From: Alphaproteobacteria bacterium
GTDB taxonomy: Bacteria; Pseudomonadota; Alphaproteobacteria; Sphingomonadales; Kordiimonadaceae
Direction of reading: 5' to 3'
Length of the DNA: 64,000 nt
Assembly: GCA_013372975.1 (NCBI GenBank)
Contig: JABXIS010000036.1
Span: 1 to 64,000, forward strand
Both the position numbers and the translations under genes were made by a program. Each line of letters starts with the position of its first letter. The stretch's first letter is position 1. Below, piece by piece: positions 1-64,000 of the stretch. The notes beneath the pieces are model-generated. The model did no database searches. It saw only the letters and a list, made by a program, of their open reading frames with translations, and was not told the origin of the DNA.

Positions 1-75
1 ATATAGAGATGCAAGGGGGGCTTCACAAAGCAGTTTTGCGCACTTATACCGCGCGGACTTCCCGACGGGACCAGT

Positions 76-163
76 GCGGTCGTGGCGGAACTGGTAGACG
101 CGCAGCGTTGAGGTCGCTGTGGGATAATATCCCGTGGAAGTTCGAGTCTTCTCGGCCGCACCA
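76..163 (+). tRNA. tRNA-Leu (anticodon GAG)
   Basis: The acceptor stem GCGGTCG (76-82) pairs with CGGCCGC (153-159), followed by discriminator A160 and an encoded CCA (161-163). The anticodon stem CAGCG/CGCTG encloses the loop TTGAGGT, which gives anticodon GAG and reads CUC/CUU leucine codons. A long variable arm (TGGGATAATATCCCG) marks it as a class II tRNA, as expected for leucine. The T arm carries TTCGAGTC. A strong terminator follows within five bases, so it is probably transcribed alone. Confidence 0.97.
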
Positions 164-166
164 ATG

Positions 167-202
167 AAAACCCGTAGGGAACGCCCTGCGGGTTTTCTTT
201 TT
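167..202 (+). terminator. Rho-independent terminator after tRNA-Leu
   Basis: AAAACCCGTAGGG and CCCTGCGGGTTTT form a 13-bp stem (one T-G wobble) around the loop AACG, ending in a T-rich tract. It separates the tRNA from the mgtE leader. Confidence 0.9.
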
Positions 203-320
203 GACCAACGGCCTGTCATCAATTATCGCCGTTATTCCCAATATGCTGATTATTCAGGTATTTTCTTGCACACCGGGGCTGGAAACCTGCGCCAGTTTCT
301 TTTATCACTAGGGCATGGAT

Positions 321-338
321 GGCGTCCGTCCGGACGCC
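321..338 (+). promoter_or_regulatory. Hairpin in the mgtE leader
   Basis: GGCGTCC, a four-base loop GTCC, then GGACGCC form a perfect 7-bp stem about 50 bases before the mgtE start codon. No T-tract follows, so it is not an obvious intrinsic terminator. It could be an mRNA structure in the leader or an operator. The rest of 203-386 shows nothing else I can name. Confidence 0.35.
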
Positions 339-386
339 GGGGCTTAACGAGCGCATTTTTGCGGGCAAACTGCAGGGGAGGCATAG

Positions 387-1847
387 ATGGCCGAGACAGG
401 ACACGACCCAAACCAGCCGGATCAGAAGCCCGAATCCCATGAGGAAGAAGCCGCCGCCCTTCAGGAACTGAATGAGGCGCAGGAAAGTGCGCCCATGGAG
501 GTGCATCAGGATAAAGAATTCATCCAACAGATTGTGCAGGCGGTTCGGGATGAAAATGCCGATCAGGCTTATAATCTGGTCGAAGATCTGCACGCCGCGG
601 ATGTCGCCGACCTTCTTGAAGTCATGTCGTCGCCACAACGTGTAGGCTTTATCGAACTTCTGGGCGAACGCCTTGACCCTGACGTTCTGATCGAGGTCGA
701 AGGTGCCGCGCAGGACGACCTCTATGAGCATATGCCAAACGAGCAGATCGCCGATGCGGTGACCGAGCTCGAGACAGATGACGCGGTCTATGTTCTTGAA
801 GAATTGGATGACGAGGACAGGGAAGAGGTCCTGCGTTCCCTTGCGGCCGACGACCGGATCGCTATCGAGGAAAGCCTGAGCTTCCCGGAAGAATCCGCAG
901 GCCGCCTGATGAGCCGCGACTTCGTGGCCCTGCCTGAATTCTGGACAGTGGGGCAGACAATCGATTTCCTGCGGTCAGAAGACGAAGACATTCCGGACGA
1001 TTTCTATGATGTGTTTGTGGTGGACCCATCCCATAAGCCCATCGGGACTGTGCCGCTTTCGCGCGTGATGCGCACCCACCGGCCTGTCACAATCGGCGAG
1101 ATTATGGATAAGGCGCCCTATACAGTTGAAGTAGGGTCGGACCAGGAAGAAGTGGCCTACCAGTTCAGCAAATACCACCTGATCTCCGCCGCAGTGGTCG
1201 ATCAGAACCAGCGTCTTGTTGGTGTGGTCACCGTGGATGACGTGGTTGAGGTAATCGGCGATGAGGCGCAGGAAGATATCCTCGCGCTTGCCGGTGTATC
1301 TGACGAATCAGGGGTGAATGAAAATTTCCTTGAGGTAATGAAAGGCCGCTTCGCCTGGCTGTTCGTAAACCTGGGGACAGCCATTCTGGCTTCAATCGTG
1401 ATCGGCCTGTTTGATGCTACGATCGAACAGATGGTGGCCTTGGCTGTATTGATGCCGATTGTGGCGTCCATGGGCGGCAATGCAGGTACCCAAACCATGA
1501 CTGTGGCCGTGCGCGCGATCGCAACCAAGGAATTGAGTGCCACCAACGCCCTCCGCGTTGTGAACCGGGAAATGATGGCAGCCGCGGTTAATGGTACCGC
1601 ACTTGCTTTCATTTCGGGTATTGTAGCATGGCTATGGTTTGGCAGCCCGCTTCTTGGGGGCGTTTTTGCCGTGGCTATGGTATTCAATATTGTGGTGGCG
1701 GGCTTGAGTGGGGTTTTGATCCCATTGGGCCTCAACAAGGCCGGGGTTGACCCGGCGATTGCCTCAAGTGTTTTTGTAACCACGATTACTGATGTTGTTG
1801 GATTTTTTGCCTTCCTCGGGATGGCTGCATTTTTCCTTCTGTCGTGA
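387..1847 (+). CDS. mgtE: Magnesium transporter MgtE
   Basis: This is a Mg2+-gated Mg2+ channel of the inner membrane. The 486-residue protein has the family order: an acidic N-terminal tail, a cytoplasmic MgtE-N domain (about 55-155), two CBS repeats (about 160-280) and five C-terminal membrane helices (about 310-485). The hallmark MGGNAGTQT lies at the first pore helices, and an Asp in the last helix (TTITDVVGF) matches the family's pore-binding residue. In known MgtE proteins the N and CBS domains close the pore when cytoplasmic Mg2+ is high. The ATG has GGGGAGG just upstream. The N-terminal 50 residues are longer and more Glu-rich than in short MgtE proteins. A response regulator follows ten bases later. 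Confidence 0.95.
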   Translation: MAETGHDPNQPDQKPESHEEEAAALQELNEAQESAPMEVHQDKEFIQQIVQAVRDENADQAYNLVEDLHAADVADLLEVMSSPQRVGFIELLGERLDPDVLIEVEGAAQDDLYEHMPNEQIADAVTELETDDAVYVLEELDDEDREEVLRSLAADDRIAIEESLSFPEESAGRLMSRDFVALPEFWTVGQTIDFLRSEDEDIPDDFYDVFVVDPSHKPIGTVPLSRVMRTHRPVTIGEIMDKAPYTVEVGSDQEEVAYQFSKYHLISAAVVDQNQRLVGVVTVDDVVEVIGDEAQEDILALAGVSDESGVNENFLEVMKGRFAWLFVNLGTAILASIVIGLFDATIEQMVALAVLMPIVASMGGNAGTQTMTVAVRAIATKELSATNALRVVNREMMAAAVNGTALAFISGIVAWLWFGSPLLGGVFAVAMVFNIVVAGLSGVLIPLGLNKAGVDPAIASSVFVTTITDVVGFFAFLGMAAFFLLS

Positions 1848-1856
1848 GCGCACTTT

Positions 1857-2657
1857 ATGGACAAAGGCCTGATCCTGCTTGTTGATGACGAGCCTGTGGT
1901 TCTCCGCATACAGGCTGCGGCTGTTCAACAATTTGGCTTTGAAACCCTGATCGCGGAAACTGCCGAAGAAGGCATTGCGATCACGCGCGCCTACAAGCCT
2001 TCCCTTGTGATCAGTGATGTTCAGATGCCGGGCGAGGGCGGGTTCGATTTTGTCGATTCCCTCGAAAAGCAGGGCCTGAAGACCATGCCGGTGATCTTCC
2101 TGACCGGGTATGATGATATTGATATCGTTCGCGGCGGCCTGCGCGCCGGCGGGGATGATTTTGTCATCAAGGGCGGGTCAGTTGAAAAGCTCAGGAACCG
2201 CATCGCTTTCTGGATGGTGAGCGGCTTTCAGGAATTGCCTTCCGACCTGAGGCGTCGGTCTTTGGCGGCGGCCAATGCTGTGAAAGGCGATGAGTTCAGC
2301 CATGTGGAGGAGCATATCGAGGTGGATAGCGCTCTCACGGAAAAGGTGGCTGCACGCCTGGCGGAAGAGCTGGCTGCCTTGCCAGAAGGATTCGGTACAC
2401 GGTTGGTGGAGCGGGTGTGTTTCCTGGGGCGGTTGTCGAAAACCATCATCGATGAAAGCGAGACCTTTGGTCATCATTTGCGTTTCCCCGATTATCTGAT
2501 TGGCACCATGAACCGACTGAACCCCAAATGGAAACACGAGCTTTGGCCGCTATTGAAGCGGTTCGAGGATTGGGCCTGCGATACGCGGTTTGTCCTGTCG
2601 GGCATTGAGCCGCTAAAGGAATTCCAGCAATACGAGTGGTATATGGACGGGCTTTAG
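1857..2657 (+). CDS. Response regulator with uncharacterised C-terminal domain
   Basis: Residues 1-125 form a CheY-like receiver: the acidic pair D10-D11, phosphoacceptor D54 (in VISDVQMPG), a Thr in FLTGYDD and the conserved Lys in FVIKGGS are all present, so phosphorylation is likely. Residues about 130-266 are alpha-helical looking, rich in Glu and Leu, and match no output domain I recognise: no helix-turn-helix, GGDEF, EAL or HD signature. It starts nine bases after the mgtE stop, with only a weak ribosome site, so it may be co-transcribed with mgtE. No histidine kinase is adjacent, so its partner is unknown. Confidence 0.8.
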   Translation: MDKGLILLVDDEPVVLRIQAAAVQQFGFETLIAETAEEGIAITRAYKPSLVISDVQMPGEGGFDFVDSLEKQGLKTMPVIFLTGYDDIDIVRGGLRAGGDDFVIKGGSVEKLRNRIAFWMVSGFQELPSDLRRRSLAAANAVKGDEFSHVEEHIEVDSALTEKVAARLAEELAALPEGFGTRLVERVCFLGRLSKTIIDESETFGHHLRFPDYLIGTMNRLNPKWKHELWPLLKRFEDWACDTRFVLSGIEPLKEFQQYEWYMDGL

Positions 2658-2797
2658 GCTTTGAAGCATCGGTTCGTCGCTTCCGGGGGACACTATATCG
2701 ACAAGGGGCAGCCAGCGTTCCGCGTTGGCGTTATTGGATTTGGGGCGAGGGCCATGCTTGGGGCAGGTTCGCCAGGGTTAAAGCCAAAAGGGGCATC

Positions 2798-4435
2798 ATG
2801 TTTAGAAAATCAATTCTTGCCGCATCTGTTGTATGCGGCGTAAGCGGGCTGTTTGCTGGTGCCGCATTTGCCGACGACAAACCCGATCTGGATATCATCT
2901 CCAAAATCCGGGATGAAGGCTTCAATCATTCGCAGGTGATGGATACCTTGCGCCACCTGACTGACAATATCGGCCCACGCCTGACAGGCACGCCGCAGAT
3001 GAAGGCGTCCAACCTTTGGACACGGGACCAGCTCACTAAATGGGGATTGGAAAACGGCAGGCTTGAGGGGTTTGAGTTCGGACCTGGCTGGACGTGGGAA
3101 AGTGTTGATGTTCGGATGGTTACGCCGCGCACTGATCAACTGTATGCTCTGCCAATCAGTTGGTACCCGGGGACTGAAGGCGAAATTACGGGCGAAGTGA
3201 TCTTCGCAGCCATGAGTTCCAAGGAAGATTTCGAGGACTATCGCGGCAAGCTCAAGGGCAAGATTGTTCTGGTGGATGCTGTGCGGCCGTATCGGGACCC
3301 AACAGAGCTTGATGCTGAAGCCAGACGGCAGTTGAATGAGCCTATCGTGCGGCTAACAGATGCAGAACTGCGGGATGAAGTGACCTATGATGTGCCTGAA
3401 GCACCCGGCGCCGGAGACGATTTCTGGATTGAATATAAAAGCTGGGGCTATTATCTGAGCGCCTTCCTTCAGGAAGAAGGGGCACTCGCCATTGTGCGTC
3501 GGTCGCCCCGTCGGAATATGCTCGTCGATGCCACGGGTTATCAGTATCTTGAAGGGCAGCAGCCAACCATTCCGGCCGTGCGCATGGCAACTGAACATTA
3601 TGACCGCATGGTTCGCCTTTTGGATGGCGAGGAACCTGTCACTCTAAGCCTTGATGTTTCGGCCAAGTTTCACACAGATGACATGCGGTCTTATTCCACG
3701 CTCGCGGATATCCCCGGGAAAGGTAGAAACCCTGAAGTGGTGATGCTGGGTGGCCATCTGGATAGCTGGTTCATGGGTGATGGTGCGGTAGATAACGGCG
3801 CGGGTGTGGCTGTGGCCATGGAAGCCGTTCGTATCCTCAAGGCGATTGGGGTGAAACCAAAACGCACCATTCGTGTTGGCCTTTGGGGCGGTGAGGAGCA
3901 AGGATACCATGGTTCCTACCAATATGTGCTTGATCATCTGGCGACACGCCCTGCGCGCACGGAAGAAAGCTTCCAGTATATGGAGCCCTACACTAAGGAA
4001 TATGGCATGTTCCCGGTGGTCAAGAAGCCGGGCTTCGAGAAATTTTCCGTCTATTTCAACCTGGATAACGGATCAGGAAAAATCCGCGGCGTCTATGCCG
4101 AAGGCAATGCGGCGGCCGCGGCCATCTTTGAAGAGTGGCTGAAACCATTTCATGACCTGGGTGCAAAGACTGTCACCATGAATGATACCGGGGGCACAGA
4201 CCATGAGGTTTTTGACGATATCGGCCTGCCGGGTTTTCAGTTTATTCAGGACCCGCTTGATTACGGAAGTCGCCTGCATCACACCACGCTGGATACCTAT
4301 GATCATGCGTTCGAGAAAGACCTGAAGCAGGCCGCGGTGATTATGGCCAGCTTCGTCTATAACGCGGCAATGCGTGAAGACCGGTTCCCGCGGGAACCAG
4401 AACCACGAAAACGCGACGAAGTGCAGGAAGATTAG
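2798..4435 (+). CDS. Secreted M28-family zinc metallopeptidase
   Basis: The 545-residue exported protein resembles M28 aminopeptidases and carboxypeptidase Q. The chosen ATG follows AAAAGGGG and gives a clean signal peptide cut after AFA (about residue 26); upstream in-frame codons would bury it. The two-zinc site is visible: H320 in GGHLDSW, D332 in DNGAG, E366-E367 in WGGEEQG, an Asp in NLDNGSG and a His in GTDHEVFD. A PA-like insert lies at about 120-270. It should remove residues from peptides in the periplasm or outside. It ends facing panC with a shared terminator between them. Confidence 0.88.
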   Translation: MFRKSILAASVVCGVSGLFAGAAFADDKPDLDIISKIRDEGFNHSQVMDTLRHLTDNIGPRLTGTPQMKASNLWTRDQLTKWGLENGRLEGFEFGPGWTWESVDVRMVTPRTDQLYALPISWYPGTEGEITGEVIFAAMSSKEDFEDYRGKLKGKIVLVDAVRPYRDPTELDAEARRQLNEPIVRLTDAELRDEVTYDVPEAPGAGDDFWIEYKSWGYYLSAFLQEEGALAIVRRSPRRNMLVDATGYQYLEGQQPTIPAVRMATEHYDRMVRLLDGEEPVTLSLDVSAKFHTDDMRSYSTLADIPGKGRNPEVVMLGGHLDSWFMGDGAVDNGAGVAVAMEAVRILKAIGVKPKRTIRVGLWGGEEQGYHGSYQYVLDHLATRPARTEESFQYMEPYTKEYGMFPVVKKPGFEKFSVYFNLDNGSGKIRGVYAEGNAAAAAIFEEWLKPFHDLGAKTVTMNDTGGTDHEVFDDIGLPGFQFIQDPLDYGSRLHHTTLDTYDHAFEKDLKQAAVIMASFVYNAAMREDRFPREPEPRKRDEVQED

Positions 4436-4460
4436 CGCTGGGGATTTCCAGCGAGGTTTA

Positions 4461-4487
4461 AAGGGCACCTCCGGGTGCCCCTTTTTT
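4461..4487. terminator. Shared terminator between the M28 peptidase and panC
   Basis: GGGCACC and GGTGCCC form a 7-bp stem (4463-4469 with 4474-4480), followed by a run of six T on the plus strand. The T run overlaps the TAA stop codon of panC on the other strand, so the convergent genes are packed as tightly as possible. Confidence 0.85.
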
Positions 4488-5340
4488 ATGCGCCGATGGC
4501 CATATTATCGAGAAGGCGCACGCTACCGATGCGCGCCACAGCAAGCACGCGGGCAGGGCCAGACAGGGTTTCAAGCGGTTCCAACGTGTCGGCATCCACA
4601 ATGGATACATAATCAACCGCCTTGAAGCCTGCGGCAAGGAGGGCATCTGTTGCTTTGGCCTCTGTCTTCCTGAGGGCCATTCCTTTCTCTGCATCAGAAA
4701 CCAATTGTTTCAGGATCACGTTGAACTGTCCGGCAATCTCACGTTCTTGCGGGTTGAGGTATGCGTTGCGGGACGAGGCTGCGAGGCCGTCGTTTTCCCT
4801 GATCAGGGTGCCAGCCATGATTTCGACCGGGATGTCGAGGTCAGTTGCAAAGCGGCGGATAACGGCCAGTTGCTGATAGTCTTTCTCACCAAAGATGGCT
4901 ACATCGGGCAAACACTGCAGCAACAGTTTGGTCACAACCGTGGCAACACCGTCAAAATGGCCGGGCCGGGCTGCGCCTTCGAACCGGTCGGAAATGCCGG
5001 AAACCGATATGTTGCTTGCGAAGCCAGCGGGATACATCTCGGCGCCGTTGGGTGCAAACACAAGGCTGGCGGGTGTGCCGGCAAGCTTCGTTCTGTCTGT
5101 TTCCTCAGTGCGCGGATAGGCGTCGAAGTCTTCACCTTCGCCAAACTGTGTCGGGTTTACGAAGATGGACACCACCACACGGTCCACCTTTTCTGCGATT
5201 GCCTCTACCAGTGACAAGTGACCATGATGCAGCGCCCCCATAGTAGGCACAAGCCCCACCTTAAGGCCATCGGCACGCCACGCCTTAACATGGGCGCGCA
5301 GGTCGGCAACAGTACGTACGGCGGGGCAGAGGTCAGTCAT
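4486..5340 (-). CDS. panC: Pantothenate synthetase
   Basis: PanC joins pantoate and beta-alanine with ATP to make pantothenate for coenzyme A. The 284 residues match the family length. Signature motifs are in order: PTMGALHHGHLSL (ATP site with two His), FVNPTQF, GEKDYQQL (nucleotide and pantoate contacts) and DGLAASSRNAYL. It lies 24 bases after the glucosaminidase gene on the same strand, so the two may share a transcript, although their functions are unrelated. No panB or panD is in the window. Confidence 0.96.
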   Translation of the reverse strand: MTDLCPAVRTVADLRAHVKAWRADGLKVGLVPTMGALHHGHLSLVEAIAEKVDRVVVSIFVNPTQFGEGEDFDAYPRTEETDRTKLAGTPASLVFAPNGAEMYPAGFASNISVSGISDRFEGAARPGHFDGVATVVTKLLLQCLPDVAIFGEKDYQQLAVIRRFATDLDIPVEIMAGTLIRENDGLAASSRNAYLNPQEREIAGQFNVILKQLVSDAEKGMALRKTEAKATDALLAAGFKAVDYVSIVDADTLEPLETLSGPARVLAVARIGSVRLLDNMAIGA

Positions 5341-5364
5341 GAAGATGTCCGTTTTTGGTGATTA

Positions 5365-6297
5365 TTACGACGTCAGGGCAGCGAGACGTGCGCTGTCGAG
5401 GCCGTCCAGATCGTTATAGTTGATGATCGAAAGAATGTCGCTGACATAGTCAGTACCCCGCTCGGAATAGCTGACAAGTGCCGGGGCAAGGGCAGCGCCT
5501 GTAACTGGCAGGTTGAGATCCCTGAGTTCAGCACGCCGCCGGCGCAATCCCGCATAACTATCGTGCCGGTTCAGGTTGGTCATGTAGCTCGAAACACTAT
5601 CAAGAAGATACTCGAACTTCTTGATTTTATGGGTTTTTCCTTCATCGCGAGCTTCAGGAAGAATGCCTTCCCCATCGCCCCAGACCCATTCGCCAAACAG
5701 GGCGTTGCCAAGTTGGGCAAACCGGCTCGTGCCCCAGCCAGATTCCATCGCGGCTTGGGCAAGTGCCAGTGACGGCGGGATCACATCCACCTTGTGCAGG
5801 AGGATATCAATATCCTGTGTGCGGAAGTTGTTGCGGCGCTTGAGCCGGTATTTTCGGGCCATGGTCTTCAGCCATTCCCGCTCCGTGCGGCGCAATTTTT
5901 GTTCGTTTTCCAATTTTTCTCTAACGGACAGAAGGCGTCCTCGGTCCGCCATAATCAATTCATTGGCGCGTAGCACCAAGGGAAGCATGGCAGATGTGAA
6001 CATACGCTTTTTATTTTGAGCGTTTGTCATATCCGGCAGGCCTTCGGGCAGGCGACTCAGGAAAATCCGAGGCACGGCGTGAACCGTGTGCATGTCTTTT
6101 CTGAGCAAGCGCTCCAGCCGCTTGGTCATTTTGACTTTCTTGGGTGGCGGCAGATGGGCCAGATAATTGGGTTGGTCCGCCAGGAACGCGTCTGTGCGGG
6201 ATACGGCAAGCATGTGCCGGGCTAGCATGAACGGCCCAACCAGAAGAACGGCAGCAACAGCCAGATAGCCAACAATTTTCAGCAAGCGGCTCCGCAC
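5365..6297 (-). CDS. Membrane-anchored glucosaminidase-domain protein (Bax-like)
   Basis: The start is GTG after GGGGAG. Residues 8-27 form one membrane helix, followed by a proline-rich linker and a basic stretch. Residues about 165-310 resemble the glucosaminidase family (PF01832, as in E. coli Bax): LAQAAMESGWGTSRFA contains the catalytic Glu, followed by GNALFGEW and a late YSERGTDYV segment. It probably cleaves or binds peptidoglycan from the periplasmic face of the inner membrane. The divergent neighbour is mipZ, a division-site regulator, a suggestive but unproven link to growth of the wall. Confidence 0.85.
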   Translation of the reverse strand: MRSRLLKIVGYLAVAAVLLVGPFMLARHMLAVSRTDAFLADQPNYLAHLPPPKKVKMTKRLERLLRKDMHTVHAVPRIFLSRLPEGLPDMTNAQNKKRMFTSAMLPLVLRANELIMADRGRLLSVREKLENEQKLRRTEREWLKTMARKYRLKRRNNFRTQDIDILLHKVDVIPPSLALAQAAMESGWGTSRFAQLGNALFGEWVWGDGEGILPEARDEGKTHKIKKFEYLLDSVSSYMTNLNRHDSYAGLRRRRAELRDLNLPVTGAALAPALVSYSERGTDYVSDILSIINYNDLDGLDSARLAALTS

Positions 6298-6453
6298 CTT
6301 TTGTGTTTCTCCCCTGGGGCGTTCCTATGAACCCAAAAAATCTCTATATCTGACGATTAATTGTATGTGCATTTCGCAAGATCGTCTAATGATTAGCGAA
6401 AGAATGTGCAAGCCGCATGGCAAATTGATGTTTTGTGTAACGGAGGAAACGCA

Positions 6454-7359
6454 GTGCCTGACAGCAAGGCAAGTCCAGAAAATATGCCAGAGAATATGGC
6501 AGGGAATATGGCAGATGGCGCGTTGGGACGCCCCTATCTGATTGTTCTGGGAAATGAAAAGGGTGGCTCTGGCAAATCGACCACGGCCATGCATATCGTT
6601 GTGTCCCTGCTGCGGGAAGGCAAGCGTGTTGGCACAATCGATCTGGATGCCAGGCAGAAAAGCCTGACACGTTATATTGAAAATCGTCGCGCTTTTGCTG
6701 AGAAGAAAGGGCTGGATCTGCCTTTGCCGATTGAGCTTGTGGTGCCCAAATCCGAGCTGCGCACAGCTGATGAGGCCGAAGCAGACGAAAAACAACGCTT
6801 TGAAGAGGCGTACCTCAATCTTGCTGACAAGGTGGATGTGGTGGTGATTGACTGCCCCGGTAGCGATACATTCCTCTCTCGCCTTGCGCACACGGCTGCC
6901 GACACGCTGGTGACACCGGTGAATGACAGTTTTGTCGATCTGGACCTCCTGGCACGAGTGGATGCTACAACCCACAAAGTGGCGGGCCCAAGCTTGTATG
7001 CCGAGATGGTCTGGAAAGCGCGCCAGCGCCGCGCCATGGCTGATGGCAGCTCCATTGACTGGGTGGTGCTCAGGAACCGTGTAGGTGCCTTGCACGCCAA
7101 AAACAAGGAACGGGTGGAAAAGGTTCTCAATGAACTGACAAAACGCATCGGTATCCGCCATGTACCAGGCTTGGGCGAGCGAGTGATCTACCGGGAACTG
7201 TTCCTGCGTGGCCTCACGCTTATGGACCTTAAGGAAGCGGGTGGCCTCGACGGCAAGGGGCTTTCCATGTCCAACGTGGCGGCCCGGCAGGAAGTCCGCA
7301 AACTGGTGGATGCGCTCAACCTGCCTTTCCGTCAAAATCAAAAATCGGCTCAGAATTAG
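6454..7359 (+). CDS. mipZ: MipZ-like ParA-family division-plane ATPase
   Basis: This is a ParA/MinD-type ATPase. A deviant Walker A (GNEKGGSGKST, about 33-43) carries the signature first Lys, IDLDARQ follows, and VVVIDCPGSD is the Walker B/switch region. Length (301) and the VNDSFVDLDLL and VLRNRVG segments fit alphaproteobacterial MipZ, which in Caulobacter forms a gradient from the ParB-bound origin and inhibits FtsZ away from midcell. I take the GTG at 6454 because GGAGG sits six bases before it; an earlier in-frame GTG at 6406 has no ribosome site. The N-terminus has three near-repeats of Asn-Met (ENMPENMAGNMAD), absent from the conserved core. Confidence 0.88.
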   Translation: MPDSKASPENMPENMAGNMADGALGRPYLIVLGNEKGGSGKSTTAMHIVVSLLREGKRVGTIDLDARQKSLTRYIENRRAFAEKKGLDLPLPIELVVPKSELRTADEAEADEKQRFEEAYLNLADKVDVVVIDCPGSDTFLSRLAHTAADTLVTPVNDSFVDLDLLARVDATTHKVAGPSLYAEMVWKARQRRAMADGSSIDWVVLRNRVGALHAKNKERVEKVLNELTKRIGIRHVPGLGERVIYRELFLRGLTLMDLKEAGGLDGKGLSMSNVAARQEVRKLVDALNLPFRQNQKSAQN

Positions 7360-7368
7360 GATGCGCGT

Positions 7369-7815
7369 GTGATCGCTTGGTTATTCATAGGATTGATCCT
7401 GGCTGCGGGCCTGATGGTTCTATTGAACTGGTGGGCGCGGGCAGACGTAAAAACAGCGCGAAGTGCTCTGTTTTGGGCTATAGTCGGTATCTGTGGCCTG
7501 TTTGCCCTTGTTCTGATGGCAGCAGGAAAAGGCTTCTTTGCGGTGTTGCCCGCCGGGTTTGCCGCCTGGCGCATGTTTGGCCAACGCAGCTGGGATAAAG
7601 TGCGGGGCACGGGAACGCGGCAGCCACAATCCCGATCAGGGGGAATGAGCGAAGAGGAAGCTCTGGATGTGCTGGGCCTTGAGAAGGGCGCCAGCGAAGA
7701 GGAAATCCAGGCAGCCTACAGGAAACTGATGGCGCAAGTGCATCCGGACAAGGGCGGTAATGATTATCTTGCGGCCAAGATCAATGAGGCAAAGCAAACC
7801 CTGTTAGGGAGATAA
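7369..7815 (+). CDS. Membrane-anchored J-domain protein
   Basis: The 148-residue protein starts at GTG ten bases after mipZ. Two hydrophobic segments (about 1-20 and 33-55, continuing to about 65) place it in the inner membrane. A short Arg/Gln linker leads to a C-terminal J domain (about 95-148) with the HPD tripeptide in QVHPDKGG, the element that stimulates Hsp70 ATPase. This layout resembles DnaJ-like TIM14/DjlA-type proteins: it should recruit DnaK to the membrane. Tight spacing to mipZ suggests one transcript. Confidence 0.85.
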   Translation: MIAWLFIGLILAAGLMVLLNWWARADVKTARSALFWAIVGICGLFALVLMAAGKGFFAVLPAGFAAWRMFGQRSWDKVRGTGTRQPQSRSGGMSEEEALDVLGLEKGASEEEIQAAYRKLMAQVHPDKGGNDYLAAKINEAKQTLLGR

Positions 7816-7829
7816 GGTCCCCGCGACTT

Positions 7830-8597
7830 ATGGCAAATCCCGCTTTGATAAAAAGCACACTTATCCTGCTACTGAACCTCGTGCCTTGCGGCCTTGTAAA
7901 GGCCGCCGACAATGATGTCTGGCCTGCGGATCGCCCGGTCAGAGTAGGGACCATCACCAACAATCCCCCTTATGTCCTTGAAAATCCGTCTGCAGGGATT
8001 GACCTTGATCTGGTTGCCGAAGCCTTTGCCCGCGTTGGGCTGAAGGTGGAATTCCATCATGCGCCGCTTTCGCGTGTACAGGTGCTGTTGGAAACAGGGA
8101 AAGTGGATGCCATGACCACCTTCCGTACCAACGACACGCTTTGTACCAATAGTGTTGTTTTCAGCCATTGGCATGATGGCATCACAGTGCCCAGGGATAT
8201 TGAACTGGAAGTCAAAACAGTGCAGGACCTTGCAGGCCTGCGTGTGGGAATGTTCCCCGGGGCTGTAAAGGTGCTGGATAACCTGTCGGATTACGATATT
8301 TCCAGTTTCGCTATGGCCATGACGGTGTATGACCGCAATCAGCTGATCAAGGTGCTTTTGTACAGGCGCCTGGACGCCTATATCGGAGATTATTGGGCGC
8401 TTGACTATGCCTTCAGGCAACTGGCGCCGGATACCCCCAAGCCATACCGATTGGCTGTTGCCTTTGAGCCGACGCCACGGCGCCTTTGTGTGCGGAACGC
8501 AGCTCTGGTGGAGCGTTTCAACCAGGGCGTGGCGGCCATGCTTGCAGACGGCACACCTGAGCGGGTACGCGGGCGCTATCTGTCAGACACAGAATAG
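7830..8597 (+). CDS. Periplasmic solute-binding protein family 3-like protein
   Basis: The 255-residue protein has a signal peptide ending near VKA (about residue 26), followed by a type II periplasmic fold of the SBP_bac_3 kind: VRVGTITNNPPYVLEN, a GIDLDLVAEAFARVG helix, LETGKVDAMTTF and the hinge LAGLRVGMFPGA. No ABC permease or ATPase gene is nearby, so it may act as a stand-alone binding or sensory protein. The ribosome site is weak. It is 14 bases after the J-domain gene and may be the last gene of that transcript. Confidence 0.75.
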   Translation: MANPALIKSTLILLLNLVPCGLVKAADNDVWPADRPVRVGTITNNPPYVLENPSAGIDLDLVAEAFARVGLKVEFHHAPLSRVQVLLETGKVDAMTTFRTNDTLCTNSVVFSHWHDGITVPRDIELEVKTVQDLAGLRVGMFPGAVKVLDNLSDYDISSFAMAMTVYDRNQLIKVLLYRRLDAYIGDYWALDYAFRQLAPDTPKPYRLAVAFEPTPRRLCVRNAALVERFNQGVAAMLADGTPERVRGRYLSDTE

Positions 8598-8692
8598 CCC
8601 CAATTCCGGGGTTGACGGCAGCCGCCCGCGCTGACACTTTGGGCGAAATTCTATCACTTTTGTATATTGATTTCCTTCTGGGGGTGACCTTC

Positions 8693-10072
8693 ATGTCAGG
8701 CCATAATTTCCACCACACCATCCTTCGTGAATATGACGTGCGCGGCATCGTGGATGAAACACTGCATGTGGCGGACGCCATGGCGCTTGGCAAGGCCTTT
8801 GGAACCCATGTGGTGCGCGCGGGCGGCAGCCGGGTGTGTGTGGGCTATGACGGCCGGGTATCTTCGCCTGAAATGGCGGAAAACCTGATGGCGGGCTTGG
8901 CATCCACCGGCCTTGAAGTGATCAATATCGGCTTGTCGGGCACACCGATGCTGTACTTCAGCGTGTTTGAGCTGGATACCGATGGCGGCATCATGATCAC
9001 AGGCTCTCACAACCCACCAAACTATAACGGTTTCAAGATGATGAAGGGCAAGAAGCCCTGTTTTGGGGAAGCCATTCAGGCGCTTGGTAAAACCGCCAAT
9101 GAAGGTGATTTCGAAGTGGGCGAGGGCGGCATCTGTGAAGAGGATGTGTTCGGCCGCTATATCGACCGCCTGATGCGTGATGTCGATATGGATGCCTTCA
9201 CCATTGTGTGGGACCCGGCCAATGGCTCGCTCGGCCCCGCTGTGGAAGCGGCGGTGAAACGACTGCCGGGCAAGCATATCGTGATCAACGCCGAGGTGGA
9301 TGGCACATTCCCGAACCACCATGCCGACCCAACTGTTGAAAAGAACCTTGAGCAGCTTAAAGCCGCAGTGGCTGAGCATGGCGCTGATATCGGCCTTAGC
9401 TTCGACGGGGACGGGGACCGCATTGGCGCGATCGACGGCCAGGGCCGTGTTGTGTGGGGAGACCAGATGCTGGCGATCATGGCGGGGGACCTTTTGAAGG
9501 AACTACCGGGCGCACCGATAATTGCAGACGTAAAAGCCAGTCAGGCACTGTTTGACCGGATCGCTGAGCTGGGCGGCAAACCGGTGATGTGGAAAACCGG
9601 CCATAGCCTGATCAAGGACAAGATGGTTGAGCTTGAGGCCCCGCTCGCGGGCGAGATGTCAGGCCATATCTTTTACAAACACAAATTCTACGGTCATGAC
9701 GACGCGCTTTATGCCGGTATCCGTTTCCTGAACGCCATCTCGAAACAGGGTGGCAACCTTGATGCGCTGAAGGACGGCCTGCCTGTGGCCATCAACACAC
9801 CCGAACTGCGGTTCGATTGCGATGACGAAAAGAAATTCGATGTGGTGAAGGATGTGAAAGCCCGGCTTGAAGCGGCAGGTGCCAATATGTCCACCGTTGA
9901 TGGTGTGCGGGTGCAAACGGCGGATGGTTGGTGGCTCTTGCGGGCATCCAACACACAGGCGGTGCTGGTCGCGCGCTGCGAAGCCTCCACCGTAGAGGGG
10001 CTTGCGCGCCTTAAGCACGCGCTTGTCGAAGCCCTCGCCGAAAGCGGTGTCTCCGCCCCGAGTGACCTTTAA
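8693..10072 (+). CDS. Phosphomannomutase/phosphoglucomutase
   Basis: An alpha-D-phosphohexomutase of 459 residues that interconverts sugar 1- and 6-phosphates for polysaccharide precursors. All four family loops are present: the phosphoserine loop TGSHNPP, the Mg2+ loop SFDGDGDR, the sugar loop GEMSGH and the C-terminal phosphate-binding RASNTQAVLVAR. It is most like AlgC/ManB enzymes, which accept mannose and glucose phosphates. The start chosen is the ATG after GGGGGTG; a longer reading frame from 8612 would add 27 residues without homology. Confidence 0.92.
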   Translation: MSGHNFHHTILREYDVRGIVDETLHVADAMALGKAFGTHVVRAGGSRVCVGYDGRVSSPEMAENLMAGLASTGLEVINIGLSGTPMLYFSVFELDTDGGIMITGSHNPPNYNGFKMMKGKKPCFGEAIQALGKTANEGDFEVGEGGICEEDVFGRYIDRLMRDVDMDAFTIVWDPANGSLGPAVEAAVKRLPGKHIVINAEVDGTFPNHHADPTVEKNLEQLKAAVAEHGADIGLSFDGDGDRIGAIDGQGRVVWGDQMLAIMAGDLLKELPGAPIIADVKASQALFDRIAELGGKPVMWKTGHSLIKDKMVELEAPLAGEMSGHIFYKHKFYGHDDALYAGIRFLNAISKQGGNLDALKDGLPVAINTPELRFDCDDEKKFDVVKDVKARLEAAGANMSTVDGVRVQTADGWWLLRASNTQAVLVARCEASTVEGLARLKHALVEALAESGVSAPSDL

Positions 10073-10085
10073 GTGGAAAGGCTGC

Positions 10086-10787
10086 ATGGTCGCCAGATGT
10101 ATAGCACTGTATCTCTTGGTCTTGACTGCACCTTTGACTGTTCAAGCAGAAGCACCCATTTGGCAGGCTGACGCTCTCTATTTTGATGGCGTGCGCATCG
10201 AGACCAGCATTCCCGCGGCAGATTTGAGATTTGGCATCGAAGGTGGGGCGCTGTACACGGTCCGGCCCAGCCCAGATGGTTCAGCTAAACTTTTGAAGAT
10301 TATCCCCTCCAAGGGGGCGGTGGAAATTTGGCTGATTGATCAAACATCTAATCGGCTTGCTGATTTTCTGTCTGATATGAATGTCGATTGGGCGTCTGAC
10401 CAATTTTTTGTGGCATCAAGGTCGCATATGGGTGCGAGCACGTCCTTTATCTACCAGATTGGGGCCAACCGTGATTTGGCAAGGCGCTCCGAAGCCATTC
10501 CGCAACTGCTTGCATTTGACCCCATCAACGAATTGATCGTCCAGTTTTCTGCTGATAAGGATGATAGCAAACTGATTGTCTCTCCAGTTTTCGGTGGGAT
10601 AAGGCAAGAAATTGCTGTTGCGCCTGAATATCTGTATTTGTCTGATGCGCTTGGCAGCTTCTCGCAAGTCAGAATTGAAGAGTGTGTCCTCCGCTATGAA
10701 ATCAAGCGCGCTGGCCAGATTAAGTCAGAGAACGCACCTCTCAATCGTGAATTATGTCCTACCGAAAGAATGTCGCCAGAAAACTAA
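10086..10787 (+). CDS. Secreted protein of unknown function
   Basis: I do not recognise this 233-residue protein. The chosen ATG follows GGAAAGG and yields a signal peptide ending at VQA (about residue 21). The mature part looks beta-rich, with repeated strand-turn patterns (ALYFDGVRIE, FGIEGGALYTV, FFVASRSHMG, YLYLSDALGS) that recall a small propeller-like or WD-type secreted protein, but this is only a pattern impression. Two Cys lie near the C-terminus (EECVLRYE, RELCPTE) and could form a disulfide. It begins 13 bases after the phosphohexomutase. Base composition looks more AT-rich than the mutase gene. Confidence 0.6.
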   Translation: MVARCIALYLLVLTAPLTVQAEAPIWQADALYFDGVRIETSIPAADLRFGIEGGALYTVRPSPDGSAKLLKIIPSKGAVEIWLIDQTSNRLADFLSDMNVDWASDQFFVASRSHMGASTSFIYQIGANRDLARRSEAIPQLLAFDPINELIVQFSADKDDSKLIVSPVFGGIRQEIAVAPEYLYLSDALGSFSQVRIEECVLRYEIKRAGQIKSENAPLNRELCPTERMSPEN

Positions 10788-10792
10788 GACCA

Positions 10793-11272
10793 TCAAAACA
10801 TACCGTTATCGTTTTTGGATGTCTCGGGTACCGGCATGGCCACACCCCAATGTTCCACCATCTTGCCGTCTTTCATACGGAAGATGTTGACCGCCGCGCC
10901 GCCACGTTCTTCGGGCGAGCGTTTCACATGCATATGCAGCCAGACAAGGTCACCACTGGCGGAGGACCGCACAATGTGGGCTGAATAGTGTGGGTATTTT
11001 TTTGCCCGCGCGCGAAATAATGCGATCACGGCATCCCGGCCATCCTCAAGCCGCGGGTGGTGCTGGATATAGGGCTCGCCAAAACACTCCTCCGCTGCCT
11101 TATCCACATCCAGCTTGTTCTCCAATAGGTCCATGCAATAGATGGCCTTCTTGATGTTGGCCGCCTCAAGGGCCTCCATTTTGGCGTCGTGTGCAATGCT
11201 GCCTATGGTCAAAAACGATGCCATAATCGCGGCGCCTGCGCAGGCACGCGTGATGTATCCGGATGCTGTCAT
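10793..11272 (-). CDS. Exported SnoaL-like (NTF2-fold) protein
   Basis: The 159-residue protein has an N-terminal signal segment (about 1-27) and a SnoaL-like domain: an initial helix ending in AAEECFGEPYIQHHPRLEDG, then GRDAVIALFRARAKKYP, and strands ending with VNIFRMKDGKMVEHWGVAMPVP. This pattern is typical of predicted SnoaL-like aldol-condensation enzymes or ligand binders. The substrate is unknown. It converges with the preceding secreted protein, with only five bases between stop codons. Confidence 0.8.
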   Translation of the reverse strand: MTASGYITRACAGAAIMASFLTIGSIAHDAKMEALEAANIKKAIYCMDLLENKLDVDKAAEECFGEPYIQHHPRLEDGRDAVIALFRARAKKYPHYSAHIVRSSASGDLVWLHMHVKRSPEERGGAAVNIFRMKDGKMVEHWGVAMPVPETSKNDNGMF

Positions 11273-11438
11273 GATGTTTCCTCGTTAGTCTTTTGGTTGT
11301 TTTGACAGTTTTTGCGGTGGCGGGCCGGCAAACACAAGCCCCATAAAATAATCGTGATGGGGGCCGGGGTGCCCGCAAACGCTGTCACACAAGCTGATTG
11401 ACATGTTTGTGAAAGAATTTCCTGCTTTTTACTGCATG

Positions 11439-11468
11439 TTTACTCTTCTCTAGGATCGTGGATATACT
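11439..11468 (+). promoter_or_regulatory. Candidate sigma-70-type promoter of clpS
   Basis: TTTACT and TATACT are separated by 18 bases and lie 34 bases before the clpS start codon. The remainder of 11273-11438 holds no other signal I can support, except a TTGACA at 11398 that lacks a matching -10 box. Confidence 0.5.
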
Positions 11469-11501
11469 ACATTAGAGAGGTATGGATTTTTTGGAGGATC
11501 G

Positions 11502-11831
11502 ATGCCTGACAAGCAAAATAACGGAGCCGGCGGCGGTGGCGATACTGGGGTGCTTACCCGGTCTGACGCCAAAACCAAAAAGCCGTCCATGTATAAAGTG
11601 CTGCTCCTGAACGACGATTTCACCCCAATGGAATTTGTGGTGCATATCTTGCAACGTTTTTTCCGCATGACCATGGAAGAAGCGACCGAGGTTATGTTGC
11701 ATGTCCACCAGAAAGGTGTGGGTGTGTGTGGTGTGTTCACCTACGAAGTGGCGGAAACCAAGGTCAATCAGGTGCTTAGCTTTGCGCGCCAGAATGAACA
11801 TCCGCTGCAGTGCACGCTTGAAAAAGAGTAA
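11502..11831 (+). CDS. clpS: ClpS adaptor protein
   Basis: ClpS delivers N-degron substrates to ClpAP. The 109-residue protein has a flexible glycine-rich N-terminus, then the conserved core: [17 protein letters not shown] (the binding-pocket Asn-Asp-Asp), a Met-rich helix, [21 protein letters not shown]. An alphaproteobacterial genome may have two clpS copies; this one is next to clpA, as usual for the main copy. GGAGG lies just before the ATG. Confidence 0.96.
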
Positions 11832-11889
11832 GTTCATCCTGCTGCAGGTAGAAACTGCCGCGATAGGACCAGCCGAAGGATAGAAAAGA

Positions 11890-14286
11890 GTGCCAAGTTT
11901 TTCCCCACACCTTGAAGAAACCCTCCATAGGGCATTGAAGGAAGCCAACGAACGCAGCCACGAGTATGCGACGCTTGAGCATCTTCTGCTCGCGCTTCTT
12001 GATGATCCGGAGGCGATTGCCGTCCTGAAGGCATGCGATGTGGATATTGAAATCCTCAGGGCCCAGCTCATTGATTATCTGGATGATGATATGGAAAACC
12101 TGAAGGTGGAAGCAGATGGCCTTGAAGCCACGCCCACAGCAGGGTTCCAGCGGGTGGTCCAGCGGGCACTCCTGCACGTTCAAAGCTCCGGCCGCGAGGA
12201 AATGACAGGGGCGAACCTTCTGGTGGCATTGTTCTCTGAACGGGAAAGCCATGCGGTTTACTTCCTCCAGAGCCAGGATATGACTCGCCTTGACGCTGTA
12301 AGCTATATCTCGCACGGCATCGCAAAGGTGCCTGAATTTGGTGAAGACCGCCGGGTGCGTGGCACTTCGGAAGAAGAGGAAACCGTGAAGGCGGAACCTG
12401 CAGGCGAGGCCAAAAAGGCCGATACCGCGCTTTCGGCTTATTGCGTGGACCTCAACCAGAAGGCCCGCGACGGAAAGATTGACCCGCTCATTGGCCGCGA
12501 GGCAGAGCTTGAGCGCGCCGTTCAAATCCTTTGTCGCCGGTCCAAGAATAATCCGCTTCTTGTGGGTGATCCGGGCGTGGGCAAAACCGCCATTGCTGAA
12601 GGGCTTGCGCGCCGTATCATCGAAAAGGATGTGCCGGGCGTGCTTGAAGACGCCACAATCTTTGCGCTGGATATGGGATCACTGTTGGCCGGAACCCGCT
12701 ACCGTGGTGATTTTGAAGAACGCCTAAAGGCCGTGGTGAAGGAACTGGAAGCCACTGAAGGCTCGATCCTGTTTATCGACGAAATCCATACGGTGATTGG
12801 TGCAGGTGCCACCTCAGGCGGGGCGATGGATGCCTCGAACCTGTTGAAACCTGCGCTGGCATCGGGTTCGATCCGCTGCATGGGCTCCACCACCTATAAG
12901 GAATTTCGCAGCCATTTCGAAAAAGATCGCGCTCTTCTCAGGCGGTTCCAGAAGATCGATATCAACGAACCGACCGTGGATGACACCATCAAGATTTTGC
13001 GCGGCCTGAAGCCTTATTTCGAGGATCACCATCAGGTGCGGTTCACCGCCGAGGCCATCAAATCGGCGGTCGAATTGTCAGACCGCTATATCTCTGATCG
13101 CAAGCTTCCGGACAAAGCCATCGACGTGATCGATGAAACCGGCGCGGCCCAGATGCTGCTGCCGCCATCCAAGCGTAAGAAAACCATCAGTGTGAAGGAT
13201 GTTGAGGCCGTTGTGGCCAAGATTGCGCGCATCCCGCCCAAATCTGTATCGCGCGACGAAAGCCGCGTGATGCAAACACTGCAGAAAGACCTGAAGCGCG
13301 TTGTGTTCGGGCAGGACAAGGCCATCGATGCCCTCACAGCGTCGATCAAGCTGTCCCGCGCCGGGCTTCGCGAACCCAACAAACCGATTGGTTCCTACCT
13401 TTTCTCAGGCCCCACGGGTGTGGGTAAAACAGAGGTTGCGCGCCAACTTGCAGGGCTGTTGGGGGTGGAACTGCACCGGTTTGACATGTCTGAATATATG
13501 GAACGCCATTCGGTTAGCCGTCTGATCGGGGCGCCTCCGGGCTATGTGGGCTTTGATCAGGGCGGTTTGCTCACGGACGCGGTGGACCAACACCCGCACT
13601 GTGTGCTCCTTCTTGACGAGGTGGAAAAAGCGCATCCGGATCTCTTTAACGTGCTGTTGCAGGTTATGGATAACGGCACGCTCACCGACCATAACGGCAA
13701 GAAAATCGACTTCCGCAATGTGGTGCTGATCATGACCACAAACGCAGGCGCGGCAGAGCTCTCCAAAACCGCCATCGGATTCGGGCGGGAAACAGACGAA
13801 ACCGCATCAGACGATGCCATCAAGCGTATGTTCAGCCCCGAGTTCCGCAACCGGTTGGATGCCACGATCGCATTTGACTTCCTGCCGCCAGAGGTGGTTG
13901 CACGCGTGGTTGAGAAATTCGTGCTGCAGCTTGAGCTTCAGCTCGCGGATCGCAACGTGGAAATCAGTCTTACGGAAGAGGCCAAGGCACTGCTGGCTGA
14001 GAAGGGTTATGACAGGCTTTATGGCGCGCGCCCGCTTGGCCGCGTGATCCAGGAACAAATCAAGACCCCGCTCGCGGACGAGCTGCTGTTTGGCAAACTG
14101 GCCAAGGGTGGCGAAGTGGTTGTGAAAGTGAAAGACAAGGAAATTGCTTTCGAAATTACGGCCCACGCCCCAAAGGCCAAGGCCCAGAAGAAAAAGCCGG
14201 CATCCAAAAAGGCGGAATCCAAAAAAGCTGGCGCCAGCGTGCCCGCCACCAGGCGAGAGGGCAAACCACCTGTTCCGGTGAAATAG
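11890..14286 (+). CDS. clpA: ATP-dependent Clp protease ATP-binding subunit ClpA
   Basis: The 798-residue AAA+ unfoldase partners with ClpP and takes substrates from ClpS. It shows a Clp-N domain (about 1-145), a first AAA module with GDPGVGKTA and LFIDEIHTVIG, and a second with GPTGVGKTE, LLLDEVEKAHPD and a C-terminal D2-small domain. An IGF-type ClpP-docking loop is visible as AIGFGRE. The start is GTG, with GAAGGA upstream. The last 40 residues form an unusual tail very rich in Lys, Ala and Pro, beyond the normal ClpA end. No clpP is nearby. Confidence 0.96.
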   Translation: MPSFSPHLEETLHRALKEANERSHEYATLEHLLLALLDDPEAIAVLKACDVDIEILRAQLIDYLDDDMENLKVEADGLEATPTAGFQRVVQRALLHVQSSGREEMTGANLLVALFSERESHAVYFLQSQDMTRLDAVSYISHGIAKVPEFGEDRRVRGTSEEEETVKAEPAGEAKKADTALSAYCVDLNQKARDGKIDPLIGREAELERAVQILCRRSKNNPLLVGDPGVGKTAIAEGLARRIIEKDVPGVLEDATIFALDMGSLLAGTRYRGDFEERLKAVVKELEATEGSILFIDEIHTVIGAGATSGGAMDASNLLKPALASGSIRCMGSTTYKEFRSHFEKDRALLRRFQKIDINEPTVDDTIKILRGLKPYFEDHHQVRFTAEAIKSAVELSDRYISDRKLPDKAIDVIDETGAAQMLLPPSKRKKTISVKDVEAVVAKIARIPPKSVSRDESRVMQTLQKDLKRVVFGQDKAIDALTASIKLSRAGLREPNKPIGSYLFSGPTGVGKTEVARQLAGLLGVELHRFDMSEYMERHSVSRLIGAPPGYVGFDQGGLLTDAVDQHPHCVLLLDEVEKAHPDLFNVLLQVMDNGTLTDHNGKKIDFRNVVLIMTTNAGAAELSKTAIGFGRETDETASDDAIKRMFSPEFRNRLDATIAFDFLPPEVVARVVEKFVLQLELQLADRNVEISLTEEAKALLAEKGYDRLYGARPLGRVIQEQIKTPLADELLFGKLAKGGEVVVKVKDKEIAFEITAHAPKAKAQKKKPASKKAESKKAGASVPATRREGKPPVPVK

Positions 14287-14311
14287 GCCTTTGATTTGGC
14301 ACAAGAATATG

Positions 14312-14341
14312 AGGCATGAACTTCCGGGTTCATGCCTTTTT
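14312..14341 (+). terminator. Terminator after clpA
   Basis: AGGCATGAAC and GTTCATGCCT make a 10-bp perfect stem with a six-base loop, followed by a T run. It ends the clpS-clpA transcript. Confidence 0.9.
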
Positions 14342-14440
14342 ACTTTCTTGACCTGAAGGATGGACAGGCATAGCCTGCGACACAAGCAAAACAAGGAGAC
14401 AGCCACAGGTATCCGGTCCGGTCGACCATGAAGGATGATG

Positions 14441-15925
14441 ATGGCTCAATGCTTTATGCACCTGCATTTGAACTTACGCCCGGTAATCCATATTCTTGGC
14501 CTGATGCTGATGGCTCTAGCCGCGGTGATGCTTATTCCGCTGATTGTCGAACAGCTTATCGAGGGCCATGAAAATGCCGGCTTCGAAGAAGGCGCGATCG
14601 TGACTGGCTTTTTTGGCCTGTTGATATTCCTCGCATCGCGTGAGGAAGGGGAGTTGCAGCTTGATCTGAAACAAGCCTTTCTGCTGACGGCTTTAAGCTG
14701 GATGGTGTTGCCCATCTTCGCAGCCATACCCCTGACAGGTGTTGAGCAGGACTCTGGTGTGTGGCTTTCTTTCACGGATGCTGTCTTTGAGACTGTTTCA
14801 GGCATAACCACGACCGGTTCTACTGTTCTTTCCGGTCTGGATCATTTGTCGCCAGGCTTCTTGGTCTGGCGGTCACTGCTGAACTGGATCGGTGGCATAG
14901 GCATCATTGTAATGGCCATTGTAATGCTGCCGTTCCTGCGTATTGGCGGGATGCAGCTCTTTCGCTCAGAAAGTTCAGACAGGTCTGAAAAGATAGCGCC
15001 GAACGCGGGACAGATAGTGGCCTGGATCACCGGTGTTTATGCAGCACTGACATTGGTTTGTGCCGCCGCTTTCTATCTTACAGGCATGTCCGGATTTGAC
15101 GCGATCAACCATGCGATGGCCACCCTGGCTACTGGCGGTTTCAGTACCCACGACGCATCTTTCGGTTATTTTGGGGTGGCTGCGCAATGGGTTGCGATTG
15201 TGTTTATGATTGCAGGTGCCTTGCCCTTTGTCGCCTATATCAAGTTTGTCCGGGGACGGCGCAGGGCTTTCTATGAAGAACCGCAGGTGCGGGCCTTCTT
15301 GCTGTTCCTGTTCGTGGTGATCGTGTTGGGCGCAACCTACATGGCGAGCCAGTCCGGCCAGGGGTTTGGAGAGGCGCTCACCCGGGTTGCCTTCAATGTT
15401 GTGTCTGTCGTCACCACCACTGGGTTCGCCACAGAAGACTATAGCCTGTGGGGTACATGGGCGGTCGCCGGTTTCTTCCTGCTGATGTTTGTGGGCGGGT
15501 GTGCCGGATCCACCTCTGGCGCGATCAAGATATATCGATTTCAGGTGCTTTGGATCATTCTTCGGAATCAGTTGCAGCGGCTCACAAGCCCGAACAGGGT
15601 AATTCCGCTCACATTCGGCGCCGCGCGGGTTGGAGAAGGCTTGCTCTTGTCTGTTCTTGCCTTCATGGCGGCCTTTTTCGCGTCGGTAGCGTTGATCACA
15701 CTTCTGCTTGCACTGATGGATATTGATTTCGTTACAGCGCTGACAGCTGCAGCCACGGCAATCACCAATGTGGGGCCGGGCCTCGGTACAATCATTGGCC
15801 CCGCCGGGAACTTTGCGCCCTTGCCGGATATGGCCAAATGGCTTCTGTGTTTCGCCATGCTTTTGGGGCGGCTGGAAATTTTTGTCCTGTTCATGTTATT
15901 TGATCCACATTTCTGGAAAGACTAG
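14441..15925 (+). CDS. trkH: TrkH-family potassium uptake protein
   Basis: An integral membrane K+ translocation subunit of 494 residues with the four pore-loop repeats of the TrkH/KtrB superfamily: TTTGSTVL, LATGGFSTHD, TTTGFATED and ITNVGPGLG. The GGCAGSTSGAIKIYR segment is the conserved gating-loop/helix after the third pore. I choose the ATG at 14441 because AAGGA lies five bases before it; two other in-frame ATGs precede it at 14435 and 14438. TrkA, the NAD-binding regulator it needs in E. coli, is not in the window. Confidence 0.92.
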   Translation: MAQCFMHLHLNLRPVIHILGLMLMALAAVMLIPLIVEQLIEGHENAGFEEGAIVTGFFGLLIFLASREEGELQLDLKQAFLLTALSWMVLPIFAAIPLTGVEQDSGVWLSFTDAVFETVSGITTTGSTVLSGLDHLSPGFLVWRSLLNWIGGIGIIVMAIVMLPFLRIGGMQLFRSESSDRSEKIAPNAGQIVAWITGVYAALTLVCAAAFYLTGMSGFDAINHAMATLATGGFSTHDASFGYFGVAAQWVAIVFMIAGALPFVAYIKFVRGRRRAFYEEPQVRAFLLFLFVVIVLGATYMASQSGQGFGEALTRVAFNVVSVVTTTGFATEDYSLWGTWAVAGFFLLMFVGGCAGSTSGAIKIYRFQVLWIILRNQLQRLTSPNRVIPLTFGAARVGEGLLLSVLAFMAAFFASVALITLLLALMDIDFVTALTAAATAITNVGPGLGTIIGPAGNFAPLPDMAKWLLCFAMLLGRLEIFVLFMLFDPHFWKD

Positions 15926-15935
15926 GGCCAAACCA

Positions 15936-16475
15936 ATGCTGACAACTGACAGGCTTATCTTGCGCCAATGGCGGGAAGACGACCGCGTACCCTTTGCAGC
16001 TATGTGTGCTGACGAAGAAGTAATGCGCTATTTCCCGCGTGTGATGGACCGCGCTGAAACCGATGCGGCGGTTGACCGCCAGATCAAGGGAATCAGGGAA
16101 AAGGGCTATGCTTTCTGGGCTACGGAACTCAGGGAAACAGGCCAGTTTATCGGTTTTGTGGGGATCCAGGATATTCCCGATTATTATGGCCTGCCTGCCG
16201 GGATCGAAATCGGCTGGCGCTTGGATAAAACAGCCTGGGGGCAGGGTTTGGCGCCTGAAGGAGCACGGGCCTGCCTTGCGTTTGCTTTTGCAAAGTTACA
16301 GGTGCCGGAGGTAATTGCCTTTACAGCGACCCTGAACAAACCCTCCATGCGGGTGATGGAAAAGGTAGGGATGACGCGCGATGCGACGGCTGATTTTGAC
16401 CACCCAATGGTGGAAGAAGGCCACCCGATACGCCCCCATGTGTTGTACCGGATAAAGGCGGATGGGGTTGGCTAG
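15936..16475 (+). CDS. GNAT acetyltransferase, RimJ/RimL type
   Basis: The 179-residue protein opens with TDRLILRQWREDD, the classic start of RimL-like N-acetyltransferases. The acetyl-CoA site is represented by GIEIGWRLDKTAWGQGLAPEG, and the C-terminal NKPSMRVMEKVGM completes the fold. It may acetylate a ribosomal protein or another amine; the substrate cannot be read from sequence. It begins ten bases after trkH and is likely co-transcribed. Confidence 0.88.
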   Translation: MLTTDRLILRQWREDDRVPFAAMCADEEVMRYFPRVMDRAETDAAVDRQIKGIREKGYAFWATELRETGQFIGFVGIQDIPDYYGLPAGIEIGWRLDKTAWGQGLAPEGARACLAFAFAKLQVPEVIAFTATLNKPSMRVMEKVGMTRDATADFDHPMVEEGHPIRPHVLYRIKADGVG

Positions 16476-16476
16476 A

Positions 16477-17109
16477 TCAAAGGCTCGCTTTCTCTCTCAG
16501 CCACTGGAGAAAGGCATCTGTATCAGTTTCGAATAAATGCTTTCGGCTCTCTCTGCGGAAATTGTCGCTTGTTATTGGCCGTTTATCGGACGTCAGTCCA
16601 TTCTCGGGAAAGGCAACTTCCTTCACTGCATGAATTAACGATGCTTCCAGTTCTTTGATGATCCCGGAAGGCGTCAGGGCGGGTAGGGGAAGGCTCAGGT
16701 CATAGTGCTCGGAGCCGACACCGTTATCACACCGGCAATAGTATACCTCTATCAGCTCAACCTCGCGGATCGCGTCCTCCATGCTGGCTCGCAGATCGTT
16801 ATATCGAGCAAACCCTTCTCTTTGTGGAGATTTCAGGCAATAGGCTTCTTTTTCCGTACCAGGAGGTGGGTTTTCGCTCCTAAGTGCATAGCGAAATCCC
16901 ATATAATTGGCCAAATGTTCCCGTATGCGATGCTCCAGATAACTGGCTTTTCCTACATAGACCACCGTAGTTTGGGGATATCGCATCATAAGCAGATAAA
17001 TACCGGGACCGTTCAGGCCGAGTGCCCCAATTTCCTCGAGCGTGCTCGGAAATTGCCCTACCTTCAAGGGGCCTCGCCATTGTATTCGAACAGCTTTCAT
17101 GGTTGCCAA
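16477..17109 (-). CDS. GIY-YIG nuclease-domain protein
   Basis: Residues about 32-70 carry the GIY-YIG core: GPGIYLLMM, then VVYVGKAS and a helix with EHRIREHL, matching the Gly-Ile-Tyr, Tyr-Val-Gly and Arg positions of the catalytic module. The rest (to 210) is not a recognisable UvrC or homing-endonuclease domain, so it may be a small stand-alone nuclease. The start is ambiguous: a TTG right after the upstream stop has AAAGGA four bases before it, while the ATG at 17100 would give 207 residues. The gene looks more AT-rich than its neighbours, hinting at recent acquisition at the end of this operon. Confidence 0.75.
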   Translation of the reverse strand: MATMKAVRIQWRGPLKVGQFPSTLEEIGALGLNGPGIYLLMMRYPQTTVVYVGKASYLEHRIREHLANYMGFRYALRSENPPPGTEKEAYCLKSPQREGFARYNDLRASMEDAIREVELIEVYYCRCDNGVGSEHYDLSLPLPALTPSGIIKELEASLIHAVKEVAFPENGLTSDKRPITSDNFRRESRKHLFETDTDAFLQWLREKASL

Positions 17110-18237
17110 CTAATCCTTTCTAAACGGCAGATGTTCGCCATAATAGGCGATGTCTGACGCCACATCCTGTCGTTCGGCATTCAGGAACCGGGAAACGGCA
17201 TCATGAAAGCCGGGATCGCGCATATAGTGGGCGCTGAAGGTTTTTGTGGGCTCATAGCCGCGGGCTATCTTGTGGGGGCCTTGTGCGCCTGCCTCCACAA
17301 AGGCCAGCTTGTGCCGGATGGCATAGTCAATGGCCTGATAATAGCAGGCTTCAAAATGCAGGCAGGGAATATCTGCAAGGGCGCCCCAATGGCGGCCATA
17401 AAGCGTGTTCGCGCCGATGAAGTTGAGCGCGGAGGCAACTGGCTGTCCGTCTTTGCTGCAATGAATAAGCAGGATGCGATCTGCCATCCGCGCACCGACG
17501 GCTGAGAAAAACTCGCGAGTTAAATAGGGTTGGCCCCATTTGCGCGCGCCTGTATCCAAATAGCAGGCGAAAAAATGGTCCCAGTGTGCTTCGGTGATCT
17601 CGGCTCCTGTAAGTGCCTCAATCTTTACATCCGAATCCAAAACGGCCTGTCGTTCTTTCCTGATTTGCTTGCGCTTGCGGGACGAAAGGGCCGCGAGAAA
17701 ATCATCGAAAGTATCGTAGCCACGATTGTGCCAGTGGAACTGCTGGTCGTTGCGTATCAGGTATCCTTCTTCCTCGGCCAGCGCGGCTTCTTCTTCGGGT
17801 AGAAAGGTAAGATGTACAGATGATAGCCCCAGTTTTTCGGCAATGGCTTTGCCTGTTTGCAAAAGGGCTCTGGCGTTGGTGTCTGAAGCTGAAAGCAATT
17901 TTGAGGCAATGATTGGCGAGAATGGGATGGAGGATTGCAGTTTGGGGTAATAGCGACCGCCAGCGCGTTCATAGGCCTGTGCCCAGCCATGATCGAACAC
18001 ATATTCGCCATAGGAATGGCTTTTGATGTAAAGCGGCATGACGGCTGATGGCGCATCCGCCTCCTGTTGGCGCAAGACTGCATGATAAGGCATCCATCCA
18101 GTTTCCGCCGTTGCGCAGCCTGTTTCTTCAAGCGCACTGAGGAAGTCATAGCTTGTGAACGGATTGTCGGTGCCCGCGCAGGCATTCCAGCCATCGCGCC
18201 CAACTTCCGTGATGGATTGAACAAAAGAAGCCGTCAT
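17110..18237 (-). CDS. FemAB-like GNAT protein (PF04339 family)
   Basis: The 375-residue cytoplasmic protein resembles the peptidoglycan biosynthesis/recognition GNAT family (PF04339, formerly DUF482). Typical segments are NPFTSYDFLSALEETG near the start, SHSYGEYVFDHGWA, the basic helix SSRKRKQIRKERQ and the late EAGAQGPHKIARGYEP. The start chosen is the ATG 22 bases after the GDPD gene; a start at 18294 would lie inside that gene. Family members are assumed to transfer an acyl or aminoacyl group, but no substrate is established. Confidence 0.85.
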   Translation of the reverse strand: MTASFVQSITEVGRDGWNACAGTDNPFTSYDFLSALEETGCATAETGWMPYHAVLRQQEADAPSAVMPLYIKSHSYGEYVFDHGWAQAYERAGGRYYPKLQSSIPFSPIIASKLLSASDTNARALLQTGKAIAEKLGLSSVHLTFLPEEEAALAEEEGYLIRNDQQFHWHNRGYDTFDDFLAALSSRKRKQIRKERQAVLDSDVKIEALTGAEITEAHWDHFFACYLDTGARKWGQPYLTREFFSAVGARMADRILLIHCSKDGQPVASALNFIGANTLYGRHWGALADIPCLHFEACYYQAIDYAIRHKLAFVEAGAQGPHKIARGYEPTKTFSAHYMRDPGFHDAVSRFLNAERQDVASDIAYYGEHLPFRKD

Positions 18238-18259
18238 GTCGGCCCCGCTTGCCACTTGC

Positions 18260-19018
18260 CTAGAAATCTTCGCCGACAATAGCGGGCGCTTCAAAAATCA
18301 GGGCATCCGCGTGCTCGCGCGCTATCTCTTCCATCTGTTTGGTGCGAACTGTCCATGTAAGGACAGGTTTTCCCTTATTCCGCCATTTGGTGCAGAAGGT
18401 ATTGGGCAGCAAATTCACGTCGCAGGCGATGAAATCGGGTTTGGTCTTGTGAACCGCAAGGCCTAGTGCCAGGCGGCTCTTGATGCCGAGGAGATAGTCT
18501 CTGCCAACGATAAGACCACGCGGATACTTGGGCATATAGGTTTTGAACCATTGAACGATGCGTGGATCAAAAGACATCACAGCCACAGGCCCGCGATACC
18601 CTTCGAATGAGTGGCGCACACCGGCACACAGCTTCTGGATGTCCATCTTGGGGTGGGACTTGATCTCGATAAACAGAGGTTGATGGCTGTCCACAGCGTC
18701 CATCACATCGGGCAGGCTGGGCATGGGCTGCCCGCTGGCACCGACGTTGAACTTTTTCAGTTGTTGAAAGCCCCACTGAGCCACAGCACCTGAGCCTTCG
18801 GTCATGCGCTCAAGCCTGTCGTCATGGAACACTACAATGATATCGTCGGATGTGGCGCGCACGTCGATTTCAACCGCATATCCGGCATGCACCGCATCTG
18901 ACACGGCAGCGACGGTATTTTCCTCCGCCATCGTGCCTGCTTTGAACAGCCCGCGGTGCGCGATATCCTTTTCAGTCAGCCAAGGGAATGAACGTTGGTT
19001 TTTCTTCTTCTCAGCCAT
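18260..19018 (-). CDS. Glycerophosphodiester phosphodiesterase
   Basis: GDPD enzymes split glycerophosphodiesters into glycerol 3-phosphate and an alcohol. The 252-residue protein shows IAHRGL (first catalytic His), EENTVAA, VEIDVRATSDDIIVVFHDD (Glu, Asp and second His) and PLFIEIKS. No signal peptide is present, so it acts in the cytosol, like UgpQ. Its ATG is one base after the RidA-family stop (TGATATG), consistent with translational coupling. Confidence 0.92.
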   Translation of the reverse strand: MAEKKKNQRSFPWLTEKDIAHRGLFKAGTMAEENTVAAVSDAVHAGYAVEIDVRATSDDIIVVFHDDRLERMTEGSGAVAQWGFQQLKKFNVGASGQPMPSLPDVMDAVDSHQPLFIEIKSHPKMDIQKLCAGVRHSFEGYRGPVAVMSFDPRIVQWFKTYMPKYPRGLIVGRDYLLGIKSRLALGLAVHKTKPDFIACDVNLLPNTFCTKWRNKGKPVLTWTVRTKQMEEIAREHADALIFEAPAIVGEDF

Positions 19019-19019
19019 A

Positions 19020-19484
19020 TCAGACCTTGATCTCAACAAGGGCATCAATCTCAACTGGCACGTTCAGCGGCAGCGCATTTACGCCAACAGCTGAACGGCT
19101 ATGGCGGCCCTTGTCGCCAAACACATCAACCATCAGGTCGCTCGCTGCATTGATCACCTGTGGCTGGCCCCCGAAACCGTCAACGCAGTTTACAAAGCCG
19201 CCAAGCTTTACAACACGAACCACCCGATCCAGGTCTCCGTCACAAGCGGCTTGCATCTGGGCCACCAGATTGATGGCACAAAGGCGAGCAGCTGCACGCG
19301 CATCATCCTCGGACACATCGGCCCCTACCTTGCCTTCAAAGGCAAGCTTGCCGTCTTTCATCGGGATTTGCCCTGAGATGCTGACAATATTGCCTGTGAG
19401 TACAAAAGGGACATAGTTCGCCACCGGAGCCACCGGGGTTGGAATCTCAAGACCAAGTTCGGTAAGACGTGCCTGAATGCTCAT
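19020..19484 (-). CDS. RidA-family protein
   Basis: The 154-residue protein belongs to the YjgF/YER057c/UK114 family. Visible features are FVLTGNIVSISGQIP, the region CAINLVAQMQAA, VVRVVKLGGFVN, and the C-terminal RSAVGVNALPLNVPVEIDALVEI with the conserved Arg and Glu. It is longer than canonical RidA (about 128), in the size class of the RidA subfamilies whose deaminase role is less sure. Canonical members hydrolyse reactive enamines. It is the first gene of a four-gene minus-strand operon. Confidence 0.88.
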   Translation of the reverse strand: MSIQARLTELGLEIPTPVAPVANYVPFVLTGNIVSISGQIPMKDGKLAFEGKVGADVSEDDARAAARLCAINLVAQMQAACDGDLDRVVRVVKLGGFVNCVDGFGGQPQVINAASDLMVDVFGDKGRHSRSAVGVNALPLNVPVEIDALVEIKV

Positions 19485-19546
19485 AAAATGCCTGCCTGAG
19501 TGAAAAAGCTAACTAACTTAAGCCCTTATAGCAAAGGGGGTGGTAT

Positions 19547-19569
19547 AAAAAAAGGGCCTTTGCAGGCCC
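19547..19569 (-). terminator. Terminator of the 19.6-kb diguanylate cyclase gene
   Basis: On the minus strand GGGCC, a six-base loop and GGCCC are followed by seven T. It lies 31 bases beyond the stop codon of the GGDEF gene and insulates it from the ridA-like operon. Confidence 0.8.
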
Positions 19570-19599
19570 CTTCCTGTAATTGGCTACTGGCCTTTAACC

Positions 19600-20304
19600 C
19601 TATGCCGACCGCAGATGTGCGCCCTTGCGAGTCTGCTTGTCGTGATACATGGCCTGGTCTGCGGCTTCGATCAGCACGGCAGGATCGGTAGCGCTATCAA
19701 ACGCATGAACGCCGATTGAGCATTTCACCGGAATGGTTGCGCCGCCATAGCGGACCTTACCCTTGTTGATCTCTTTCTGCAGCGCACGAAGGCGCATTTT
19801 ACCCTGTTCTTCGGAGCAACGTTTCAGGATCACCGCGAATTCATCCCCAGCAATTCGGGCGACCACATCGGAAGGGCGCACATGCTGTTTGAGGGCCTTT
19901 GCAACAAAACGCAACACGGCATCGCCAGCCATGTGACCATGAATATCGTTTACATCCTTGAAGCCATCCAGGTCGATGAAGCCAAGCACGCCGGTTTCAC
20001 CATGGCGAGCTGCTGCGGACAGTGTCTGGCCCAGTGCAGACCGAAGGCCGCGGCGGTTCGGAATACCGGTAAGCTCATCAGTGACGGAAAGTTGCTCGAG
20101 GAAAGAAATCCGCTCCTGTTGCTCGGACATACGCTGCTCGGCCGCAGCTGCATAGCTCAGCACCTCGGTGATCAGTTGCCATCCGGTGCTGTCAAACTTC
20201 ATTTCCGCGTTTGCGGCAGTTTGCATCAACTTGCTTGCAAGCTTGCTCACATACGGGTTGATTTCAGCCTTGTCGTTCAGCTTACCTGCGTTTTGCTCGA
20301 TCAT
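19600..20304 (-). CDS. Cytosolic GGDEF protein with AGDEF motif
   Basis: A soluble 234-residue protein: an N-terminal helical part (1-70), then a GGDEF domain (about 75-234) with DELTGIPNRRGL, GFIDLDGFKDVND, and the active-site loop ARIAGDEF. The first Gly of GGDEF is Ala; AGDEF cyclases that make c-di-GMP are known, so activity is plausible. An RxxD inhibitory site (RPSD) sits exactly five residues before the loop, suggesting product inhibition. GGAGAG precedes the chosen ATG; longer readings start inside dinB. Confidence 0.88.
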   Translation of the reverse strand: MIEQNAGKLNDKAEINPYVSKLASKLMQTAANAEMKFDSTGWQLITEVLSYAAAAEQRMSEQQERISFLEQLSVTDELTGIPNRRGLRSALGQTLSAAARHGETGVLGFIDLDGFKDVNDIHGHMAGDAVLRFVAKALKQHVRPSDVVARIAGDEFAVILKRCSEEQGKMRLRALQKEINKGKVRYGGATIPVKCSIGVHAFDSATDPAVLIEAADQAMYHDKQTRKGAHLRSA

Positions 20305-20386
20305 GCTTCTCTCCAAAAAATACACATGGAGAACAAAGCAAGTCCTATGCCATTGGTTTTGTTTTGTTAAGTATTTGAAATATAAA

Positions 20387-21706
20387 TTAATTTTTCTTGT
20401 CGCTGGCTGGCTGGGAAGCTTTTGCCGAGATGCCGGAGCGTCCTTTGACAATTGCTGCCGTGCCAAATTTGCCGCGTAGGGCGTCCATGGCCTTTTCTGC
20501 GGCTTGTCTTTTTGTCCGTTGGGGTTCGATCAGGTCAGGCTGGTCTGCTTCCGTTAGCGGTCTGAAATGGCTTACGCCGATGCCAATCAGGCGGTATGGG
20601 GTCCCATCGCACAAAGGCTTCAAAAGTTGTTGGCCTACCTCGAACAAGGTGCCTGCCAGTTGGGTGGCGCCGTCCACCGTGCGCGAACGGGTGATGATGC
20701 GGTGCATACTGGTCTTGAGTTTGAGTGTGATTGTAATGCCGGCAAGCTCCTTGCGTTTCAGGTCAAAGGACACCGCCTCACAAAGTCCCCACAGGCGTTC
20801 TTCAAGGGAAGCATAGTCGGCCAGGTCCTTGTCCAATGTACGTTCGCTTGAAACGCTTTTGGTTTCTGATGAGGTGCTTACCCGGCGTGTATCAATGCCG
20901 CGAGACAGGCGGTAAAGGCGCTGCCCGGTTTCGCCATAGCGCCGAATGAGGGTGCTTTCCTCCATTGTCTGCAGCTGGCTAATTTCGCTCAGGCCGTCTT
21001 TAGACAAGGTTTTGGCTGTCTTGGCCCCTATGCCGTATATGCGTGTGATGGGCAAGCCCGCGAGGATAGCAGTCTTGTCACCTTCTCCAATAACCGTGAA
21101 GCCTCTGGGCTTGTCCATATCGGACGCCAGTTTGGCCAAAAACTTATTGGGGGCGAGCCCGACCGAAACAGTGATGCCCACCTCACGCTCAACGTCCTGC
21201 GCAAATTTTGCGAGTTGGCTGGCGGGCGGCGCGCCTGCCAAACGGTCTGTGCCTGAAAGATCGAGAAAAGCCTCGTCGATCGACAGGGGCTCCACAAGCG
21301 GGGTGAGGTCTCGCATCATGGCACGTACCTGATGCCCCACTTCTTGATACAGTTTCATGCGCGGTTTCAGGAACACAGCGTCAGGGCACAGTTTTTTGGC
21401 CTTATAGGATGGCATAGCCGAGCGTACGCCGCTCATGCGGGCAATATAACAGCAGGTGGAAACCACCCCCCTGTGGCCGCCACCGATTATTACGGGTTTT
21501 GAGGCCAGTTCAGGGTTGTCGCGTTTTTCGATCGATGCATAGAAAGCATCGCAATCGATGTGTGCGATGGTCAGGTCAAACAATTCCGGGTGCGAAATAA
21601 CCCGTGATCGCGAACATTCCGGGCAGGGCGCAGGGCCTTCGAACCTGTGCAGGCACTGGCGGCACAGGCTTATGGGAAGAATGTCTTGTGTGCCAGCGTC
21701 CTGCAT
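20387..21706 (-). CDS. dinB: DNA polymerase IV with N-terminal cysteine cluster
   Basis: A Y-family translesion polymerase of 439 residues. IAHIDCDAFYASIE carries the first catalytic Asp and the steric gate region, and SIDEAFLDL has the Asp-Glu pair. The helix-hairpin-helix follows (IYGIGAKTAKTL), then the little-finger domain. Before the polymerase, residues about 15-35 hold four Cys (CRQCLHRF and CPEC), probably a zinc ribbon common in alphaproteobacterial Pol IV. It starts two bases after the HAD gene, so the pair are probably translated together. No beta-clamp motif could be assigned with certainty at the C-terminus. Confidence 0.93.
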   Translation of the reverse strand: MQDAGTQDILPISLCRQCLHRFEGPAPCPECSRSRVISHPELFDLTIAHIDCDAFYASIEKRDNPELASKPVIIGGGHRGVVSTCCYIARMSGVRSAMPSYKAKKLCPDAVFLKPRMKLYQEVGHQVRAMMRDLTPLVEPLSIDEAFLDLSGTDRLAGAPPASQLAKFAQDVEREVGITVSVGLAPNKFLAKLASDMDKPRGFTVIGEGDKTAILAGLPITRIYGIGAKTAKTLSKDGLSEISQLQTMEESTLIRRYGETGQRLYRLSRGIDTRRVSTSSETKSVSSERTLDKDLADYASLEERLWGLCEAVSFDLKRKELAGITITLKLKTSMHRIITRSRTVDGATQLAGTLFEVGQQLLKPLCDGTPYRLIGIGVSHFRPLTEADQPDLIEPQRTKRQAAEKAMDALRGKFGTAAIVKGRSGISAKASQPASDKKN

Positions 21707-21708
21707 CG

Positions 21709-22350
21709 CTACCGGTCCAGCAGGGTGTTCAGGTGGGTTTCCAGAGCAGGCCATTCATTAAAGCGGGCGTGGGCATCCGGCGCTTTGCCAATCATGGCTG
21801 CAAGGCGTGGGTCACCCACAAAATGTATCAGATGCATATCGGGTGCGTGGGCAGCCACGGAGGCGATCTGGGGCGGCAGGTCGTCCACAAAAATCGATTG
21901 GGCCTGTATTGCGCCTGCAAGCCGTGTTGCGGCCGGGCCTTTGTCGCCCTTGTTGGAAAGAACGGGGTAATCGAGGCCATTTTCTCGAAGACTGGCTTCC
22001 CGACGGGCCCGGCAATGGGCAGGCACATTTGACAGAATCACAATCTGATACTGTTTCGCGAGACGATCCAGCGCGTCCGAAGCACCCGGTATCAAGGGCA
22101 CATCATCAACGCAGTTATCGAAAAAGCTGGCGATCATGCCCCGCACATCGTCGGCGGGCGCAGGTGTTACTGCATCCTGCCAATAGATATTCCCTGTAAG
22201 CTGAAAGCTCGTGAGCCGGAGTTCGGCGCCGATATCCAGCAAATGTTGTTCCAGCCTCTCCACGAATCTGAGCAAAACTTCGTCAGCATCCAGCAACAGA
22301 AGCGGCCGATCGGGCGAAAGTGTCGGCAGCAATGTGTCGATATCGGTCAT
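21709..22350 (-). CDS. HAD-superfamily hydrolase
   Basis: Motif I is LLLDADEVLL (nucleophile Asp), motif II VILSNVP, motif III the Lys in SNKGDKGP and motif IV FVDDLPPQ, so all four HAD elements are present in 213 residues. The cap is a small helical insert between motifs I and II. The substrate is unknown. It sits between DUF3572 and dinB, seven and two bases away, as one operon. The start is the ATG just downstream of the DUF3572 stop codon. Confidence 0.85.
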   Translation of the reverse strand: MTDIDTLLPTLSPDRPLLLLDADEVLLRFVERLEQHLLDIGAELRLTSFQLTGNIYWQDAVTPAPADDVRGMIASFFDNCVDDVPLIPGASDALDRLAKQYQIVILSNVPAHCRARREASLRENGLDYPVLSNKGDKGPAATRLAGAIQAQSIFVDDLPPQIASVAAHAPDMHLIHFVGDPRLAAMIGKAPDAHARFNEWPALETHLNTLLDR

Positions 22351-22357
22351 CGCTGTG

Positions 22358-22633
22358 TCACCATTCCTGTCCCTGGCCGCCGCCAAGAGTGCGCCATGCT
22401 GTCACAAGGCTTTCCGGTTTTTCGCCTATGGTTTCGGCGCAGGCAACAAGGTCTGGCTCAAAGCCCACCAGAAATTCCAGCACCGATGCAAGGAAGGCAT
22501 TGTCCTCAATCCTGGCCCTGATTTCGTCGGCATCTACCCCAGAAAGCGCCATGAAACGGTCTCGCAGGGCATCCTCCGCCAAAATAAAGGCGGCGCTATT
22601 GAGGGCAATAGCTTGTGCTATGTCTGGAGTCAT
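22358..22633 (-). CDS. DUF3572-family protein
   Basis: A small 91-residue helical protein matching my memory of DUF3572: an AQAIALNSAAFILAED opening helix, ALSGVDADEIR, and FLASVLEFLVGFEPDLVACAE. Family members are confined to alphaproteobacteria and have no known function. It lies back-to-back with divK, an arrangement seen in other alphaproteobacteria. GAGGACACA precedes the ATG. Confidence 0.8.
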   Translation of the reverse strand: MTPDIAQAIALNSAAFILAEDALRDRFMALSGVDADEIRARIEDNAFLASVLEFLVGFEPDLVACAETIGEKPESLVTAWRTLGGGQGQEW

Positions 22634-22766
22634 TGTGTCCTCGTGCCTGCGATTATTCTTGAGCTCATTGCTTCTATTCTCCCAAATTCCGGGGCTGAGG
22701 GAAATGGCTTTTTGGGCACACGCGCTGTCTTTTATCGGAAAATTGGAATTTAATCCCTTGACGGGC

Positions 22767-22796
22767 TTGTCTTTTTATCAAAAGCACGCCTATTAT
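22767..22796 (+). promoter_or_regulatory. Candidate promoter of divK-pleD
   Basis: TTGTCT and TATTAT are separated by 18 bases, 54 bases before the divK ATG. No full CtrA motif (TTAA-N7-TTAA) is visible in 22634-22849. Confidence 0.5.
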
Positions 22797-22849
22797 TTGT
22801 TGGTTGGGTAAAGAACCAAAGCGCCTTGTGGAGGGGCCAGGGGAACCGT

Positions 22850-23215
22850 ATGGGTAAAAAGATCCTGATTGTCGAAGACAACGAACTCAATATGAAGTTG
22901 TTTTGCGATCTTTTAGAAGCTCACGATTATGAGACGATCCAGACGCGGGACGGTATGGCTGCCCTTGATCTGGCGCGTGAGCACAATCCTGACCTGATCC
23001 TGATGGACATTCAGTTGCCGGAGGTATCCGGGCTGGAGGTCACCAAATGGCTGAAGGAAGACGAAGACCTGAGGAAGATTCCTGTGGTTGCCGTAACTGC
23101 CTTTGCCATGAAGGGTGACGAGGAAAAAATCAGGGAAGGCGGGTGTGAGGCCTATATCGCCAAACCTATTTCCGTGGGACATTTCCTCGAGACCGTAAAA
23201 CAGTTCGTAGGGTAG
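22850..23215 (+). CDS. divK: Single-domain response regulator DivK
   Basis: A 121-residue receiver with no output domain. The acidic residues E9-D10, phosphoacceptor D53 ([10 protein letters not shown]), a Thr in VTAFAM and the Lys in YIAKPIS are intact. In Caulobacter, DivK shuttles phosphate signals between PleC and DivJ and binds DivL to restrain CtrA. Placement just before pleD (six bases) is the classical operon. The ATG follows AGGGGAACC. Confidence 0.96.
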
Positions 23216-23221
23216 GGTGCG

Positions 23222-24604
23222 ATGACAGCGCGCGTGCTGGTGGTTGATGACGTTCCGCCGAACGTCAAGCTTCTTGAGGCTAAGCTTACAAGTGAATATT
23301 TTGACGTGCTGACTGCTTTCAGTGGGCCCGAAGCGCTGGATGTAATCAGCCGCGAACACCCGGATATCATCCTTCTGGATGTGATGATGCCGGGCATGGA
23401 CGGTTTTGAGGTTTGCCGCCGGATCAAGGCAGACGCCGCAACCGCCCATATTCCCGTTGTTATGGTGACAGCGCTTGACCAGCCATCCGACCGGGTGGCG
23501 GGGCTTGAGGCTGGCGCCGATGATTTCCTGACCAAGCCGGTGCAGGATCTGGCGCTGTTTGCGCGTGTGCGGTCGCTGGTTCGCCTGAAGGTGATGATGG
23601 ACGAGCTCCGCAACCGGGAAGCTACCGGTGCCAGCCTTGGCTGGGAAAGCGAAGACGAGCCTACGCTTGACGTAACGGCGCCAACAGATGGATCGATCCT
23701 GATCGTGGATGAACAGGAGCGGGTGATGGAGCGTATCGCCAGGGCGCTTGACGGTGTCGGCGAACTGACCTTCATGGCCGGCGGCGAAGACGCAGCAGAG
23801 CGGGCGCGTGAGAAGAATTTTGATCTGATTATCGTTTCCCTGACCATGCGCAACACTGATGGTCTGCGCGTGTGTTCAAAACTGCGCAGCTTTGAGGAAA
23901 CGCGCCATGTTCCCATCCTTGTGATGGTGGATGACGGCAATACCAAGCTTTTGGTGCGTGCCATGGAAATGGGGGTGAATGATTATGTTGTTCGCCCTGT
24001 GGACCGGATGGAGTTTCTCGCGCGGGTGAAAACCCAACTGAAGCGCAAACGTTATGCCGACAAGCTTTGGGAAAACTTCCATCTTTCCATGCAGTTGGCC
24101 ACAACAGATGCTGTGACCGGCCTGTATAACCGCCACTATCTGACAAGCCATCTTGAAACCCGCCTGCAGGCAGCACAAAGCTCTGGTAAAGCGCTGAGTG
24201 TGCTGATGATGGATATCGATCACTTCAAACGTGTGAACGATACCTATGGCCATGCGGTGGGCGATCTGGTCCTGAAGGAATTTGCTGTCAGAATCGGCAA
24301 GAACATTCGGGGTGTGGATCTGGCTGCGCGTTATGGCGGTGAAGAGTTTGTGGTGATGATGCCGGAAACTTCCACCGACTGGGCTTTCATGATCGGTGAT
24401 CGCTTGCGTCAGGAAGTGGGCGAAAACCCGTTCGATGTGGGGGCCGCAGACGGCCCTCTCACGGTAACTGTATCGATTGGTGTTGCCACCAGTGTCGATG
24501 GCCAAAGTCCTTCAGCGCTTTTGGAAGCTGCAGACAAGGCGCTTTATGAAGCCAAGGAAAGTGGCCGCAATCAGGTTATCATTGCCGAGGCAAACCGGCC
24601 TTAG
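23222..24604 (+). CDS. pleD: Response-regulator diguanylate cyclase PleD
   Basis: Order: receiver 1 (phospho-Asp D53 in IILLDVMMPG), adaptor receiver 2 lacking the Asp (IIVSLTMRNTDG), then a GGDEF domain with YGGEEF and a tidy I-site (RGVD) five residues before it. Phosphorylation by the cell-cycle kinases drives dimerisation and c-di-GMP synthesis, controlling the flagellated-to-stalked transition in Caulobacter. Length (460) is as expected. Its TAG stop overlaps the convergent darcynin stop by three bases. Confidence 0.96.
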   Translation: MTARVLVVDDVPPNVKLLEAKLTSEYFDVLTAFSGPEALDVISREHPDIILLDVMMPGMDGFEVCRRIKADAATAHIPVVMVTALDQPSDRVAGLEAGADDFLTKPVQDLALFARVRSLVRLKVMMDELRNREATGASLGWESEDEPTLDVTAPTDGSILIVDEQERVMERIARALDGVGELTFMAGGEDAAERAREKNFDLIIVSLTMRNTDGLRVCSKLRSFEETRHVPILVMVDDGNTKLLVRAMEMGVNDYVVRPVDRMEFLARVKTQLKRKRYADKLWENFHLSMQLATTDAVTGLYNRHYLTSHLETRLQAAQSSGKALSVLMMDIDHFKRVNDTYGHAVGDLVLKEFAVRIGKNIRGVDLAARYGGEEFVVMMPETSTDWAFMIGDRLRQEVGENPFDVGAADGPLTVTVSIGVATSVDGQSPSALLEAADKALYEAKESGRNQVIIAEANRP

Positions 24605-24969
24605 GCAGCACCCTTTCTCTTGCTTCTCGATTCCAGCAATGCCTCATAGGCTTTATAGCCCTCTTCGATTGCCGGAATGATCTCTTTGATCTCGAAATAG
24701 GGCACTGTGAACAGTGGCGTATCCCTGAAAGCCTCCATGATGAAATTATGGTGCATCAGGCTGTCAGCTTCGATCATCATCACGTCTGTACAGGTGGCAG
24801 TGAAGGCCTCTGCATCAAAAAAACGGAAGGAGAAGGGCCCTGCCAGCGTCATGGCCGCCGCGATCGCATCTTCGGCTTCCTTCTCCCTGCTTTCTCGCGA
24901 TAGCGCCAGCCAGGCAGGCAGGGTTTTAAGAAGGATGAAGACTGTGAGTTTTTCTTGTGACGTTGTCAT
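24601..24969 (-). CDS. Darcynin-family protein
   Basis: The 122-residue protein opens with LTVFILLKTLPAWLALSRESRE, which I recognise as the darcynin domain (PF17074), a small ferredoxin-like fold of unknown function. FSFRFFDAEAFTATCTDVMMIEA continues the core. There is no signal peptide. It is divergent from a TetR gene, and the gap between them holds a palindrome, so the TetR probably controls it. Confidence 0.75.
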   Translation of the reverse strand: MTTSQEKLTVFILLKTLPAWLALSRESREKEAEDAIAAAMTLAGPFSFRFFDAEAFTATCTDVMMIEADSLMHHNFIMEAFRDTPLFTVPYFEIKEIIPAIEEGYKAYEALLESRSKRKGAA

Positions 24970-25003
24970 GGTAAATCCTTGATTTGCTGCGTGTTATCAA
25001 AAT

Positions 25004-25025
25004 AATATGAGCAAATATTCATATT
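25004..25025. promoter_or_regulatory. Palindrome between darcynin and tetR (candidate operator)
   Basis: AATATGA, eight bases, TCATATT form a perfect 7-bp inverted repeat of 22 bases total, typical of TetR-family operators, in the 80-base gap between two divergent genes. Confidence 0.6.
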
Positions 25026-25049
25026 CGTAAACTCGCATTCAAGGTGCCG

Positions 25050-25667
25050 ATGACTGGTGTGAAAACGGTAAGGAAACAGCCACGTCAAAGCCGGTCGCGC
25101 GCAACGGTTGATGCTATTCTGGAGGCTGCTGCTCGCATTCTGGAAACCGCAGGTTTTGACGCACTCAATACCAATGCCATCGCCGCGAAGGCGGGAGTGA
25201 GTATTGGCTCGCTCTATCAATATTTCCCGTCCCGGCAGGTGATTGTGGCAGAGCTGGTACGGCGGGAGCGTACAGCCTTGGGGCAGGCGGTCGACGGCCT
25301 GTTTGAAAGGCGGGAAGCGCTCAGTTGGGCTGAGATGCGCCTGCGGCTTATCCGAGTTGCGGTAGATCATCAACTTGCGCGACCTCGGCTTGCCCGCGCG
25401 CTTGAATATGCCGAAGATCTATTAGAGATGGACGAGACTTCAGGCTTCGTTCTGTCGCTGGACGAAAGGCTTGTTGCTATTCTGGCCTATTATAAAATGC
25501 CTTCGAGCCTTCAGGTGGCGCAGGACCTTGCAGCGCTGGTGCGCGGCATCGCGGATACAGCCGGATTACGCGGCGAAGAGGATGCTGACGCGCTGGCCCT
25601 GCGAATTGGGTATGCAGTTGATGGTTATCTGATGGGGGTGGCTGCGCAGACCGGTGCGGGCCAATAA
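25050..25667 (+). CDS. TetR-family transcriptional regulator
   Basis: Residues about 10-60 form the TetR_N helix-turn-helix (ATVDAILEAAARILETAGF, NTNAIAAKAGVSIGSLYQYFPSR); the rest is a helical ligand-binding domain. AAGG lies five bases before the ATG at 25050; a GTG six bases earlier is also possible. Divergence from the darcynin gene and the palindrome between them argue for local repression, including of itself. It ends at a terminator shared with rpmG. Confidence 0.9.
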   Translation: MTGVKTVRKQPRQSRSRATVDAILEAAARILETAGFDALNTNAIAAKAGVSIGSLYQYFPSRQVIVAELVRRERTALGQAVDGLFERREALSWAEMRLRLIRVAVDHQLARPRLARALEYAEDLLEMDETSGFVLSLDERLVAILAYYKMPSSLQVAQDLAALVRGIADTAGLRGEEDADALALRIGYAVDGYLMGVAAQTGAGQ

Positions 25668-25702
25668 AAAACGCCGCAGCCTATGGTGGGGCGCGGCGTT
25701 TT
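25668..25702. terminator. Bidirectional terminator between tetR and rpmG
   Basis: AAAACGCCGC and GCGGCGTTTT form a 10-bp stem; A and T tracts flank both sides, so it serves both convergent genes. Confidence 0.88.
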
Positions 25703-25724
25703 CAGATCATAGCGGATGCCAAGA

Positions 25725-25892
25725 TTATTTAATCTTCGCTTCCTTGAACTCTACGTGCTTGCGAACAACCGGGTCATACTTGCGCAGGACCATTTTCTCG
25801 GTCAATGTCCGCGGATTCTTTTTGGTCACGTAGTAGTAGCCGGTATCCGCAGTGCTAACCAGCTTGATCTTGATGCTGGACGGCTTTGCCAT
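25725..25892 (-). CDS. rpmG: 50S ribosomal protein L33
   Basis: The 55-residue protein matches bacterial L33 ([36 protein letters not shown]). It has no Cys, so it is the zinc-independent C-minus form like E. coli L33. GGAG precedes the chosen ATG; a longer frame from 25967 is not credible. In many alphaproteobacteria rpmG follows divK-pleD; here darcynin and tetR intervene. Confidence 0.97.
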
Positions 25893-26039
25893 CGTATTTA
25901 CTCCAAGAAAACAGTGTTCATGGCCGCGCATTTGCGACCGTGTTGAGCGCGCAAAATACCCACACATGCCCTAAAGTCAAGCGCTGTTTCACTGAATCGA
26001 GATAATTTTTCTGCGTCTTTGCAAATCTTGGCCAAGATG

Positions 26040-26054
26040 CTAACGCTCGGGTAA
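26040..26054 (+). promoter_or_regulatory. Candidate CtrA-like site upstream of the Hpt gene
   Basis: CTAA-N7-GTAA resembles the CtrA consensus TTAA-N7-TTAA with one mismatch in each half; a GAATC methylation-type site lies at 25994-25998. Both are upstream of a phosphotransfer-like gene. Confidence 0.3.
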
Positions 26055-26100
26055 CCATTTCTGTGTCACAAGGGTGTGGCAACCAGTTGAAGGTAAAAGT

Positions 26101-26865
26101 ATGTCCCTCTCCGATAATGACCTTATAGAAGAACTGCGCACCGAAGCCATTGATACGGTGGAAGACCGATTGCACAACCTTACGCAGGCTGTGGCAGATT
26201 TCCAGGCTGGTATCATCAACGGGAACGACGCTCTTGCGGCGATTCGCCTTGAGGCGCATTCGCTCAAGTCTGTGGCAGCCAGTTTCGAGATGAAGGCCTT
26301 GAAGGTGATGTGTCACCGTTTTGAAGATTATTTCTTCAACATGAAGGAACTTACAGAGGGAGCTTGTAAGGACATCCTGTTTTACGCCGACCGCATGTCT
26401 GAGTGTCTGGATGCCTTTGTGAATCATCGGGAGATCGATGTTTCCCAGATGATGCGGAAACTGCCTAACAAGGGTGGTTTTGAGGTGGGTGATATCACCG
26501 TAACCGATATCGAGGTGATGCTGGTGATGGAGCCGGGCATTGCCACCAAGATTGTAACCCGCGAGCTTCTGGAATGCGGATATCGGATGATCAATGTGGC
26601 GTCCACGCTGGATGCAATCCAGTTGATACCATCCATGAAGCCAGATGCGGTGATTGTGTCGCGGGTGATGCCAGAACTGACCGGGATCGACCTTGCTTGC
26701 GCGCTCCGTGCCATGCCCACCACACGGGACATACCGGTGGCCCTGATTGCCACTGATCAGAAAGAGAAATACAAGGACCTGCCGTCAGACGTGCCTGTTC
26801 TCAGGAAAGGCAGCAACTTTGCCGACGATGTGGCCGATGTATTTGTGGAGCTGGGTATCCTTTAG
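26101..26865 (+). CDS. Hpt-domain protein fused to a degenerate receiver
   Basis: Residues about 25-115 look like a histidine phosphotransfer domain: the AHSLKSVAAS motif supplies a phosphorylatable His, surrounded by helices. Residues about 130-254 fold as a receiver by pattern, but the acidic pair is lost (VMLVMEPG) and the phospho-Asp is Ser (AVIVSRVMPELTG); the Thr (LIATDQ) and Lys (VLRKGSN) persist. So the receiver probably cannot be phosphorylated and may bind another regulator instead. GAAGGT precedes the ATG. No kinase is adjacent, and a DivK/PleD-type phosphorelay is only a guess from proximity. Confidence 0.7.
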   Translation: MSLSDNDLIEELRTEAIDTVEDRLHNLTQAVADFQAGIINGNDALAAIRLEAHSLKSVAASFEMKALKVMCHRFEDYFFNMKELTEGACKDILFYADRMSECLDAFVNHREIDVSQMMRKLPNKGGFEVGDITVTDIEVMLVMEPGIATKIVTRELLECGYRMINVASTLDAIQLIPSMKPDAVIVSRVMPELTGIDLACALRAMPTTRDIPVALIATDQKEKYKDLPSDVPVLRKGSNFADDVADVFVELGIL

Positions 26866-26892
26866 CCCCGCATGCATGCAGCGAGCAGAAGG

Positions 26893-26917
26893 AAGGCGCC
26901 CTTATCGGCGCCTTTTG
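26893..26917 (+). terminator. Terminator of the Hpt gene overlapping the rnr stop
   Basis: AAGGCGCC, six bases and GGCGCCTTTT make an 8-bp stem with a T tract on the plus strand. The minus-strand rnr stop codon lies in the loop, so rnr coding sequence forms one arm. Confidence 0.7.
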
Positions 26918-29223
26918 CTTGTTCCGGGCTTGCCAGGTTTGTTGCCGCCCCTGCCGCGGTTTTTGGGTTTTCCGCCTTTGGCATTCCTGGGTCGATCATG
27001 CCGGCGGGAAAGCTTCGCTGCGCGCTTGCGGTCCTGAGCCTCTGCTGATTCGTCGGTAACGAGCGAGAGCTTCAAGCCACCGGTGAACTTGTTGGCTTCT
27101 TCAAGCCGCACTTCCACACGGTCACCCAGCCTGAATTCTTCGCCAAAACGTTCACCCACCAGGCGGTGATTGGCCTCGTCATGCTCGTAGAAGTCTGCAC
27201 CCAGTTCGGAAATGGGGATCAGCCCATCGCCGCCGGAAGGTTCTAGTGCCACAAACAGGCCGAAGCGGGTAACACCTGTGATGCGCCCGACAAATTCGTC
27301 GCCCACATGGTCTGCAAGGTAGTTGGCCAGATAGCGGTCAGTGCTGTCCCGCTCGGCCGCCATGGCGCGGCGTTCGGTGTTTGAAATTTGCTCGCCAATG
27401 GCTGTCAGCTCGTCCATCTCGGCGTCAGTCATGCCGTCTTTGCCCAGTTTCAGAGCCCGGATAAGGCCCCGGTGCACGATCAGGTCGGCATACCGGCGGA
27501 TAGGCGACGTGAAATGCGCATAGCGGGGCAGGGCAAGGCCAAAGTGGCCCATATTGTCAGGCCCATAGTATGCCTGTGTCTGGGATCTGAGGACCACGTC
27601 ATTCACCAATTGTTCGTGCGTGGTGCCCTTCACCTTATGGAGAATGCCGTTGAACAGCCGCGGCATCATTACCGCGCCCTTGGCCAGGTTAAGGTCCATG
27701 GTGCGCAGGAAATCACGCAGGCTTTCCAGTTTGTCCATCGGTGGTTCTTCGTGAACCCGGTACATGGTGGGCAGGCGATGTTTCTCCATCTCTTCTGCCG
27801 CACACACGTTGGCCGAGATCATCATCTCTTCCACAACACGGTGGGCGTCAAACCGTTCCCTGAGCGTAATGGCTTTCACATGGCCATGATCATCCAGCTC
27901 GATGCGGCGTTCCGGCAGATCCAGATCAAGCGGTTCCCGTTTGGCCCGTGCTTCCATAATGGCGCGGAAGGCGCCCCAAAGCGGTTTTAGAACAGGCTCC
28001 AGCAGTGGCTCGGTGATATCATTTGGCAGGCCGTCGATCGCTGCTTGCGCTTCAGTGTAGCTAACGTTCGCGGCGCTTTTCATCAGGCCGCGCACAAACT
28101 TGTGGCGGATTTTGTTGCCGCTCGCGTCAAACCACATATGAACGGCCATACAGGCGCGCTCCACGCCTGGCATCAGGCTGCATAGGTCAGCCGACAGGGC
28201 CTCGGGCAGCATCGGCACCACCCGGTCAGGGAAATAGCAGCTGTTGCCGCGCTTGAGTGCCTCGCGGTCCAGTGCGCTTTCAGGGGTCACATAGTGGGCC
28301 ACATCTGCGATGGCCACAATCGCGTGCCAACCGCCTTTATTTTCGGGGTTAGTATCCGCTTCGGCCCATATGGCATCGTCATGATCGCGCGCATCGGCGG
28401 GGTCGATGGTAATCAAGGGGATATCGCGGAGGTCCGTGCGTTTGCCGAGCGCGACGGGCTTTGCGTCTTCTGCTTGCTTGATCACATCTGCCGGGAACTC
28501 GTAGGGGATATCGTGCGCGTGAATGGCAATCATGCTGATGGCCTTGGCGCTGGATATATCATCCAGGCGTTCCTTGATGCGTACGCGCTTTGGGCCCATG
28601 TCGCGGCGGGATTTCACCGGGTCCGCCAGCACAAGCTCGCCTTCCTTGGCGCCGGCGGTATCATCGCGGTCCACCCAATATTCGTCGCGGTTCTTCTTGT
28701 CGATCGGATGCACACGGCCGCCGTTTTCGTTGCCGTGGAAGATACCCATCACGGCGCGCGGCGCTGGCTTCAGTACCTTGATCACGCTGGCGCGGTAGAT
28801 GGGCGGGTCGTCCTTGATCGGTGTTAGGCGCACAAGGGCCCGGTCGCCACGCCCGAGGGCTGGCGCGCCCTTACCACGGCCGCGTTTCTTTTCCTGCAGA
28901 TAGATGGTGGGGGCAGGGCCATCCCCTTCCATATTCACAGGCTTCACAAGCACATCGCCATGTTTGTCCGTGCCGGCAAATTCCACAACCTGCACATTGG
29001 GCAGGCGGTCAGCGGGCCGAAGGGCGTGGCTCGGGTCCTTCGCGAGAAGGCCGGCTTCCGTCAGTTCGCGCAGAAGCTTTTTCAGGAGAACCTTGTCTGG
29101 CCCCTTGATCGCAAAGCCACGAGCAATATCGCGTTTGGTTACTTTGCCGTGTGGGAAGTTGCGGACGAAATCCATGATCTCGTCTTTGGTTGGCAGGTGG
29201 CCGGGCTCTGTTTTACGCGCCAA
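26902..29223 (-). CDS. rnr: Ribonuclease R
   Basis: A 773-residue 3'-5' exoribonuclease of the RNB family. It shows an N-terminal winged-helix region, cold-shock domains, the catalytic RNB domain with ITIDPADARDHDDAIW (four Asp) and a C-terminal S1 domain followed by a Lys/Arg/Gly-rich tail. I choose TTG at 29223, because its product ARKTEPGHLPTKDEIMDF matches the usual RNase R start and AAAGGA lies upstream; the longer frame runs into a repeat. It degrades structured RNA and mRNA decay intermediates. Genes upstream are topA and dprA. Confidence 0.95.
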   Translation of the reverse strand: MARKTEPGHLPTKDEIMDFVRNFPHGKVTKRDIARGFAIKGPDKVLLKKLLRELTEAGLLAKDPSHALRPADRLPNVQVVEFAGTDKHGDVLVKPVNMEGDGPAPTIYLQEKKRGRGKGAPALGRGDRALVRLTPIKDDPPIYRASVIKVLKPAPRAVMGIFHGNENGGRVHPIDKKNRDEYWVDRDDTAGAKEGELVLADPVKSRRDMGPKRVRIKERLDDISSAKAISMIAIHAHDIPYEFPADVIKQAEDAKPVALGKRTDLRDIPLITIDPADARDHDDAIWAEADTNPENKGGWHAIVAIADVAHYVTPESALDREALKRGNSCYFPDRVVPMLPEALSADLCSLMPGVERACMAVHMWFDASGNKIRHKFVRGLMKSAANVSYTEAQAAIDGLPNDITEPLLEPVLKPLWGAFRAIMEARAKREPLDLDLPERRIELDDHGHVKAITLRERFDAHRVVEEMMISANVCAAEEMEKHRLPTMYRVHEEPPMDKLESLRDFLRTMDLNLAKGAVMMPRLFNGILHKVKGTTHEQLVNDVVLRSQTQAYYGPDNMGHFGLALPRYAHFTSPIRRYADLIVHRGLIRALKLGKDGMTDAEMDELTAIGEQISNTERRAMAAERDSTDRYLANYLADHVGDEFVGRITGVTRFGLFVALEPSGGDGLIPISELGADFYEHDEANHRLVGERFGEEFRLGDRVEVRLEEANKFTGGLKLSLVTDESAEAQDRKRAAKLSRRHDRPRNAKGGKPKNRGRGGNKPGKPGTSKRRR

Positions 29224-29249
29224 GGGCGGTGTCCTTTCGGGAAGTGCCG

Positions 29250-29287
29250 CGTCATTCCGGGCAAGCGTAGCGCGATCCGGAATCTTT
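29250..29287 (+). repeat. Dispersed palindromic repeat, copy 1
   Basis: CGTCATTCCGG, a variable centre and CCGGAATCTTT form an internal inverted repeat (ATTCCGG with CCGGAAT). It carries a GANTC site (GAATC). Elements of this kind are widespread in alphaproteobacterial genomes. It is one of two opposed copies in the topA-rnr gap. Confidence 0.7.
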
Positions 29288-29308
29288 GTCAGGCAAAGTC
29301 TTTCCATT

Positions 29309-29338
29309 AAAGAGATTCCGGCTTTCGCCAGAATGACG
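29309..29338 (-). repeat. Dispersed palindromic repeat, copy 2 (opposite orientation)
   Basis: Read on the minus strand it begins CGTCATTCTGGCGAAAGCC and ends CCGGAATCTCTTT, a variant of copy 1. ATTCCGGC and GCCAGAAT form a stem with one mismatch. Together the copies form an inverted pair that could fold in the topA-rnr transcript. Confidence 0.7.
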
Positions 29339-29346
29339 ATAACGCC

Positions 29347-31917
29347 TTATGACGCCTTTTTCTTCGCGGGCGCTTTTTTCTTGGCAGGCGCCTTTTTCTT
29401 TGCAGCAGGCTTTTTCTTCGACGCCTTGGCTGCCAGCCACTCAAGCGCCTGTTCCATTGTCACGCTTTCAGGCTCAGTACCTTTTGGCAGCGTGGCGTTG
29501 GTGCGTTTGTGATTGACATACGGCCCATAACGACCATCGAGAACGCGCACAGCATCACCATCTTCCGGATGTTCGCCCAGTTCCTTTAGAACCGTTTTGC
29601 TACCGCCTTTCTTGGCTGCCGCGTCAGCCACAAGGGAAACCGCGCGGTTGAGCCCAACGGTGAATACTTCCTCGGATGACTGAAGTTTTGCAAACGTGCC
29701 GTCATGCGCCACATAAGGACCATAGCGCCCAATAGCTGACGTGATCATCTTGCCACTTTCAGGGTGGGTGCCTACCTCGCGTGGCAGAGCCAAAAGCGCC
29801 AGCGCCTTATCGAGATCCAGATCGCCCTGGTCCATATCTTTCGGGATAGACGCGCGCTTGGGTTTTTCACCCTTCTGGGCCTCACCAACCTGAATATAGG
29901 GGCCGAAGCGTCCTGTGCGGATGCTGATTGGCTCGCCGCTTTCCGGGTCGTTGCCTAATACGCTCGGCTCATCGCTGTTGCCATCACCTCCGTTTGCGTC
30001 CCCTTTTGAGCCAAACTGGCGTGTGTATCCGCATTCCGGATAGTTGGAGCAACCGATGAAGGCGCCATAGCGGCTTGTTTTCAGCCCCAGACGACCATCG
30101 TCACATTTCGGGCATTTGCGTGCGCTCTCAACTTCCTTGGCATCCGGGAACATCATATGTTCAAGGAACTCGTCCAAAGCGTCGATCACCACTGCGTTAC
30201 GAACGCCAATAATCTCTTCTGTTTTCGGCTTGAAGGCGTTCCAGAAGTCGGACAACACTTTCTTCCAGTCTTCCTTGCCGTCTGAGATATGGTCAAGCTG
30301 TTCTTCCAGGTTCGCCGTGAAATCATATTCCACATAGCGGGTGAAGAATTTCTCAAGGAAAGCTGTAACCAATCGGCCCTTGTCGTCAGGGATGAAGCGG
30401 TTGCGCTCCATATGCACATAAGACCGGTCGCGCAGCACGGAAAGGATGGACGCATAAGTGGAAGGGCGGCCAATACCCAGCTCTTCCATGCGCTTCACGA
30501 GGCTTGCCTCTGTAAAGCGCGGCGGTGCGTCGGTGAAATGCTGTTTCGGCAGCACTTCTTCCAGCGCCAACACTTCACCTTCCTTGACCGCAGGCAGGCG
30601 GGCTTCGTCTTCGTCTGCCTCGTCGTCCTTGCCTTCCTGATAGACAGAAAGGAAACCATCGAACTGGATCACGGTGCCGGTTGCACGAAGTTCAGCGCTT
30701 TGGTCACCGTTCAGGATGGTTACGGTGGTGCGCTCTGCAACCGCGCTTTCCATCTGGCTGGCCATTGTCCGGCGCCAGATCAGTTCATACAGCTTCTTCT
30801 CGTCCGCATCCAAAGTGTGCGACACATCTGATGGCGTGCGCATCGGATCGGTCGGGCGGATCGCCTCGTGCGCTTCCTGGGCGTTCTTGGCTTTGGTTTT
30901 ATAAACACGCGGGCTGTCAGGCAGATATTTGTCGCCATAGCGGCTGCCAATCAGGCCACGGGTGGCATTCAAGGCTTCCTGCGCAATGGTAACACCATCT
31001 GTACGCATGTAGGTGATAAGGCCGGTTACTTCGCCGTCAATCGGCTTGCCCTCATACAGGCTTTGGGCAACGCGCATGGTTTTCTGTGCCGGGAAGCCAA
31101 GCTTGCGCGCCGCTTCCTGTTGAAGGGTTGACGTGGTGAACGGCGGTTGCGGATGGCGGCGGGCAGGTTTGCGCTCAACGGCAGATACCTTCAACGGGCC
31201 CCTTTCAACCAGGGCAGCTGCGCTTTTCGCGCTGGCCTCATCATTGAGGTCATATTTGGTGAGCTTGTTACCCTGCATGGCAAACAGGCGCGCCATGAAG
31301 CTTTTGCCTGCGTCGCCTTTCACGCCAGCTTCAACCGTCCAATATTCCTGCGCGACGAATTTTTCGATTTCATTCTCGCGCTCGCAGATCAACCTAAGTG
31401 CCACAGATTGCACACGACCAGCTGACCGGGCACCCGGCAGCTTGCGCCACAATACGGGCGAAAGCGTAAAGCCCACCAGATAATCCAGCGCGCGGCGCGC
31501 CAAATAGGCATGCACCAGCTCGTCATCCAGATCGCGTGGTTCGGCCATCGCTTTCAGGATCGCAGATTTGGTAATCTCGTTAAACACAACGCGCTTAACG
31601 GCAACGTCCTTCAAAGCTTTCTTTTTATTCAGCACTTCCAGTACGTGCCAGCTGATGGCTTCCCCTTCGCGGTCGGGGTCAGTTGCAAGGAACAGTTTAT
31701 CAGCGCCTTTTACTGCATTGGCGATGTCGGTCAGTCGTTTGTTCGAATCGCGGTCAACTACCCAGTCCATGGCAAAATCTTCGTCCGGCTTCACCGAACC
31801 GTCCTTGGCAGGCAGGTCCCTGACATGGCCAAAACTGGCTAAGACCTTGTAATCCTTACCAAGATACTTGTTGATTGTTTTTGCCTTCGACGGCGATTCC
31901 ACGATTACGACGTTCAT
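29347..31917 (-). CDS. topA: DNA topoisomerase I
   Basis: Type IA topoisomerase of 856 residues, relaxing negative supercoils. A Toprim domain starts at VVIVESPSKAKTI; the catalytic Tyr is in ITYMRTDG. One zinc-binding segment (CPKC and CSNYPEC) follows, and three topoisomerase C-terminal repeats are marked by GRFGPY/GRYGPY. The C-terminus ends in a Lys-Ala-rich tail (several KKKAPA units), which may bind DNA. It follows dprA on the same strand; rnr follows after a 123-base gap with two repeats. Confidence 0.97.
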   Translation of the reverse strand: MNVVIVESPSKAKTINKYLGKDYKVLASFGHVRDLPAKDGSVKPDEDFAMDWVVDRDSNKRLTDIANAVKGADKLFLATDPDREGEAISWHVLEVLNKKKALKDVAVKRVVFNEITKSAILKAMAEPRDLDDELVHAYLARRALDYLVGFTLSPVLWRKLPGARSAGRVQSVALRLICERENEIEKFVAQEYWTVEAGVKGDAGKSFMARLFAMQGNKLTKYDLNDEASAKSAAALVERGPLKVSAVERKPARRHPQPPFTTSTLQQEAARKLGFPAQKTMRVAQSLYEGKPIDGEVTGLITYMRTDGVTIAQEALNATRGLIGSRYGDKYLPDSPRVYKTKAKNAQEAHEAIRPTDPMRTPSDVSHTLDADEKKLYELIWRRTMASQMESAVAERTTVTILNGDQSAELRATGTVIQFDGFLSVYQEGKDDEADEDEARLPAVKEGEVLALEEVLPKQHFTDAPPRFTEASLVKRMEELGIGRPSTYASILSVLRDRSYVHMERNRFIPDDKGRLVTAFLEKFFTRYVEYDFTANLEEQLDHISDGKEDWKKVLSDFWNAFKPKTEEIIGVRNAVVIDALDEFLEHMMFPDAKEVESARKCPKCDDGRLGLKTSRYGAFIGCSNYPECGYTRQFGSKGDANGGDGNSDEPSVLGNDPESGEPISIRTGRFGPYIQVGEAQKGEKPKRASIPKDMDQGDLDLDKALALLALPREVGTHPESGKMITSAIGRYGPYVAHDGTFAKLQSSEEVFTVGLNRAVSLVADAAAKKGGSKTVLKELGEHPEDGDAVRVLDGRYGPYVNHKRTNATLPKGTEPESVTMEQALEWLAAKASKKKPAAKKKAPAKKKAPAKKKAS

Positions 31918-32015
31918 ACGTCTGCCCGTTCCTTACTTTATATATAGGCGCCATTTTGCGCTTGGTCTTTGCTTTCACCTAGTTCGAAGCGGCCTTCATT
32001 GCAATGGCCTTCTTG

Positions 32016-33194
32016 TTATTCGCCGTAAATTCGACTCACACGCCCCCCGCTATGACGGGTTATTTTGCCCGCGAGTTCCAGTTCCAGAAATGAGGACAAC
32101 ACCTCGTCCGCCGGGGCGCCTGACAGCCTGACGATATCATCCACATGGATGGGGGTATCTGACAGGAAGGAGAGAAGGTCGGTTCCACCATCCCGTGGTA
32201 CGACTGATTGAAACTGTGCCGGGGAAGGGCACTCTTTGGGCCCTATGGCAGGCGTGATGTGTGCCCTTTCCTCCGTGGTGCCCTTTGTGTGCCCCTCTGG
32301 AGCCCATTGGTCCTGCCAGGGCCTGAGTTCGGCCAGAATATCTTCTGCACTTTCGACAAGGATTGCCCCATCCTTGATCAGCCTGTTACCGCCTCTGGCG
32401 CGTGGGTCCAGGGGCGCGCCTGGCACTGCAAACACATCTCGTCCCTGTTCAGCGGCAAACCGTGCAGTGATCAGGGAACCGGATTTGATGGCGGCCTCCA
32501 CAACCAGCACGCCGTCTGAAAGGCCGGATATCAGCCGGTTCCGGCGGGGGAAGTGGCGGGCTTGCGGGCGGGTGCCCAGTGGCATCTCCGACACCAGAAG
32601 GCCGATGTCGGCGATTTTCTCTTGCAGCGCCTTGTTTTCCGGCGGGTAATGGATATCCAACCCGCCAGCCACACAAGCGATGGTGCCTGCCTTCAGCGAC
32701 GCTTGATGGGCCGCAGTATCAATGCCGCGCGCCAGGCCTGAAACAATGGTCACCTTCGCTTCAGCCAGTTTGGCGGCGATCTGGCTGGTGAATTTCATGC
32801 CCGCCGCGCTGGCGTTGCGGGCGCCGACAATCCCAACTGATAGGCTGGCCAAATGTTCCGTGTTCCCCTTTACCAGCAGCACCGGTGGCGCGTCGTCTGT
32901 GGCGGCAAGCCTCTCTGGATAGGGTGCAGTCCCCAAAAACAGGACCCTGGCACCGAAGCGTTCGATTTGATCCAGTTCAGCCTCACAGGCTTGTAAAGAT
33001 GGTGGGGAAAGGGGGCGTTTCCGACCATTGATTTTGGATAATTCAACTGCCCCTTCAATGGCTTGTGTACCACTTCCAAACTTTTCGATCAGGGCGCGAA
33101 ACAAGACCGGCCCCACTCCGTCAGTACGCATGAGCTGCAGCCTTGCAAGCTTTTCCTGATCAGAAAATTGATTGGATGTTTCCGTTTTGTTCAT
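32016..33194 (-). CDS. dprA: DNA processing protein DprA
   Basis: DprA loads RecA on incoming single-stranded DNA. The 392-residue protein has an N-terminal helical domain, the Rossmann-like core with GIVGARNASAAG, SGLARGIDTAAHQAS and FPRRNRLISGLSDGVLVVEA, and a C-terminal winged helix (about 330-392). All typical motifs are intact. It lies between plsY and topA. Its presence is common and does not by itself show natural competence. Confidence 0.96.
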   Translation of the reverse strand: MNKTETSNQFSDQEKLARLQLMRTDGVGPVLFRALIEKFGSGTQAIEGAVELSKINGRKRPLSPPSLQACEAELDQIERFGARVLFLGTAPYPERLAATDDAPPVLLVKGNTEHLASLSVGIVGARNASAAGMKFTSQIAAKLAEAKVTIVSGLARGIDTAAHQASLKAGTIACVAGGLDIHYPPENKALQEKIADIGLLVSEMPLGTRPQARHFPRRNRLISGLSDGVLVVEAAIKSGSLITARFAAEQGRDVFAVPGAPLDPRARGGNRLIKDGAILVESAEDILAELRPWQDQWAPEGHTKGTTEERAHITPAIGPKECPSPAQFQSVVPRDGGTDLLSFLSDTPIHVDDIVRLSGAPADEVLSSFLELELAGKITRHSGGRVSRIYGE

Positions 33195-33251
33195 GTTGGC
33201 ACAGTGGCCAAAACAGCGGCTGAAGTCAATCTCTGGTATAGGGATGCAATG

Positions 33252-33854
33252 CTATTGCTTGTCTTTTTTGCCGATTTTGGGCTCTTCGCCCTTCATCAGG
33301 CGGGCGATATTTTCACGGTGCCGGATATAGATCACCAGTGTCATGAAGGCGATGAAGATCCAGCTTTCGGGCCCTACCAGATAGAAACTGACCAACGGCG
33401 CCAGAAGGGACGCCACCAGCGCAGAAAGGGAGGAAATGCGGAAAACAGCTGCCATTGCCACCCATATGATGCCGCAGGTCAGGCCAAGAAGCGGGCTGAT
33501 GGCAAACAGGGTGCCATAGAAAGTTGCAACACCCTTGCCGCCCTTGAATTTGAGATAGATCGGGAAACAGTGGCCAATGAAGGCCGCGGCACCGGCAAGG
33601 GGAGCGAGGGTTGGGTCGATGAAATAGCGGGTGAGCAGAACGGCTATAGCGCCTTTGCCCGCATCCATGATCAGGGTGGCAAGCGCTAGGTCCTTACGGC
33701 CTGTCCGCAACACGTTGGTGGCGCCGATGTTGCCAGAACCCACATTCCTGATGTCGCCCAGACCGGCCACCTTTGTGAACAAAAGCCCGAAAGGCACTGA
33801 TCCAAGCAGGTAGCTAAACCCTAGTACCAGTACCATTTCCCCCGAATATGCCAT
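33252..33854 (-). CDS. plsY: Glycerol-3-phosphate acyltransferase PlsY
   Basis: An inner-membrane enzyme that transfers an acyl group from acyl-phosphate to glycerol 3-phosphate. The 200-residue protein has several membrane helices and the three PlsY loops: SVPFGLL, GSGNIGATNVLR and KFKGGKGVATF. The start is the ATG two bases after the pyrC stop, giving the family's normal N-terminus. It belongs to the pyrB-pyrC-plsY-dprA-topA-rnr run. No plsX is in the window. Confidence 0.95.
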   Translation of the reverse strand: MAYSGEMVLVLGFSYLLGSVPFGLLFTKVAGLGDIRNVGSGNIGATNVLRTGRKDLALATLIMDAGKGAIAVLLTRYFIDPTLAPLAGAAAFIGHCFPIYLKFKGGKGVATFYGTLFAISPLLGLTCGIIWVAMAAVFRISSLSALVASLLAPLVSFYLVGPESWIFIAFMTLVIYIRHRENIARLMKGEEPKIGKKDKQ

Positions 33855-33856
33855 GC

Positions 33857-35098
33857 CTATTCCCCGCCAAAGAGCGTCACACCGCCCACAATTGTCTGCC
33901 AAACCTGCCCCTGAACGGGCAATGTGTCAAATGGTGTGTTCTTGGCACTGGCACGGAAGGCCTCGCGGTCTATGCGCCATGGCTTCTCCGGCTCGAAGAT
34001 GACCAGATCAGCGGGTGCGCCCGCTTCGAGGCGGCCACCCGGCAGGCCCAGAAGGTCAGCCGGCGTGGATGTCAGCGCTTTCAATACTGCCATCATTTCA
34101 ATTTTTCCGGCATGCATGGGTGCGAGTGCGAGGGCGAGAAGTGTTTCAAAGCCAACGATGCCCGCCGCGGCCTGGCCATATGGCAGGCGCTTCACATCTT
34201 CGCTTTTCGGATCGTGGTCGCTGACGATCGTGTCAATCGTGCCGTCAGCCAGCCCTTCGATCAGCGCAAGCCTGTCCTCTTCCGACCGAAGCGGAGGGCT
34301 GACCTTGGCGAAAGTCCGGTAACCTTCGAGGGCATTATCATTGAGGTGCAGATAATGAGGCGCTGTGGAGCAGGACACCTTGGCCCCACGGGCCTTCGCA
34401 GCCCGCACGGCCTCTACGCCCGCGCGGGAGGAGATCAGCGCGAAATGGACTGGCGTGCCTGTCATCTCGCTCAGGCGTGCATCGCGTTCGATCTGGATTA
34501 CTTCCGCCACGGCCGGAATGCCGGCAAAACCAAGGCGTGTAGCAATCTCGCCTTCATGGGCGATGCCGCCGTTTGCTAGCCCGCGATCTTGCGGGAACTG
34601 GACAATCAGGGCACCAAAATAGCCCGCATATTCCAGAAGCCTGCGCATCACCTGGCTATCGGAGACAGGCTGGCGACAATCGGTGAAGGCTACGGCCCCT
34701 GAGGCTTGCATCTGCCCCAGTTCAGCCAGCTCGCGGCCTTCCATGCCGCGCGTTGCTGCGCCCATCGGGTATACATTTACGCTATGGGCGTTTTCTGCAC
34801 GCCGACGAATGCGTTCAACCACAGGGTCACTGTCAATCAGGCTGGTTTGGTCTGGTTGCAGGACAATGGTTGTGATGCCGCCTGCAAGCGCTGCTTCCGC
34901 GTCAACCGCGTGGGCGCGCATATCGATAAAGCCGGGGCACAGGATGCGGCCCTTACAGTCGACCACCTTGGCGCCTTCGGGCACGGTAGTGTTGGCACCA
35001 AATTCGCGAATTTTGCCGCCATCCGTGATCAGCGTGCCTTTTTCGTCAAGGCCTGTTGCCGGATCGATCAGGCGTGCATTTGTATATGCTGTTATCAT
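33857..35098 (-). CDS. pyrC: Degenerate dihydroorotase (PyrC'/PyrX-like)
   Basis: By overall pattern this 413-residue protein is a class I dihydroorotase, but key metal ligands look lost. The HxH motif is D59-M-R-A-H: the first His is Arg and the substrate-binding Arg is absent because the following loop is short. The position of the third His reads QFPQD. The late His in STAPHYL and the Asp in IVSDHDPKS remain. It overlaps pyrB by ATGA. Such inactive partners (PyrX) are known to structure aspartate transcarbamoylase complexes, and this is the likeliest role; a true catalytic enzyme would then be encoded elsewhere. Confidence 0.82.
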
Positions 35099-36099
35099 GC
35101 TGCGTCCTCCCCGCGCAGGTTGCGCGTCAGGACATCAAGGCATGCCATTCGCACCGCAACACCCATTTCTACCTGTTCTTCGATGGCAGAGCGATCGAGG
35201 TCGTCGGCCACGTCTGACGCGATTTCCACGCCTCTGTTCATGGGCCCCGGGTGCATCACCAGCACGTCGTCCTTGGCGTATTTCAGCGTGTCGCGCGTGA
35301 GGCCCCAGAAGCGGTAATATTCCCTGAGGCTTGGCAGGAAGGCGCCTTGCATGCGTTCTTGCTGCAGGCGCAGCATCATTACCACATCTGCGCCCTCAAG
35401 GCCTTCGTCCATGCGGTGCGATACTTCCACACCCAGCCTGTCCACATCTTTTGGCAACAGGGTAGGTGGTCCGACCAGACGCACCCGTGCGCCCATGGCG
35501 TTAAGGAGATAGATGTTTGAGCGCGCCACACGGCTGTGGGCGACATCGCCTGATATCACGATGGTTTGGCCGTGGATCTGGCCTTTGCGGCGACGGATGG
35601 TGAGAGCGTCCAGAAGCGCCTGTGTGGGGTGTTCGGCCCGTCCGTCACCGGCGTTGATCACCGCACAATCCATTTTCTCTGACAGGAGTTTGACTGCGCC
35701 GCTGTCTGCGTGCCGCATGACCAGCACATCAGGATGCATGGCATTCAGCGTGGCCGCGGTATCCAGAAGGGTCTCGCCCTTCTTGATCGAGCTGGTACTG
35801 GTGGCCATTGAGGTTACTTCAAACCCAAGCCGTTTGCCTGCAATCTCGAAGCTCATCAACGTGCGGGTCGAATTTTCGAAAAACAGGTTGATCTGTGTAA
35901 GTCCTGCGCACTTGGGCGAGGACTTCTTGGGCTGCCTGTTCTGCTCGACATATTCGTCCGCAACATCAAGGAGGTGTTTGATCGTGGTGGGATCAAAATT
36001 CCAGATGCCAAGCAAATGTTTATGAGGGAAAAGGTGGCCCGAGGGCGGAGAGACTTCCGCGCGCGGGTAAGATGCCGTATCGGTCGATTGCGTGCTCAT
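35095..36099 (-). CDS. pyrB: Aspartate carbamoyltransferase catalytic subunit
   Basis: It condenses carbamoyl phosphate and aspartate, the first committed pyrimidine step. The 334-residue protein has [13 protein letters not shown] (phosphate site), [12 protein letters not shown], and the [12 protein letters not shown] loop. AAGG lies eight bases before the ATG. An N-terminal extension of about 35 residues precedes the first conserved helix. Its stop overlaps the pyrC start, so both products are made together, as in complexes of PyrB with PyrC'. Confidence 0.96.
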
Positions 36100-36177
36100 C
36101 AAGCCCGCCTTATAGGGGTAAAACCTGATGCCTGCAAGCACCTTGTCCAGTGATTATGTTGAGGAGCTCTTTGCATA

Positions 36178-36681
36178 CTATTCGCCATAAAACATCTTGT
36201 CATAGATCACGCGGCCTGAGAGGCCATCTAGTGCGCCTTTCCAGCATTCAAGCGCCATGAAAGCAGCATTCATCTCAGCATTGTCGCTGAAGGTGAGGCC
36301 AAAGTCGGCGGCAGGGCGGAATCCCACTTTTTCATAAAAGGCCGTGTGGCCAAGTAAAACAAGGGCGTCAGCTTCAACATCCTTGAGGCTTTCTTCCAGA
36401 AACCTGAGCCCATGCCCCGCGCCCTGATAATCGACATGGATAGCCATTGGGCCAACCCCAAGAATCTGTCGTTTTGTTGATTTACCCTCGATCGAAACAG
36501 GTGAATAGGCGTTATAGCCCACGAGCGCTCCTTGGTCCCACAGGCCGTGTTCGGCGGCAATCGCCTGCCTTCGGCGCAGGCTTTCCACCAAATGTGCTTC
36601 AAACTCTGTTGGGAAAACACCGAGCAATAGATGCTCAATATTGGGGCTGTCCTCTGCTGTCAGGTGGGTATCGAAACGCAT
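36178..36681 (-). CDS. GNAT acetyltransferase
   Basis: The 167-residue protein resembles YhbS-type acetyltransferases: ALVGYNAYSPV, then LGVGPMAIHVDYQGAGHGLRFLEES, which contains the acetyl-CoA loop, and VLLGHTAFYEKVGFRPA. The substrate is unknown. I choose the second ATG because GGAGG lies eight bases before it; the first ATG overlaps the upstream stop as ATGA. The gene pair with the unknown protein interrupts the usual pyrB-ruvX adjacency. Confidence 0.85.
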   Translation of the reverse strand: MRFDTHLTAEDSPNIEHLLLGVFPTEFEAHLVESLRRRQAIAAEHGLWDQGALVGYNAYSPVSIEGKSTKRQILGVGPMAIHVDYQGAGHGLRFLEESLKDVEADALVLLGHTAFYEKVGFRPAADFGLTFSDNAEMNAAFMALECWKGALDGLSGRVIYDKMFYGE

Positions 36682-36683
36682 AC

Positions 36684-37154
36684 TCATGCCCTCCGCTGTT
36701 GGGGTGAAAATACTGGACCAACAAACCTATTCAAGGCGGCATCCAGAATTTGTCGAAACCTGGCAAAGTTGAATTCCATTTCACTGACGTTGAACAACTC
36801 AACTATCTGGGAAATCTGTTCAATGCGTGAGACGTTCCCGGCTCGGAATGTACCCAGAATTTTGCCGAGGAGAGGATGCTGAAGAAAGTCATCTTCGTTT
36901 TCACTGATAATGTCATTTAGCTCGCACAAAAGGGCAACAGCGCCACCGCATCGGATGAATTCTTCATCAATCTCATCCGCGAGGTCATCGTCAATGTCGA
37001 TATTGGCGCAATCGAACGGGTCTACATTGCATATTTGAAGATAGACACCCTCGTCATTTTCAATCTTTCCAGCATGGGCGAGTTCTCTATACAAAAGCAG
37101 TATTGCCGCTGTTGCTTGAAAGCCAAGTTCACAGTTCTCTCTGCTAATTTTCAT
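36684..37154 (-). CDS. Small cytosolic protein of unknown function
   Basis: I do not recognise this 156-residue acidic protein. It has no signal peptide or membrane segment. It looks all-alpha with Asp/Glu-rich stretches around 45-65 (IDIDDDLADEIDEEF) and 80-95. It sits 14 bases after ruvX and four bases overlap the GNAT downstream, so it may act with that GNAT, perhaps as a target or partner. Base composition is visibly AT-richer than ruvX and pyrB, pointing to horizontal entry. Confidence 0.65.
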   Translation of the reverse strand: MKISRENCELGFQATAAILLLYRELAHAGKIENDEGVYLQICNVDPFDCANIDIDDDLADEIDEEFIRCGGAVALLCELNDIISENEDDFLQHPLLGKILGTFRAGNVSRIEQISQIVELFNVSEMEFNFARFRQILDAALNRFVGPVFSPQQRRA

Positions 37155-37168
37155 GCTGGCATGGCTCC

Positions 37169-37627
37169 TTAGATCGCATGAAGGGCGCCTTGAAGGATGT
37201 AGGCGGCGGCCATCTTGTCGATCACATCCTTGCGCTTGGCACGGCTGCTGTCGGCTTCCAATAGGGTGCGCTCAACGGCACTAGTGGAAAGGCGCTCATC
37301 CCACAGGGTTTGTGGCAGGTCAAATTCCTTCGCCAGATTTTCAGAAAAGGCCCGTACTGACTGGCAGCGCGGCCCTTCGGTGCCGTCCATGTTGACTGGC
37401 CAGCCAATCACAAAACCACCTACATTCTGTTCCTCGACAATCTCTCGCAGGCGGGCCACATCATCCTTGAACCGCTTGCGTCGGATGATTTCCATCGGTG
37501 TGGCGATCATCAGCGTGGTATCTGAAAGCGCGAGGCCAATGGTTTTGGTGCCCGGGTCCATGCCCAGAAGGCGCTGGCGCGGCCCTATGAGAGATTTCAG
37601 TTCGGCGATTGATACGGCGACTGTCAC
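37169..37627 (-). CDS. ruvX: Holliday junction resolvase-like RuvX (YqgF)
   Basis: The 152-residue RNase H-fold protein shows LLGMDPGTKTIGLALSD with the first catalytic Asp, VIGWPVNMDG, and TLWDERLSTSAVERTL. YqgF is linked to 16S rRNA 5'-end processing and to recombination. The start is GTG overlapping the DUF3089 stop (GTGA). It is the expected neighbour of gatC and pyrB, separated here by inserted genes on both sides. Confidence 0.94.
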   Translation of the reverse strand: MTVAVSIAELKSLIGPRQRLLGMDPGTKTIGLALSDTTLMIATPMEIIRRKRFKDDVARLREIVEEQNVGGFVIGWPVNMDGTEGPRCQSVRAFSENLAKEFDLPQTLWDERLSTSAVERTLLEADSSRAKRKDVIDKMAAAYILQGALHAI

Positions 37628-38775
37628 TGGTTGTTCTCCAGCCAGGCCTTGGTGCGAGTGGCCGCATTCTGGCGAATGTTCATATAGAAGAGGTTGTAGT
37701 CATAACCGTGGTAATTACCGCCAGCCATCAGATATTCACGCCAGGAACCCTGCGGTGGGCGGGTGAGGAAAAGAATGCCCTGTTTACCACAGCGCGCGCC
37801 TGTAAGGCCCACAATAGGTTCTCCCGTTGGGCCCGCTTCGGGCAGCATTTCAACTGATCCGATATTGGCTTTCCGGGTAGCGGCGCCGCCCATTTCCCAA
37901 TTGAGCGGGTTGGTGCACAGCATGGTGTCACCGGTATGCAGGTTACCGCTGAGGCCCGGTGACGCCGCGAACATAGCCTTGATCGGGGCAGGGTCACCTT
38001 CATTGTCAAAGCTTTGAAACGAGAGGATGCAGCCGGTGTCTGATTTATTTTTGCATCCTGCGATGCCATCCAGCGCGCCGATGTCTTCCTTGATTCCCAC
38101 AGGCCAGCCGATGATATAGGCGGCGACCATGCGGTCTTTGAGCTCCGTTCCTGCAATGCGTTCTTTCAGAAGGAGAAGCGCATGCAGCGCCCCTTGGCTA
38201 TGGCCTGCGAGGATGAAGGGGCGGCCGTCATTGCGGGTGTTAATGAAATTGTTGAAGGCATTCAGTACATCCGCGTGTGCGCGCAGGATCGCCTGCACGC
38301 CCTGGCCGCTGTCATCGAAAAAGGACCCAAAGGTCGCCTGCCGATAATGAGGGGCATAAACCTGGCCCGCGAGGCTGAAAGCACTAGCCTGATACCGAAG
38401 GGCGAAATTCGCCACGCGACGCATGGCATCCTCATCGCCGTCATAAGGAGCATTCCAGCCTGCCTTGTTCAGATAGGTGGTGGGGTGGATATAAAATACA
38501 TCTGCCTCTGGCACTTGTGCGATCTGCATGACACCCTCAGGCAGCTGTGTCGCATTGGATGACTTGCCAGGCAGGGCCGCCCAGGCTGCCTCGCTGGTAT
38601 AGTCGGGTGCCGCACCGAGCGGTTCTTCGGCAATTGGGTGAGATGGCACGAAAGCGATGCGCAACATGGTCATCTGATTGCTGGTATAGATAATGCCGCC
38701 AATCAGGATCAGCACGATCATGGCTGCAATCGCCAGCAGGAACTTGGCAGCAGGCGCCGTTTTATGTTTTGCCAT
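37624..38775 (-). CDS. DUF3089 alpha/beta-hydrolase, membrane-anchored
   Basis: A 383-residue protein with one N-terminal membrane helix (about 12-32), then an alpha/beta-hydrolase core. The nucleophile elbow is GHSQGA, and the C-terminal GNYHGYDYNLFYMNIRQN is the signature of DUF3089, with the likely catalytic His. The domain faces the periplasm if the helix acts as an uncleaved signal. Family members are predicted lipases or esterases; the substrate is unknown. It overlaps the upstream GNAT by 14 bases and ruvX by four, indicating coupled expression. Confidence 0.85.
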   Translation of the reverse strand: MAKHKTAPAAKFLLAIAAMIVLILIGGIIYTSNQMTMLRIAFVPSHPIAEEPLGAAPDYTSEAAWAALPGKSSNATQLPEGVMQIAQVPEADVFYIHPTTYLNKAGWNAPYDGDEDAMRRVANFALRYQASAFSLAGQVYAPHYRQATFGSFFDDSGQGVQAILRAHADVLNAFNNFINTRNDGRPFILAGHSQGALHALLLLKERIAGTELKDRMVAAYIIGWPVGIKEDIGALDGIAGCKNKSDTGCILSFQSFDNEGDPAPIKAMFAASPGLSGNLHTGDTMLCTNPLNWEMGGAATRKANIGSVEMLPEAGPTGEPIVGLTGARCGKQGILFLTRPPQGSWREYLMAGGNYHGYDYNLFYMNIRQNAATRTKAWLENNQ

Positions 38776-39325
38776 CAGGCTTCCCCCCTAACAGGATGTT
38801 CTGGTGTCTTTTGGGCCACAGGGCCATGATATGATCGTCGACCACACGGCCGTCTTCATATCTGATGGCGCCGTAGCGTGTGCCTTCACATTCAAATCCA
38901 AAAGATTCATAGAGCTTCTTAGCAGCAATATTGTCGCTATGCACATGCAGTTCTATTCGTTCGATCGATTTATGGTTTTGCACCCACGCAATGAACTTGC
39001 TGAGCAGGTCTTTGCCAATGCCTTTACCGCGCTGGTCGGCGCGAACGCTCATGGCGAATGTGGTAGTGTGTCGGATGCGGGCCCGGTGATCAGTCCAATT
39101 GTCCAGCATCCCCACAATCTCGGCCCCATAGGTTGCCAGCCAACACATCTCGGTCTGAGAGGCCGCTTTTCTAGATATCCAACGTCGTTGTTGCCATTTG
39201 CCCATACGAAATTCATCCGGACGGGTGATCAGGTGGCGTGCTTCACCATAGATCGAGCGAACATAAGTGTTCAACGCGCCTGCATCGGCGGGTACAGCAT
39301 TCCGTATGACAAGTTCGTTGGGCAT
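38762..39325 (-). CDS. GNAT acetyltransferase
   Basis: The 187-residue protein shows the classical GNAT pattern: FAMSVRADQRGKGIGKDLLSKFIAW is the acetyl-CoA loop (RGKGIG), and HSDNIAAKKLYESFGFECEGTRY the C-terminal part. It is like PhnO/RimI-type small-molecule transferases; the substrate is not known. It is the first gene of a four-gene minus-strand chain (GNAT, DUF3089, ruvX, unknown). Confidence 0.88.
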   Translation of the reverse strand: MPNELVIRNAVPADAGALNTYVRSIYGEARHLITRPDEFRMGKWQQRRWISRKAASQTEMCWLATYGAEIVGMLDNWTDHRARIRHTTTFAMSVRADQRGKGIGKDLLSKFIAWVQNHKSIERIELHVHSDNIAAKKLYESFGFECEGTRYGAIRYEDGRVVDDHIMALWPKRHQNILLGGKPDGKT

Positions 39326-39432
39326 AGATTGATAATCCTGAATTCATCCAATGTTTTGGAGCGCGCGACTGTATAAAAGCAAGAGTAAAAGGCATAGGCT
39401 GACAAAAATGCAGTCAAACCTTCGCGCTATCT

Positions 39433-39462
39433 TTGCAATTTATTCTGGCGTGCTACTATAGC
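39433..39462 (+). promoter_or_regulatory. Candidate promoter of the PAS-like gene
   Basis: TTGCAA and TATAGC are separated by 18 bases. Transcription would start near 39470, about 30 bases before the ATT proposed as start codon, with the ribosome site GGGGAGG inside this short leader. Confidence 0.45.
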
Positions 39463-39498
39463 GGTTCAGGGGCGCCAAAGTGGCGAGGGGAGGCTACA

Positions 39499-40029
39499 AT
39501 TTCGTCGTTTGATACGCGTGTAGATGAAATCGGCAGCAAGGCAGGTTACGGAATAGGAGATTACAAGCTGTTCCTTGCGGATTCTTCTATGGTTTTTGGC
39601 GACGATTTCCGAGATATCCTCCAATATTTTCGAGATCGCCGGGGCACGCAGGTCTACAATCGTAAGGCGGATGTATCCCCTTTGGTGCTAAAGCAATATC
39701 TACCATGGGTATCGCTTGTGGAACCCGTTTGGGACTGTGATGGGCGCATCGTTGACGCGCGCGTTACCCTACACGGCAGTGCAGTGGCTGCTGCCTATAC
39801 AGACAACACCCATAAATGTGTGCGTGAAGTGCACCAGCCCCATGTGGCGGACCGGATCATTGCTTCCATGCAGTATGCAGCTGACAGTAAAGGGGCGGTG
39901 ATCGGGGTCAGCGAGGAAAGAGCTGTCGAGCCCCATGTCAGGTTGAATATCCTGTATCTTCCGCTGTCGAAAGACGATGAAATCATCAATCTTTTCTTCT
40001 CGTATGTACGGCTTGATCCTCTTGATTGA
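39499..40029 (+). CDS. PAS-like (PAS_5-type) protein with probable ATT start
   Basis: The 176-residue cytosolic protein resembles the small PAS_5 family: a helix-rich start, DILQYFRDRRGTQVYNRKADVSPLVLKQYLPW, then VEPVWDCDGRIVDARVTLHGSAVAAAYTD, and RLNILYLPLSKDDEIINLFFSYVR at the end. It could be a sensor for a small ligand. The only good ribosome site, GGGGAGG, is five bases before ATT. An upstream in-frame TTG (39433) lies inside the candidate promoter, and the first ATG would drop 30 conserved-looking residues. ATT is a rare start (known for infC), so this is inferred. Confidence 0.65.
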   Translation: MSSFDTRVDEIGSKAGYGIGDYKLFLADSSMVFGDDFRDILQYFRDRRGTQVYNRKADVSPLVLKQYLPWVSLVEPVWDCDGRIVDARVTLHGSAVAAAYTDNTHKCVREVHQPHVADRIIASMQYAADSKGAVIGVSEERAVEPHVRLNILYLPLSKDDEIINLFFSYVRLDPLD

Positions 40030-40170
40030 GGCGCCTCGGTGGGTGGGTAACCCGATCCAATAGCGAAAAACTGCCCGAAGGCGTGCATAAGCCCTTGCTC
40101 CGGGCGGTCTCAGGCGTTAAGTTCCGCGCTGATTTCACGCATTTTCCTGACCAGTATCATAGGAATTTTC

Positions 40171-40461
40171 ATGTCGAATATTGACAAGGCGACTGTTGCC
40201 AAAATTGCGCGGCTTGCGCGCATTAAAATTGAAGATGACAAGCTGGAGCCGCTTGCCGGCGAGCTCAATAACATCCTTGGCTGGGTGGAGCAGCTTGACG
40301 AAGTAAACACCGACGACATCCAGCCGATGTCCAGCGTGGTGAATGCCAAATTGCGTTGGCGCCAGGACGAAGTGTCTGATGGCGACAAGCAGGAAAGCGT
40401 TCTCAAGAATGCACCGAACGCCGAGTATGGCTTTTTCGCCGTGCCAAAAGTGATCGAGTAG
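40171..40461 (+). CDS. gatC: Asp/Glu-tRNA amidotransferase subunit C
   Basis: The 96-residue subunit stabilises GatA-GatB and has VAKIARLARIKI, NNILGWVEQLDEVNTDDIQPM, and a typical C-terminal segment. AGGA precedes the ATG. It begins the gatCAB operon; ten bases separate it from gatA. The preceding 140 bases hold one imperfect GC-rich hairpin (ACTGCCCG with CGGGCGGT) and no clear promoter. Confidence 0.96.
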   Translation: MSNIDKATVAKIARLARIKIEDDKLEPLAGELNNILGWVEQLDEVNTDDIQPMSSVVNAKLRWRQDEVSDGDKQESVLKNAPNAEYGFFAVPKVIE

Positions 40462-40470
40462 GGGGCGGCC

Positions 40471-41946
40471 ATGACAGATTTGACCAAACTGACGATCGCG
40501 GAAGCCCGCGACCTTCTCAAAAAGGGCGACATTACGTCCCGCGAACTGACGGAAGTACATATCGCCTCTGTTGATGCCGCAGACGCGCTGAATGCCTATA
40601 TTGCCAAAACGCCGGAACTTGCGCTGGAGCAGGCTGACAAGGCCGACGCCAAAATCAAGGCTGGCGAGCAAAAAGGCATGACTGGTATCCCCGTGGGCAT
40701 CAAGGACCTGTTCGCCACCAAGGGCGTGCATACGCAGGCTTGTTCGCACATTCTGGATGGTTTCAAGCCAGAATATGAAAGCACCGTGACCCAGAACCTT
40801 TGGGATGATGGCGCCGTGATGCTGGGTAAACTCAATATGGACGAGTTCGCGATGGGTTCCTCAAACGAGACTAGCTTTTATGGCCCGGTGAAAAACCCAT
40901 GGCGCCGCGGTGACACTGATACGGTGCCGGGCGGTTCGTCTGGTGGTTCTGTATCTTCCGTGGCTGGTTTTGCTGCAATGGGCGCGACGGCTTCCGATAC
41001 CGGTGGTTCGATCCGCCAGCCAGCGTCTTTCACTGGCACATTCGGTTTCAAGCCAACCTATGGCCGTTGCTCACGCTACGGCATGGTGGCGTTTGCAAGC
41101 TCGCTTGATCAGGCAGGTACCATTACCCGTACCGTTCGTGATGGCGCGATCATGATGGAAAGCATCTCTGGCTTCGATGTGAAAGACAGCACCAGTGTTG
41201 ATATGCCTGTGCCAAACTTCGAAGCGGCCCTTACGGGCGATATCCGCGGCAAGAAAATCGGTATCCCGCAGGAATATCATCTTGCTGGCATGCCTGCCGA
41301 GATCGAAGCACTGTGGCAGCAGGGCATTGAATGGATGAAGGCTGCGGGTGCAGAGATCGTTGATATCAACCTGCCGCACACCAAATATGCGCTGCCAACA
41401 TACTATATCGTGGCGCCTGCCGAGGCTTCCTCGAACCTTGCACGTTATGACGGTGTTCGTTACGGCCTGCGCGACGTACCGCAAAACGGCGGCCTTGTGG
41501 ATATGTATGAAGCCACGCGCGCAGCGGGCTTTGGTGACGAAGTGAAACGCCGGATCATGATCGGTACCTATGTGCTGTCGGCTGGTTATTATGACGCCTA
41601 CTATCTCAAGGCGCAGAAAGTTCGCCAGCTGATCGCTGACGATTTCAAGCGTGCCTTTGAAAAAGTGGATGCGATCCTGACGCCAACAGCACCATCCGCT
41701 GCTTTCGCATTCGGTGAAAAATCTGACGATCCGATTGCCATGTATCTTAATGACGTCTTCACCGTTCCGGCATCGCTTGCGGGCCTGCCTGGCTCCAGCG
41801 TGCCTGTAGGGCTTGATGCCAACGGATTACCGCTTGGCCTTCAGATCCTGGGCAAGCCATGGGATGAAGAAACCGTGTTCAAAGTATCGGGTGTTATGGA
41901 AGAGGCTGCGAACTTCACAGCCAAACCCGCAGAGTGGTGGAGGTAA
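40471..41946 (+). CDS. gatA: Asp/Glu-tRNA amidotransferase subunit A
   Basis: GatA hydrolyses glutamine to supply ammonia for Gln-tRNA or Asn-tRNA formation. The amidase triad is visible: K78 ([10 protein letters not shown]), cis-Ser S156 (PGGSSGGS) and nucleophile S180 (DTGGSIRQP). Length (491) is normal. Its stop is six bases before the gatB ATG. Confidence 0.97.
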
Positions 41947-41951
41947 GCGTC

Positions 41952-43439
41952 ATGAGCAATTATCGTATTCAAGGCGCTACCGGCGATTGGGAAGTTGTCC
42001 TCGGTCTTGAGGTTCACGCTCAGGTCGTTTCAAACGCCAAACTGTTTTCCGGTGCTGCCACAGAATTTGGCGCAGAGCCTAACGCGCAGGTAAGCCTCGT
42101 TGATGCAGCCATGCCAGGCATGCTGCCTACGATCAATGCGGAATGTATCCGTCAGGCGGTGCGTACAGGCCTAGCGCTGGGTGCGCAGATTAACAAATTC
42201 TCTGTGTTTGACCGCAAGAACTATTTCTATGCTGACCTGCCGCAAGGCTATCAGATCAGCCAGTTCAAGCACCCGATTGTAGGTGAAGGCACGGTCACGC
42301 TTGATCTGGGCGAAGGCCGCACGAAGGATGTGGGCGTGGAGCGTATTCACCTCGAGCAGGATGCAGGCAAGTCCATGCATGACCAGCACCCACAGCTTAC
42401 ATATGTCGACCTGAACCGTTCAGGCGTGGCGCTGATGGAGATCGTATCGAAGCCTGATATGCGCAGCCCTGAAGAAGCAGGCGCGTATCTCACGAAACTG
42501 CGTACAATCCTGCGCTATATCGGTACCTGTGACGGTAACATGGAACAGGGCAGCATGCGGGCGGACGTGAACGTTTCCGTGCGCAAGCCGGGTGATCCGC
42601 TGGGCACGCGCTGCGAGATCAAGAACGTGAATTCCATCCGTTTTGTGCGTCAGGCGATCGAGTATGAAGCGCAGCGTCAGGTGGATATCATCGAAGCTGG
42701 CGGCACGATCGATCAGGAAACACGCCTGTTTGACCCATCAAAGGGCGAAACACGGTCGATGCGGTCGAAGGAAGAAGCGCATGATTACCGCTATTTCCCC
42801 GATCCCGACCTGCTGCCGGTTGAGTTTGACGATGCGTTTGTGGATGCGGCTCGCGAAAGCCTGCCGGAACTGCCAGACGACAAGAAAGCCCGTTTTGTTG
42901 AGGAACTGGGTGTGTCTGACTATAACGCAGGCGTGCTCGTTGGCGAGAAAGAGTCCTGCGACTATTTCGAGAACCTGCTTTCGGCACTTGCCGCGAAAAC
43001 TGGCAAGGATGCCAAGGCACTCGCGGCAAAGGCTTCAAACTGGGTGATGGGTGATCTGTTCGGGGCGCTCAACAAGGCCAGCAAGTCCGTGAGCGAAAGC
43101 CCGGTATCTGCAAAGCAAGGCGCTGACCTTCTGGCGCTTGTGGAAGATGGCACCATTTCGGGCCGTATTGCCAAGGACGTGTTCGAGATTATGTTCGAGA
43201 CCGGCAAGGACGCCGAAGCCATCGTGGAAGAAAAAGGCCTCCGCCAAGTTTCCGACACTGGCGAGATCGAGAAGATCATCGATGAGGTGATCGCGGCGAA
43301 CCCTGGCCAGCTTGAGCAATATCGCGCCGGCAAGGACAAGCTGATCGGCTTCTTTGTAGGGCAGGTGATGAAGGCTACGGGCGGCAAGGCAAACCCCGGC
43401 ATGGTGAACCAGCTGCTGAAACCAAAGCTCGACGGCTAA
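41952..43439 (+). CDS. gatB: Asp/Glu-tRNA amidotransferase subunit B
   Basis: GatB carries the kinase and transamidation site and binds tRNA through a C-terminal YqeY-like tail. It shows [13 protein letters not shown]-type loop [16 protein letters not shown], and MEIVSKPD. The start is the ATG seven bases after GGAGGT (inside the gatA stop region). Length (495) is as expected. Confidence 0.97.
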
Positions 43440-43462
43440 CGCCCTTTATAAACCAACGTTTT

Positions 43463-43490
43463 AAAGCCCGCCTTAACTGGCGGGCTTTTT
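43463..43490 (+). terminator. Terminator after gatB
   Basis: AAAGCCCGCC and GGCGGGCTTT form a 10-bp stem with a six-base loop, followed by T. It ends gatCAB. Confidence 0.92.
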
Positions 43491-43578
43491 CGTTGAAGCG
43501 GTATGTACCTGCGGTGGGCCGACGCGACGTAAAGCTAAATGTTCGCTACTCTTTCCTCAAAATGAAAGGGAGGCGTAC

Positions 43579-45840
43579 ATGGCGCAAATGGTTTTGGACA
43601 GGCGATCAACACTGAAGCTCATGTTGGCTGCGGGCGGATTGACACTGGCATACCCTCGTATTGCATTGGCATCCGATGAAGAAACGCCTAACTATCAGCA
43701 AGATGGCATGACATTGCCTCTTGTGCGGATCAATTCCGACAACAGTGCCGTTATCTTTTGTCCAAACCCGGATATGGGGCAGGGTACGTCAACAGGCATC
43801 CCCATGATGATTGCGGAGGAGCTCGATCTGGACTGGGCCACAGTAACGGTCGAAGACCTGCCTCTTAAACGACATCGTGCCTCAGATGAAAGAATGCGGT
43901 TTACTTACGCCATTCAGGGCTCAGGTGGTAGTGGCAGTATTCGTAGAGGCTGGGGGCAGTTACCCAAGTATGGAGCACAAGGGCGGGATATGTTTGTCCG
44001 CGCCGCCGCAAAAGTATGGGGTGTGCCCGCTGAGGGCCTTGAAACACGCGATAGCCGGGTCATTGACCCTGCTTTTGGCAAAAACCTTAGGTATGCCGAC
44101 CTTCTGGAAGTAGTCTCCACACTTAGGCCACGTGACGACGTACCGCTGAAGGTACGTCGGGACTACCGCCTTATAGGTAAACCCCAAATTGCCAAAGCAG
44201 CACCTGCTATAGTAACCGGCAAGCCAATCTTCGGTATTGATCAGGAAATGGATGGCATGTTGCACGCGGTGATCGCGCGTTGCCCCCATTTCTTTGGGAC
44301 ACTCAAATCTTTTGATGCGTCGGCGGCAAGGAAAGTAGCTGGTGTCAGGGATATCATCGAGGTCAAACAGTCAGAGCGGGAAGGCCCTATGGCGTGGCTA
44401 TTGGTTTCAGGTGTCGCAGTAATTGCGGATAGTTTCTGGGCAGCCAAAAAAGCAAGAGATCTCCTCGAGATCGAATGGGACAGCGGAGATTTTGCAGGAT
44501 ATTCCTCAGCTGAAATGGAAGCCGAAAACCTGGCTGCCCTTGACGATGATGAGGGTTTCGAAGTGGTCAATTTTGATGATCGTGACAGACGTGAGGGGAA
44601 TTTTCACGAGGCCTTTGATGGTACGGTTCTCCGGCATGATGCCAAATACGTGGTTCGGCGTGTAGCCCATGCATTGATGGAGCCCCATTCAGCGATCGCA
44701 GATGTGCGAGAGAACGAAGTGTTTATCCATTATCCGTGTCAAAGCCCGGCGCGGGCGCAGAATCTGGCCCACGAAATGACAGGGATCAAACACGAAAATA
44801 TCCATGTGACAGTGGCACGTTCAGGCGGCGCTTTCGGGCGCCGGTTTGAAAGTGATTATCCAGCAGAGGCCATTTATTTGTCCCAGAAGTTGGGACGCCC
44901 GGTAAAAGTTACCTGGACACGAGAAGACGAGCTTACCCAGTGCCGATATCGGGCAGCCAACAATTACCGTATGACAGGTGGGCTGGATGGCGACGGCAAG
45001 CTGGTGGCCTTCAGGCAGCGGCAATCATCTGATTATGCCAGCACACGCCCTGATCGTGACGTGGTGGTTGAATGGGGATATGAAGACCTGATGGGCTGGC
45101 ATTTCGAAGCCGGGATCGTTGAAAACCATCTGATGGAACACCGATTTACCGCTGGGCCAGTGCCTCGCGGCCCGTGGCGTGCACCGGGCAGTGTCAATTC
45201 GGCCTTTGCGCAATTCAGTTTTCTCGACGAATTGGCCCATAAAGCTGGCGTCGACCCACTTGAATTTCATTTGAGGGTTTTGGGTGAACCGCGCTTCCTG
45301 CCGGAAGGTCATAAGGGCCCGATGGGTATGCACACTGGTCGCATGGCAGCGTGCCTGAAGGTGGCGGCTGAAAAAGCAGGTTGGGGCACTGAGCTTCCTG
45401 ATGGGCATGGCCGTGGCATCGCGGGCTATTTTTCCCACAATAGTTTTGTGGCGCACGTAATCGAGGTTTCTGTTGATGACGGTTTTCTCACTGTGGAACG
45501 GGTAGTTTCGGTGGCCGATTGTGGGTTGGTGATTAATCCACTTGGTGTGAAGGCTCAGATTGAGGGCGCAATTCACGACGGGTTGTCGGTAGCGCTTGCT
45601 CAGGAGATCACTGTGGAAGATGCCGCTGTTGGCCAGACCAATTTTGATAGCTATGAAATGGCCCGGATCGACAGGGCACCCAAGAAAATTGAAATCCATT
45701 TGATGGAAAGTGACGAACACCCAACAGGTATGGGCGAACCTGCCATGCCGCCGTTTGCGCCGGCGCTTGCGAATGCCATTTTTGCGGCGACCGGCAAGCG
45801 GATCAGGCGGTTGCCAATCGCGGATCAACTTGCAAGCTAA
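43579..45840 (+). CDS. Exported xanthine dehydrogenase-family large subunit (IorB-like)
   Basis: A 753-residue molybdenum-hydroxylase large subunit, closest in pattern to isoquinoline 1-oxidoreductase beta. The N-terminus has a Tat-like signal (DRRSTLKLMLAAGG), so it would be exported folded with its molybdopterin-cytosine dinucleotide. Molybdopterin loops include NPDMGQGTSTGI, GSGGSGSI, GGAFGRRFESD, and the catalytic Glu lies in GMGEPAMPP. Normally a small 2Fe-2S subunit gene is adjacent; none is present here, so the partner must be elsewhere. GGGAGG precedes the ATG. Confidence 0.9.
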   Translation: MAQMVLDRRSTLKLMLAAGGLTLAYPRIALASDEETPNYQQDGMTLPLVRINSDNSAVIFCPNPDMGQGTSTGIPMMIAEELDLDWATVTVEDLPLKRHRASDERMRFTYAIQGSGGSGSIRRGWGQLPKYGAQGRDMFVRAAAKVWGVPAEGLETRDSRVIDPAFGKNLRYADLLEVVSTLRPRDDVPLKVRRDYRLIGKPQIAKAAPAIVTGKPIFGIDQEMDGMLHAVIARCPHFFGTLKSFDASAARKVAGVRDIIEVKQSEREGPMAWLLVSGVAVIADSFWAAKKARDLLEIEWDSGDFAGYSSAEMEAENLAALDDDEGFEVVNFDDRDRREGNFHEAFDGTVLRHDAKYVVRRVAHALMEPHSAIADVRENEVFIHYPCQSPARAQNLAHEMTGIKHENIHVTVARSGGAFGRRFESDYPAEAIYLSQKLGRPVKVTWTREDELTQCRYRAANNYRMTGGLDGDGKLVAFRQRQSSDYASTRPDRDVVVEWGYEDLMGWHFEAGIVENHLMEHRFTAGPVPRGPWRAPGSVNSAFAQFSFLDELAHKAGVDPLEFHLRVLGEPRFLPEGHKGPMGMHTGRMAACLKVAAEKAGWGTELPDGHGRGIAGYFSHNSFVAHVIEVSVDDGFLTVERVVSVADCGLVINPLGVKAQIEGAIHDGLSVALAQEITVEDAAVGQTNFDSYEMARIDRAPKKIEIHLMESDEHPTGMGEPAMPPFAPALANAIFAATGKRIRRLPIADQLAS

Positions 45841-45868
45841 AGCACTTCAAATCGATGAAGGCACAAAA

Positions 45869-45899
45869 AAAGCCCGGCAGCTCTGCCGGGCTTTGTTTT
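45869..45899. terminator. Bidirectional terminator after the molybdenum hydroxylase and DUF799 genes
   Basis: AAAGCCCGGCA and TGCCGGGCTTT form an 11-bp stem; both sides carry A/T tracts. Confidence 0.9.
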
Positions 45900-45902
45900 C
45901 TA

Positions 45903-46649
45903 TTATTCAGAAGCTGTTGAGGTTTCTTCTGTTTTTGCCTCTACCTCTTCAGGTTTCGGGCCGCCGATCCAGCCAGAGCCTGTCTCCGGGAAGGCTTCCA
46001 GGTCTTTCTCGTCTTTATAAGTCAGTGCATATGGACCGCTGGGAATCCCCCGACCTGCTGTATAAAGGGCGAAATTATTCGCAGTGCGAGCCAATGGGGT
46101 ATAGTCAGATTTCATGCTGTTGATTGCACCCGCAACTGCCGTTGCGATCAGATCCGCGATGAAGTTGCCCGAATTGCCGGATTGGGAATGCACGAACGAC
46201 TGTTCGTTCTGCCACATGGTCTCGCCGGATTGTGCGCTTTTCAGCGTGTACCGGAAAGATACAGTGATGTTTGACGACAGAATTACATAATTGGATTCCC
46301 ATTTCAGGATTTCAACCAGCAGAATTGAGTCTGCATCAAACAATTTGCCCAGGCGAACAGGGTCAGCTTCGTGAACCAGTGTGGGGTCAGACAATCCGTC
46401 TGCTTCCATGGTGCGCTTCACCATGTTGACCGGGAATACATAATAGCCACGCTCGCCAAGAGCATATGGCAGGGTGGTCAGGAAGAAATCTGCAGCTTCA
46501 GCTTCGTTAGAGCTGTTCATAACCGGCACCACGAGAATGGAGTGCGGGTCCATACTGCGGAAACTAGTGTAATCGTATGGGTCAACTTGAGTGGTCTTAC
46601 AGGCCGCTAGCGCTAGCAAAACAGACAATGCTATCAGTTTTTTAATCAT
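45903..46649 (-). CDS. DUF799 (GNA1162-like) lipoprotein
   Basis: The 248-residue lipoprotein has the lipobox LAAC (about residue 17) and resembles DUF799/GNA1162: HSILVVPVMNSSNEAEAADFFLTTLPYALGERGYYVFPVNMV, then LFDADSILLVEILKWESNY. The C-terminus is Glu/Thr-rich. In this group, DUF799, DUF4810 and CsgG-type proteins are often encoded together, as here. GGGAG lies nine bases before the ATG. Function is not known. Confidence 0.85.
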   Translation of the reverse strand: MIKKLIALSVLLALAACKTTQVDPYDYTSFRSMDPHSILVVPVMNSSNEAEAADFFLTTLPYALGERGYYVFPVNMVKRTMEADGLSDPTLVHEADPVRLGKLFDADSILLVEILKWESNYVILSSNITVSFRYTLKSAQSGETMWQNEQSFVHSQSGNSGNFIADLIATAVAGAINSMKSDYTPLARTANNFALYTAGRGIPSGPYALTYKDEKDLEAFPETGSGWIGGPKPEEVEAKTEETSTASE

Positions 46650-46662
46650 GGCATGTATCTCC

Positions 46663-47025
46663 CTAGCTTGATGCGCCGCTGATGCGGTCAATCACTGATG
46701 TCATGAAAGGAGCGGATTCAGGCCATGCATCACGTTCTTTGGCAAAGAAGACGAGAGCTTCCTGGACGTTGCCGGAATCATAGAGGGCATAGGCATAATC
46801 AGCATAAAGTCCTGGAGGTACTTTATCTTCCTTGCGCTCGATTTTTTCGATGATTTCCTTCAGGGAAAGAGCGAGCTCATCAGAGGCAGTGCCGTCTTTA
46901 TAATGCTTCAGCAGGGCATAATCGTACCCGCCCCAGTTATACATGGTTTTTGGGCCACCGCAGGCGGCCAAGGAGACCAGCAGCAATCCTGCCAGCACAC
47001 CTTTTTGTAGATTTTTCTTTGTCAT
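46663..47025 (-). CDS. DUF4810 lipoprotein
   Basis: A 120-residue lipoprotein with lipobox SLAACGG (Cys near residue 22). The segment TMYNWGGYDYALLKHYKDG is the DUF4810 signature; a TPR-like helical region follows (YADYAYALYDSGNVQEALVFFAKE). It lies between the 101-residue lipoprotein and DUF799 in the same operon. Confidence 0.85.
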   Translation of the reverse strand: MTKKNLQKGVLAGLLLVSLAACGGPKTMYNWGGYDYALLKHYKDGTASDELALSLKEIIEKIERKEDKVPPGLYADYAYALYDSGNVQEALVFFAKERDAWPESAPFMTSVIDRISGASS

Positions 47026-47046
47026 ATTGGCCTCGAACAAAAGAAA

Positions 47047-47352
47047 TTATGAGATGTTGATTGTGTGGGTAATGTTTTTGGGAAGAAAGATTTCGCCCCT
47101 AAACAGGACGTTGCCTGCAGGACCGACCACCTGAACCGCGTGTGTGCCGGTGGTTTCAACTGCAAAAGTGTCCTGATCTTCGGTGACTGTGCCTACAGAG
47201 CGGCCATCAACATATACCACTGTCCCAAGTGGCGCACCGTTCAGATCAATAGCAGGGCTATTGTCCGCCGTATTGGTGGAGTGTGTTGGCATATGCCCGC
47301 AAGCAGCGATCATTAGCAACGAGAATGACACCAGTGTCTTTTTCATAGACAT
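47047..47352 (-). CDS. Small lipoprotein with PEGA-like fold
   Basis: The 101-residue lipoprotein has lipobox LMIAACG (about residue 18). The mature part is short beta strands: GAPLGTVVYVDGRSVGTV and TGTHAVQVVGPAGNVLFRGEIFLP, reminiscent of PEGA domains. It starts two bases after the CsgG-like gene. I cannot name a family. Confidence 0.7.
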   Translation of the reverse strand: MSMKKTLVSFSLLMIAACGHMPTHSTNTADNSPAIDLNGAPLGTVVYVDGRSVGTVTEDQDTFAVETTGTHAVQVVGPAGNVLFRGEIFLPKNITHTINIS

Positions 47353-47354
47353 TA

Positions 47355-48287
47355 TTATTCCTCCGTCACGTAAAGGTCTTCAGGCCTGCCGTCGGCGATC
47401 TCGCCGGAGACAATTCTCGTAACTGCGCCCTCATTCATTTCGGAGTCGCCGAAAAGTTGGATGACTTGAACTTTGGCTACAGGGGTAGCGGGTAGCGTGA
47501 TGTCAAAGCCAGTTTGTTTGCTTTTGATTACTTGGCCAGCCTTCACGACAGTAAGCGTGTCGCCCACTTTCAATCCCTGACGCTCGCCGCCGGAGATATA
47601 AACCTGATCACCGGCCACCTGCAGAATGTCAGTTTTCCACGTCCGGTCCTGCAACTTGCCTACAAGCTCGTTGATAACTGCTGAAATTGCTGCGGAAATC
47701 GCTTGATCATTGAGGGTCGCATCATGTTCTGCCGTGGAGCCAACGCCCAAAACCGTTTTTGTTGTCGTGGAGGATTCTCCACTTCCCGTTGCAGAATGGA
47801 AGACAAGACCAGTTTTGACATCGACAAGCCTGATGGTGACAGTGGCTCGCGCTTTTTGCGTTTTCTTGCGGTTGAACAGGCCGCGCTTTCCGTCTGTGGA
47901 ACGACCAAACTCAACAATCGAACCAAGAATAAGGGTATCTACGCCGATTACAGCCCCTTCACTGCGAGATTGTTCGCGCTCGATTTTTTCAATATCGGGA
48001 CGTTCAAATACCAGAAAACGGCTTGTTTCGGTCAGCATGCTTGTCAAGATATCGGAAGCCTGTTTGCCTAACGGATCAAGGTCTTGATCCCTCAGCAGGC
48101 TGCGGCCATACCGTGTTTCATTGGAAAAGCGCCCGACAGCGAGTTTGATCTTCAGCTTCTTTTCGGCAAGTTCCGCACCAGCTTGTTCTGTTGCCACTGC
48201 TGTGTCAGACAGGACCAGTGGTGTCGTAGCTGCCAGGCACAAAGCAAGAAGACTTGCTTTCCCCGACAGGGAAGTGATGGATGTCAT
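47355..48287 (-). CDS. CsgG/HfaB-like curli-type protein
   Basis: The 310-residue protein resembles the CsgG/HfaB family: KIKLAVGRFSNETRYGRS, SDILTSMLTETSRFLVFERPDIEKIEREQ, VIGVDTLILGSIVEFGRS and ARATVTIRLVDVKTGLVFHSATG. A signal peptide ends near AVA (about residue 33). Unlike CsgG, I see no lipobox Cys at the cleavage site. It also has a C-terminal beta-rich extension with GERQGLKVGDTLTVV. CsgG makes an outer-membrane secretion pore and HfaB anchors holdfast, but neither substrates nor holdfast genes are nearby. Confidence 0.85.
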   Translation of the reverse strand: MTSITSLSGKASLLALCLAATTPLVLSDTAVATEQAGAELAEKKLKIKLAVGRFSNETRYGRSLLRDQDLDPLGKQASDILTSMLTETSRFLVFERPDIEKIEREQSRSEGAVIGVDTLILGSIVEFGRSTDGKRGLFNRKKTQKARATVTIRLVDVKTGLVFHSATGSGESSTTTKTVLGVGSTAEHDATLNDQAISAAISAVINELVGKLQDRTWKTDILQVAGDQVYISGGERQGLKVGDTLTVVKAGQVIKSKQTGFDITLPATPVAKVQVIQLFGDSEMNEGAVTRIVSGEIADGRPEDLYVTEE

Positions 48288-48453
48288 TGTCAATGAGCCC
48301 CCCAATTAGACGTCAGTGTCAAATTTACACAATTATGTATTAAATGTTAGCGACGGAAATAGCAACATGCACCGCAGCCTGACAACCTATAAAAATTTAA
48401 GTGCCCAAATTTTGCCATGAGTGCAGGGCAGGCTTTGACCAAGGAGAATGTTT

Positions 48454-48858
48454 ATGCGCGCGATCATGGCCACAGCTTTTCTGTTTCTTAGCCTGCCAGC
48501 TGGAGCGAGCGACATCGTATGCGAAGGTGATGCATGCGATGTCCTCTCCCCGCTAATGGGTAGCAAGGTGCAATTTGATAAGCCTGCAAAAGGCGTGCGG
48601 GAACTGAGGGGTGCACTTAGTGGGCTATCGGGTGCCTTAATCGGAAACGAAATAGCAGGCGAAGAGGGCGCTATCTTCGGCGCGCTGCTAGGCATAAGCT
48701 TGGGTTATGACTATGAGCCTGACCTTCACAGGCTTGAGCGCGAGGCCCGCGAGCGGGACGCAGCTTGGAAGCGGGGTGACGATATGTTCTTTAACCCAGC
48801 CCACCCAATTCCCTATAACGCGCATTATCTGGGCGGTGGAAAGCGCAAAAAAGATTAA
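48454..48858 (+). CDS. Secreted glycine-zipper protein
   Basis: The 134-residue protein has a signal peptide (cut after AGA, about residue 18) and a glycine-zipper hairpin: GALSGLSGALIGNEIAGEEGAIFGALLGISLGYDYEP. Two Cys lie near the N-terminus (CEGDACD). Gly-zipper segments usually insert in or associate with membranes. AAGGAG lies seven bases before this ATG. It is divergent from the CsgG-type operon; the 166-base gap is AT-rich and holds no site I can defend. Confidence 0.7.
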   Translation: MRAIMATAFLFLSLPAGASDIVCEGDACDVLSPLMGSKVQFDKPAKGVRELRGALSGLSGALIGNEIAGEEGAIFGALLGISLGYDYEPDLHRLEREARERDAAWKRGDDMFFNPAHPIPYNAHYLGGGKRKKD

Positions 48859-48957
48859 GGTACCGGCCACGATTAAGGCAGCAATTGTGGCAAAAGGGTT
48901 CATGCGTCGTTCAGTTTCATTCCGCTAGGTTGAATGCCAGAATAGACGGAGGACACG

Positions 48958-50247
48958 ATGAAAAAAATCCGCATGACTTGGGCCCCGCTTTTATTGGCCA
49001 CGACAGCCATGATGATCTTACCTGCCGAGGTTTCGGCGGGCGACACAAAAGAACACCGTAAAAAAGCGCAGCAGGAACGCCAGCTCGAACGTCGGGAAGC
49101 TGTTCGTATGCGTGATAGTGCGCGCACGGCTCCACGAGCAGCCAGAACGCAGGAGCGCAGAGCCCCAAGCGCCCTTCCACCTGCTGAAAGGCAGGAACAG
49201 GCCCGGAACCTTTCAAATCGCATGGCTCCAGCTGTGAATCTTCGACCTGTTCGTGCCAGCGACGACCGTCAGCGCGCAAGGCAGGAGCGCCGCGAAGATC
49301 GTCGGCAGGAAAGCAGAAATGATCGTCGCGCGCCCAGGGCGGACAAGGACAAGCGTCACACGCATGTAACGGAACATAACCGTGACCGCCGTCAGGTTCG
49401 TGACACGCGGGGCCGTAATACAAACCGCACGATTGTGCCAGACAGCCGAGAGGATGCCGTGCGGATGCGGGACGGGCAACGAAGCCTTAGTCATGGCTAT
49501 CGTGATGACCGTCGCCGCGATAGTTGGGCGGGACGTGACCGTCGTGACTATGACCAGCGTGAGAATTATAGAGACCGCAACCATGGCCGCCGAGGTGACT
49601 GGTGGCGAGGCTGGGATCGAGGGCGCAATGGCTACAGCTATCGTCATGGCGGCTACAATCGCGGGTATAATCGTGGCTATTGGAATGGTTATCGCCGGGG
49701 CTTCCGTAGCAGCTGGTGGTACGGTGTACCAAGCTACACCAGCCTCTATTATTTTGGCCATTGGCCCTATCATTCAGGTTTCTGGCATGCCCGCGCGAGT
49801 TGGTTGTGGCATACCCATCACCATCACTATCACTATGGTGACTATTGCCCTGGCTTTGATTATCACTATGACACTCACTATTCGGCGGGCGTGCACTATA
49901 GCAGCCATTCGGACAATGTGGCAGGCACTATCCTTGGTGGCGTGATCGGCGGCATATTGGGGTCAGAGATTGATGGTGGACGGGATCGCTCGGCCGGTAT
50001 CATCATCGGGTCGTTGGTTGGCGCAGCCATCGGCAACGCAGCGACAAGTGGCAATAGCTATTCTGCCAGCAGCTATGACTATAGCTATGACGATGCGGGG
50101 TATGTGGATGATGATCCAAACCGCTATTATCTGGAAGATCAGAGCTATAGCCCACCACAGGAGCGTCGCACCTGTATTGAATATACGGTCAGAGACGGCA
50201 ACTATGTTTGCCGCAAGTGGGAAGTGGAATATGACTATAATGACTGA
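48958..50247 (+). CDS. Exported arginine-rich, His/Tyr-rich glycine-zipper protein
   Basis: This 429-residue protein is unusual. After a signal peptide (cut near SA, residue 27) come a region very rich in Arg, Asp, Glu and Gln (about 28-210), a Tyr/Gly/Trp-rich stretch, a His/Tyr-rich stretch (HTHHHHYHYGDYCPG), a glycine zipper (about 318-358: AGTILGGVIGGILGSEI, AGIIIGSLVGAAIG), and a C-terminal RRTCIEYTVRDGNYVCRKWEVEY with two Cys. The zipper implies a membrane or oligomer contact, the His run may bind metal. GGAGG precedes the ATG. No family is recognised except for the zipper. Confidence 0.7.
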   Translation: MKKIRMTWAPLLLATTAMMILPAEVSAGDTKEHRKKAQQERQLERREAVRMRDSARTAPRAARTQERRAPSALPPAERQEQARNLSNRMAPAVNLRPVRASDDRQRARQERREDRRQESRNDRRAPRADKDKRHTHVTEHNRDRRQVRDTRGRNTNRTIVPDSREDAVRMRDGQRSLSHGYRDDRRRDSWAGRDRRDYDQRENYRDRNHGRRGDWWRGWDRGRNGYSYRHGGYNRGYNRGYWNGYRRGFRSSWWYGVPSYTSLYYFGHWPYHSGFWHARASWLWHTHHHHYHYGDYCPGFDYHYDTHYSAGVHYSSHSDNVAGTILGGVIGGILGSEIDGGRDRSAGIIIGSLVGAAIGNAATSGNSYSASSYDYSYDDAGYVDDDPNRYYLEDQSYSPPQERRTCIEYTVRDGNYVCRKWEVEYDYND

Positions 50248-50280
50248 CCGCAGCTGAGCGATTGAACAAGGGAAGCGAGG

Positions 50281-50315
50281 AAGGCTATTGTGCGAAAGCG
50301 CAGTAGCCTTTTTTA
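50281..50315 (+). terminator. Terminator after the arginine-rich gene
   Basis: AAGGCTA and TAGCCTT enclose a second inner stem (TGCG/CGCA), followed by a run of T. Confidence 0.85.
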
Positions 50316-50357
50316 TGTTTGGGGTGTTCATATAGGCATGTGTAGGAGGGATCGGGG

Positions 50358-52043
50358 ATGAAACAGTTTTGCGTTGCGATGCTAGCAATACTGACTGCTT
50401 GCGCTGCATATGGCGAGCAAACCGCTGAAGTCGTTTATACAAACGGCACAATTTATACGGTCGATGAGGATATGCCCTGGGCATCAGAACTGGGTGTTCA
50501 GCAGGGCCGTATTGTCTGTGTGGGAGCCCCTGGCGCCTGCGATAGCTTCAGCGGGCTGCGTGAAGATCTTCAGGGCAGGTTCGTCATGCCGGGTTTTATA
50601 GATAGCCACAACCATGTGACTTATGCTCGTGGGACTGGGATGATCGACCTTGCGCCCGCGACAAACTATGAAGAGTTTCGCGCTCTTATCGAAGAGTTCG
50701 CTGCGGCAAGGCCGGATCTGCCTTGGATCATCGGCGACGGCTGGAACTATAGTATTTTCCCATCTGGCATGCCCAATTATCGCGACTTGGAAGGGCTCGC
50801 CGATGGCAGGCCAATGATGCTGATCTCCTATGATGCGCATACCAAGTTGTTGAACCGCACCGCCATGAACGCCTTCGGATTGACGGACGCGGCAGAAAGA
50901 ACGCCCATCGGATCAATCGTTCGGGATATAGACGGTAAACTGACCGGGATATTCAAGGCCGCCCTCTATATTTCAGAAGAGGACCAGAAGGCACTCAACG
51001 CCATCCTGCCACCGCCGGACGAAGAGGACCTGTACCAGTCGTTTCTGGGGAATCTGGATGAAGCTGCGTCGGTTGGGATTACCACGATCGTCGAACCACA
51101 AAATTATCCAGAGGATCTTGGTCGTTATGAACGGGCCCGTCGTGAAGGCAAGTTGAAGGCGCACATACGTCTGGCGCTTTACCATTCACCGAACGTGTCG
51201 GCTGAAGAATTTCAGGAATACAAAGCCATTCACGATCGCTATCGCAACGATCCCGATATTCGGGTTCCTGCCTTAAAGCTCTATGTGGATGACGTAATCG
51301 AATCCGAAACAGCGGCTGTGTTTGAACCCTATGTGGGGTCAGAGAATGTTGGGGAGCTTTTTTATGACCCGGAAGAATTCAAAACATTAGTGACACGGCT
51401 TGATGCCGAAGGCTTTCAGCTCTTCATTCACGCCATCGGAGACCGAGGCATCCACACGGCCCTTGATGCCCTCGAGGCGGCGAAGGTGGCAAATGGCAAA
51501 CCGGATGCACCGCACCAACTGGTTCATCTGGAGTTGATGAATCCGGATGATATTGATCGTTTGGCGGCCCTTGACGTTTCGGCAGCAATTCAGCCTCGGC
51601 ATCTATCGCCCGACATTACCGCACAGTGGGCCAAATCAGTTGGAGAGGCACGCCACAAATATGCCTGGCCGCTGAAGTCCCTTGCAGATGCAGGGACGCG
51701 GTTTGCCTTCTCATCCGACTGGAATGTTGCCGAGATGAATCCTTTTATCGGGATATTTACGGCGGTAAACCGCACTGGGCTGGCAGGTAATCCGGAAGGC
51801 GGTTGGCAACCGCAGGAGCGTATTGATCTGGCAACGGCTCTTGAGGGTTATACGATCATGGGGGCGATCTCAAACGGTATCGAAGCCGATCGAGGATCGT
51901 TGGAAGTAGGCAAGTTCGCCGATCTTGTCTTCTTGAATGTGAACCCTTTTGAGGTTGCTCCACTTGCCCTGAAGGACGTGCAAGTGCTGAAAACGGTATT
52001 TCAGGGGCGGGCAGTATATGACGTGCCCACGAGCCAAAACTAG
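50358..52043 (+). CDS. Lipoprotein amidohydrolase (YtcJ-like)
   Basis: A 561-residue metal-dependent hydrolase of amidohydrolase family 3. GFIDSHNH is the HxH metal motif, VEPQ..., FIHAIGDRGIH (His) and SDWN (Asp) complete the site. The N-terminus MLAILTACAAYG contains the lipobox LTAC, so the enzyme is tethered to a membrane facing the periplasm. AGGAGG precedes the ATG. The substrate is unknown; YtcJ relatives deacylate or decarboxylate small compounds. Confidence 0.85.
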   Translation: MKQFCVAMLAILTACAAYGEQTAEVVYTNGTIYTVDEDMPWASELGVQQGRIVCVGAPGACDSFSGLREDLQGRFVMPGFIDSHNHVTYARGTGMIDLAPATNYEEFRALIEEFAAARPDLPWIIGDGWNYSIFPSGMPNYRDLEGLADGRPMMLISYDAHTKLLNRTAMNAFGLTDAAERTPIGSIVRDIDGKLTGIFKAALYISEEDQKALNAILPPPDEEDLYQSFLGNLDEAASVGITTIVEPQNYPEDLGRYERARREGKLKAHIRLALYHSPNVSAEEFQEYKAIHDRYRNDPDIRVPALKLYVDDVIESETAAVFEPYVGSENVGELFYDPEEFKTLVTRLDAEGFQLFIHAIGDRGIHTALDALEAAKVANGKPDAPHQLVHLELMNPDDIDRLAALDVSAAIQPRHLSPDITAQWAKSVGEARHKYAWPLKSLADAGTRFAFSSDWNVAEMNPFIGIFTAVNRTGLAGNPEGGWQPQERIDLATALEGYTIMGAISNGIEADRGSLEVGKFADLVFLNVNPFEVAPLALKDVQVLKTVFQGRAVYDVPTSQN

Positions 52044-52096
52044 TGACGTGCTAGGTAAGGCAAGGTTAGGCAGTTTACAGTGCGGCAGGATGAACA

Positions 52097-52119
52097 AGGC
52101 GGCCGTGGCCGCCTGTTTT
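52097..52119 (+). terminator. Weak terminator after the amidohydrolase
   Basis: AGGCGGC and GCCGCCT make a 7-bp stem with loop CGTG, followed by GTTTT. Confidence 0.55.
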
Positions 52120-52140
52120 CAAACTGAAGGTGGCCGCGGT

Positions 52141-52749
52141 TCAGCGACCGGAAGGAGCGACTTCTTGCGAGGGCACTTCCTCTTCCTCTGCAGGCTCGAA
52201 CTCTTCTAGCCCATCACTTTCATACTGGCGAGGTTGATACTCATGTTCGTACCCACCACGTTGGCTCATGGCCTCGTAGGCATCATGGTCAAGCCGTACG
52301 CGAGTGCGGTCCCGGCCAAAGACCAGAATCACCGGCGTCCCTTCTGCGAAAGGATAGCGATCTTCCTGAACGATGGTGATGAGGTTGCCGCTGTCTGTTC
52401 GAATGATATATTCAAAACCTTCGGATTTGGACGCTGATTTATCAACACTGTTTCCGATCAAGCCACCCAGGAGAGCGCCGCCGATTGCACCGATTACGTT
52501 TTCTGCGCCGCTATTGCCGATTGTGGACCCAGCGGCTGCGCCAATGCCAACGCCAGCTGCAGTACCGACACCTTGATTGTGCCGTTTTATTTCGACCCAG
52601 CGGTAGCTATCTACAGTGCCACGTTCGACCCTTCTTGCCTCTCCAACAGCGTGAGAGTCATAAGAATGGGGTGACAGGCTTTGGGTGCAAGCAGTTGTTG
52701 CGAGCGCAAGCGGTAAAAGAAGCGCATAGCGGCTGATTTTCAGTCTCAT
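52141..52749 (-). CDS. Glycine-zipper 2TM lipoprotein (SlyB/Pcp-like)
   Basis: The 202-residue lipoprotein has lipobox TTAC (about residue 21), then a glycine zipper (GVGTAAGVGIGAAAGSTIGNSG, GAIGGALLGGLIGNSV) like Pcp/SlyB outer-membrane lipoproteins, and a beta-rich domain (EYIIRTDSGNLITIVQEDR). The C-terminal 40 residues are Glu/Pro-rich. AGGAG precedes the ATG. It is likely in the outer membrane and involved in envelope integrity. Confidence 0.85.
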   Translation of the reverse strand: MRLKISRYALLLPLALATTACTQSLSPHSYDSHAVGEARRVERGTVDSYRWVEIKRHNQGVGTAAGVGIGAAAGSTIGNSGAENVIGAIGGALLGGLIGNSVDKSASKSEGFEYIIRTDSGNLITIVQEDRYPFAEGTPVILVFGRDRTRVRLDHDAYEAMSQRGGYEHEYQPRQYESDGLEEFEPAEEEEVPSQEVAPSGR

Positions 52750-52971
52750 TTTTTTGAACTCCTAGAGGTCCTCACTATGCCCAGAATACCCAAGATCACG
52801 GCTATTTGAGGGCAAGCGAAATTATCGTGAAATCAGTGTGCACCCGGCGCCTGAATAGGGGATGAACGCCAAAATTTCCGGCCGAATTTAACTCGCAACA
52901 AATCTGTCACGGCTTTGTCATCCAAAGTGGCAATAACCAAGTAATGACAGCGAAAAAATGAAATAGCGACA

Positions 52972-54147
52972 ATGAATATGAACGTTATCTCCGCCGCCAT
53001 TCAGCCCGTGGGACCTGACACCCGATGTGGTCTGATATTTGAGCGATTTCAGAAAGACAGCGATCTACTTGCGGTGCCTGTTACGGTAAAGGGGAAGCCT
53101 GTTGGGCTACTGAAAAGGACGGCATTCATGGTCCGGCTAGCGGACAAGTTTGGTCGCCCGCTCTATGAAAAGCGTCCTGTTACGGAATTGATGGACTGTG
53201 CACCAATGATTGTGGATGAAGAGATGTCCATCGATCTTCTTTACCAGATGTTGATGAGCGATCAGCGTCAGGCCCTGCAAGACGGTTTCATTGTTACAGA
53301 GAACGGTTTCTACAAGGGTATAGGTACGTCCTATACACTTTTGCAGCAACACATCCAGCGATCTCAACACCGTATGGTGGAGCTTGATGCAGCGCGCATT
53401 GAGGCTGAAGCCGCGACACGATCTCGAAGCCAGTTTCTCGCCAATATGAGCCATGAGCTCAGAACACCCCTCAATGCCGTAATTGGATTTGCTGATTTCA
53501 TGATGGCGGAGCGTGCCAGGGGGCGTCCAGTCAACGATTTTTGGGATTATGTCTCTGACATCAGGGATAGTGGCTCGCATCTGTTGGGGGTGATCAACTC
53601 CATTCTCGATTTCACCAAGTTAGAGGCAAATGCCTTTACGCTTCGGGAGGATTATGAAGCCCCTCAGGAGATTATTCACAAGGTCGCGCGAATGATGATG
53701 GGAGCGGCGCGCAAAAGGGGCATTGTCCTGACCGTTCGTGCGGAGGATCTCGGTGTGGAGTTACATGCGGATATTCAGGTTTGCACGCAGATACTGATCA
53801 ATCTGGTTTCAAATGCGATCAAGTTTTCACCCGAGGGTGCAAAGGTTGAGGTTTCTCAGCAGCTATCGGCAGATGGCGGCATCGAATTTATCGTTATGGA
53901 TGATGGTCCGGGTATGACAGCAGAAGAGCAAAAACGCGTGCTGGAGCCTTTCGTTCAGGCAGATGCCGGGCTCGCTCGTCGGCATGAGGGCACTGGGCTT
54001 GGCTTGCCGCTGGTGAAAGCCTTTACTGAAGCTCATGGGGGCAAGTTCGTATTGTCGGCGCAGCCCGGTGTTGGAACCCGCGCTGCGGTGTGTTTTCCTG
54101 CCTCTCGTTCGGTGGTGGATCAACCACGAGAGTATGCATTTCTCTAG
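52972..54147 (+). CDS. Histidine kinase with CBS-like N-terminal domain
   Basis: The 391-residue cytosolic kinase has an N-terminal region (about 15-125) with two CBS-like repeats (LLAVPVTVKGKPVGLLKRTAFM, then IVTENGFYKGIGT), a linker helix, then HisKA with NMSHELRTPLNAV (phospho-His near residue 160) and HATPase_c with NLVSNAIKFS, DDGPGMT and HEGTGLGLPL. The CBS-like part suggests nucleotide sensing. No response regulator is adjacent, and no membrane helix or output receiver is present. Confidence 0.85.
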   Translation: MNMNVISAAIQPVGPDTRCGLIFERFQKDSDLLAVPVTVKGKPVGLLKRTAFMVRLADKFGRPLYEKRPVTELMDCAPMIVDEEMSIDLLYQMLMSDQRQALQDGFIVTENGFYKGIGTSYTLLQQHIQRSQHRMVELDAARIEAEAATRSRSQFLANMSHELRTPLNAVIGFADFMMAERARGRPVNDFWDYVSDIRDSGSHLLGVINSILDFTKLEANAFTLREDYEAPQEIIHKVARMMMGAARKRGIVLTVRAEDLGVELHADIQVCTQILINLVSNAIKFSPEGAKVEVSQQLSADGGIEFIVMDDGPGMTAEEQKRVLEPFVQADAGLARRHEGTGLGLPLVKAFTEAHGGKFVLSAQPGVGTRAAVCFPASRSVVDQPREYAFL

Positions 54148-54222
54148 TGCTTTTGGGCGCTTAGGAAGGCGTAGCCAAAAGGCTTCTGATTCCGCCTTTT
54201 CTTTGCTATGCTTCTCTCAATG

Positions 54223-54248
54223 CATCACCACAAAGAAGTGATGTTTTT
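54223..54248 (+). terminator. Candidate terminator after the histidine kinase
   Basis: CATCAC and GTGATG pair around nine bases, followed by five T. Stem is short (6 bp), so efficiency is uncertain. Confidence 0.6.
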
Positions 54249-54349
54249 GTCCGTAATGTCCTGAATTTTGCGTCTCCCACTGTGGCATTTTCACAGATGC
54301 GGGTGGTGGCTATCTTGTGCCGCACCGCCAGCTGGGATGGAGAAAGGGT

Positions 54350-54628
54350 ATGGGACAAAAAGACCGGGATTTATATGACTATGTAGCGGACCGTCTTGCG
54401 AAAGCAGAAAACGGAACCCCCGAAGCTTTGTATGACTTGGGGCTTCTGTATTCTACGGGGCAAGGTGTTGAACGTGACTATATCCAGGCGCACAAATGGT
54501 TCAATCTTGCCGCTATTCGCGGATTATCCAGGGCGCAGGTAGACCGATGTGAGCTTGCGAAAGACATGAGCAGGCGGCAGATCGCTGAAGCTCAGCGTCA
54601 GGCGCGTGAATGGCTTCAGGTTCATTAA
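54350..54628 (+). CDS. Small Sel1-repeat protein
   Basis: The 92-residue protein has one Sel1-like repeat: EALYDLGLLYSTGQGVERDYIQAHKWFNLAAIRG, preceded by a short helix and followed by a basic tail. No signal peptide is evident. It could mediate protein contacts. The chosen ATG has AAGGG upstream; a longer frame from 54317 has no ribosome site. Confidence 0.78.
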   Translation: MGQKDRDLYDYVADRLAKAENGTPEALYDLGLLYSTGQGVERDYIQAHKWFNLAAIRGLSRAQVDRCELAKDMSRRQIAEAQRQAREWLQVH

Positions 54629-54688
54629 AATATTAAAGTTTGGTGTTTGCCTGCCTATACTGCCTGCTGATTAGAAGCAGGGGGTAGT

Positions 54689-55447
54689 ATGATTCAGTTC
54701 AATAATGATCAAACAATTCTGGTAACCGGTGCATCGCGCGGCATTGGCGGTGCGACGGCGCGCATTCTGTTGGAAGCCGGCGCGAATGTAGTTGGCAGTT
54801 ACAATAGAAATCCAGGTGTTTTAAGTGAACTGGAGGCCCAGTTCGGCAAGAAGCGGGTTTTGCCCGTTCAGGCGGACCTTGGTGTGCGTGGTAGCGCTAG
54901 AGAACTGTGGCGCAAGGGAAAGTCGCTGTCAGGGCGCATTGACGGACTTGTCAACAACGCCGGTATTATGCCGGAAACCAGCTTGAAAGTTGCAGATGGT
55001 GATTGGTACCGCGACTGGGACGCGACAATGGCCGTGAATGTACAGGCTGTAGCAGATTTGTGCCGTGAGGCAATTCGGGAATTTGAAACTAACGGCGGCG
55101 GGCGGATAGTGACAATAGCGAGCCGCGCATCATTTCGCGGCGACGGCCCGGACTATTTGCATTATGCCGCGAGTAAGGGCGCAGTGGTTTCATTGATGCG
55201 GTCAATTGCGCGCGGGTTCGCGAGCAAGGGTATCCTTGCCTTCACCATTGCGCCCGGTTGGGTGAAAACTGACATGGCATCTGTTGCCTTTGAGCCAGGC
55301 AATGAATGGATGCTGAAAGAGGTGCCAATCGGTGATGCGGCGCCGCCCGAGAATATCGGCAATATGGTTGCGTTTTTCCTTAGTGGCTTGATTGATCATG
55401 CAACGGGTTGTGCCATTGATATCAATGGCGCAAGTTATGTCAGGTAG
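54689..55447 (+). CDS. Short-chain dehydrogenase/reductase
   Basis: A 252-residue NAD(P)-dependent oxidoreductase of the classical SDR family. The cofactor motif is TGASRGIG, then LVNNAGI, catalytic Ser in IASRAS, and YAASK with the catalytic Tyr and Lys. The C-terminus ends with GCAIDINGASYV. The substrate is not known. It is 60 bases after the Sel1 gene. Confidence 0.92.
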   Translation: MIQFNNDQTILVTGASRGIGGATARILLEAGANVVGSYNRNPGVLSELEAQFGKKRVLPVQADLGVRGSARELWRKGKSLSGRIDGLVNNAGIMPETSLKVADGDWYRDWDATMAVNVQAVADLCREAIREFETNGGGRIVTIASRASFRGDGPDYLHYAASKGAVVSLMRSIARGFASKGILAFTIAPGWVKTDMASVAFEPGNEWMLKEVPIGDAAPPENIGNMVAFFLSGLIDHATGCAIDINGASYVR

Positions 55448-55474
55448 CCTGTGCTTTTGACATGTGTGCCAGGC

Positions 55475-55514
55475 AAAAAAAAACGGCGGCCAATTGAGCC
55501 GCCGTTTCTGTTTT
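55475..55514. terminator. Bidirectional terminator between the SDR and metalloprotease genes
   Basis: AAACGGCGGC and GCCGCCGTTT form a 10-bp stem with a seven-base loop; A tract on the left and T tract on the right serve both strands. Confidence 0.92.
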
Positions 55515-55528
55515 AGCTATACAGCAGA

Positions 55529-58207
55529 TTATCCGCTGTGCACTTCAAGCGCTTTCTCGATCAGGAACACCAGATGTTCCCTGTGTGCCCGTGTTGCGGC
55601 ATCCCCACGCCAGCGGGCCATGTCTCGGCCAAGGCCGCGAAGTACTGAGAAGGCGTTTGACCGGGCAACATAGTCATAGTCGTCTGCCTTCAGGATGTTG
55701 ATCAGCATCTTCACATAATGAACCTGCAACTCCTGGCGGAAGCTGTTAACAGCACCGCGGCTGTCAGCTTCGAAGATCGCATTTGTCAGGTCTGTAATCA
55801 TCTCGGTAAGGCCATAAGCATTACCATACAGGCCTGTGTCTGTGATCCGCATCAATGTGGTTGGGTGCAGCAGATGATTGAGGATATCTGCCTGTATGGC
55901 CAATGCTCGGCCATGGACAGCAGGGTCCTCTGTGCCGCCGAAGTGGAAGAAACCACGACGCTGGATCGCTAGATGCTGGAACAAGCTTGGGTCTGCGGCA
56001 AAGGCGTCTGGCGCGAAAATATAATCGCGAAGCAATTGCATAGCCTGCTCCTGCTTGGCCTTTTCTACCGGGCGGTACGGAGCTGTAGCGCCATCCTGTC
56101 CGGCTACTGCACGGTCAACATACACGCCACCCACATAACGCGACGCAACTCGGCCCTGCCAGGCCATGTCGCCGGTAAGGATCAGGTAAGCCTGCCGCAA
56201 TTCCTGATAGCTTTGACCTTCCTTGGTGAATTTCGCTCGCAGTTTACCCATGGCGTCGCGATCAAGTTTCAGGCGGTCCTCCGCAAATTGCACTGCGTCA
56301 TCCGTCATGTCATAGATGTTTACTGTAGGATCGATTGCTTTGCCCGGAGCGCGCATATCGTCGGCATCGTTACCAAATACCAAACCCTTTTCGGTTGAAC
56401 GGGCAAGGTGTGCTTTCATTTTTTCCGGATCGTCCAAGTCAGGATCATATCCGAACTGGATTGCCCAAATATCGTATGTGCCGGGGCGTACCGTATAATA
56501 GTGTGCCTGTTTTTTGCCTAGTGGTGCAAAGTTGATGCTCGGGTAGTCCATGACGGAACCGGCCAGGCCTTCTTCTTGCGCATCGATATCATGCGCTTCG
56601 TCATAGGCGCGGGCTTGTGTTGCCTTCATGTTGTGGTTAAGGCCGAGTGTGTGGCCGACTTCATGAAGCATCAGGTAGTAAATGGCTTCTTCCACCAGTT
56701 TTTCGCTTGCCTGCGGCCCGGCTTCCATAACGGCAGCCAGCGTTTTACCCAGCATGTTGTTTAGCTGAAGATGGCCCGCAACATTACAGTTGCGCTCATG
56801 GTTTTTCATATTTGCCATGAAGTCTTCCGCCGCGCTATCTGCTTCGTTTTGAAGGCCGAGAGCCGCAGTTTCAAACACTTTGCTTGCGTTCATGCGATTG
56901 GTAAGGAATGTATATTCCAGCATGATATCGGCCGCAAGAATCTGTCCGGTGCGCGGGTTTGAGAAGCTTGGGCCATAGCCGCCAAAAGGTGGTTGTGGGC
57001 TTGATGTCCAGCGCAGCACATTGTAGCGGATATCTCCAGCATCCCAATCGGCATCGTCAGGTTGCTCTTTAACAACAATCGCGTTTTTGAAACCTGCTTC
57101 CTCGAATGCGATATTCCAGGCTTCAACAGCCTTTTTGATGGTCGGGCGAAGCTCAACCGGGGTCGTGTTTTCGATCCACCATGTGATAGGCTCTACCGGC
57201 TCAGATACCTCTGCGGTCGGGTCTTTCTTCTCCAGGTGCCAGCGATTGATCATGTCGCGCCAAGGGGTTGCCTCATGGCTTGTCATGTCGTTCACATAGT
57301 CAAGGAAATAGCCCACACGCGCGTCGTCGAAGCGGGGTTTGAAGTCATTCTCTGGCATTTCCACCAGAGTATGCTGCACCTTTACAGTCACGTTACGTGC
57401 ATCTGTGATGTCAAACCATTGGCCGCGGTTCATTGGCGAAGGGTTCGTATAGACATAATCTACAGTTACAGCTGTATTGGCCGGATAGTTGCTAACGTCT
57501 GTGATTTTGGTCTTTCCGCCGGAAAGTTTGCCCAGGTTGAAGCGTTCCCATGGCTTAAGGCGTGGATTAGATGTCGGTTTTACCTGGTCGAACGCCTCAG
57601 ATTTGAACAGACCATCCACGTTGATCAGGAAACGATCGCCTTCTTCAGACTTTGCCGAAATTGCATGTGCGGAAATAATCGCCGGGCTGATGTTGGCTTC
57701 CTTGGCGTTCGACAGCGCATTGTCGGGGTCGAAATAGAAGTATGGGTTCACTTCGACAAATTCGATCTTGTTAAAGTGTTTTTGAACTTTGAAAATCTTT
57801 TGCTGGCGATACTGGCCGCGGAAATGCCCGCCTTCAACCACGCCGTTTGCAGTGTGGGAGAAATAGATGAATTCTTTGTCCAGCTGGTCAGCCCGGATCT
57901 CCATCATCAGACCACCTTTTTCAGGGTCCTGATACATTTTGAAGAGGCCATCAAGTGCCTTATGGTCTTTCACCATATCCTCGATGGTCTTTTCCTTCTT
58001 CTTTTTATCTTCTTTTTCCTCAGCTTCTTCGCCGTCTTCATCGTCGTCTTTTTCGGCGTCCTTAGCTTCGGACTTCTCATCCTGCTTCTTCTCTGCGGCC
58101 GGCTTTGTCGGCTGGTCGTCTGCAGCAATCGTTGGAGCGGCAAAAGCAAATGTGCTGAGCGCAACGCCTGCGAGCAGGTAGCGAATTTTCTTATCCAGGT
58201 CTGTCAC
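55529..58207 (-). CDS. Large exported zinc metalloprotease (DUF5117-type)
   Basis: The 892-residue protein resembles the DUF5117/DUF5118 zinc-dependent metalloproteases. After a signal peptide (cut near TIA-A) there is a highly charged linker of about 40 residues, mostly Lys, Glu and Asp. The core holds HEVGHTLGLNHN (metzincin HExxHxxGxxH), near residue 515, and a downstream SVMDYPSIN Met-turn. I choose GTG at 58207 because GGGAG lies seven bases before it and the signal peptide is then normal; the ATG at 58240 also has a ribosome site (AGGGG), but adds eleven residues. Confidence 0.88.
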   Translation of the reverse strand: MTDLDKKIRYLLAGVALSTFAFAAPTIAADDQPTKPAAEKKQDEKSEAKDAEKDDDEDGEEAEEKEDKKKKEKTIEDMVKDHKALDGLFKMYQDPEKGGLMMEIRADQLDKEFIYFSHTANGVVEGGHFRGQYRQQKIFKVQKHFNKIEFVEVNPYFYFDPDNALSNAKEANISPAIISAHAISAKSEEGDRFLINVDGLFKSEAFDQVKPTSNPRLKPWERFNLGKLSGGKTKITDVSNYPANTAVTVDYVYTNPSPMNRGQWFDITDARNVTVKVQHTLVEMPENDFKPRFDDARVGYFLDYVNDMTSHEATPWRDMINRWHLEKKDPTAEVSEPVEPITWWIENTTPVELRPTIKKAVEAWNIAFEEAGFKNAIVVKEQPDDADWDAGDIRYNVLRWTSSPQPPFGGYGPSFSNPRTGQILAADIMLEYTFLTNRMNASKVFETAALGLQNEADSAAEDFMANMKNHERNCNVAGHLQLNNMLGKTLAAVMEAGPQASEKLVEEAIYYLMLHEVGHTLGLNHNMKATQARAYDEAHDIDAQEEGLAGSVMDYPSINFAPLGKKQAHYYTVRPGTYDIWAIQFGYDPDLDDPEKMKAHLARSTEKGLVFGNDADDMRAPGKAIDPTVNIYDMTDDAVQFAEDRLKLDRDAMGKLRAKFTKEGQSYQELRQAYLILTGDMAWQGRVASRYVGGVYVDRAVAGQDGATAPYRPVEKAKQEQAMQLLRDYIFAPDAFAADPSLFQHLAIQRRGFFHFGGTEDPAVHGRALAIQADILNHLLHPTTLMRITDTGLYGNAYGLTEMITDLTNAIFEADSRGAVNSFRQELQVHYVKMLINILKADDYDYVARSNAFSVLRGLGRDMARWRGDAATRAHREHLVFLIEKALEVHSG

Positions 58208-58387
58208 CCTTTTTCTCCCGTATATTTCCTGACTGAACATCAGGTCCCCTTGAATTCCAAATTTTAGATTTGGATGATTGTTTGCCTCAGTTTGCAAGTG
58301 TTGGATGGCAGTGTAGTAGAGTCAATGCTTTCCCAAGCAATTGGCCTCGAATGCTGCACAGTCTAACGCAAAACTGAAGGTTGGATG

Positions 58388-58726
58388 CTAACGCGCATCC
58401 CGAACGGTCTGTTCGAAATCGCTGACAAAGGCGTCACAGCCTTTCTGCGGTTCTTTGGCTGAAGCGCCGGCAAGGACATTCTTGAATTCCAGTTTGCCCA
58501 GAACCTTTTCATAGTCATCTTTTGCAAGATAGGCGATGCGCGCTTCGGCCTTCGACACAAATTCATCGATCATGTCTTCGTCGGCTCGGCAGTATTGCGC
58601 ACCACCAGCGATGATGGCGCTTTGGCGGGCATAAACTAGAATATCATTTTCGTCCGCATATGCCGAAGTTGCGCAGAGGCCAAATAGGGTAGCTGTCAGC
58701 AGGTTTGTTTTTATTTTTGTCGTCAT
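58388..58726 (-). CDS. Small exported protein of unknown function
   Basis: The 112-residue protein has a signal peptide ending at AYA (about 24). The mature part is helical, acidic, with two Cys (QYCRADED, KGCDAF) that could form a disulfide. I recognise no family. It shares the strand of the genes around it but is 93 bases away from the next upstream gene. Confidence 0.6.
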   Translation of the reverse strand: MTTKIKTNLLTATLFGLCATSAYADENDILVYARQSAIIAGGAQYCRADEDMIDEFVSKAEARIAYLAKDDYEKVLGKLEFKNVLAGASAKEPQKGCDAFVSDFEQTVRDAR

Positions 58727-58819
58727 TGGATCATTCTTGTCTGTGAAACGTTTTCCTACGAATATATGGCATCAAATGTGGCACACAAGGGGCATCAGAC
58801 CAACGATTAATTGGTTTGA

Positions 58820-59332
58820 TCATGGAAAGCGGAAAATCACGGGATCAGACGAAACAGTTATCTGGCCAGCTTCCATTTTTTCGCCGACCTTGGCCACCAC
58901 AGTGTTGATCTGGCCTGGGAGGTCGTCGAGAAAAAGGCTGTTCATCACTGTTAGCGTCTTCGGTGCCTCACTCATCTCTGTTTCAAGATAGAGATAAACA
59001 TGGTCATCGCGATATTCGAGCCCAAGGTAAGTGAGGTTGATCGGGGCCTCACCCTCAGACAGATAGAGGTGCTCTTCAAGAAGGGGCGCTGTGGCTGATT
59101 GCAGGACATCAAAATGCTGCTCTTCAAGGAAGCTCAGCCGTTCTCCCAATTCGATAGATAGGCGCGCCTCAAGAAGCTCGGCATGCATCTCGACTACAAG
59201 TTCAAGAGACTGATCGCGTTCATTCCACAGGACTTCTGTCATTGTTGCATGAATATCGTGCGCTGAAGCTGGCAGTGCTGACAACACGACCAAATATGTG
59301 GCCGCCAAAATACGCTTTAAATAACCAGTCAT
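58820..59332 (-). CDS. DUF6702-family exported protein
   Basis: The 170-residue protein has a signal peptide cut after ASA (about 24), then AHDIHATMTEVLWNERDQSLELVVEMHAELLE, matching the DUF6702 opening with strands, and EAPINLTYLGLEYRDDHVYLYLETEM. Family function is unknown; members occur near peptidase genes, as here. It starts 16 bases after the PAS-GGDEF gene. Confidence 0.78.
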   Translation of the reverse strand: MTGYLKRILAATYLVVLSALPASAHDIHATMTEVLWNERDQSLELVVEMHAELLEARLSIELGERLSFLEEQHFDVLQSATAPLLEEHLYLSEGEAPINLTYLGLEYRDDHVYLYLETEMSEAPKTLTVMNSLFLDDLPGQINTVVAKVGEKMEAGQITVSSDPVIFRFP

Positions 59333-59348
59333 GAAGAAATCCGTGTTG

Positions 59349-60500
59349 TTATGCAGAGGCGGTTTCAAAGCCGACTACTCTGTTGCGGCCATAGGATTTT
59401 GCGCTATAGAGGGCCTGGTCCGCACGGTCAAGCGCTGGCTCGATTGTCACTTCCGGCGCCAACCATTGTGCAACGCCAATGCTTGCTGTAAAGCGGAACT
59501 TCTCGTTGTCGCTTACGGTATGGCTTTTTGCTGTAGTTTTGCGAATTTTCTCTGCCAGCCGGATAGCTTCATCGATTGTTGCACCTGGCAAAATGGCGGC
59601 AAATTCCTCGCCCCCCATACGGCCAACGAAGCCCCCGTCACCTACCGCATCTTCGATAATATTGGCAAAATTCCTGATTGCGACGTCACCTGCTGCGTGT
59701 CCATATGTGTCGTTGATGCGCTTGAAGTGGTCGATATCCATCATGATAACCCAGATGCCCTGGTCTGCGGCCTTGGATACTGCTTCTTCACCAAGCGCAG
59801 TGAAACGGCGGCGGTTCAGGAGGCCCGTTAAAGAATCTGTATTGGCAAGCCGCCTGAGTTCTGCCTGGTTAGCTTCCAGTTCAGCTTTGGCATGATACAA
59901 TTGTTCAGCCATCTCGGCTGTGCGCGCCGCGTCTGCTTCAACCATGGATTGGTGCATTGCACTATCGTGGTTTGCGCTCTGGACATGGGTGATGTCGCGC
60001 AGAAACCACAGCCGGGCGCCGGTTTTCTCCAATGGGCGCGTATTTCGCTCGATCGTACGGCCGTCTTTCAGAGAAAGCATCTCGGAAAACTGAATATCTG
60101 GCGTTGCAAGAACGGCTTCGACAACCTGATCGGCCTGATTGCGATCAGCAAGCTCACGATGCCAGGCACCAAATAGCTTCTTAATATTCTCGGTTTCATC
60201 AAAACCTGTGATTAACCGCCGGGCAACCGCATTTGAAGCCAGTATATTGCCATTTACGTCCGAAACCACGACACCGTCGGGAAGGTGCTCCGGATTGAGT
60301 GTGAAGCGGCTCTGTGATACGGGGGTGGCTGGCTTCAAAATACCATAGAGTGTAAGAAGGAAGAGGGCGCCAAGCGCCAGCAAACCTATAACGAACAACA
60401 GGTGTTCGTATGGAAATGTATTCCCCAATCCTCGGTCGAGCAGAAACAGCGAAAACGCCACCAACCCCAAAACTGCTCTGACTAAATCCAGTTTTGCCAT
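59349..60500 (-). CDS. Membrane PAS-GGDEF diguanylate cyclase
   Basis: The 383-residue protein has two membrane helices (about 5-22, 33-55), a PAS domain (about 65-180: LPDGVVVSDVNGNILASNAVA), a coiled helix, then GGDEF with DSLTGLLNRRRF, MMDIDHFKRIND and the full GRMGGEEF. No RxxD inhibitory site is at the expected place, so it may lack product inhibition. The ribosome site is weak. It should make c-di-GMP under control of a PAS ligand. Confidence 0.92.
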   Translation of the reverse strand: MAKLDLVRAVLGLVAFSLFLLDRGLGNTFPYEHLLFVIGLLALGALFLLTLYGILKPATPVSQSRFTLNPEHLPDGVVVSDVNGNILASNAVARRLITGFDETENIKKLFGAWHRELADRNQADQVVEAVLATPDIQFSEMLSLKDGRTIERNTRPLEKTGARLWFLRDITHVQSANHDSAMHQSMVEADAARTAEMAEQLYHAKAELEANQAELRRLANTDSLTGLLNRRRFTALGEEAVSKAADQGIWVIMMDIDHFKRINDTYGHAAGDVAIRNFANIIEDAVGDGGFVGRMGGEEFAAILPGATIDEAIRLAEKIRKTTAKSHTVSDNEKFRFTASIGVAQWLAPEVTIEPALDRADQALYSAKSYGRNRVVGFETASA

Positions 60501-60637
60501 AATTACCGTATTTACACCTCAAACCCCAGGCAGGCACAGGACCCCAGAACGTCAGTTTTGTCAAGGGTATGGCCAGCAGTTCGTCATACTTTAGTGCAGT
60601 AAAGGTAAAATTTTGGAGAACAGGTCAAAACTTGTTG

Positions 60638-60667
60638 CAAAAAAAAGGGAGGCCGAAGCCTCCCTTT
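60638..60667 (-). terminator. Terminator of the M1 peptidase gene
   Basis: AAAGGGAGGC and GCCTCCCTTT make a 10-bp stem with a four-base loop. On the minus strand it ends in a long T run, 25 bases after the M1 stop codon. Confidence 0.9.
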
Positions 60668-60691
60668 GTATCTGCCGTGATGGGCGCCATT

Positions 60692-63055
60692 TTACTCGGG
60701 CGCCTTGTCCATTTCAGCACTACCGTCCAGCACTTCCTTCATAAGGTTGCGGGAGGTTTCGCGCTTGTATAGCTCAACGCGTGACATCACTGGCTTCGCA
60801 GGCCAACTGTTGTTGTTCACATCAGCGTCTGCAAGCTCGTTGTAAGGGTCGAGAGTGACCGACTTGATGGCCTTGTTGCGAACCAGAAGCTTGGAAACCG
60901 TTTTGGCATTTTCACGCCAGATTTCTGCTGCTACCCGCACTTCTTCGTGGCTGCCGTCTTCATATTCAACATCCAGCACCAACGGCATCACAAGGCCGCC
61001 AATGTTTTCGAATTCGATGAAGTAGAGTTCATGGCCGAACTTCAGAAGCTCTTTTTCCCAATCTTTCAAGCCTTTTAGCTTCGAGGCATAGGCTTTCTTC
61101 TGCTTCTCGGTCACGATGAAGTCGTCATTCTCGTTATAGAAATCGAGAAGGTCAGGGAAGCGGTCCACCCGGCGTTGCGTGCCGGATTGGGCATCGCGCA
61201 TTTCACCAATATAGGTCTTTTCCTTTTGGTCCTTTTCCCGATTGATCGGGTTTTCAACGTTAGGGTCACCTGTGTTGATGCGGGCGTGTGTCACGCCTTT
61301 GATGGCAATGTCCACATGATCGGTGGTATAGAACCAGCCACGCCAGAACCAGTCCAGATCAACAGCGCTGGCATCTTCCATGGTGCGGAAGAAGTCCGCA
61401 GGGTAGGGGCGCTTGAATTTCCAGCGACGGGAATATTCATGGAAGGCGAAATCAAAGAGTTCGCGGCCCATGACAGTTTCGCGCAGGATATTGAGCGCGA
61501 CAGCCGGTTTGGTATAGGCGTTGGGGCCATAGCCGATGATACTGTCGGATTGCGTCATGATCGGGTTTTGGTCAGGTGAGGTCATATAAGGGATTACACC
61601 ACCCGTCATAGCGCGCCGTGCAGGATAGTTGGCTTCCCACTCGCGCTCTGCAAGGCTTTGCAGGAAGCTGTTGATGCCTTCATCCATCCATGCCCAATTG
61701 CGTTCGTCGGTGTTTACAGTCATCGGGAAATAAATGTGCCCGATTTCGTGGATCACCACAGAGATCAGCCCGTATTTGGTGCGGCGGCTGTAGGTGCGCT
61801 GCTCGGTACCATCCTTGTCTTTTGTGATCTCAACCGGATAGCCGTTTGATGTGATCATCGGATATTCCATGCCGCCGCCTATTGGGCCGTGAACGGACCA
61901 GGCGACAGGGTAGGGATACTCAAAAGAATAGCGGCTGTATGTGTCCAGTGTATGGGCAATCGCTTGTGTGGAATATTTGTCCCACAGCGGCATGGCCTCG
62001 TCAGGGTAGAGCGACATTGCCATAACTGTGCGGTTGCTGTCCGGCAGCTTCACACCCCATGCATCCCAAACAAACTTGCGGGACGAGGCAAAAGCAAAGT
62101 CACGTACATTGTCGGCCTTGAAATGCCACGTCTTGGTGCTGCTCGAGCCTTCTTTCTCGTTTTCGAGCGCCTCTTCATGGGTTACCACAAAAACGGGGCG
62201 ATCAGCGGTTTCGGCCTTCTTGAGCCGATCGCGCTGTTCTTTTGAAAGCACATCCTTTGCGTTCTGAAGTTCGCCTGTTGAACCAACGATATGATCACCG
62301 GGCACCGTGATCTCTACGTCATAATCGCCAAACTCGAGGGTGAATTCACCGGTACCGAGGAACTGTTTATGTTCCCAGCCCTGAAGGTCGGTATAGGCAG
62401 CAAGACGTGGGAACCACTGAGCGATGAAATAAACATCGTTGCCATCGCGCTCATAGGGCTGATAGCCGCCGCGCGCGCCCATGGCCTTGCCTTCCGGAAT
62501 GTTATAATTCCAGTCAATATCGAATGTGAAGGACGCGCCGGGCTTCAAAGGCTTCGGCAGGTCAATTCGCATCATGGTGTCGCTGATGGCGAAGTTGAGA
62601 TCAGCGCCCGCTGATTGAACGCGGGTGAGGTTGAAACCCCACTCCTGTTGTTCGGTACGGGCCAGATAGCGCAGCGTCGTGTAACGCATCTTTTTCTCGG
62701 CGCCGCCCATTTCCATGGTTTCATAGGCATCGGAATGCTTGGAAAAACGGTTTTGGTCAAGCTGCAGCCACAGGTAGGTCAGTGTGTCCGGGCTATTGTT
62801 CTGGTAAACAATTGTTTCGCTGCCTGTGATGGTGCGGGCGTGTTCATCAAGAGCTACCTTGATTTTATAATCTACTTCCTGCTGCCAATAGGCATGGCCC
62901 GGGGCGCCTGATCCAGTGCGGTATACGTTTGGTGTTGGCAGATGTTCTTCCAGCTGCCGAAATTTGTCCTCGAAACTGCCCTTGGTTTGCTGGATTGCCT
63001 CCCCCTGGGCCGGGACGGCAACCAAAGCTGCCAGAATAATCCCGAAAAATCGCAT
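60692..63055 (-). CDS. Exported M1-family metallopeptidase
   Basis: The 787-residue protein has a short signal peptide (cut near AQG, about residue 18). The gluzincin motif HEIGH (about 433-437) and the downstream Glu in MDEGINSF are intact, with GGGMEYPMI as the exopeptidase-type substrate loop. M1 enzymes remove N-terminal residues; this one should act in the periplasm on peptides released by other secreted peptidases. AAGGG precedes the ATG. Confidence 0.92.
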   Translation of the reverse strand: MRFFGIILAALVAVPAQGEAIQQTKGSFEDKFRQLEEHLPTPNVYRTGSGAPGHAYWQQEVDYKIKVALDEHARTITGSETIVYQNNSPDTLTYLWLQLDQNRFSKHSDAYETMEMGGAEKKMRYTTLRYLARTEQQEWGFNLTRVQSAGADLNFAISDTMMRIDLPKPLKPGASFTFDIDWNYNIPEGKAMGARGGYQPYERDGNDVYFIAQWFPRLAAYTDLQGWEHKQFLGTGEFTLEFGDYDVEITVPGDHIVGSTGELQNAKDVLSKEQRDRLKKAETADRPVFVVTHEEALENEKEGSSSTKTWHFKADNVRDFAFASSRKFVWDAWGVKLPDSNRTVMAMSLYPDEAMPLWDKYSTQAIAHTLDTYSRYSFEYPYPVAWSVHGPIGGGMEYPMITSNGYPVEITKDKDGTEQRTYSRRTKYGLISVVIHEIGHIYFPMTVNTDERNWAWMDEGINSFLQSLAEREWEANYPARRAMTGGVIPYMTSPDQNPIMTQSDSIIGYGPNAYTKPAVALNILRETVMGRELFDFAFHEYSRRWKFKRPYPADFFRTMEDASAVDLDWFWRGWFYTTDHVDIAIKGVTHARINTGDPNVENPINREKDQKEKTYIGEMRDAQSGTQRRVDRFPDLLDFYNENDDFIVTEKQKKAYASKLKGLKDWEKELLKFGHELYFIEFENIGGLVMPLVLDVEYEDGSHEEVRVAAEIWRENAKTVSKLLVRNKAIKSVTLDPYNELADADVNNNSWPAKPVMSRVELYKRETSRNLMKEVLDGSAEMDKAPE

Positions 63056-63255
63056 GATATATGTCCCTTATGTCATTTGATTGTTGGCTTAGTTGCCGAG
63101 GAACCTAGGGCACAAAGCGAGGGCGGGCAAGGGTATGTGGGTAATTGTATACAAAAATAAACGAAAGTTGATCGAAGGATGGCGAAGGGGTTGAAAGGTA
63201 GGGATCGTAGAAGAACTGGACGCGCGGAGACGGAGTGCCAACAAAAAGGACTGAA

Positions 63256-63834
63256 ATGATGAAGACCTGGAAAAAAGCGATAGCGATCTCAACCCTGGCC
63301 ATTGTGGCTATCCCTGCCACACATGCAGCATCTGACAAAAAAGATGAGTTTCTGGAAAAGCGGTTCAAGGAAGCGGACCTGAACGGTAACGGCGTGATCA
63401 CCCATGAGGAGATGATGCAGGGCGTTCAGAAGAAATTCGCCAAGTTTGATAAAAATGGCGATGGTTATCTGACACTTGCGGAATTGCCGAAGGAAATGCC
63501 GGTTCCCGACCATGTGCAGGAACGTATGAAAAAGCGGATGGAACGAATGAAGGAGCGGGCCGAAGAAGCTGAGCGTGACTTTGACCCGGAAGACATGCCG
63601 CCAATGGGCCATAAGGGCAAGCCTTCACGCCTCCATTTTGTAGCCAAACACGACAAGGACGGTGACGAGCGTGTGTCGCTGGAAGAGTTTGCCCGCAAGG
63701 CGGTGAAGCATTTTAAACGCGGTGACATCAACGGCGATGGCGAAGTGACCCTGGACGAAGCCAAAGAAGCCATGGAACATCGCCACAAAGGCAAACATGG
63801 CAAGAAGTTTCCCAAGCCTGGCCATGGCCGCTAA
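63256..63834 (+). CDS. Exported four-EF-hand protein
   Basis: The 192-residue protein has a signal peptide (cut after HA, about residue 24). It carries four EF-hand loops: DLNGNGVITHEE, DKNGDGYLTLAE, DKDGDERVSLEE and DINGDGEVTLDE, in two pairs separated by a Lys/Met/Glu-rich helix. It ends in a His/Lys-rich tail (HRHKGKHGKKFP). It probably binds Ca2+ in the periplasm. AAGGA lies five bases before the chosen ATG; a second ATG follows directly. Confidence 0.9.
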   Translation: MMKTWKKAIAISTLAIVAIPATHAASDKKDEFLEKRFKEADLNGNGVITHEEMMQGVQKKFAKFDKNGDGYLTLAELPKEMPVPDHVQERMKKRMERMKERAEEAERDFDPEDMPPMGHKGKPSRLHFVAKHDKDGDERVSLEEFARKAVKHFKRGDINGDGEVTLDEAKEAMEHRHKGKHGKKFPKPGHGR

Positions 63835-63905
63835 TGGTGCCTAAAGTAACTTGGACATCCCTAGGGAGGGTATGACCTACCCCTGACCATGTCGGGGTAT
63901 CAAGT

Positions 63906-63939
63906 ACCCGGTCTCCAGTCTTACCCCTGGAGGCCGGGT
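63906..63939 (+). terminator. Long hairpin after the EF-hand gene
   Basis: ACCCGG, T, CTCCAG pair with CTGGAG, G, CCGGGT, giving a 13-bp stem (one T-G pair) and an eight-base loop. No T run follows, so it may stabilise the mRNA end or be a weak terminator. A second, shorter ACCCC/GGGGT stem lies just before it. Confidence 0.45.
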
Positions 63940-64000
63940 GCTGCTATGTTTGCGCTATATGAAAGTAAAACTTCACTGCCGATCGAAATAAAATGTGCAT

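Follow-up and report, generated by a model that had tools for sequence, protein, structure and literature searches.

The locus raises the question of what an exported protein could do that joins a long arginine-rich segment to a glycine zipper and a C-terminal pair of cysteines, and whether the frame that encodes it is a gene at all. The window analysed was a whole stretch of 64,000 nucleotides, and the features located in it are given in Table 1. The open reading frame of the protein under study (the target) is a real gene: orthologues in 19/19 genus genomes, dN/dS well below 1 in the less saturated pairs and a conserved gene order place it beyond chance. The initial annotation had allowed that the frame might be random; instead, coding conservation was found. 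The order of parts in the 429-aa protein is signal peptide, Arg-rich part, aromatic/Gly/Arg stretch (both YNRGYNRGYWNGY and HTHHHHYHYGDYC are present), HWPY...HHHHYHYGDYCPG motif, zipper, variable linker and two-Cys hairpin. The architecture first described for it was thus present in full, with C297 in addition; 297, 406 and 418 are the only cysteines. The signal peptide ends in ...EVSA, with a predicted cut at VSA|G (cleavage site assigned by eye), and is without a lipobox Cys. A literature search for this combination of domains found nothing.

Table 1. Positions of the target gene, its parts and its neighbours in the window.
Feature	Residues	Position	Strand	Basis or remark
CsgG, small lipoprotein, DUF4810, GNA1162-like operon		45903-48305	-	adjoins target
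Upstream glycine-zipper exported protein, 136 aa		48448..48858	+	profile match to target zipper, E 7.5e-9
GGAGG ribosome-binding site		48948..48952	+	sequence; just 5' of ATG
Arg-rich glycine-zipper exported protein (target), 429 aa		48958..50247	+	ORF, orthologues, synteny, dN/dS
Type I signal peptide	1-27	48958..49038	+	sequence; MLKKSLLL...A.A start of orthologues
Arg-rich polyampholyte	29-213	49042..49596	+	composition; model
Aromatic/Gly/Arg stretch (YNRGYNRGYWNGY)	214-258	49597..49731	+	sequence
HWPY...WxW..HHHHYHYGDYCPG motif, including C297	259-303	49732..49866	+	core invariant in genus
Glycine-zipper transmembrane hairpin	318-363	49909..50046	+	PF05433; predicted helices; SlyB best PDB match
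C-terminal beta-hairpin RxCxxYx6YxCxxW, C406 and C418	401-426	50158..50235	+	model; alignment
Amidohydrolase (PF07969), between target and SlyB homologue		50358-52043	+	no match at other 19 loci
SlyB-family lipoprotein, 202 aa, constant neighbour		52141..52749	-	SlyB 7ojf, E 7.9e-11; 19/19 loci

A search with a profile covering zipper and C-terminus gave one match in each of the 19 genus genomes (E ≤ 1.6e-38) and matched all 29 sampled family genomes, 26 of them strongly; the weak matches in the other three could represent another zipper protein. The target's own genome holds one copy. Pairwise identity among the 17 genus members of full length averaged 0.70 for the zipper, the most conserved part of the protein, 0.56 for both the C-terminal hairpin and the HWPY...CPG block, and 0.25 for the Arg-rich part. 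Every region showed a higher synonymous than replacement rate in the less saturated pairs. Values of dN/dS are quoted for the three closest pairs, synonymous sites being often saturated in more distant ones, and were 0–0.03 for the zipper. In the samples searched, the three conserved parts differ in reach: the HYHYGxYCP module was found in the genus only and the C-terminal hairpin essentially in the family only (26 genomes, with one marginal match outside the family, E 0.008), and the zipper is widespread across the class.

The zipper carries the sole significant Pfam domain of the protein, PF05433 (residues 323–362, E 5.7e-8, 33.0 bits vs. a curated cut-off of 24.2), which was matched by 23 of 23 aligned orthologues at E < 1. 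Profile comparison related it to the zippers of 17-kDa-type lipoproteins (hhalign, E 4e-14), of the adjacent SlyB homologue (2e-7) and of the 136-aa neighbour (Table 1). The full-length AlphaFold model, built with 23 sequences, was confident only at the zipper hairpin, the C-terminal beta-hairpin and part of two charged N-terminal helices, and residues from roughly 125 to 315 were predicted to be disordered. Zipper helices were predicted at 318–338 and 344–363 (pLDDT about 80). Their hydrophobicity is mild (mean Kyte-Doolittle 0.98 and 1.16), which fits helices that have to pass through the inner membrane and was counted in favour of the explanation preferred below. The first Foldseek match of the model was SlyB (probability 0.93, 38% identity over 45 columns), but with E 0.77. 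VIA-align gave Z 6.6 for SlyB (2.6 Å over 58 residues), Z 5.4 for a TIM23 chain and Z 4.9 for TraT; a Z of 6.6 is common among helical hairpins. Such values are middling for helical hairpins and so lend support to a SlyB-like fold of the modelled zipper without proving it; the profile comparisons agree with it in direction.

For the C-terminal hairpin, strands were predicted at 401–412 and 415–426 with pLDDT 94–96 over most of its length, and R404, C406, Y409, Y416, C418 and W421 are invariant (alignment A1). Folded alone, the C-terminal 118 residues gave a poorer model of low confidence. The two cysteines are spaced C-x11-C, and a direct C406–C418 disulfide looks unlikely, since the AlphaFold register, with its predicted turn at 413–414, places the two on opposite faces, C406 across from W421 and C418 across from Y409. 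On this model, inter-chain disulfides, or one with C297, would be likelier.

Residues 29–213 (185 aa) contain 51 Arg (28%), 5 Lys, 20 Asp, 13 Glu and 12 Gln. The highest Arg fraction in any 80-residue segment was 0.31, whereas none of 64 exported-like ORFs (drawn from 274 coding-like ORFs in 400 kb of one congener by a crude filter that lets in some cytoplasmic proteins) exceeded 0.16, which bears out the earlier view that such a pattern is rare for an exported protein. None of 2000 shuffles mixed the charges as evenly, and the net charge amounts to only +0.12 per residue; even mixing and low net charge suggest an extended polyampholyte, as opposed to a simple cationic patch. Helices were predicted at 30–56 and 101–123, with disorder from about 125. 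Matches of this region to PDB sequences, among them negative elongation factor E, were set aside as low-complexity matches. The check suggested at the outset was whether homologues keep the zipper and lose or vary the Arg-rich part, and variation was what was seen: across the full-length genus members (n = 17) the part is 138–307 residues long with 16–30% Arg, so that it drifts in sequence and length yet keeps its Arg content. The refuting condition set beforehand, absence of this part from all relatives, therefore does not hold. More distant genera have it shortened, or use Lys, His and Gly in place of Arg.

Gene order around the target is conserved across the loci of 19 relatives (at locus L045 the neighbourhood search missed the target, which a separate search found). 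The SlyB-like lipoprotein is convergent with the target at all 19, and the usual further neighbours are a histidine kinase, a Sel1 protein, an SDR and a DUF5117/Met-zincin protein. In the window, the last of these (PF16313, 55529-58297, minus strand) has a Lys/Glu-rich segment, and its counterparts occur at most loci compared; the histidine kinase (52972-54147, plus strand) is near the zipper genes in many relatives and missing in others. The 136-aa zipper protein is found upstream of the target at 8 of the 19 other loci, and co-transcription of the two genes is possible. Its orthologues share two invariant Cys and, mostly, the motifs CEGxGCDAYLP and RGDDxYYNPxHPIPxNAH; from these sequences it looks like an undescribed small family. 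The amidohydrolase is probably a recent insertion in the window, because of its absence from the other loci.

The explanation tentatively preferred, with a little less than an even chance of being right, is that the target is a non-lipidated envelope protein like SlyB and the 17-kDa antigen, in which zipper assembly is combined with a disordered Arg-rich periplasmic tether and which serves envelope stabilisation. By its export signal, the protein would pass through Sec into the envelope without being lipidated, and the zipper hairpin would sit most likely in the outer membrane, with the inner membrane as the alternative, packing on other copies of the target or on the SlyB-like and 136-aa zipper neighbours. 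The Arg-rich polyampholyte, with its short charged helices, may form a flexible periplasmic tether in contact with anionic components of the envelope; metal or disulfide contacts of the His/Tyr/Cys motif and the C-terminal Cys hairpin may stabilise the assembly, and the role would be to stabilise the envelope, as for SlyB. The PF05433 match, SlyB as best PDB match, the related zipper profiles, a SlyB homologue at every locus and Arg kept despite drift all favour this explanation. Against it count the Foldseek E-value, an ordinary Z, a C-terminus that models poorly alone, the missing lipid anchor and an unrelated C-terminal hairpin, and binding to anionic components is made less plausible by the even mixing of charges. 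An elaborated form, in which a family-specific zipper assembly of the outer membrane guards the envelope together with the SlyB homologue while the polyampholyte, kept by composition, spans the periplasm to the cell wall or inner membrane, was considered decidedly improbable.

Among other explanations, a periplasmic or surface metal-buffering protein, in which HHHHYHYGDYC would bind metal with the zipper as anchor and the Arg-rich part as spacer, is unlikely; in its favour, HxHYHYGxYCP is invariant in the 14 aligned genus members, HYHYG occurs in 18 members of the fetched set (all within the genus) and orthologues have 12–31 His per protein. The motif is compatible with metal binding, but it is missing from the other genera of the family, where zipper and hairpin persist, and the conserved neighbours included no recognisable gene of metal homeostasis. 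In the class genomes sampled, which include few close relatives, the HYHYGxYCP module had no match except in its own genome. It is very unlikely that the target is an adhesin or matrix protein that binds polyanions and is exported through the CsgG-type operon or acts with it. The gene does lie beside that operon in the window, as originally reported, and wherever the operon occurs in the genus (three genomes) it adjoins the target; the other 16 of 19 carry the target without a close CsgG homologue, so the target cannot generally depend on CsgG, and the operon was rejected as a general partner. Nor was any curlin family found in Pfam scans of the target and its orthologues, and the mixing of charges again argues against this role. 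In another genus, two genomes have only a distant CsgG homologue (32% identity), away from the target gene. The operon may be an ancient neighbour that was lost many times, or may have been inserted repeatedly at one site.

In a third alternative, likewise a minority possibility, function lies in the zipper and hairpin, and the Arg-rich part is a low-complexity expansion that is tolerated but has no specific role. This part changes fastest and varies most in length, some relatives have tandem-like RQSTRQST and RAQRQEQ units in it, and two have Lys/His/Gly-rich repeats in its place; however, its dN/dS was 0.09–0.25, Arg is held within the range given above throughout the genus, and the mixing of charges exceeds that of shuffled sequences.

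A single-copy gene present throughout the genus and nearly throughout the family in the samples, near a SlyB homologue, would be difficult to account for if it had no importance for the envelope, and the protein is a naturally occurring example of a disordered exported region whose composition is kept while its sequence drifts. Compared with known systems, its zipper matched the PRK11280-type protein (NF008437, which we take to be E. coli YcfJ) at E 9e-6, but with 25.6 bits vs. a cut-off of 99 and within the zipper only. TraT (PF05818, 9e2v) has a glycine zipper in an outer-membrane decamer, and its Pfam profile had no match in the target in the Pfam scan; the RcnB profile (PF11776) was not among the Pfam matches of the target or its orthologues. 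The Rickettsia-type 17-kDa surface antigen (PF05433 + PF16998) has a strongly related zipper and, like the target, ends in a two-Cys segment, but the target is not lipidated, and the antigen's C-terminal domain PF16998 (CREY...ACRQPDGSW) is absent from it, a Pfam scan of the C-terminal part giving no match to this or any other family. The two C-termini look alike by eye (C-x-E-Y...C...W); homology was not supported by hhalign (E 0.63). SlyB, which under stress assembles into transmembrane rings around outer-membrane proteins (review PMC13067283), is an outer-membrane lipoprotein of E. coli (7ojf/7ojg) that has the glycine-zipper hairpin in common with the target. Unlike SlyB, the target lacks a lipobox Cys, adds large Arg-rich and aromatic/His regions and ends in a hairpin for which no relation to the C-terminal part of SlyB was detected; the true SlyB homologue in the window is its convergent neighbour. 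The target is probably an unusual relative of known zipper envelope proteins rather than a new kind of system, a well-known membrane module in an unusual layout, and provides an entry to the question of how SlyB-like zipper proteins work outside enterobacteria.
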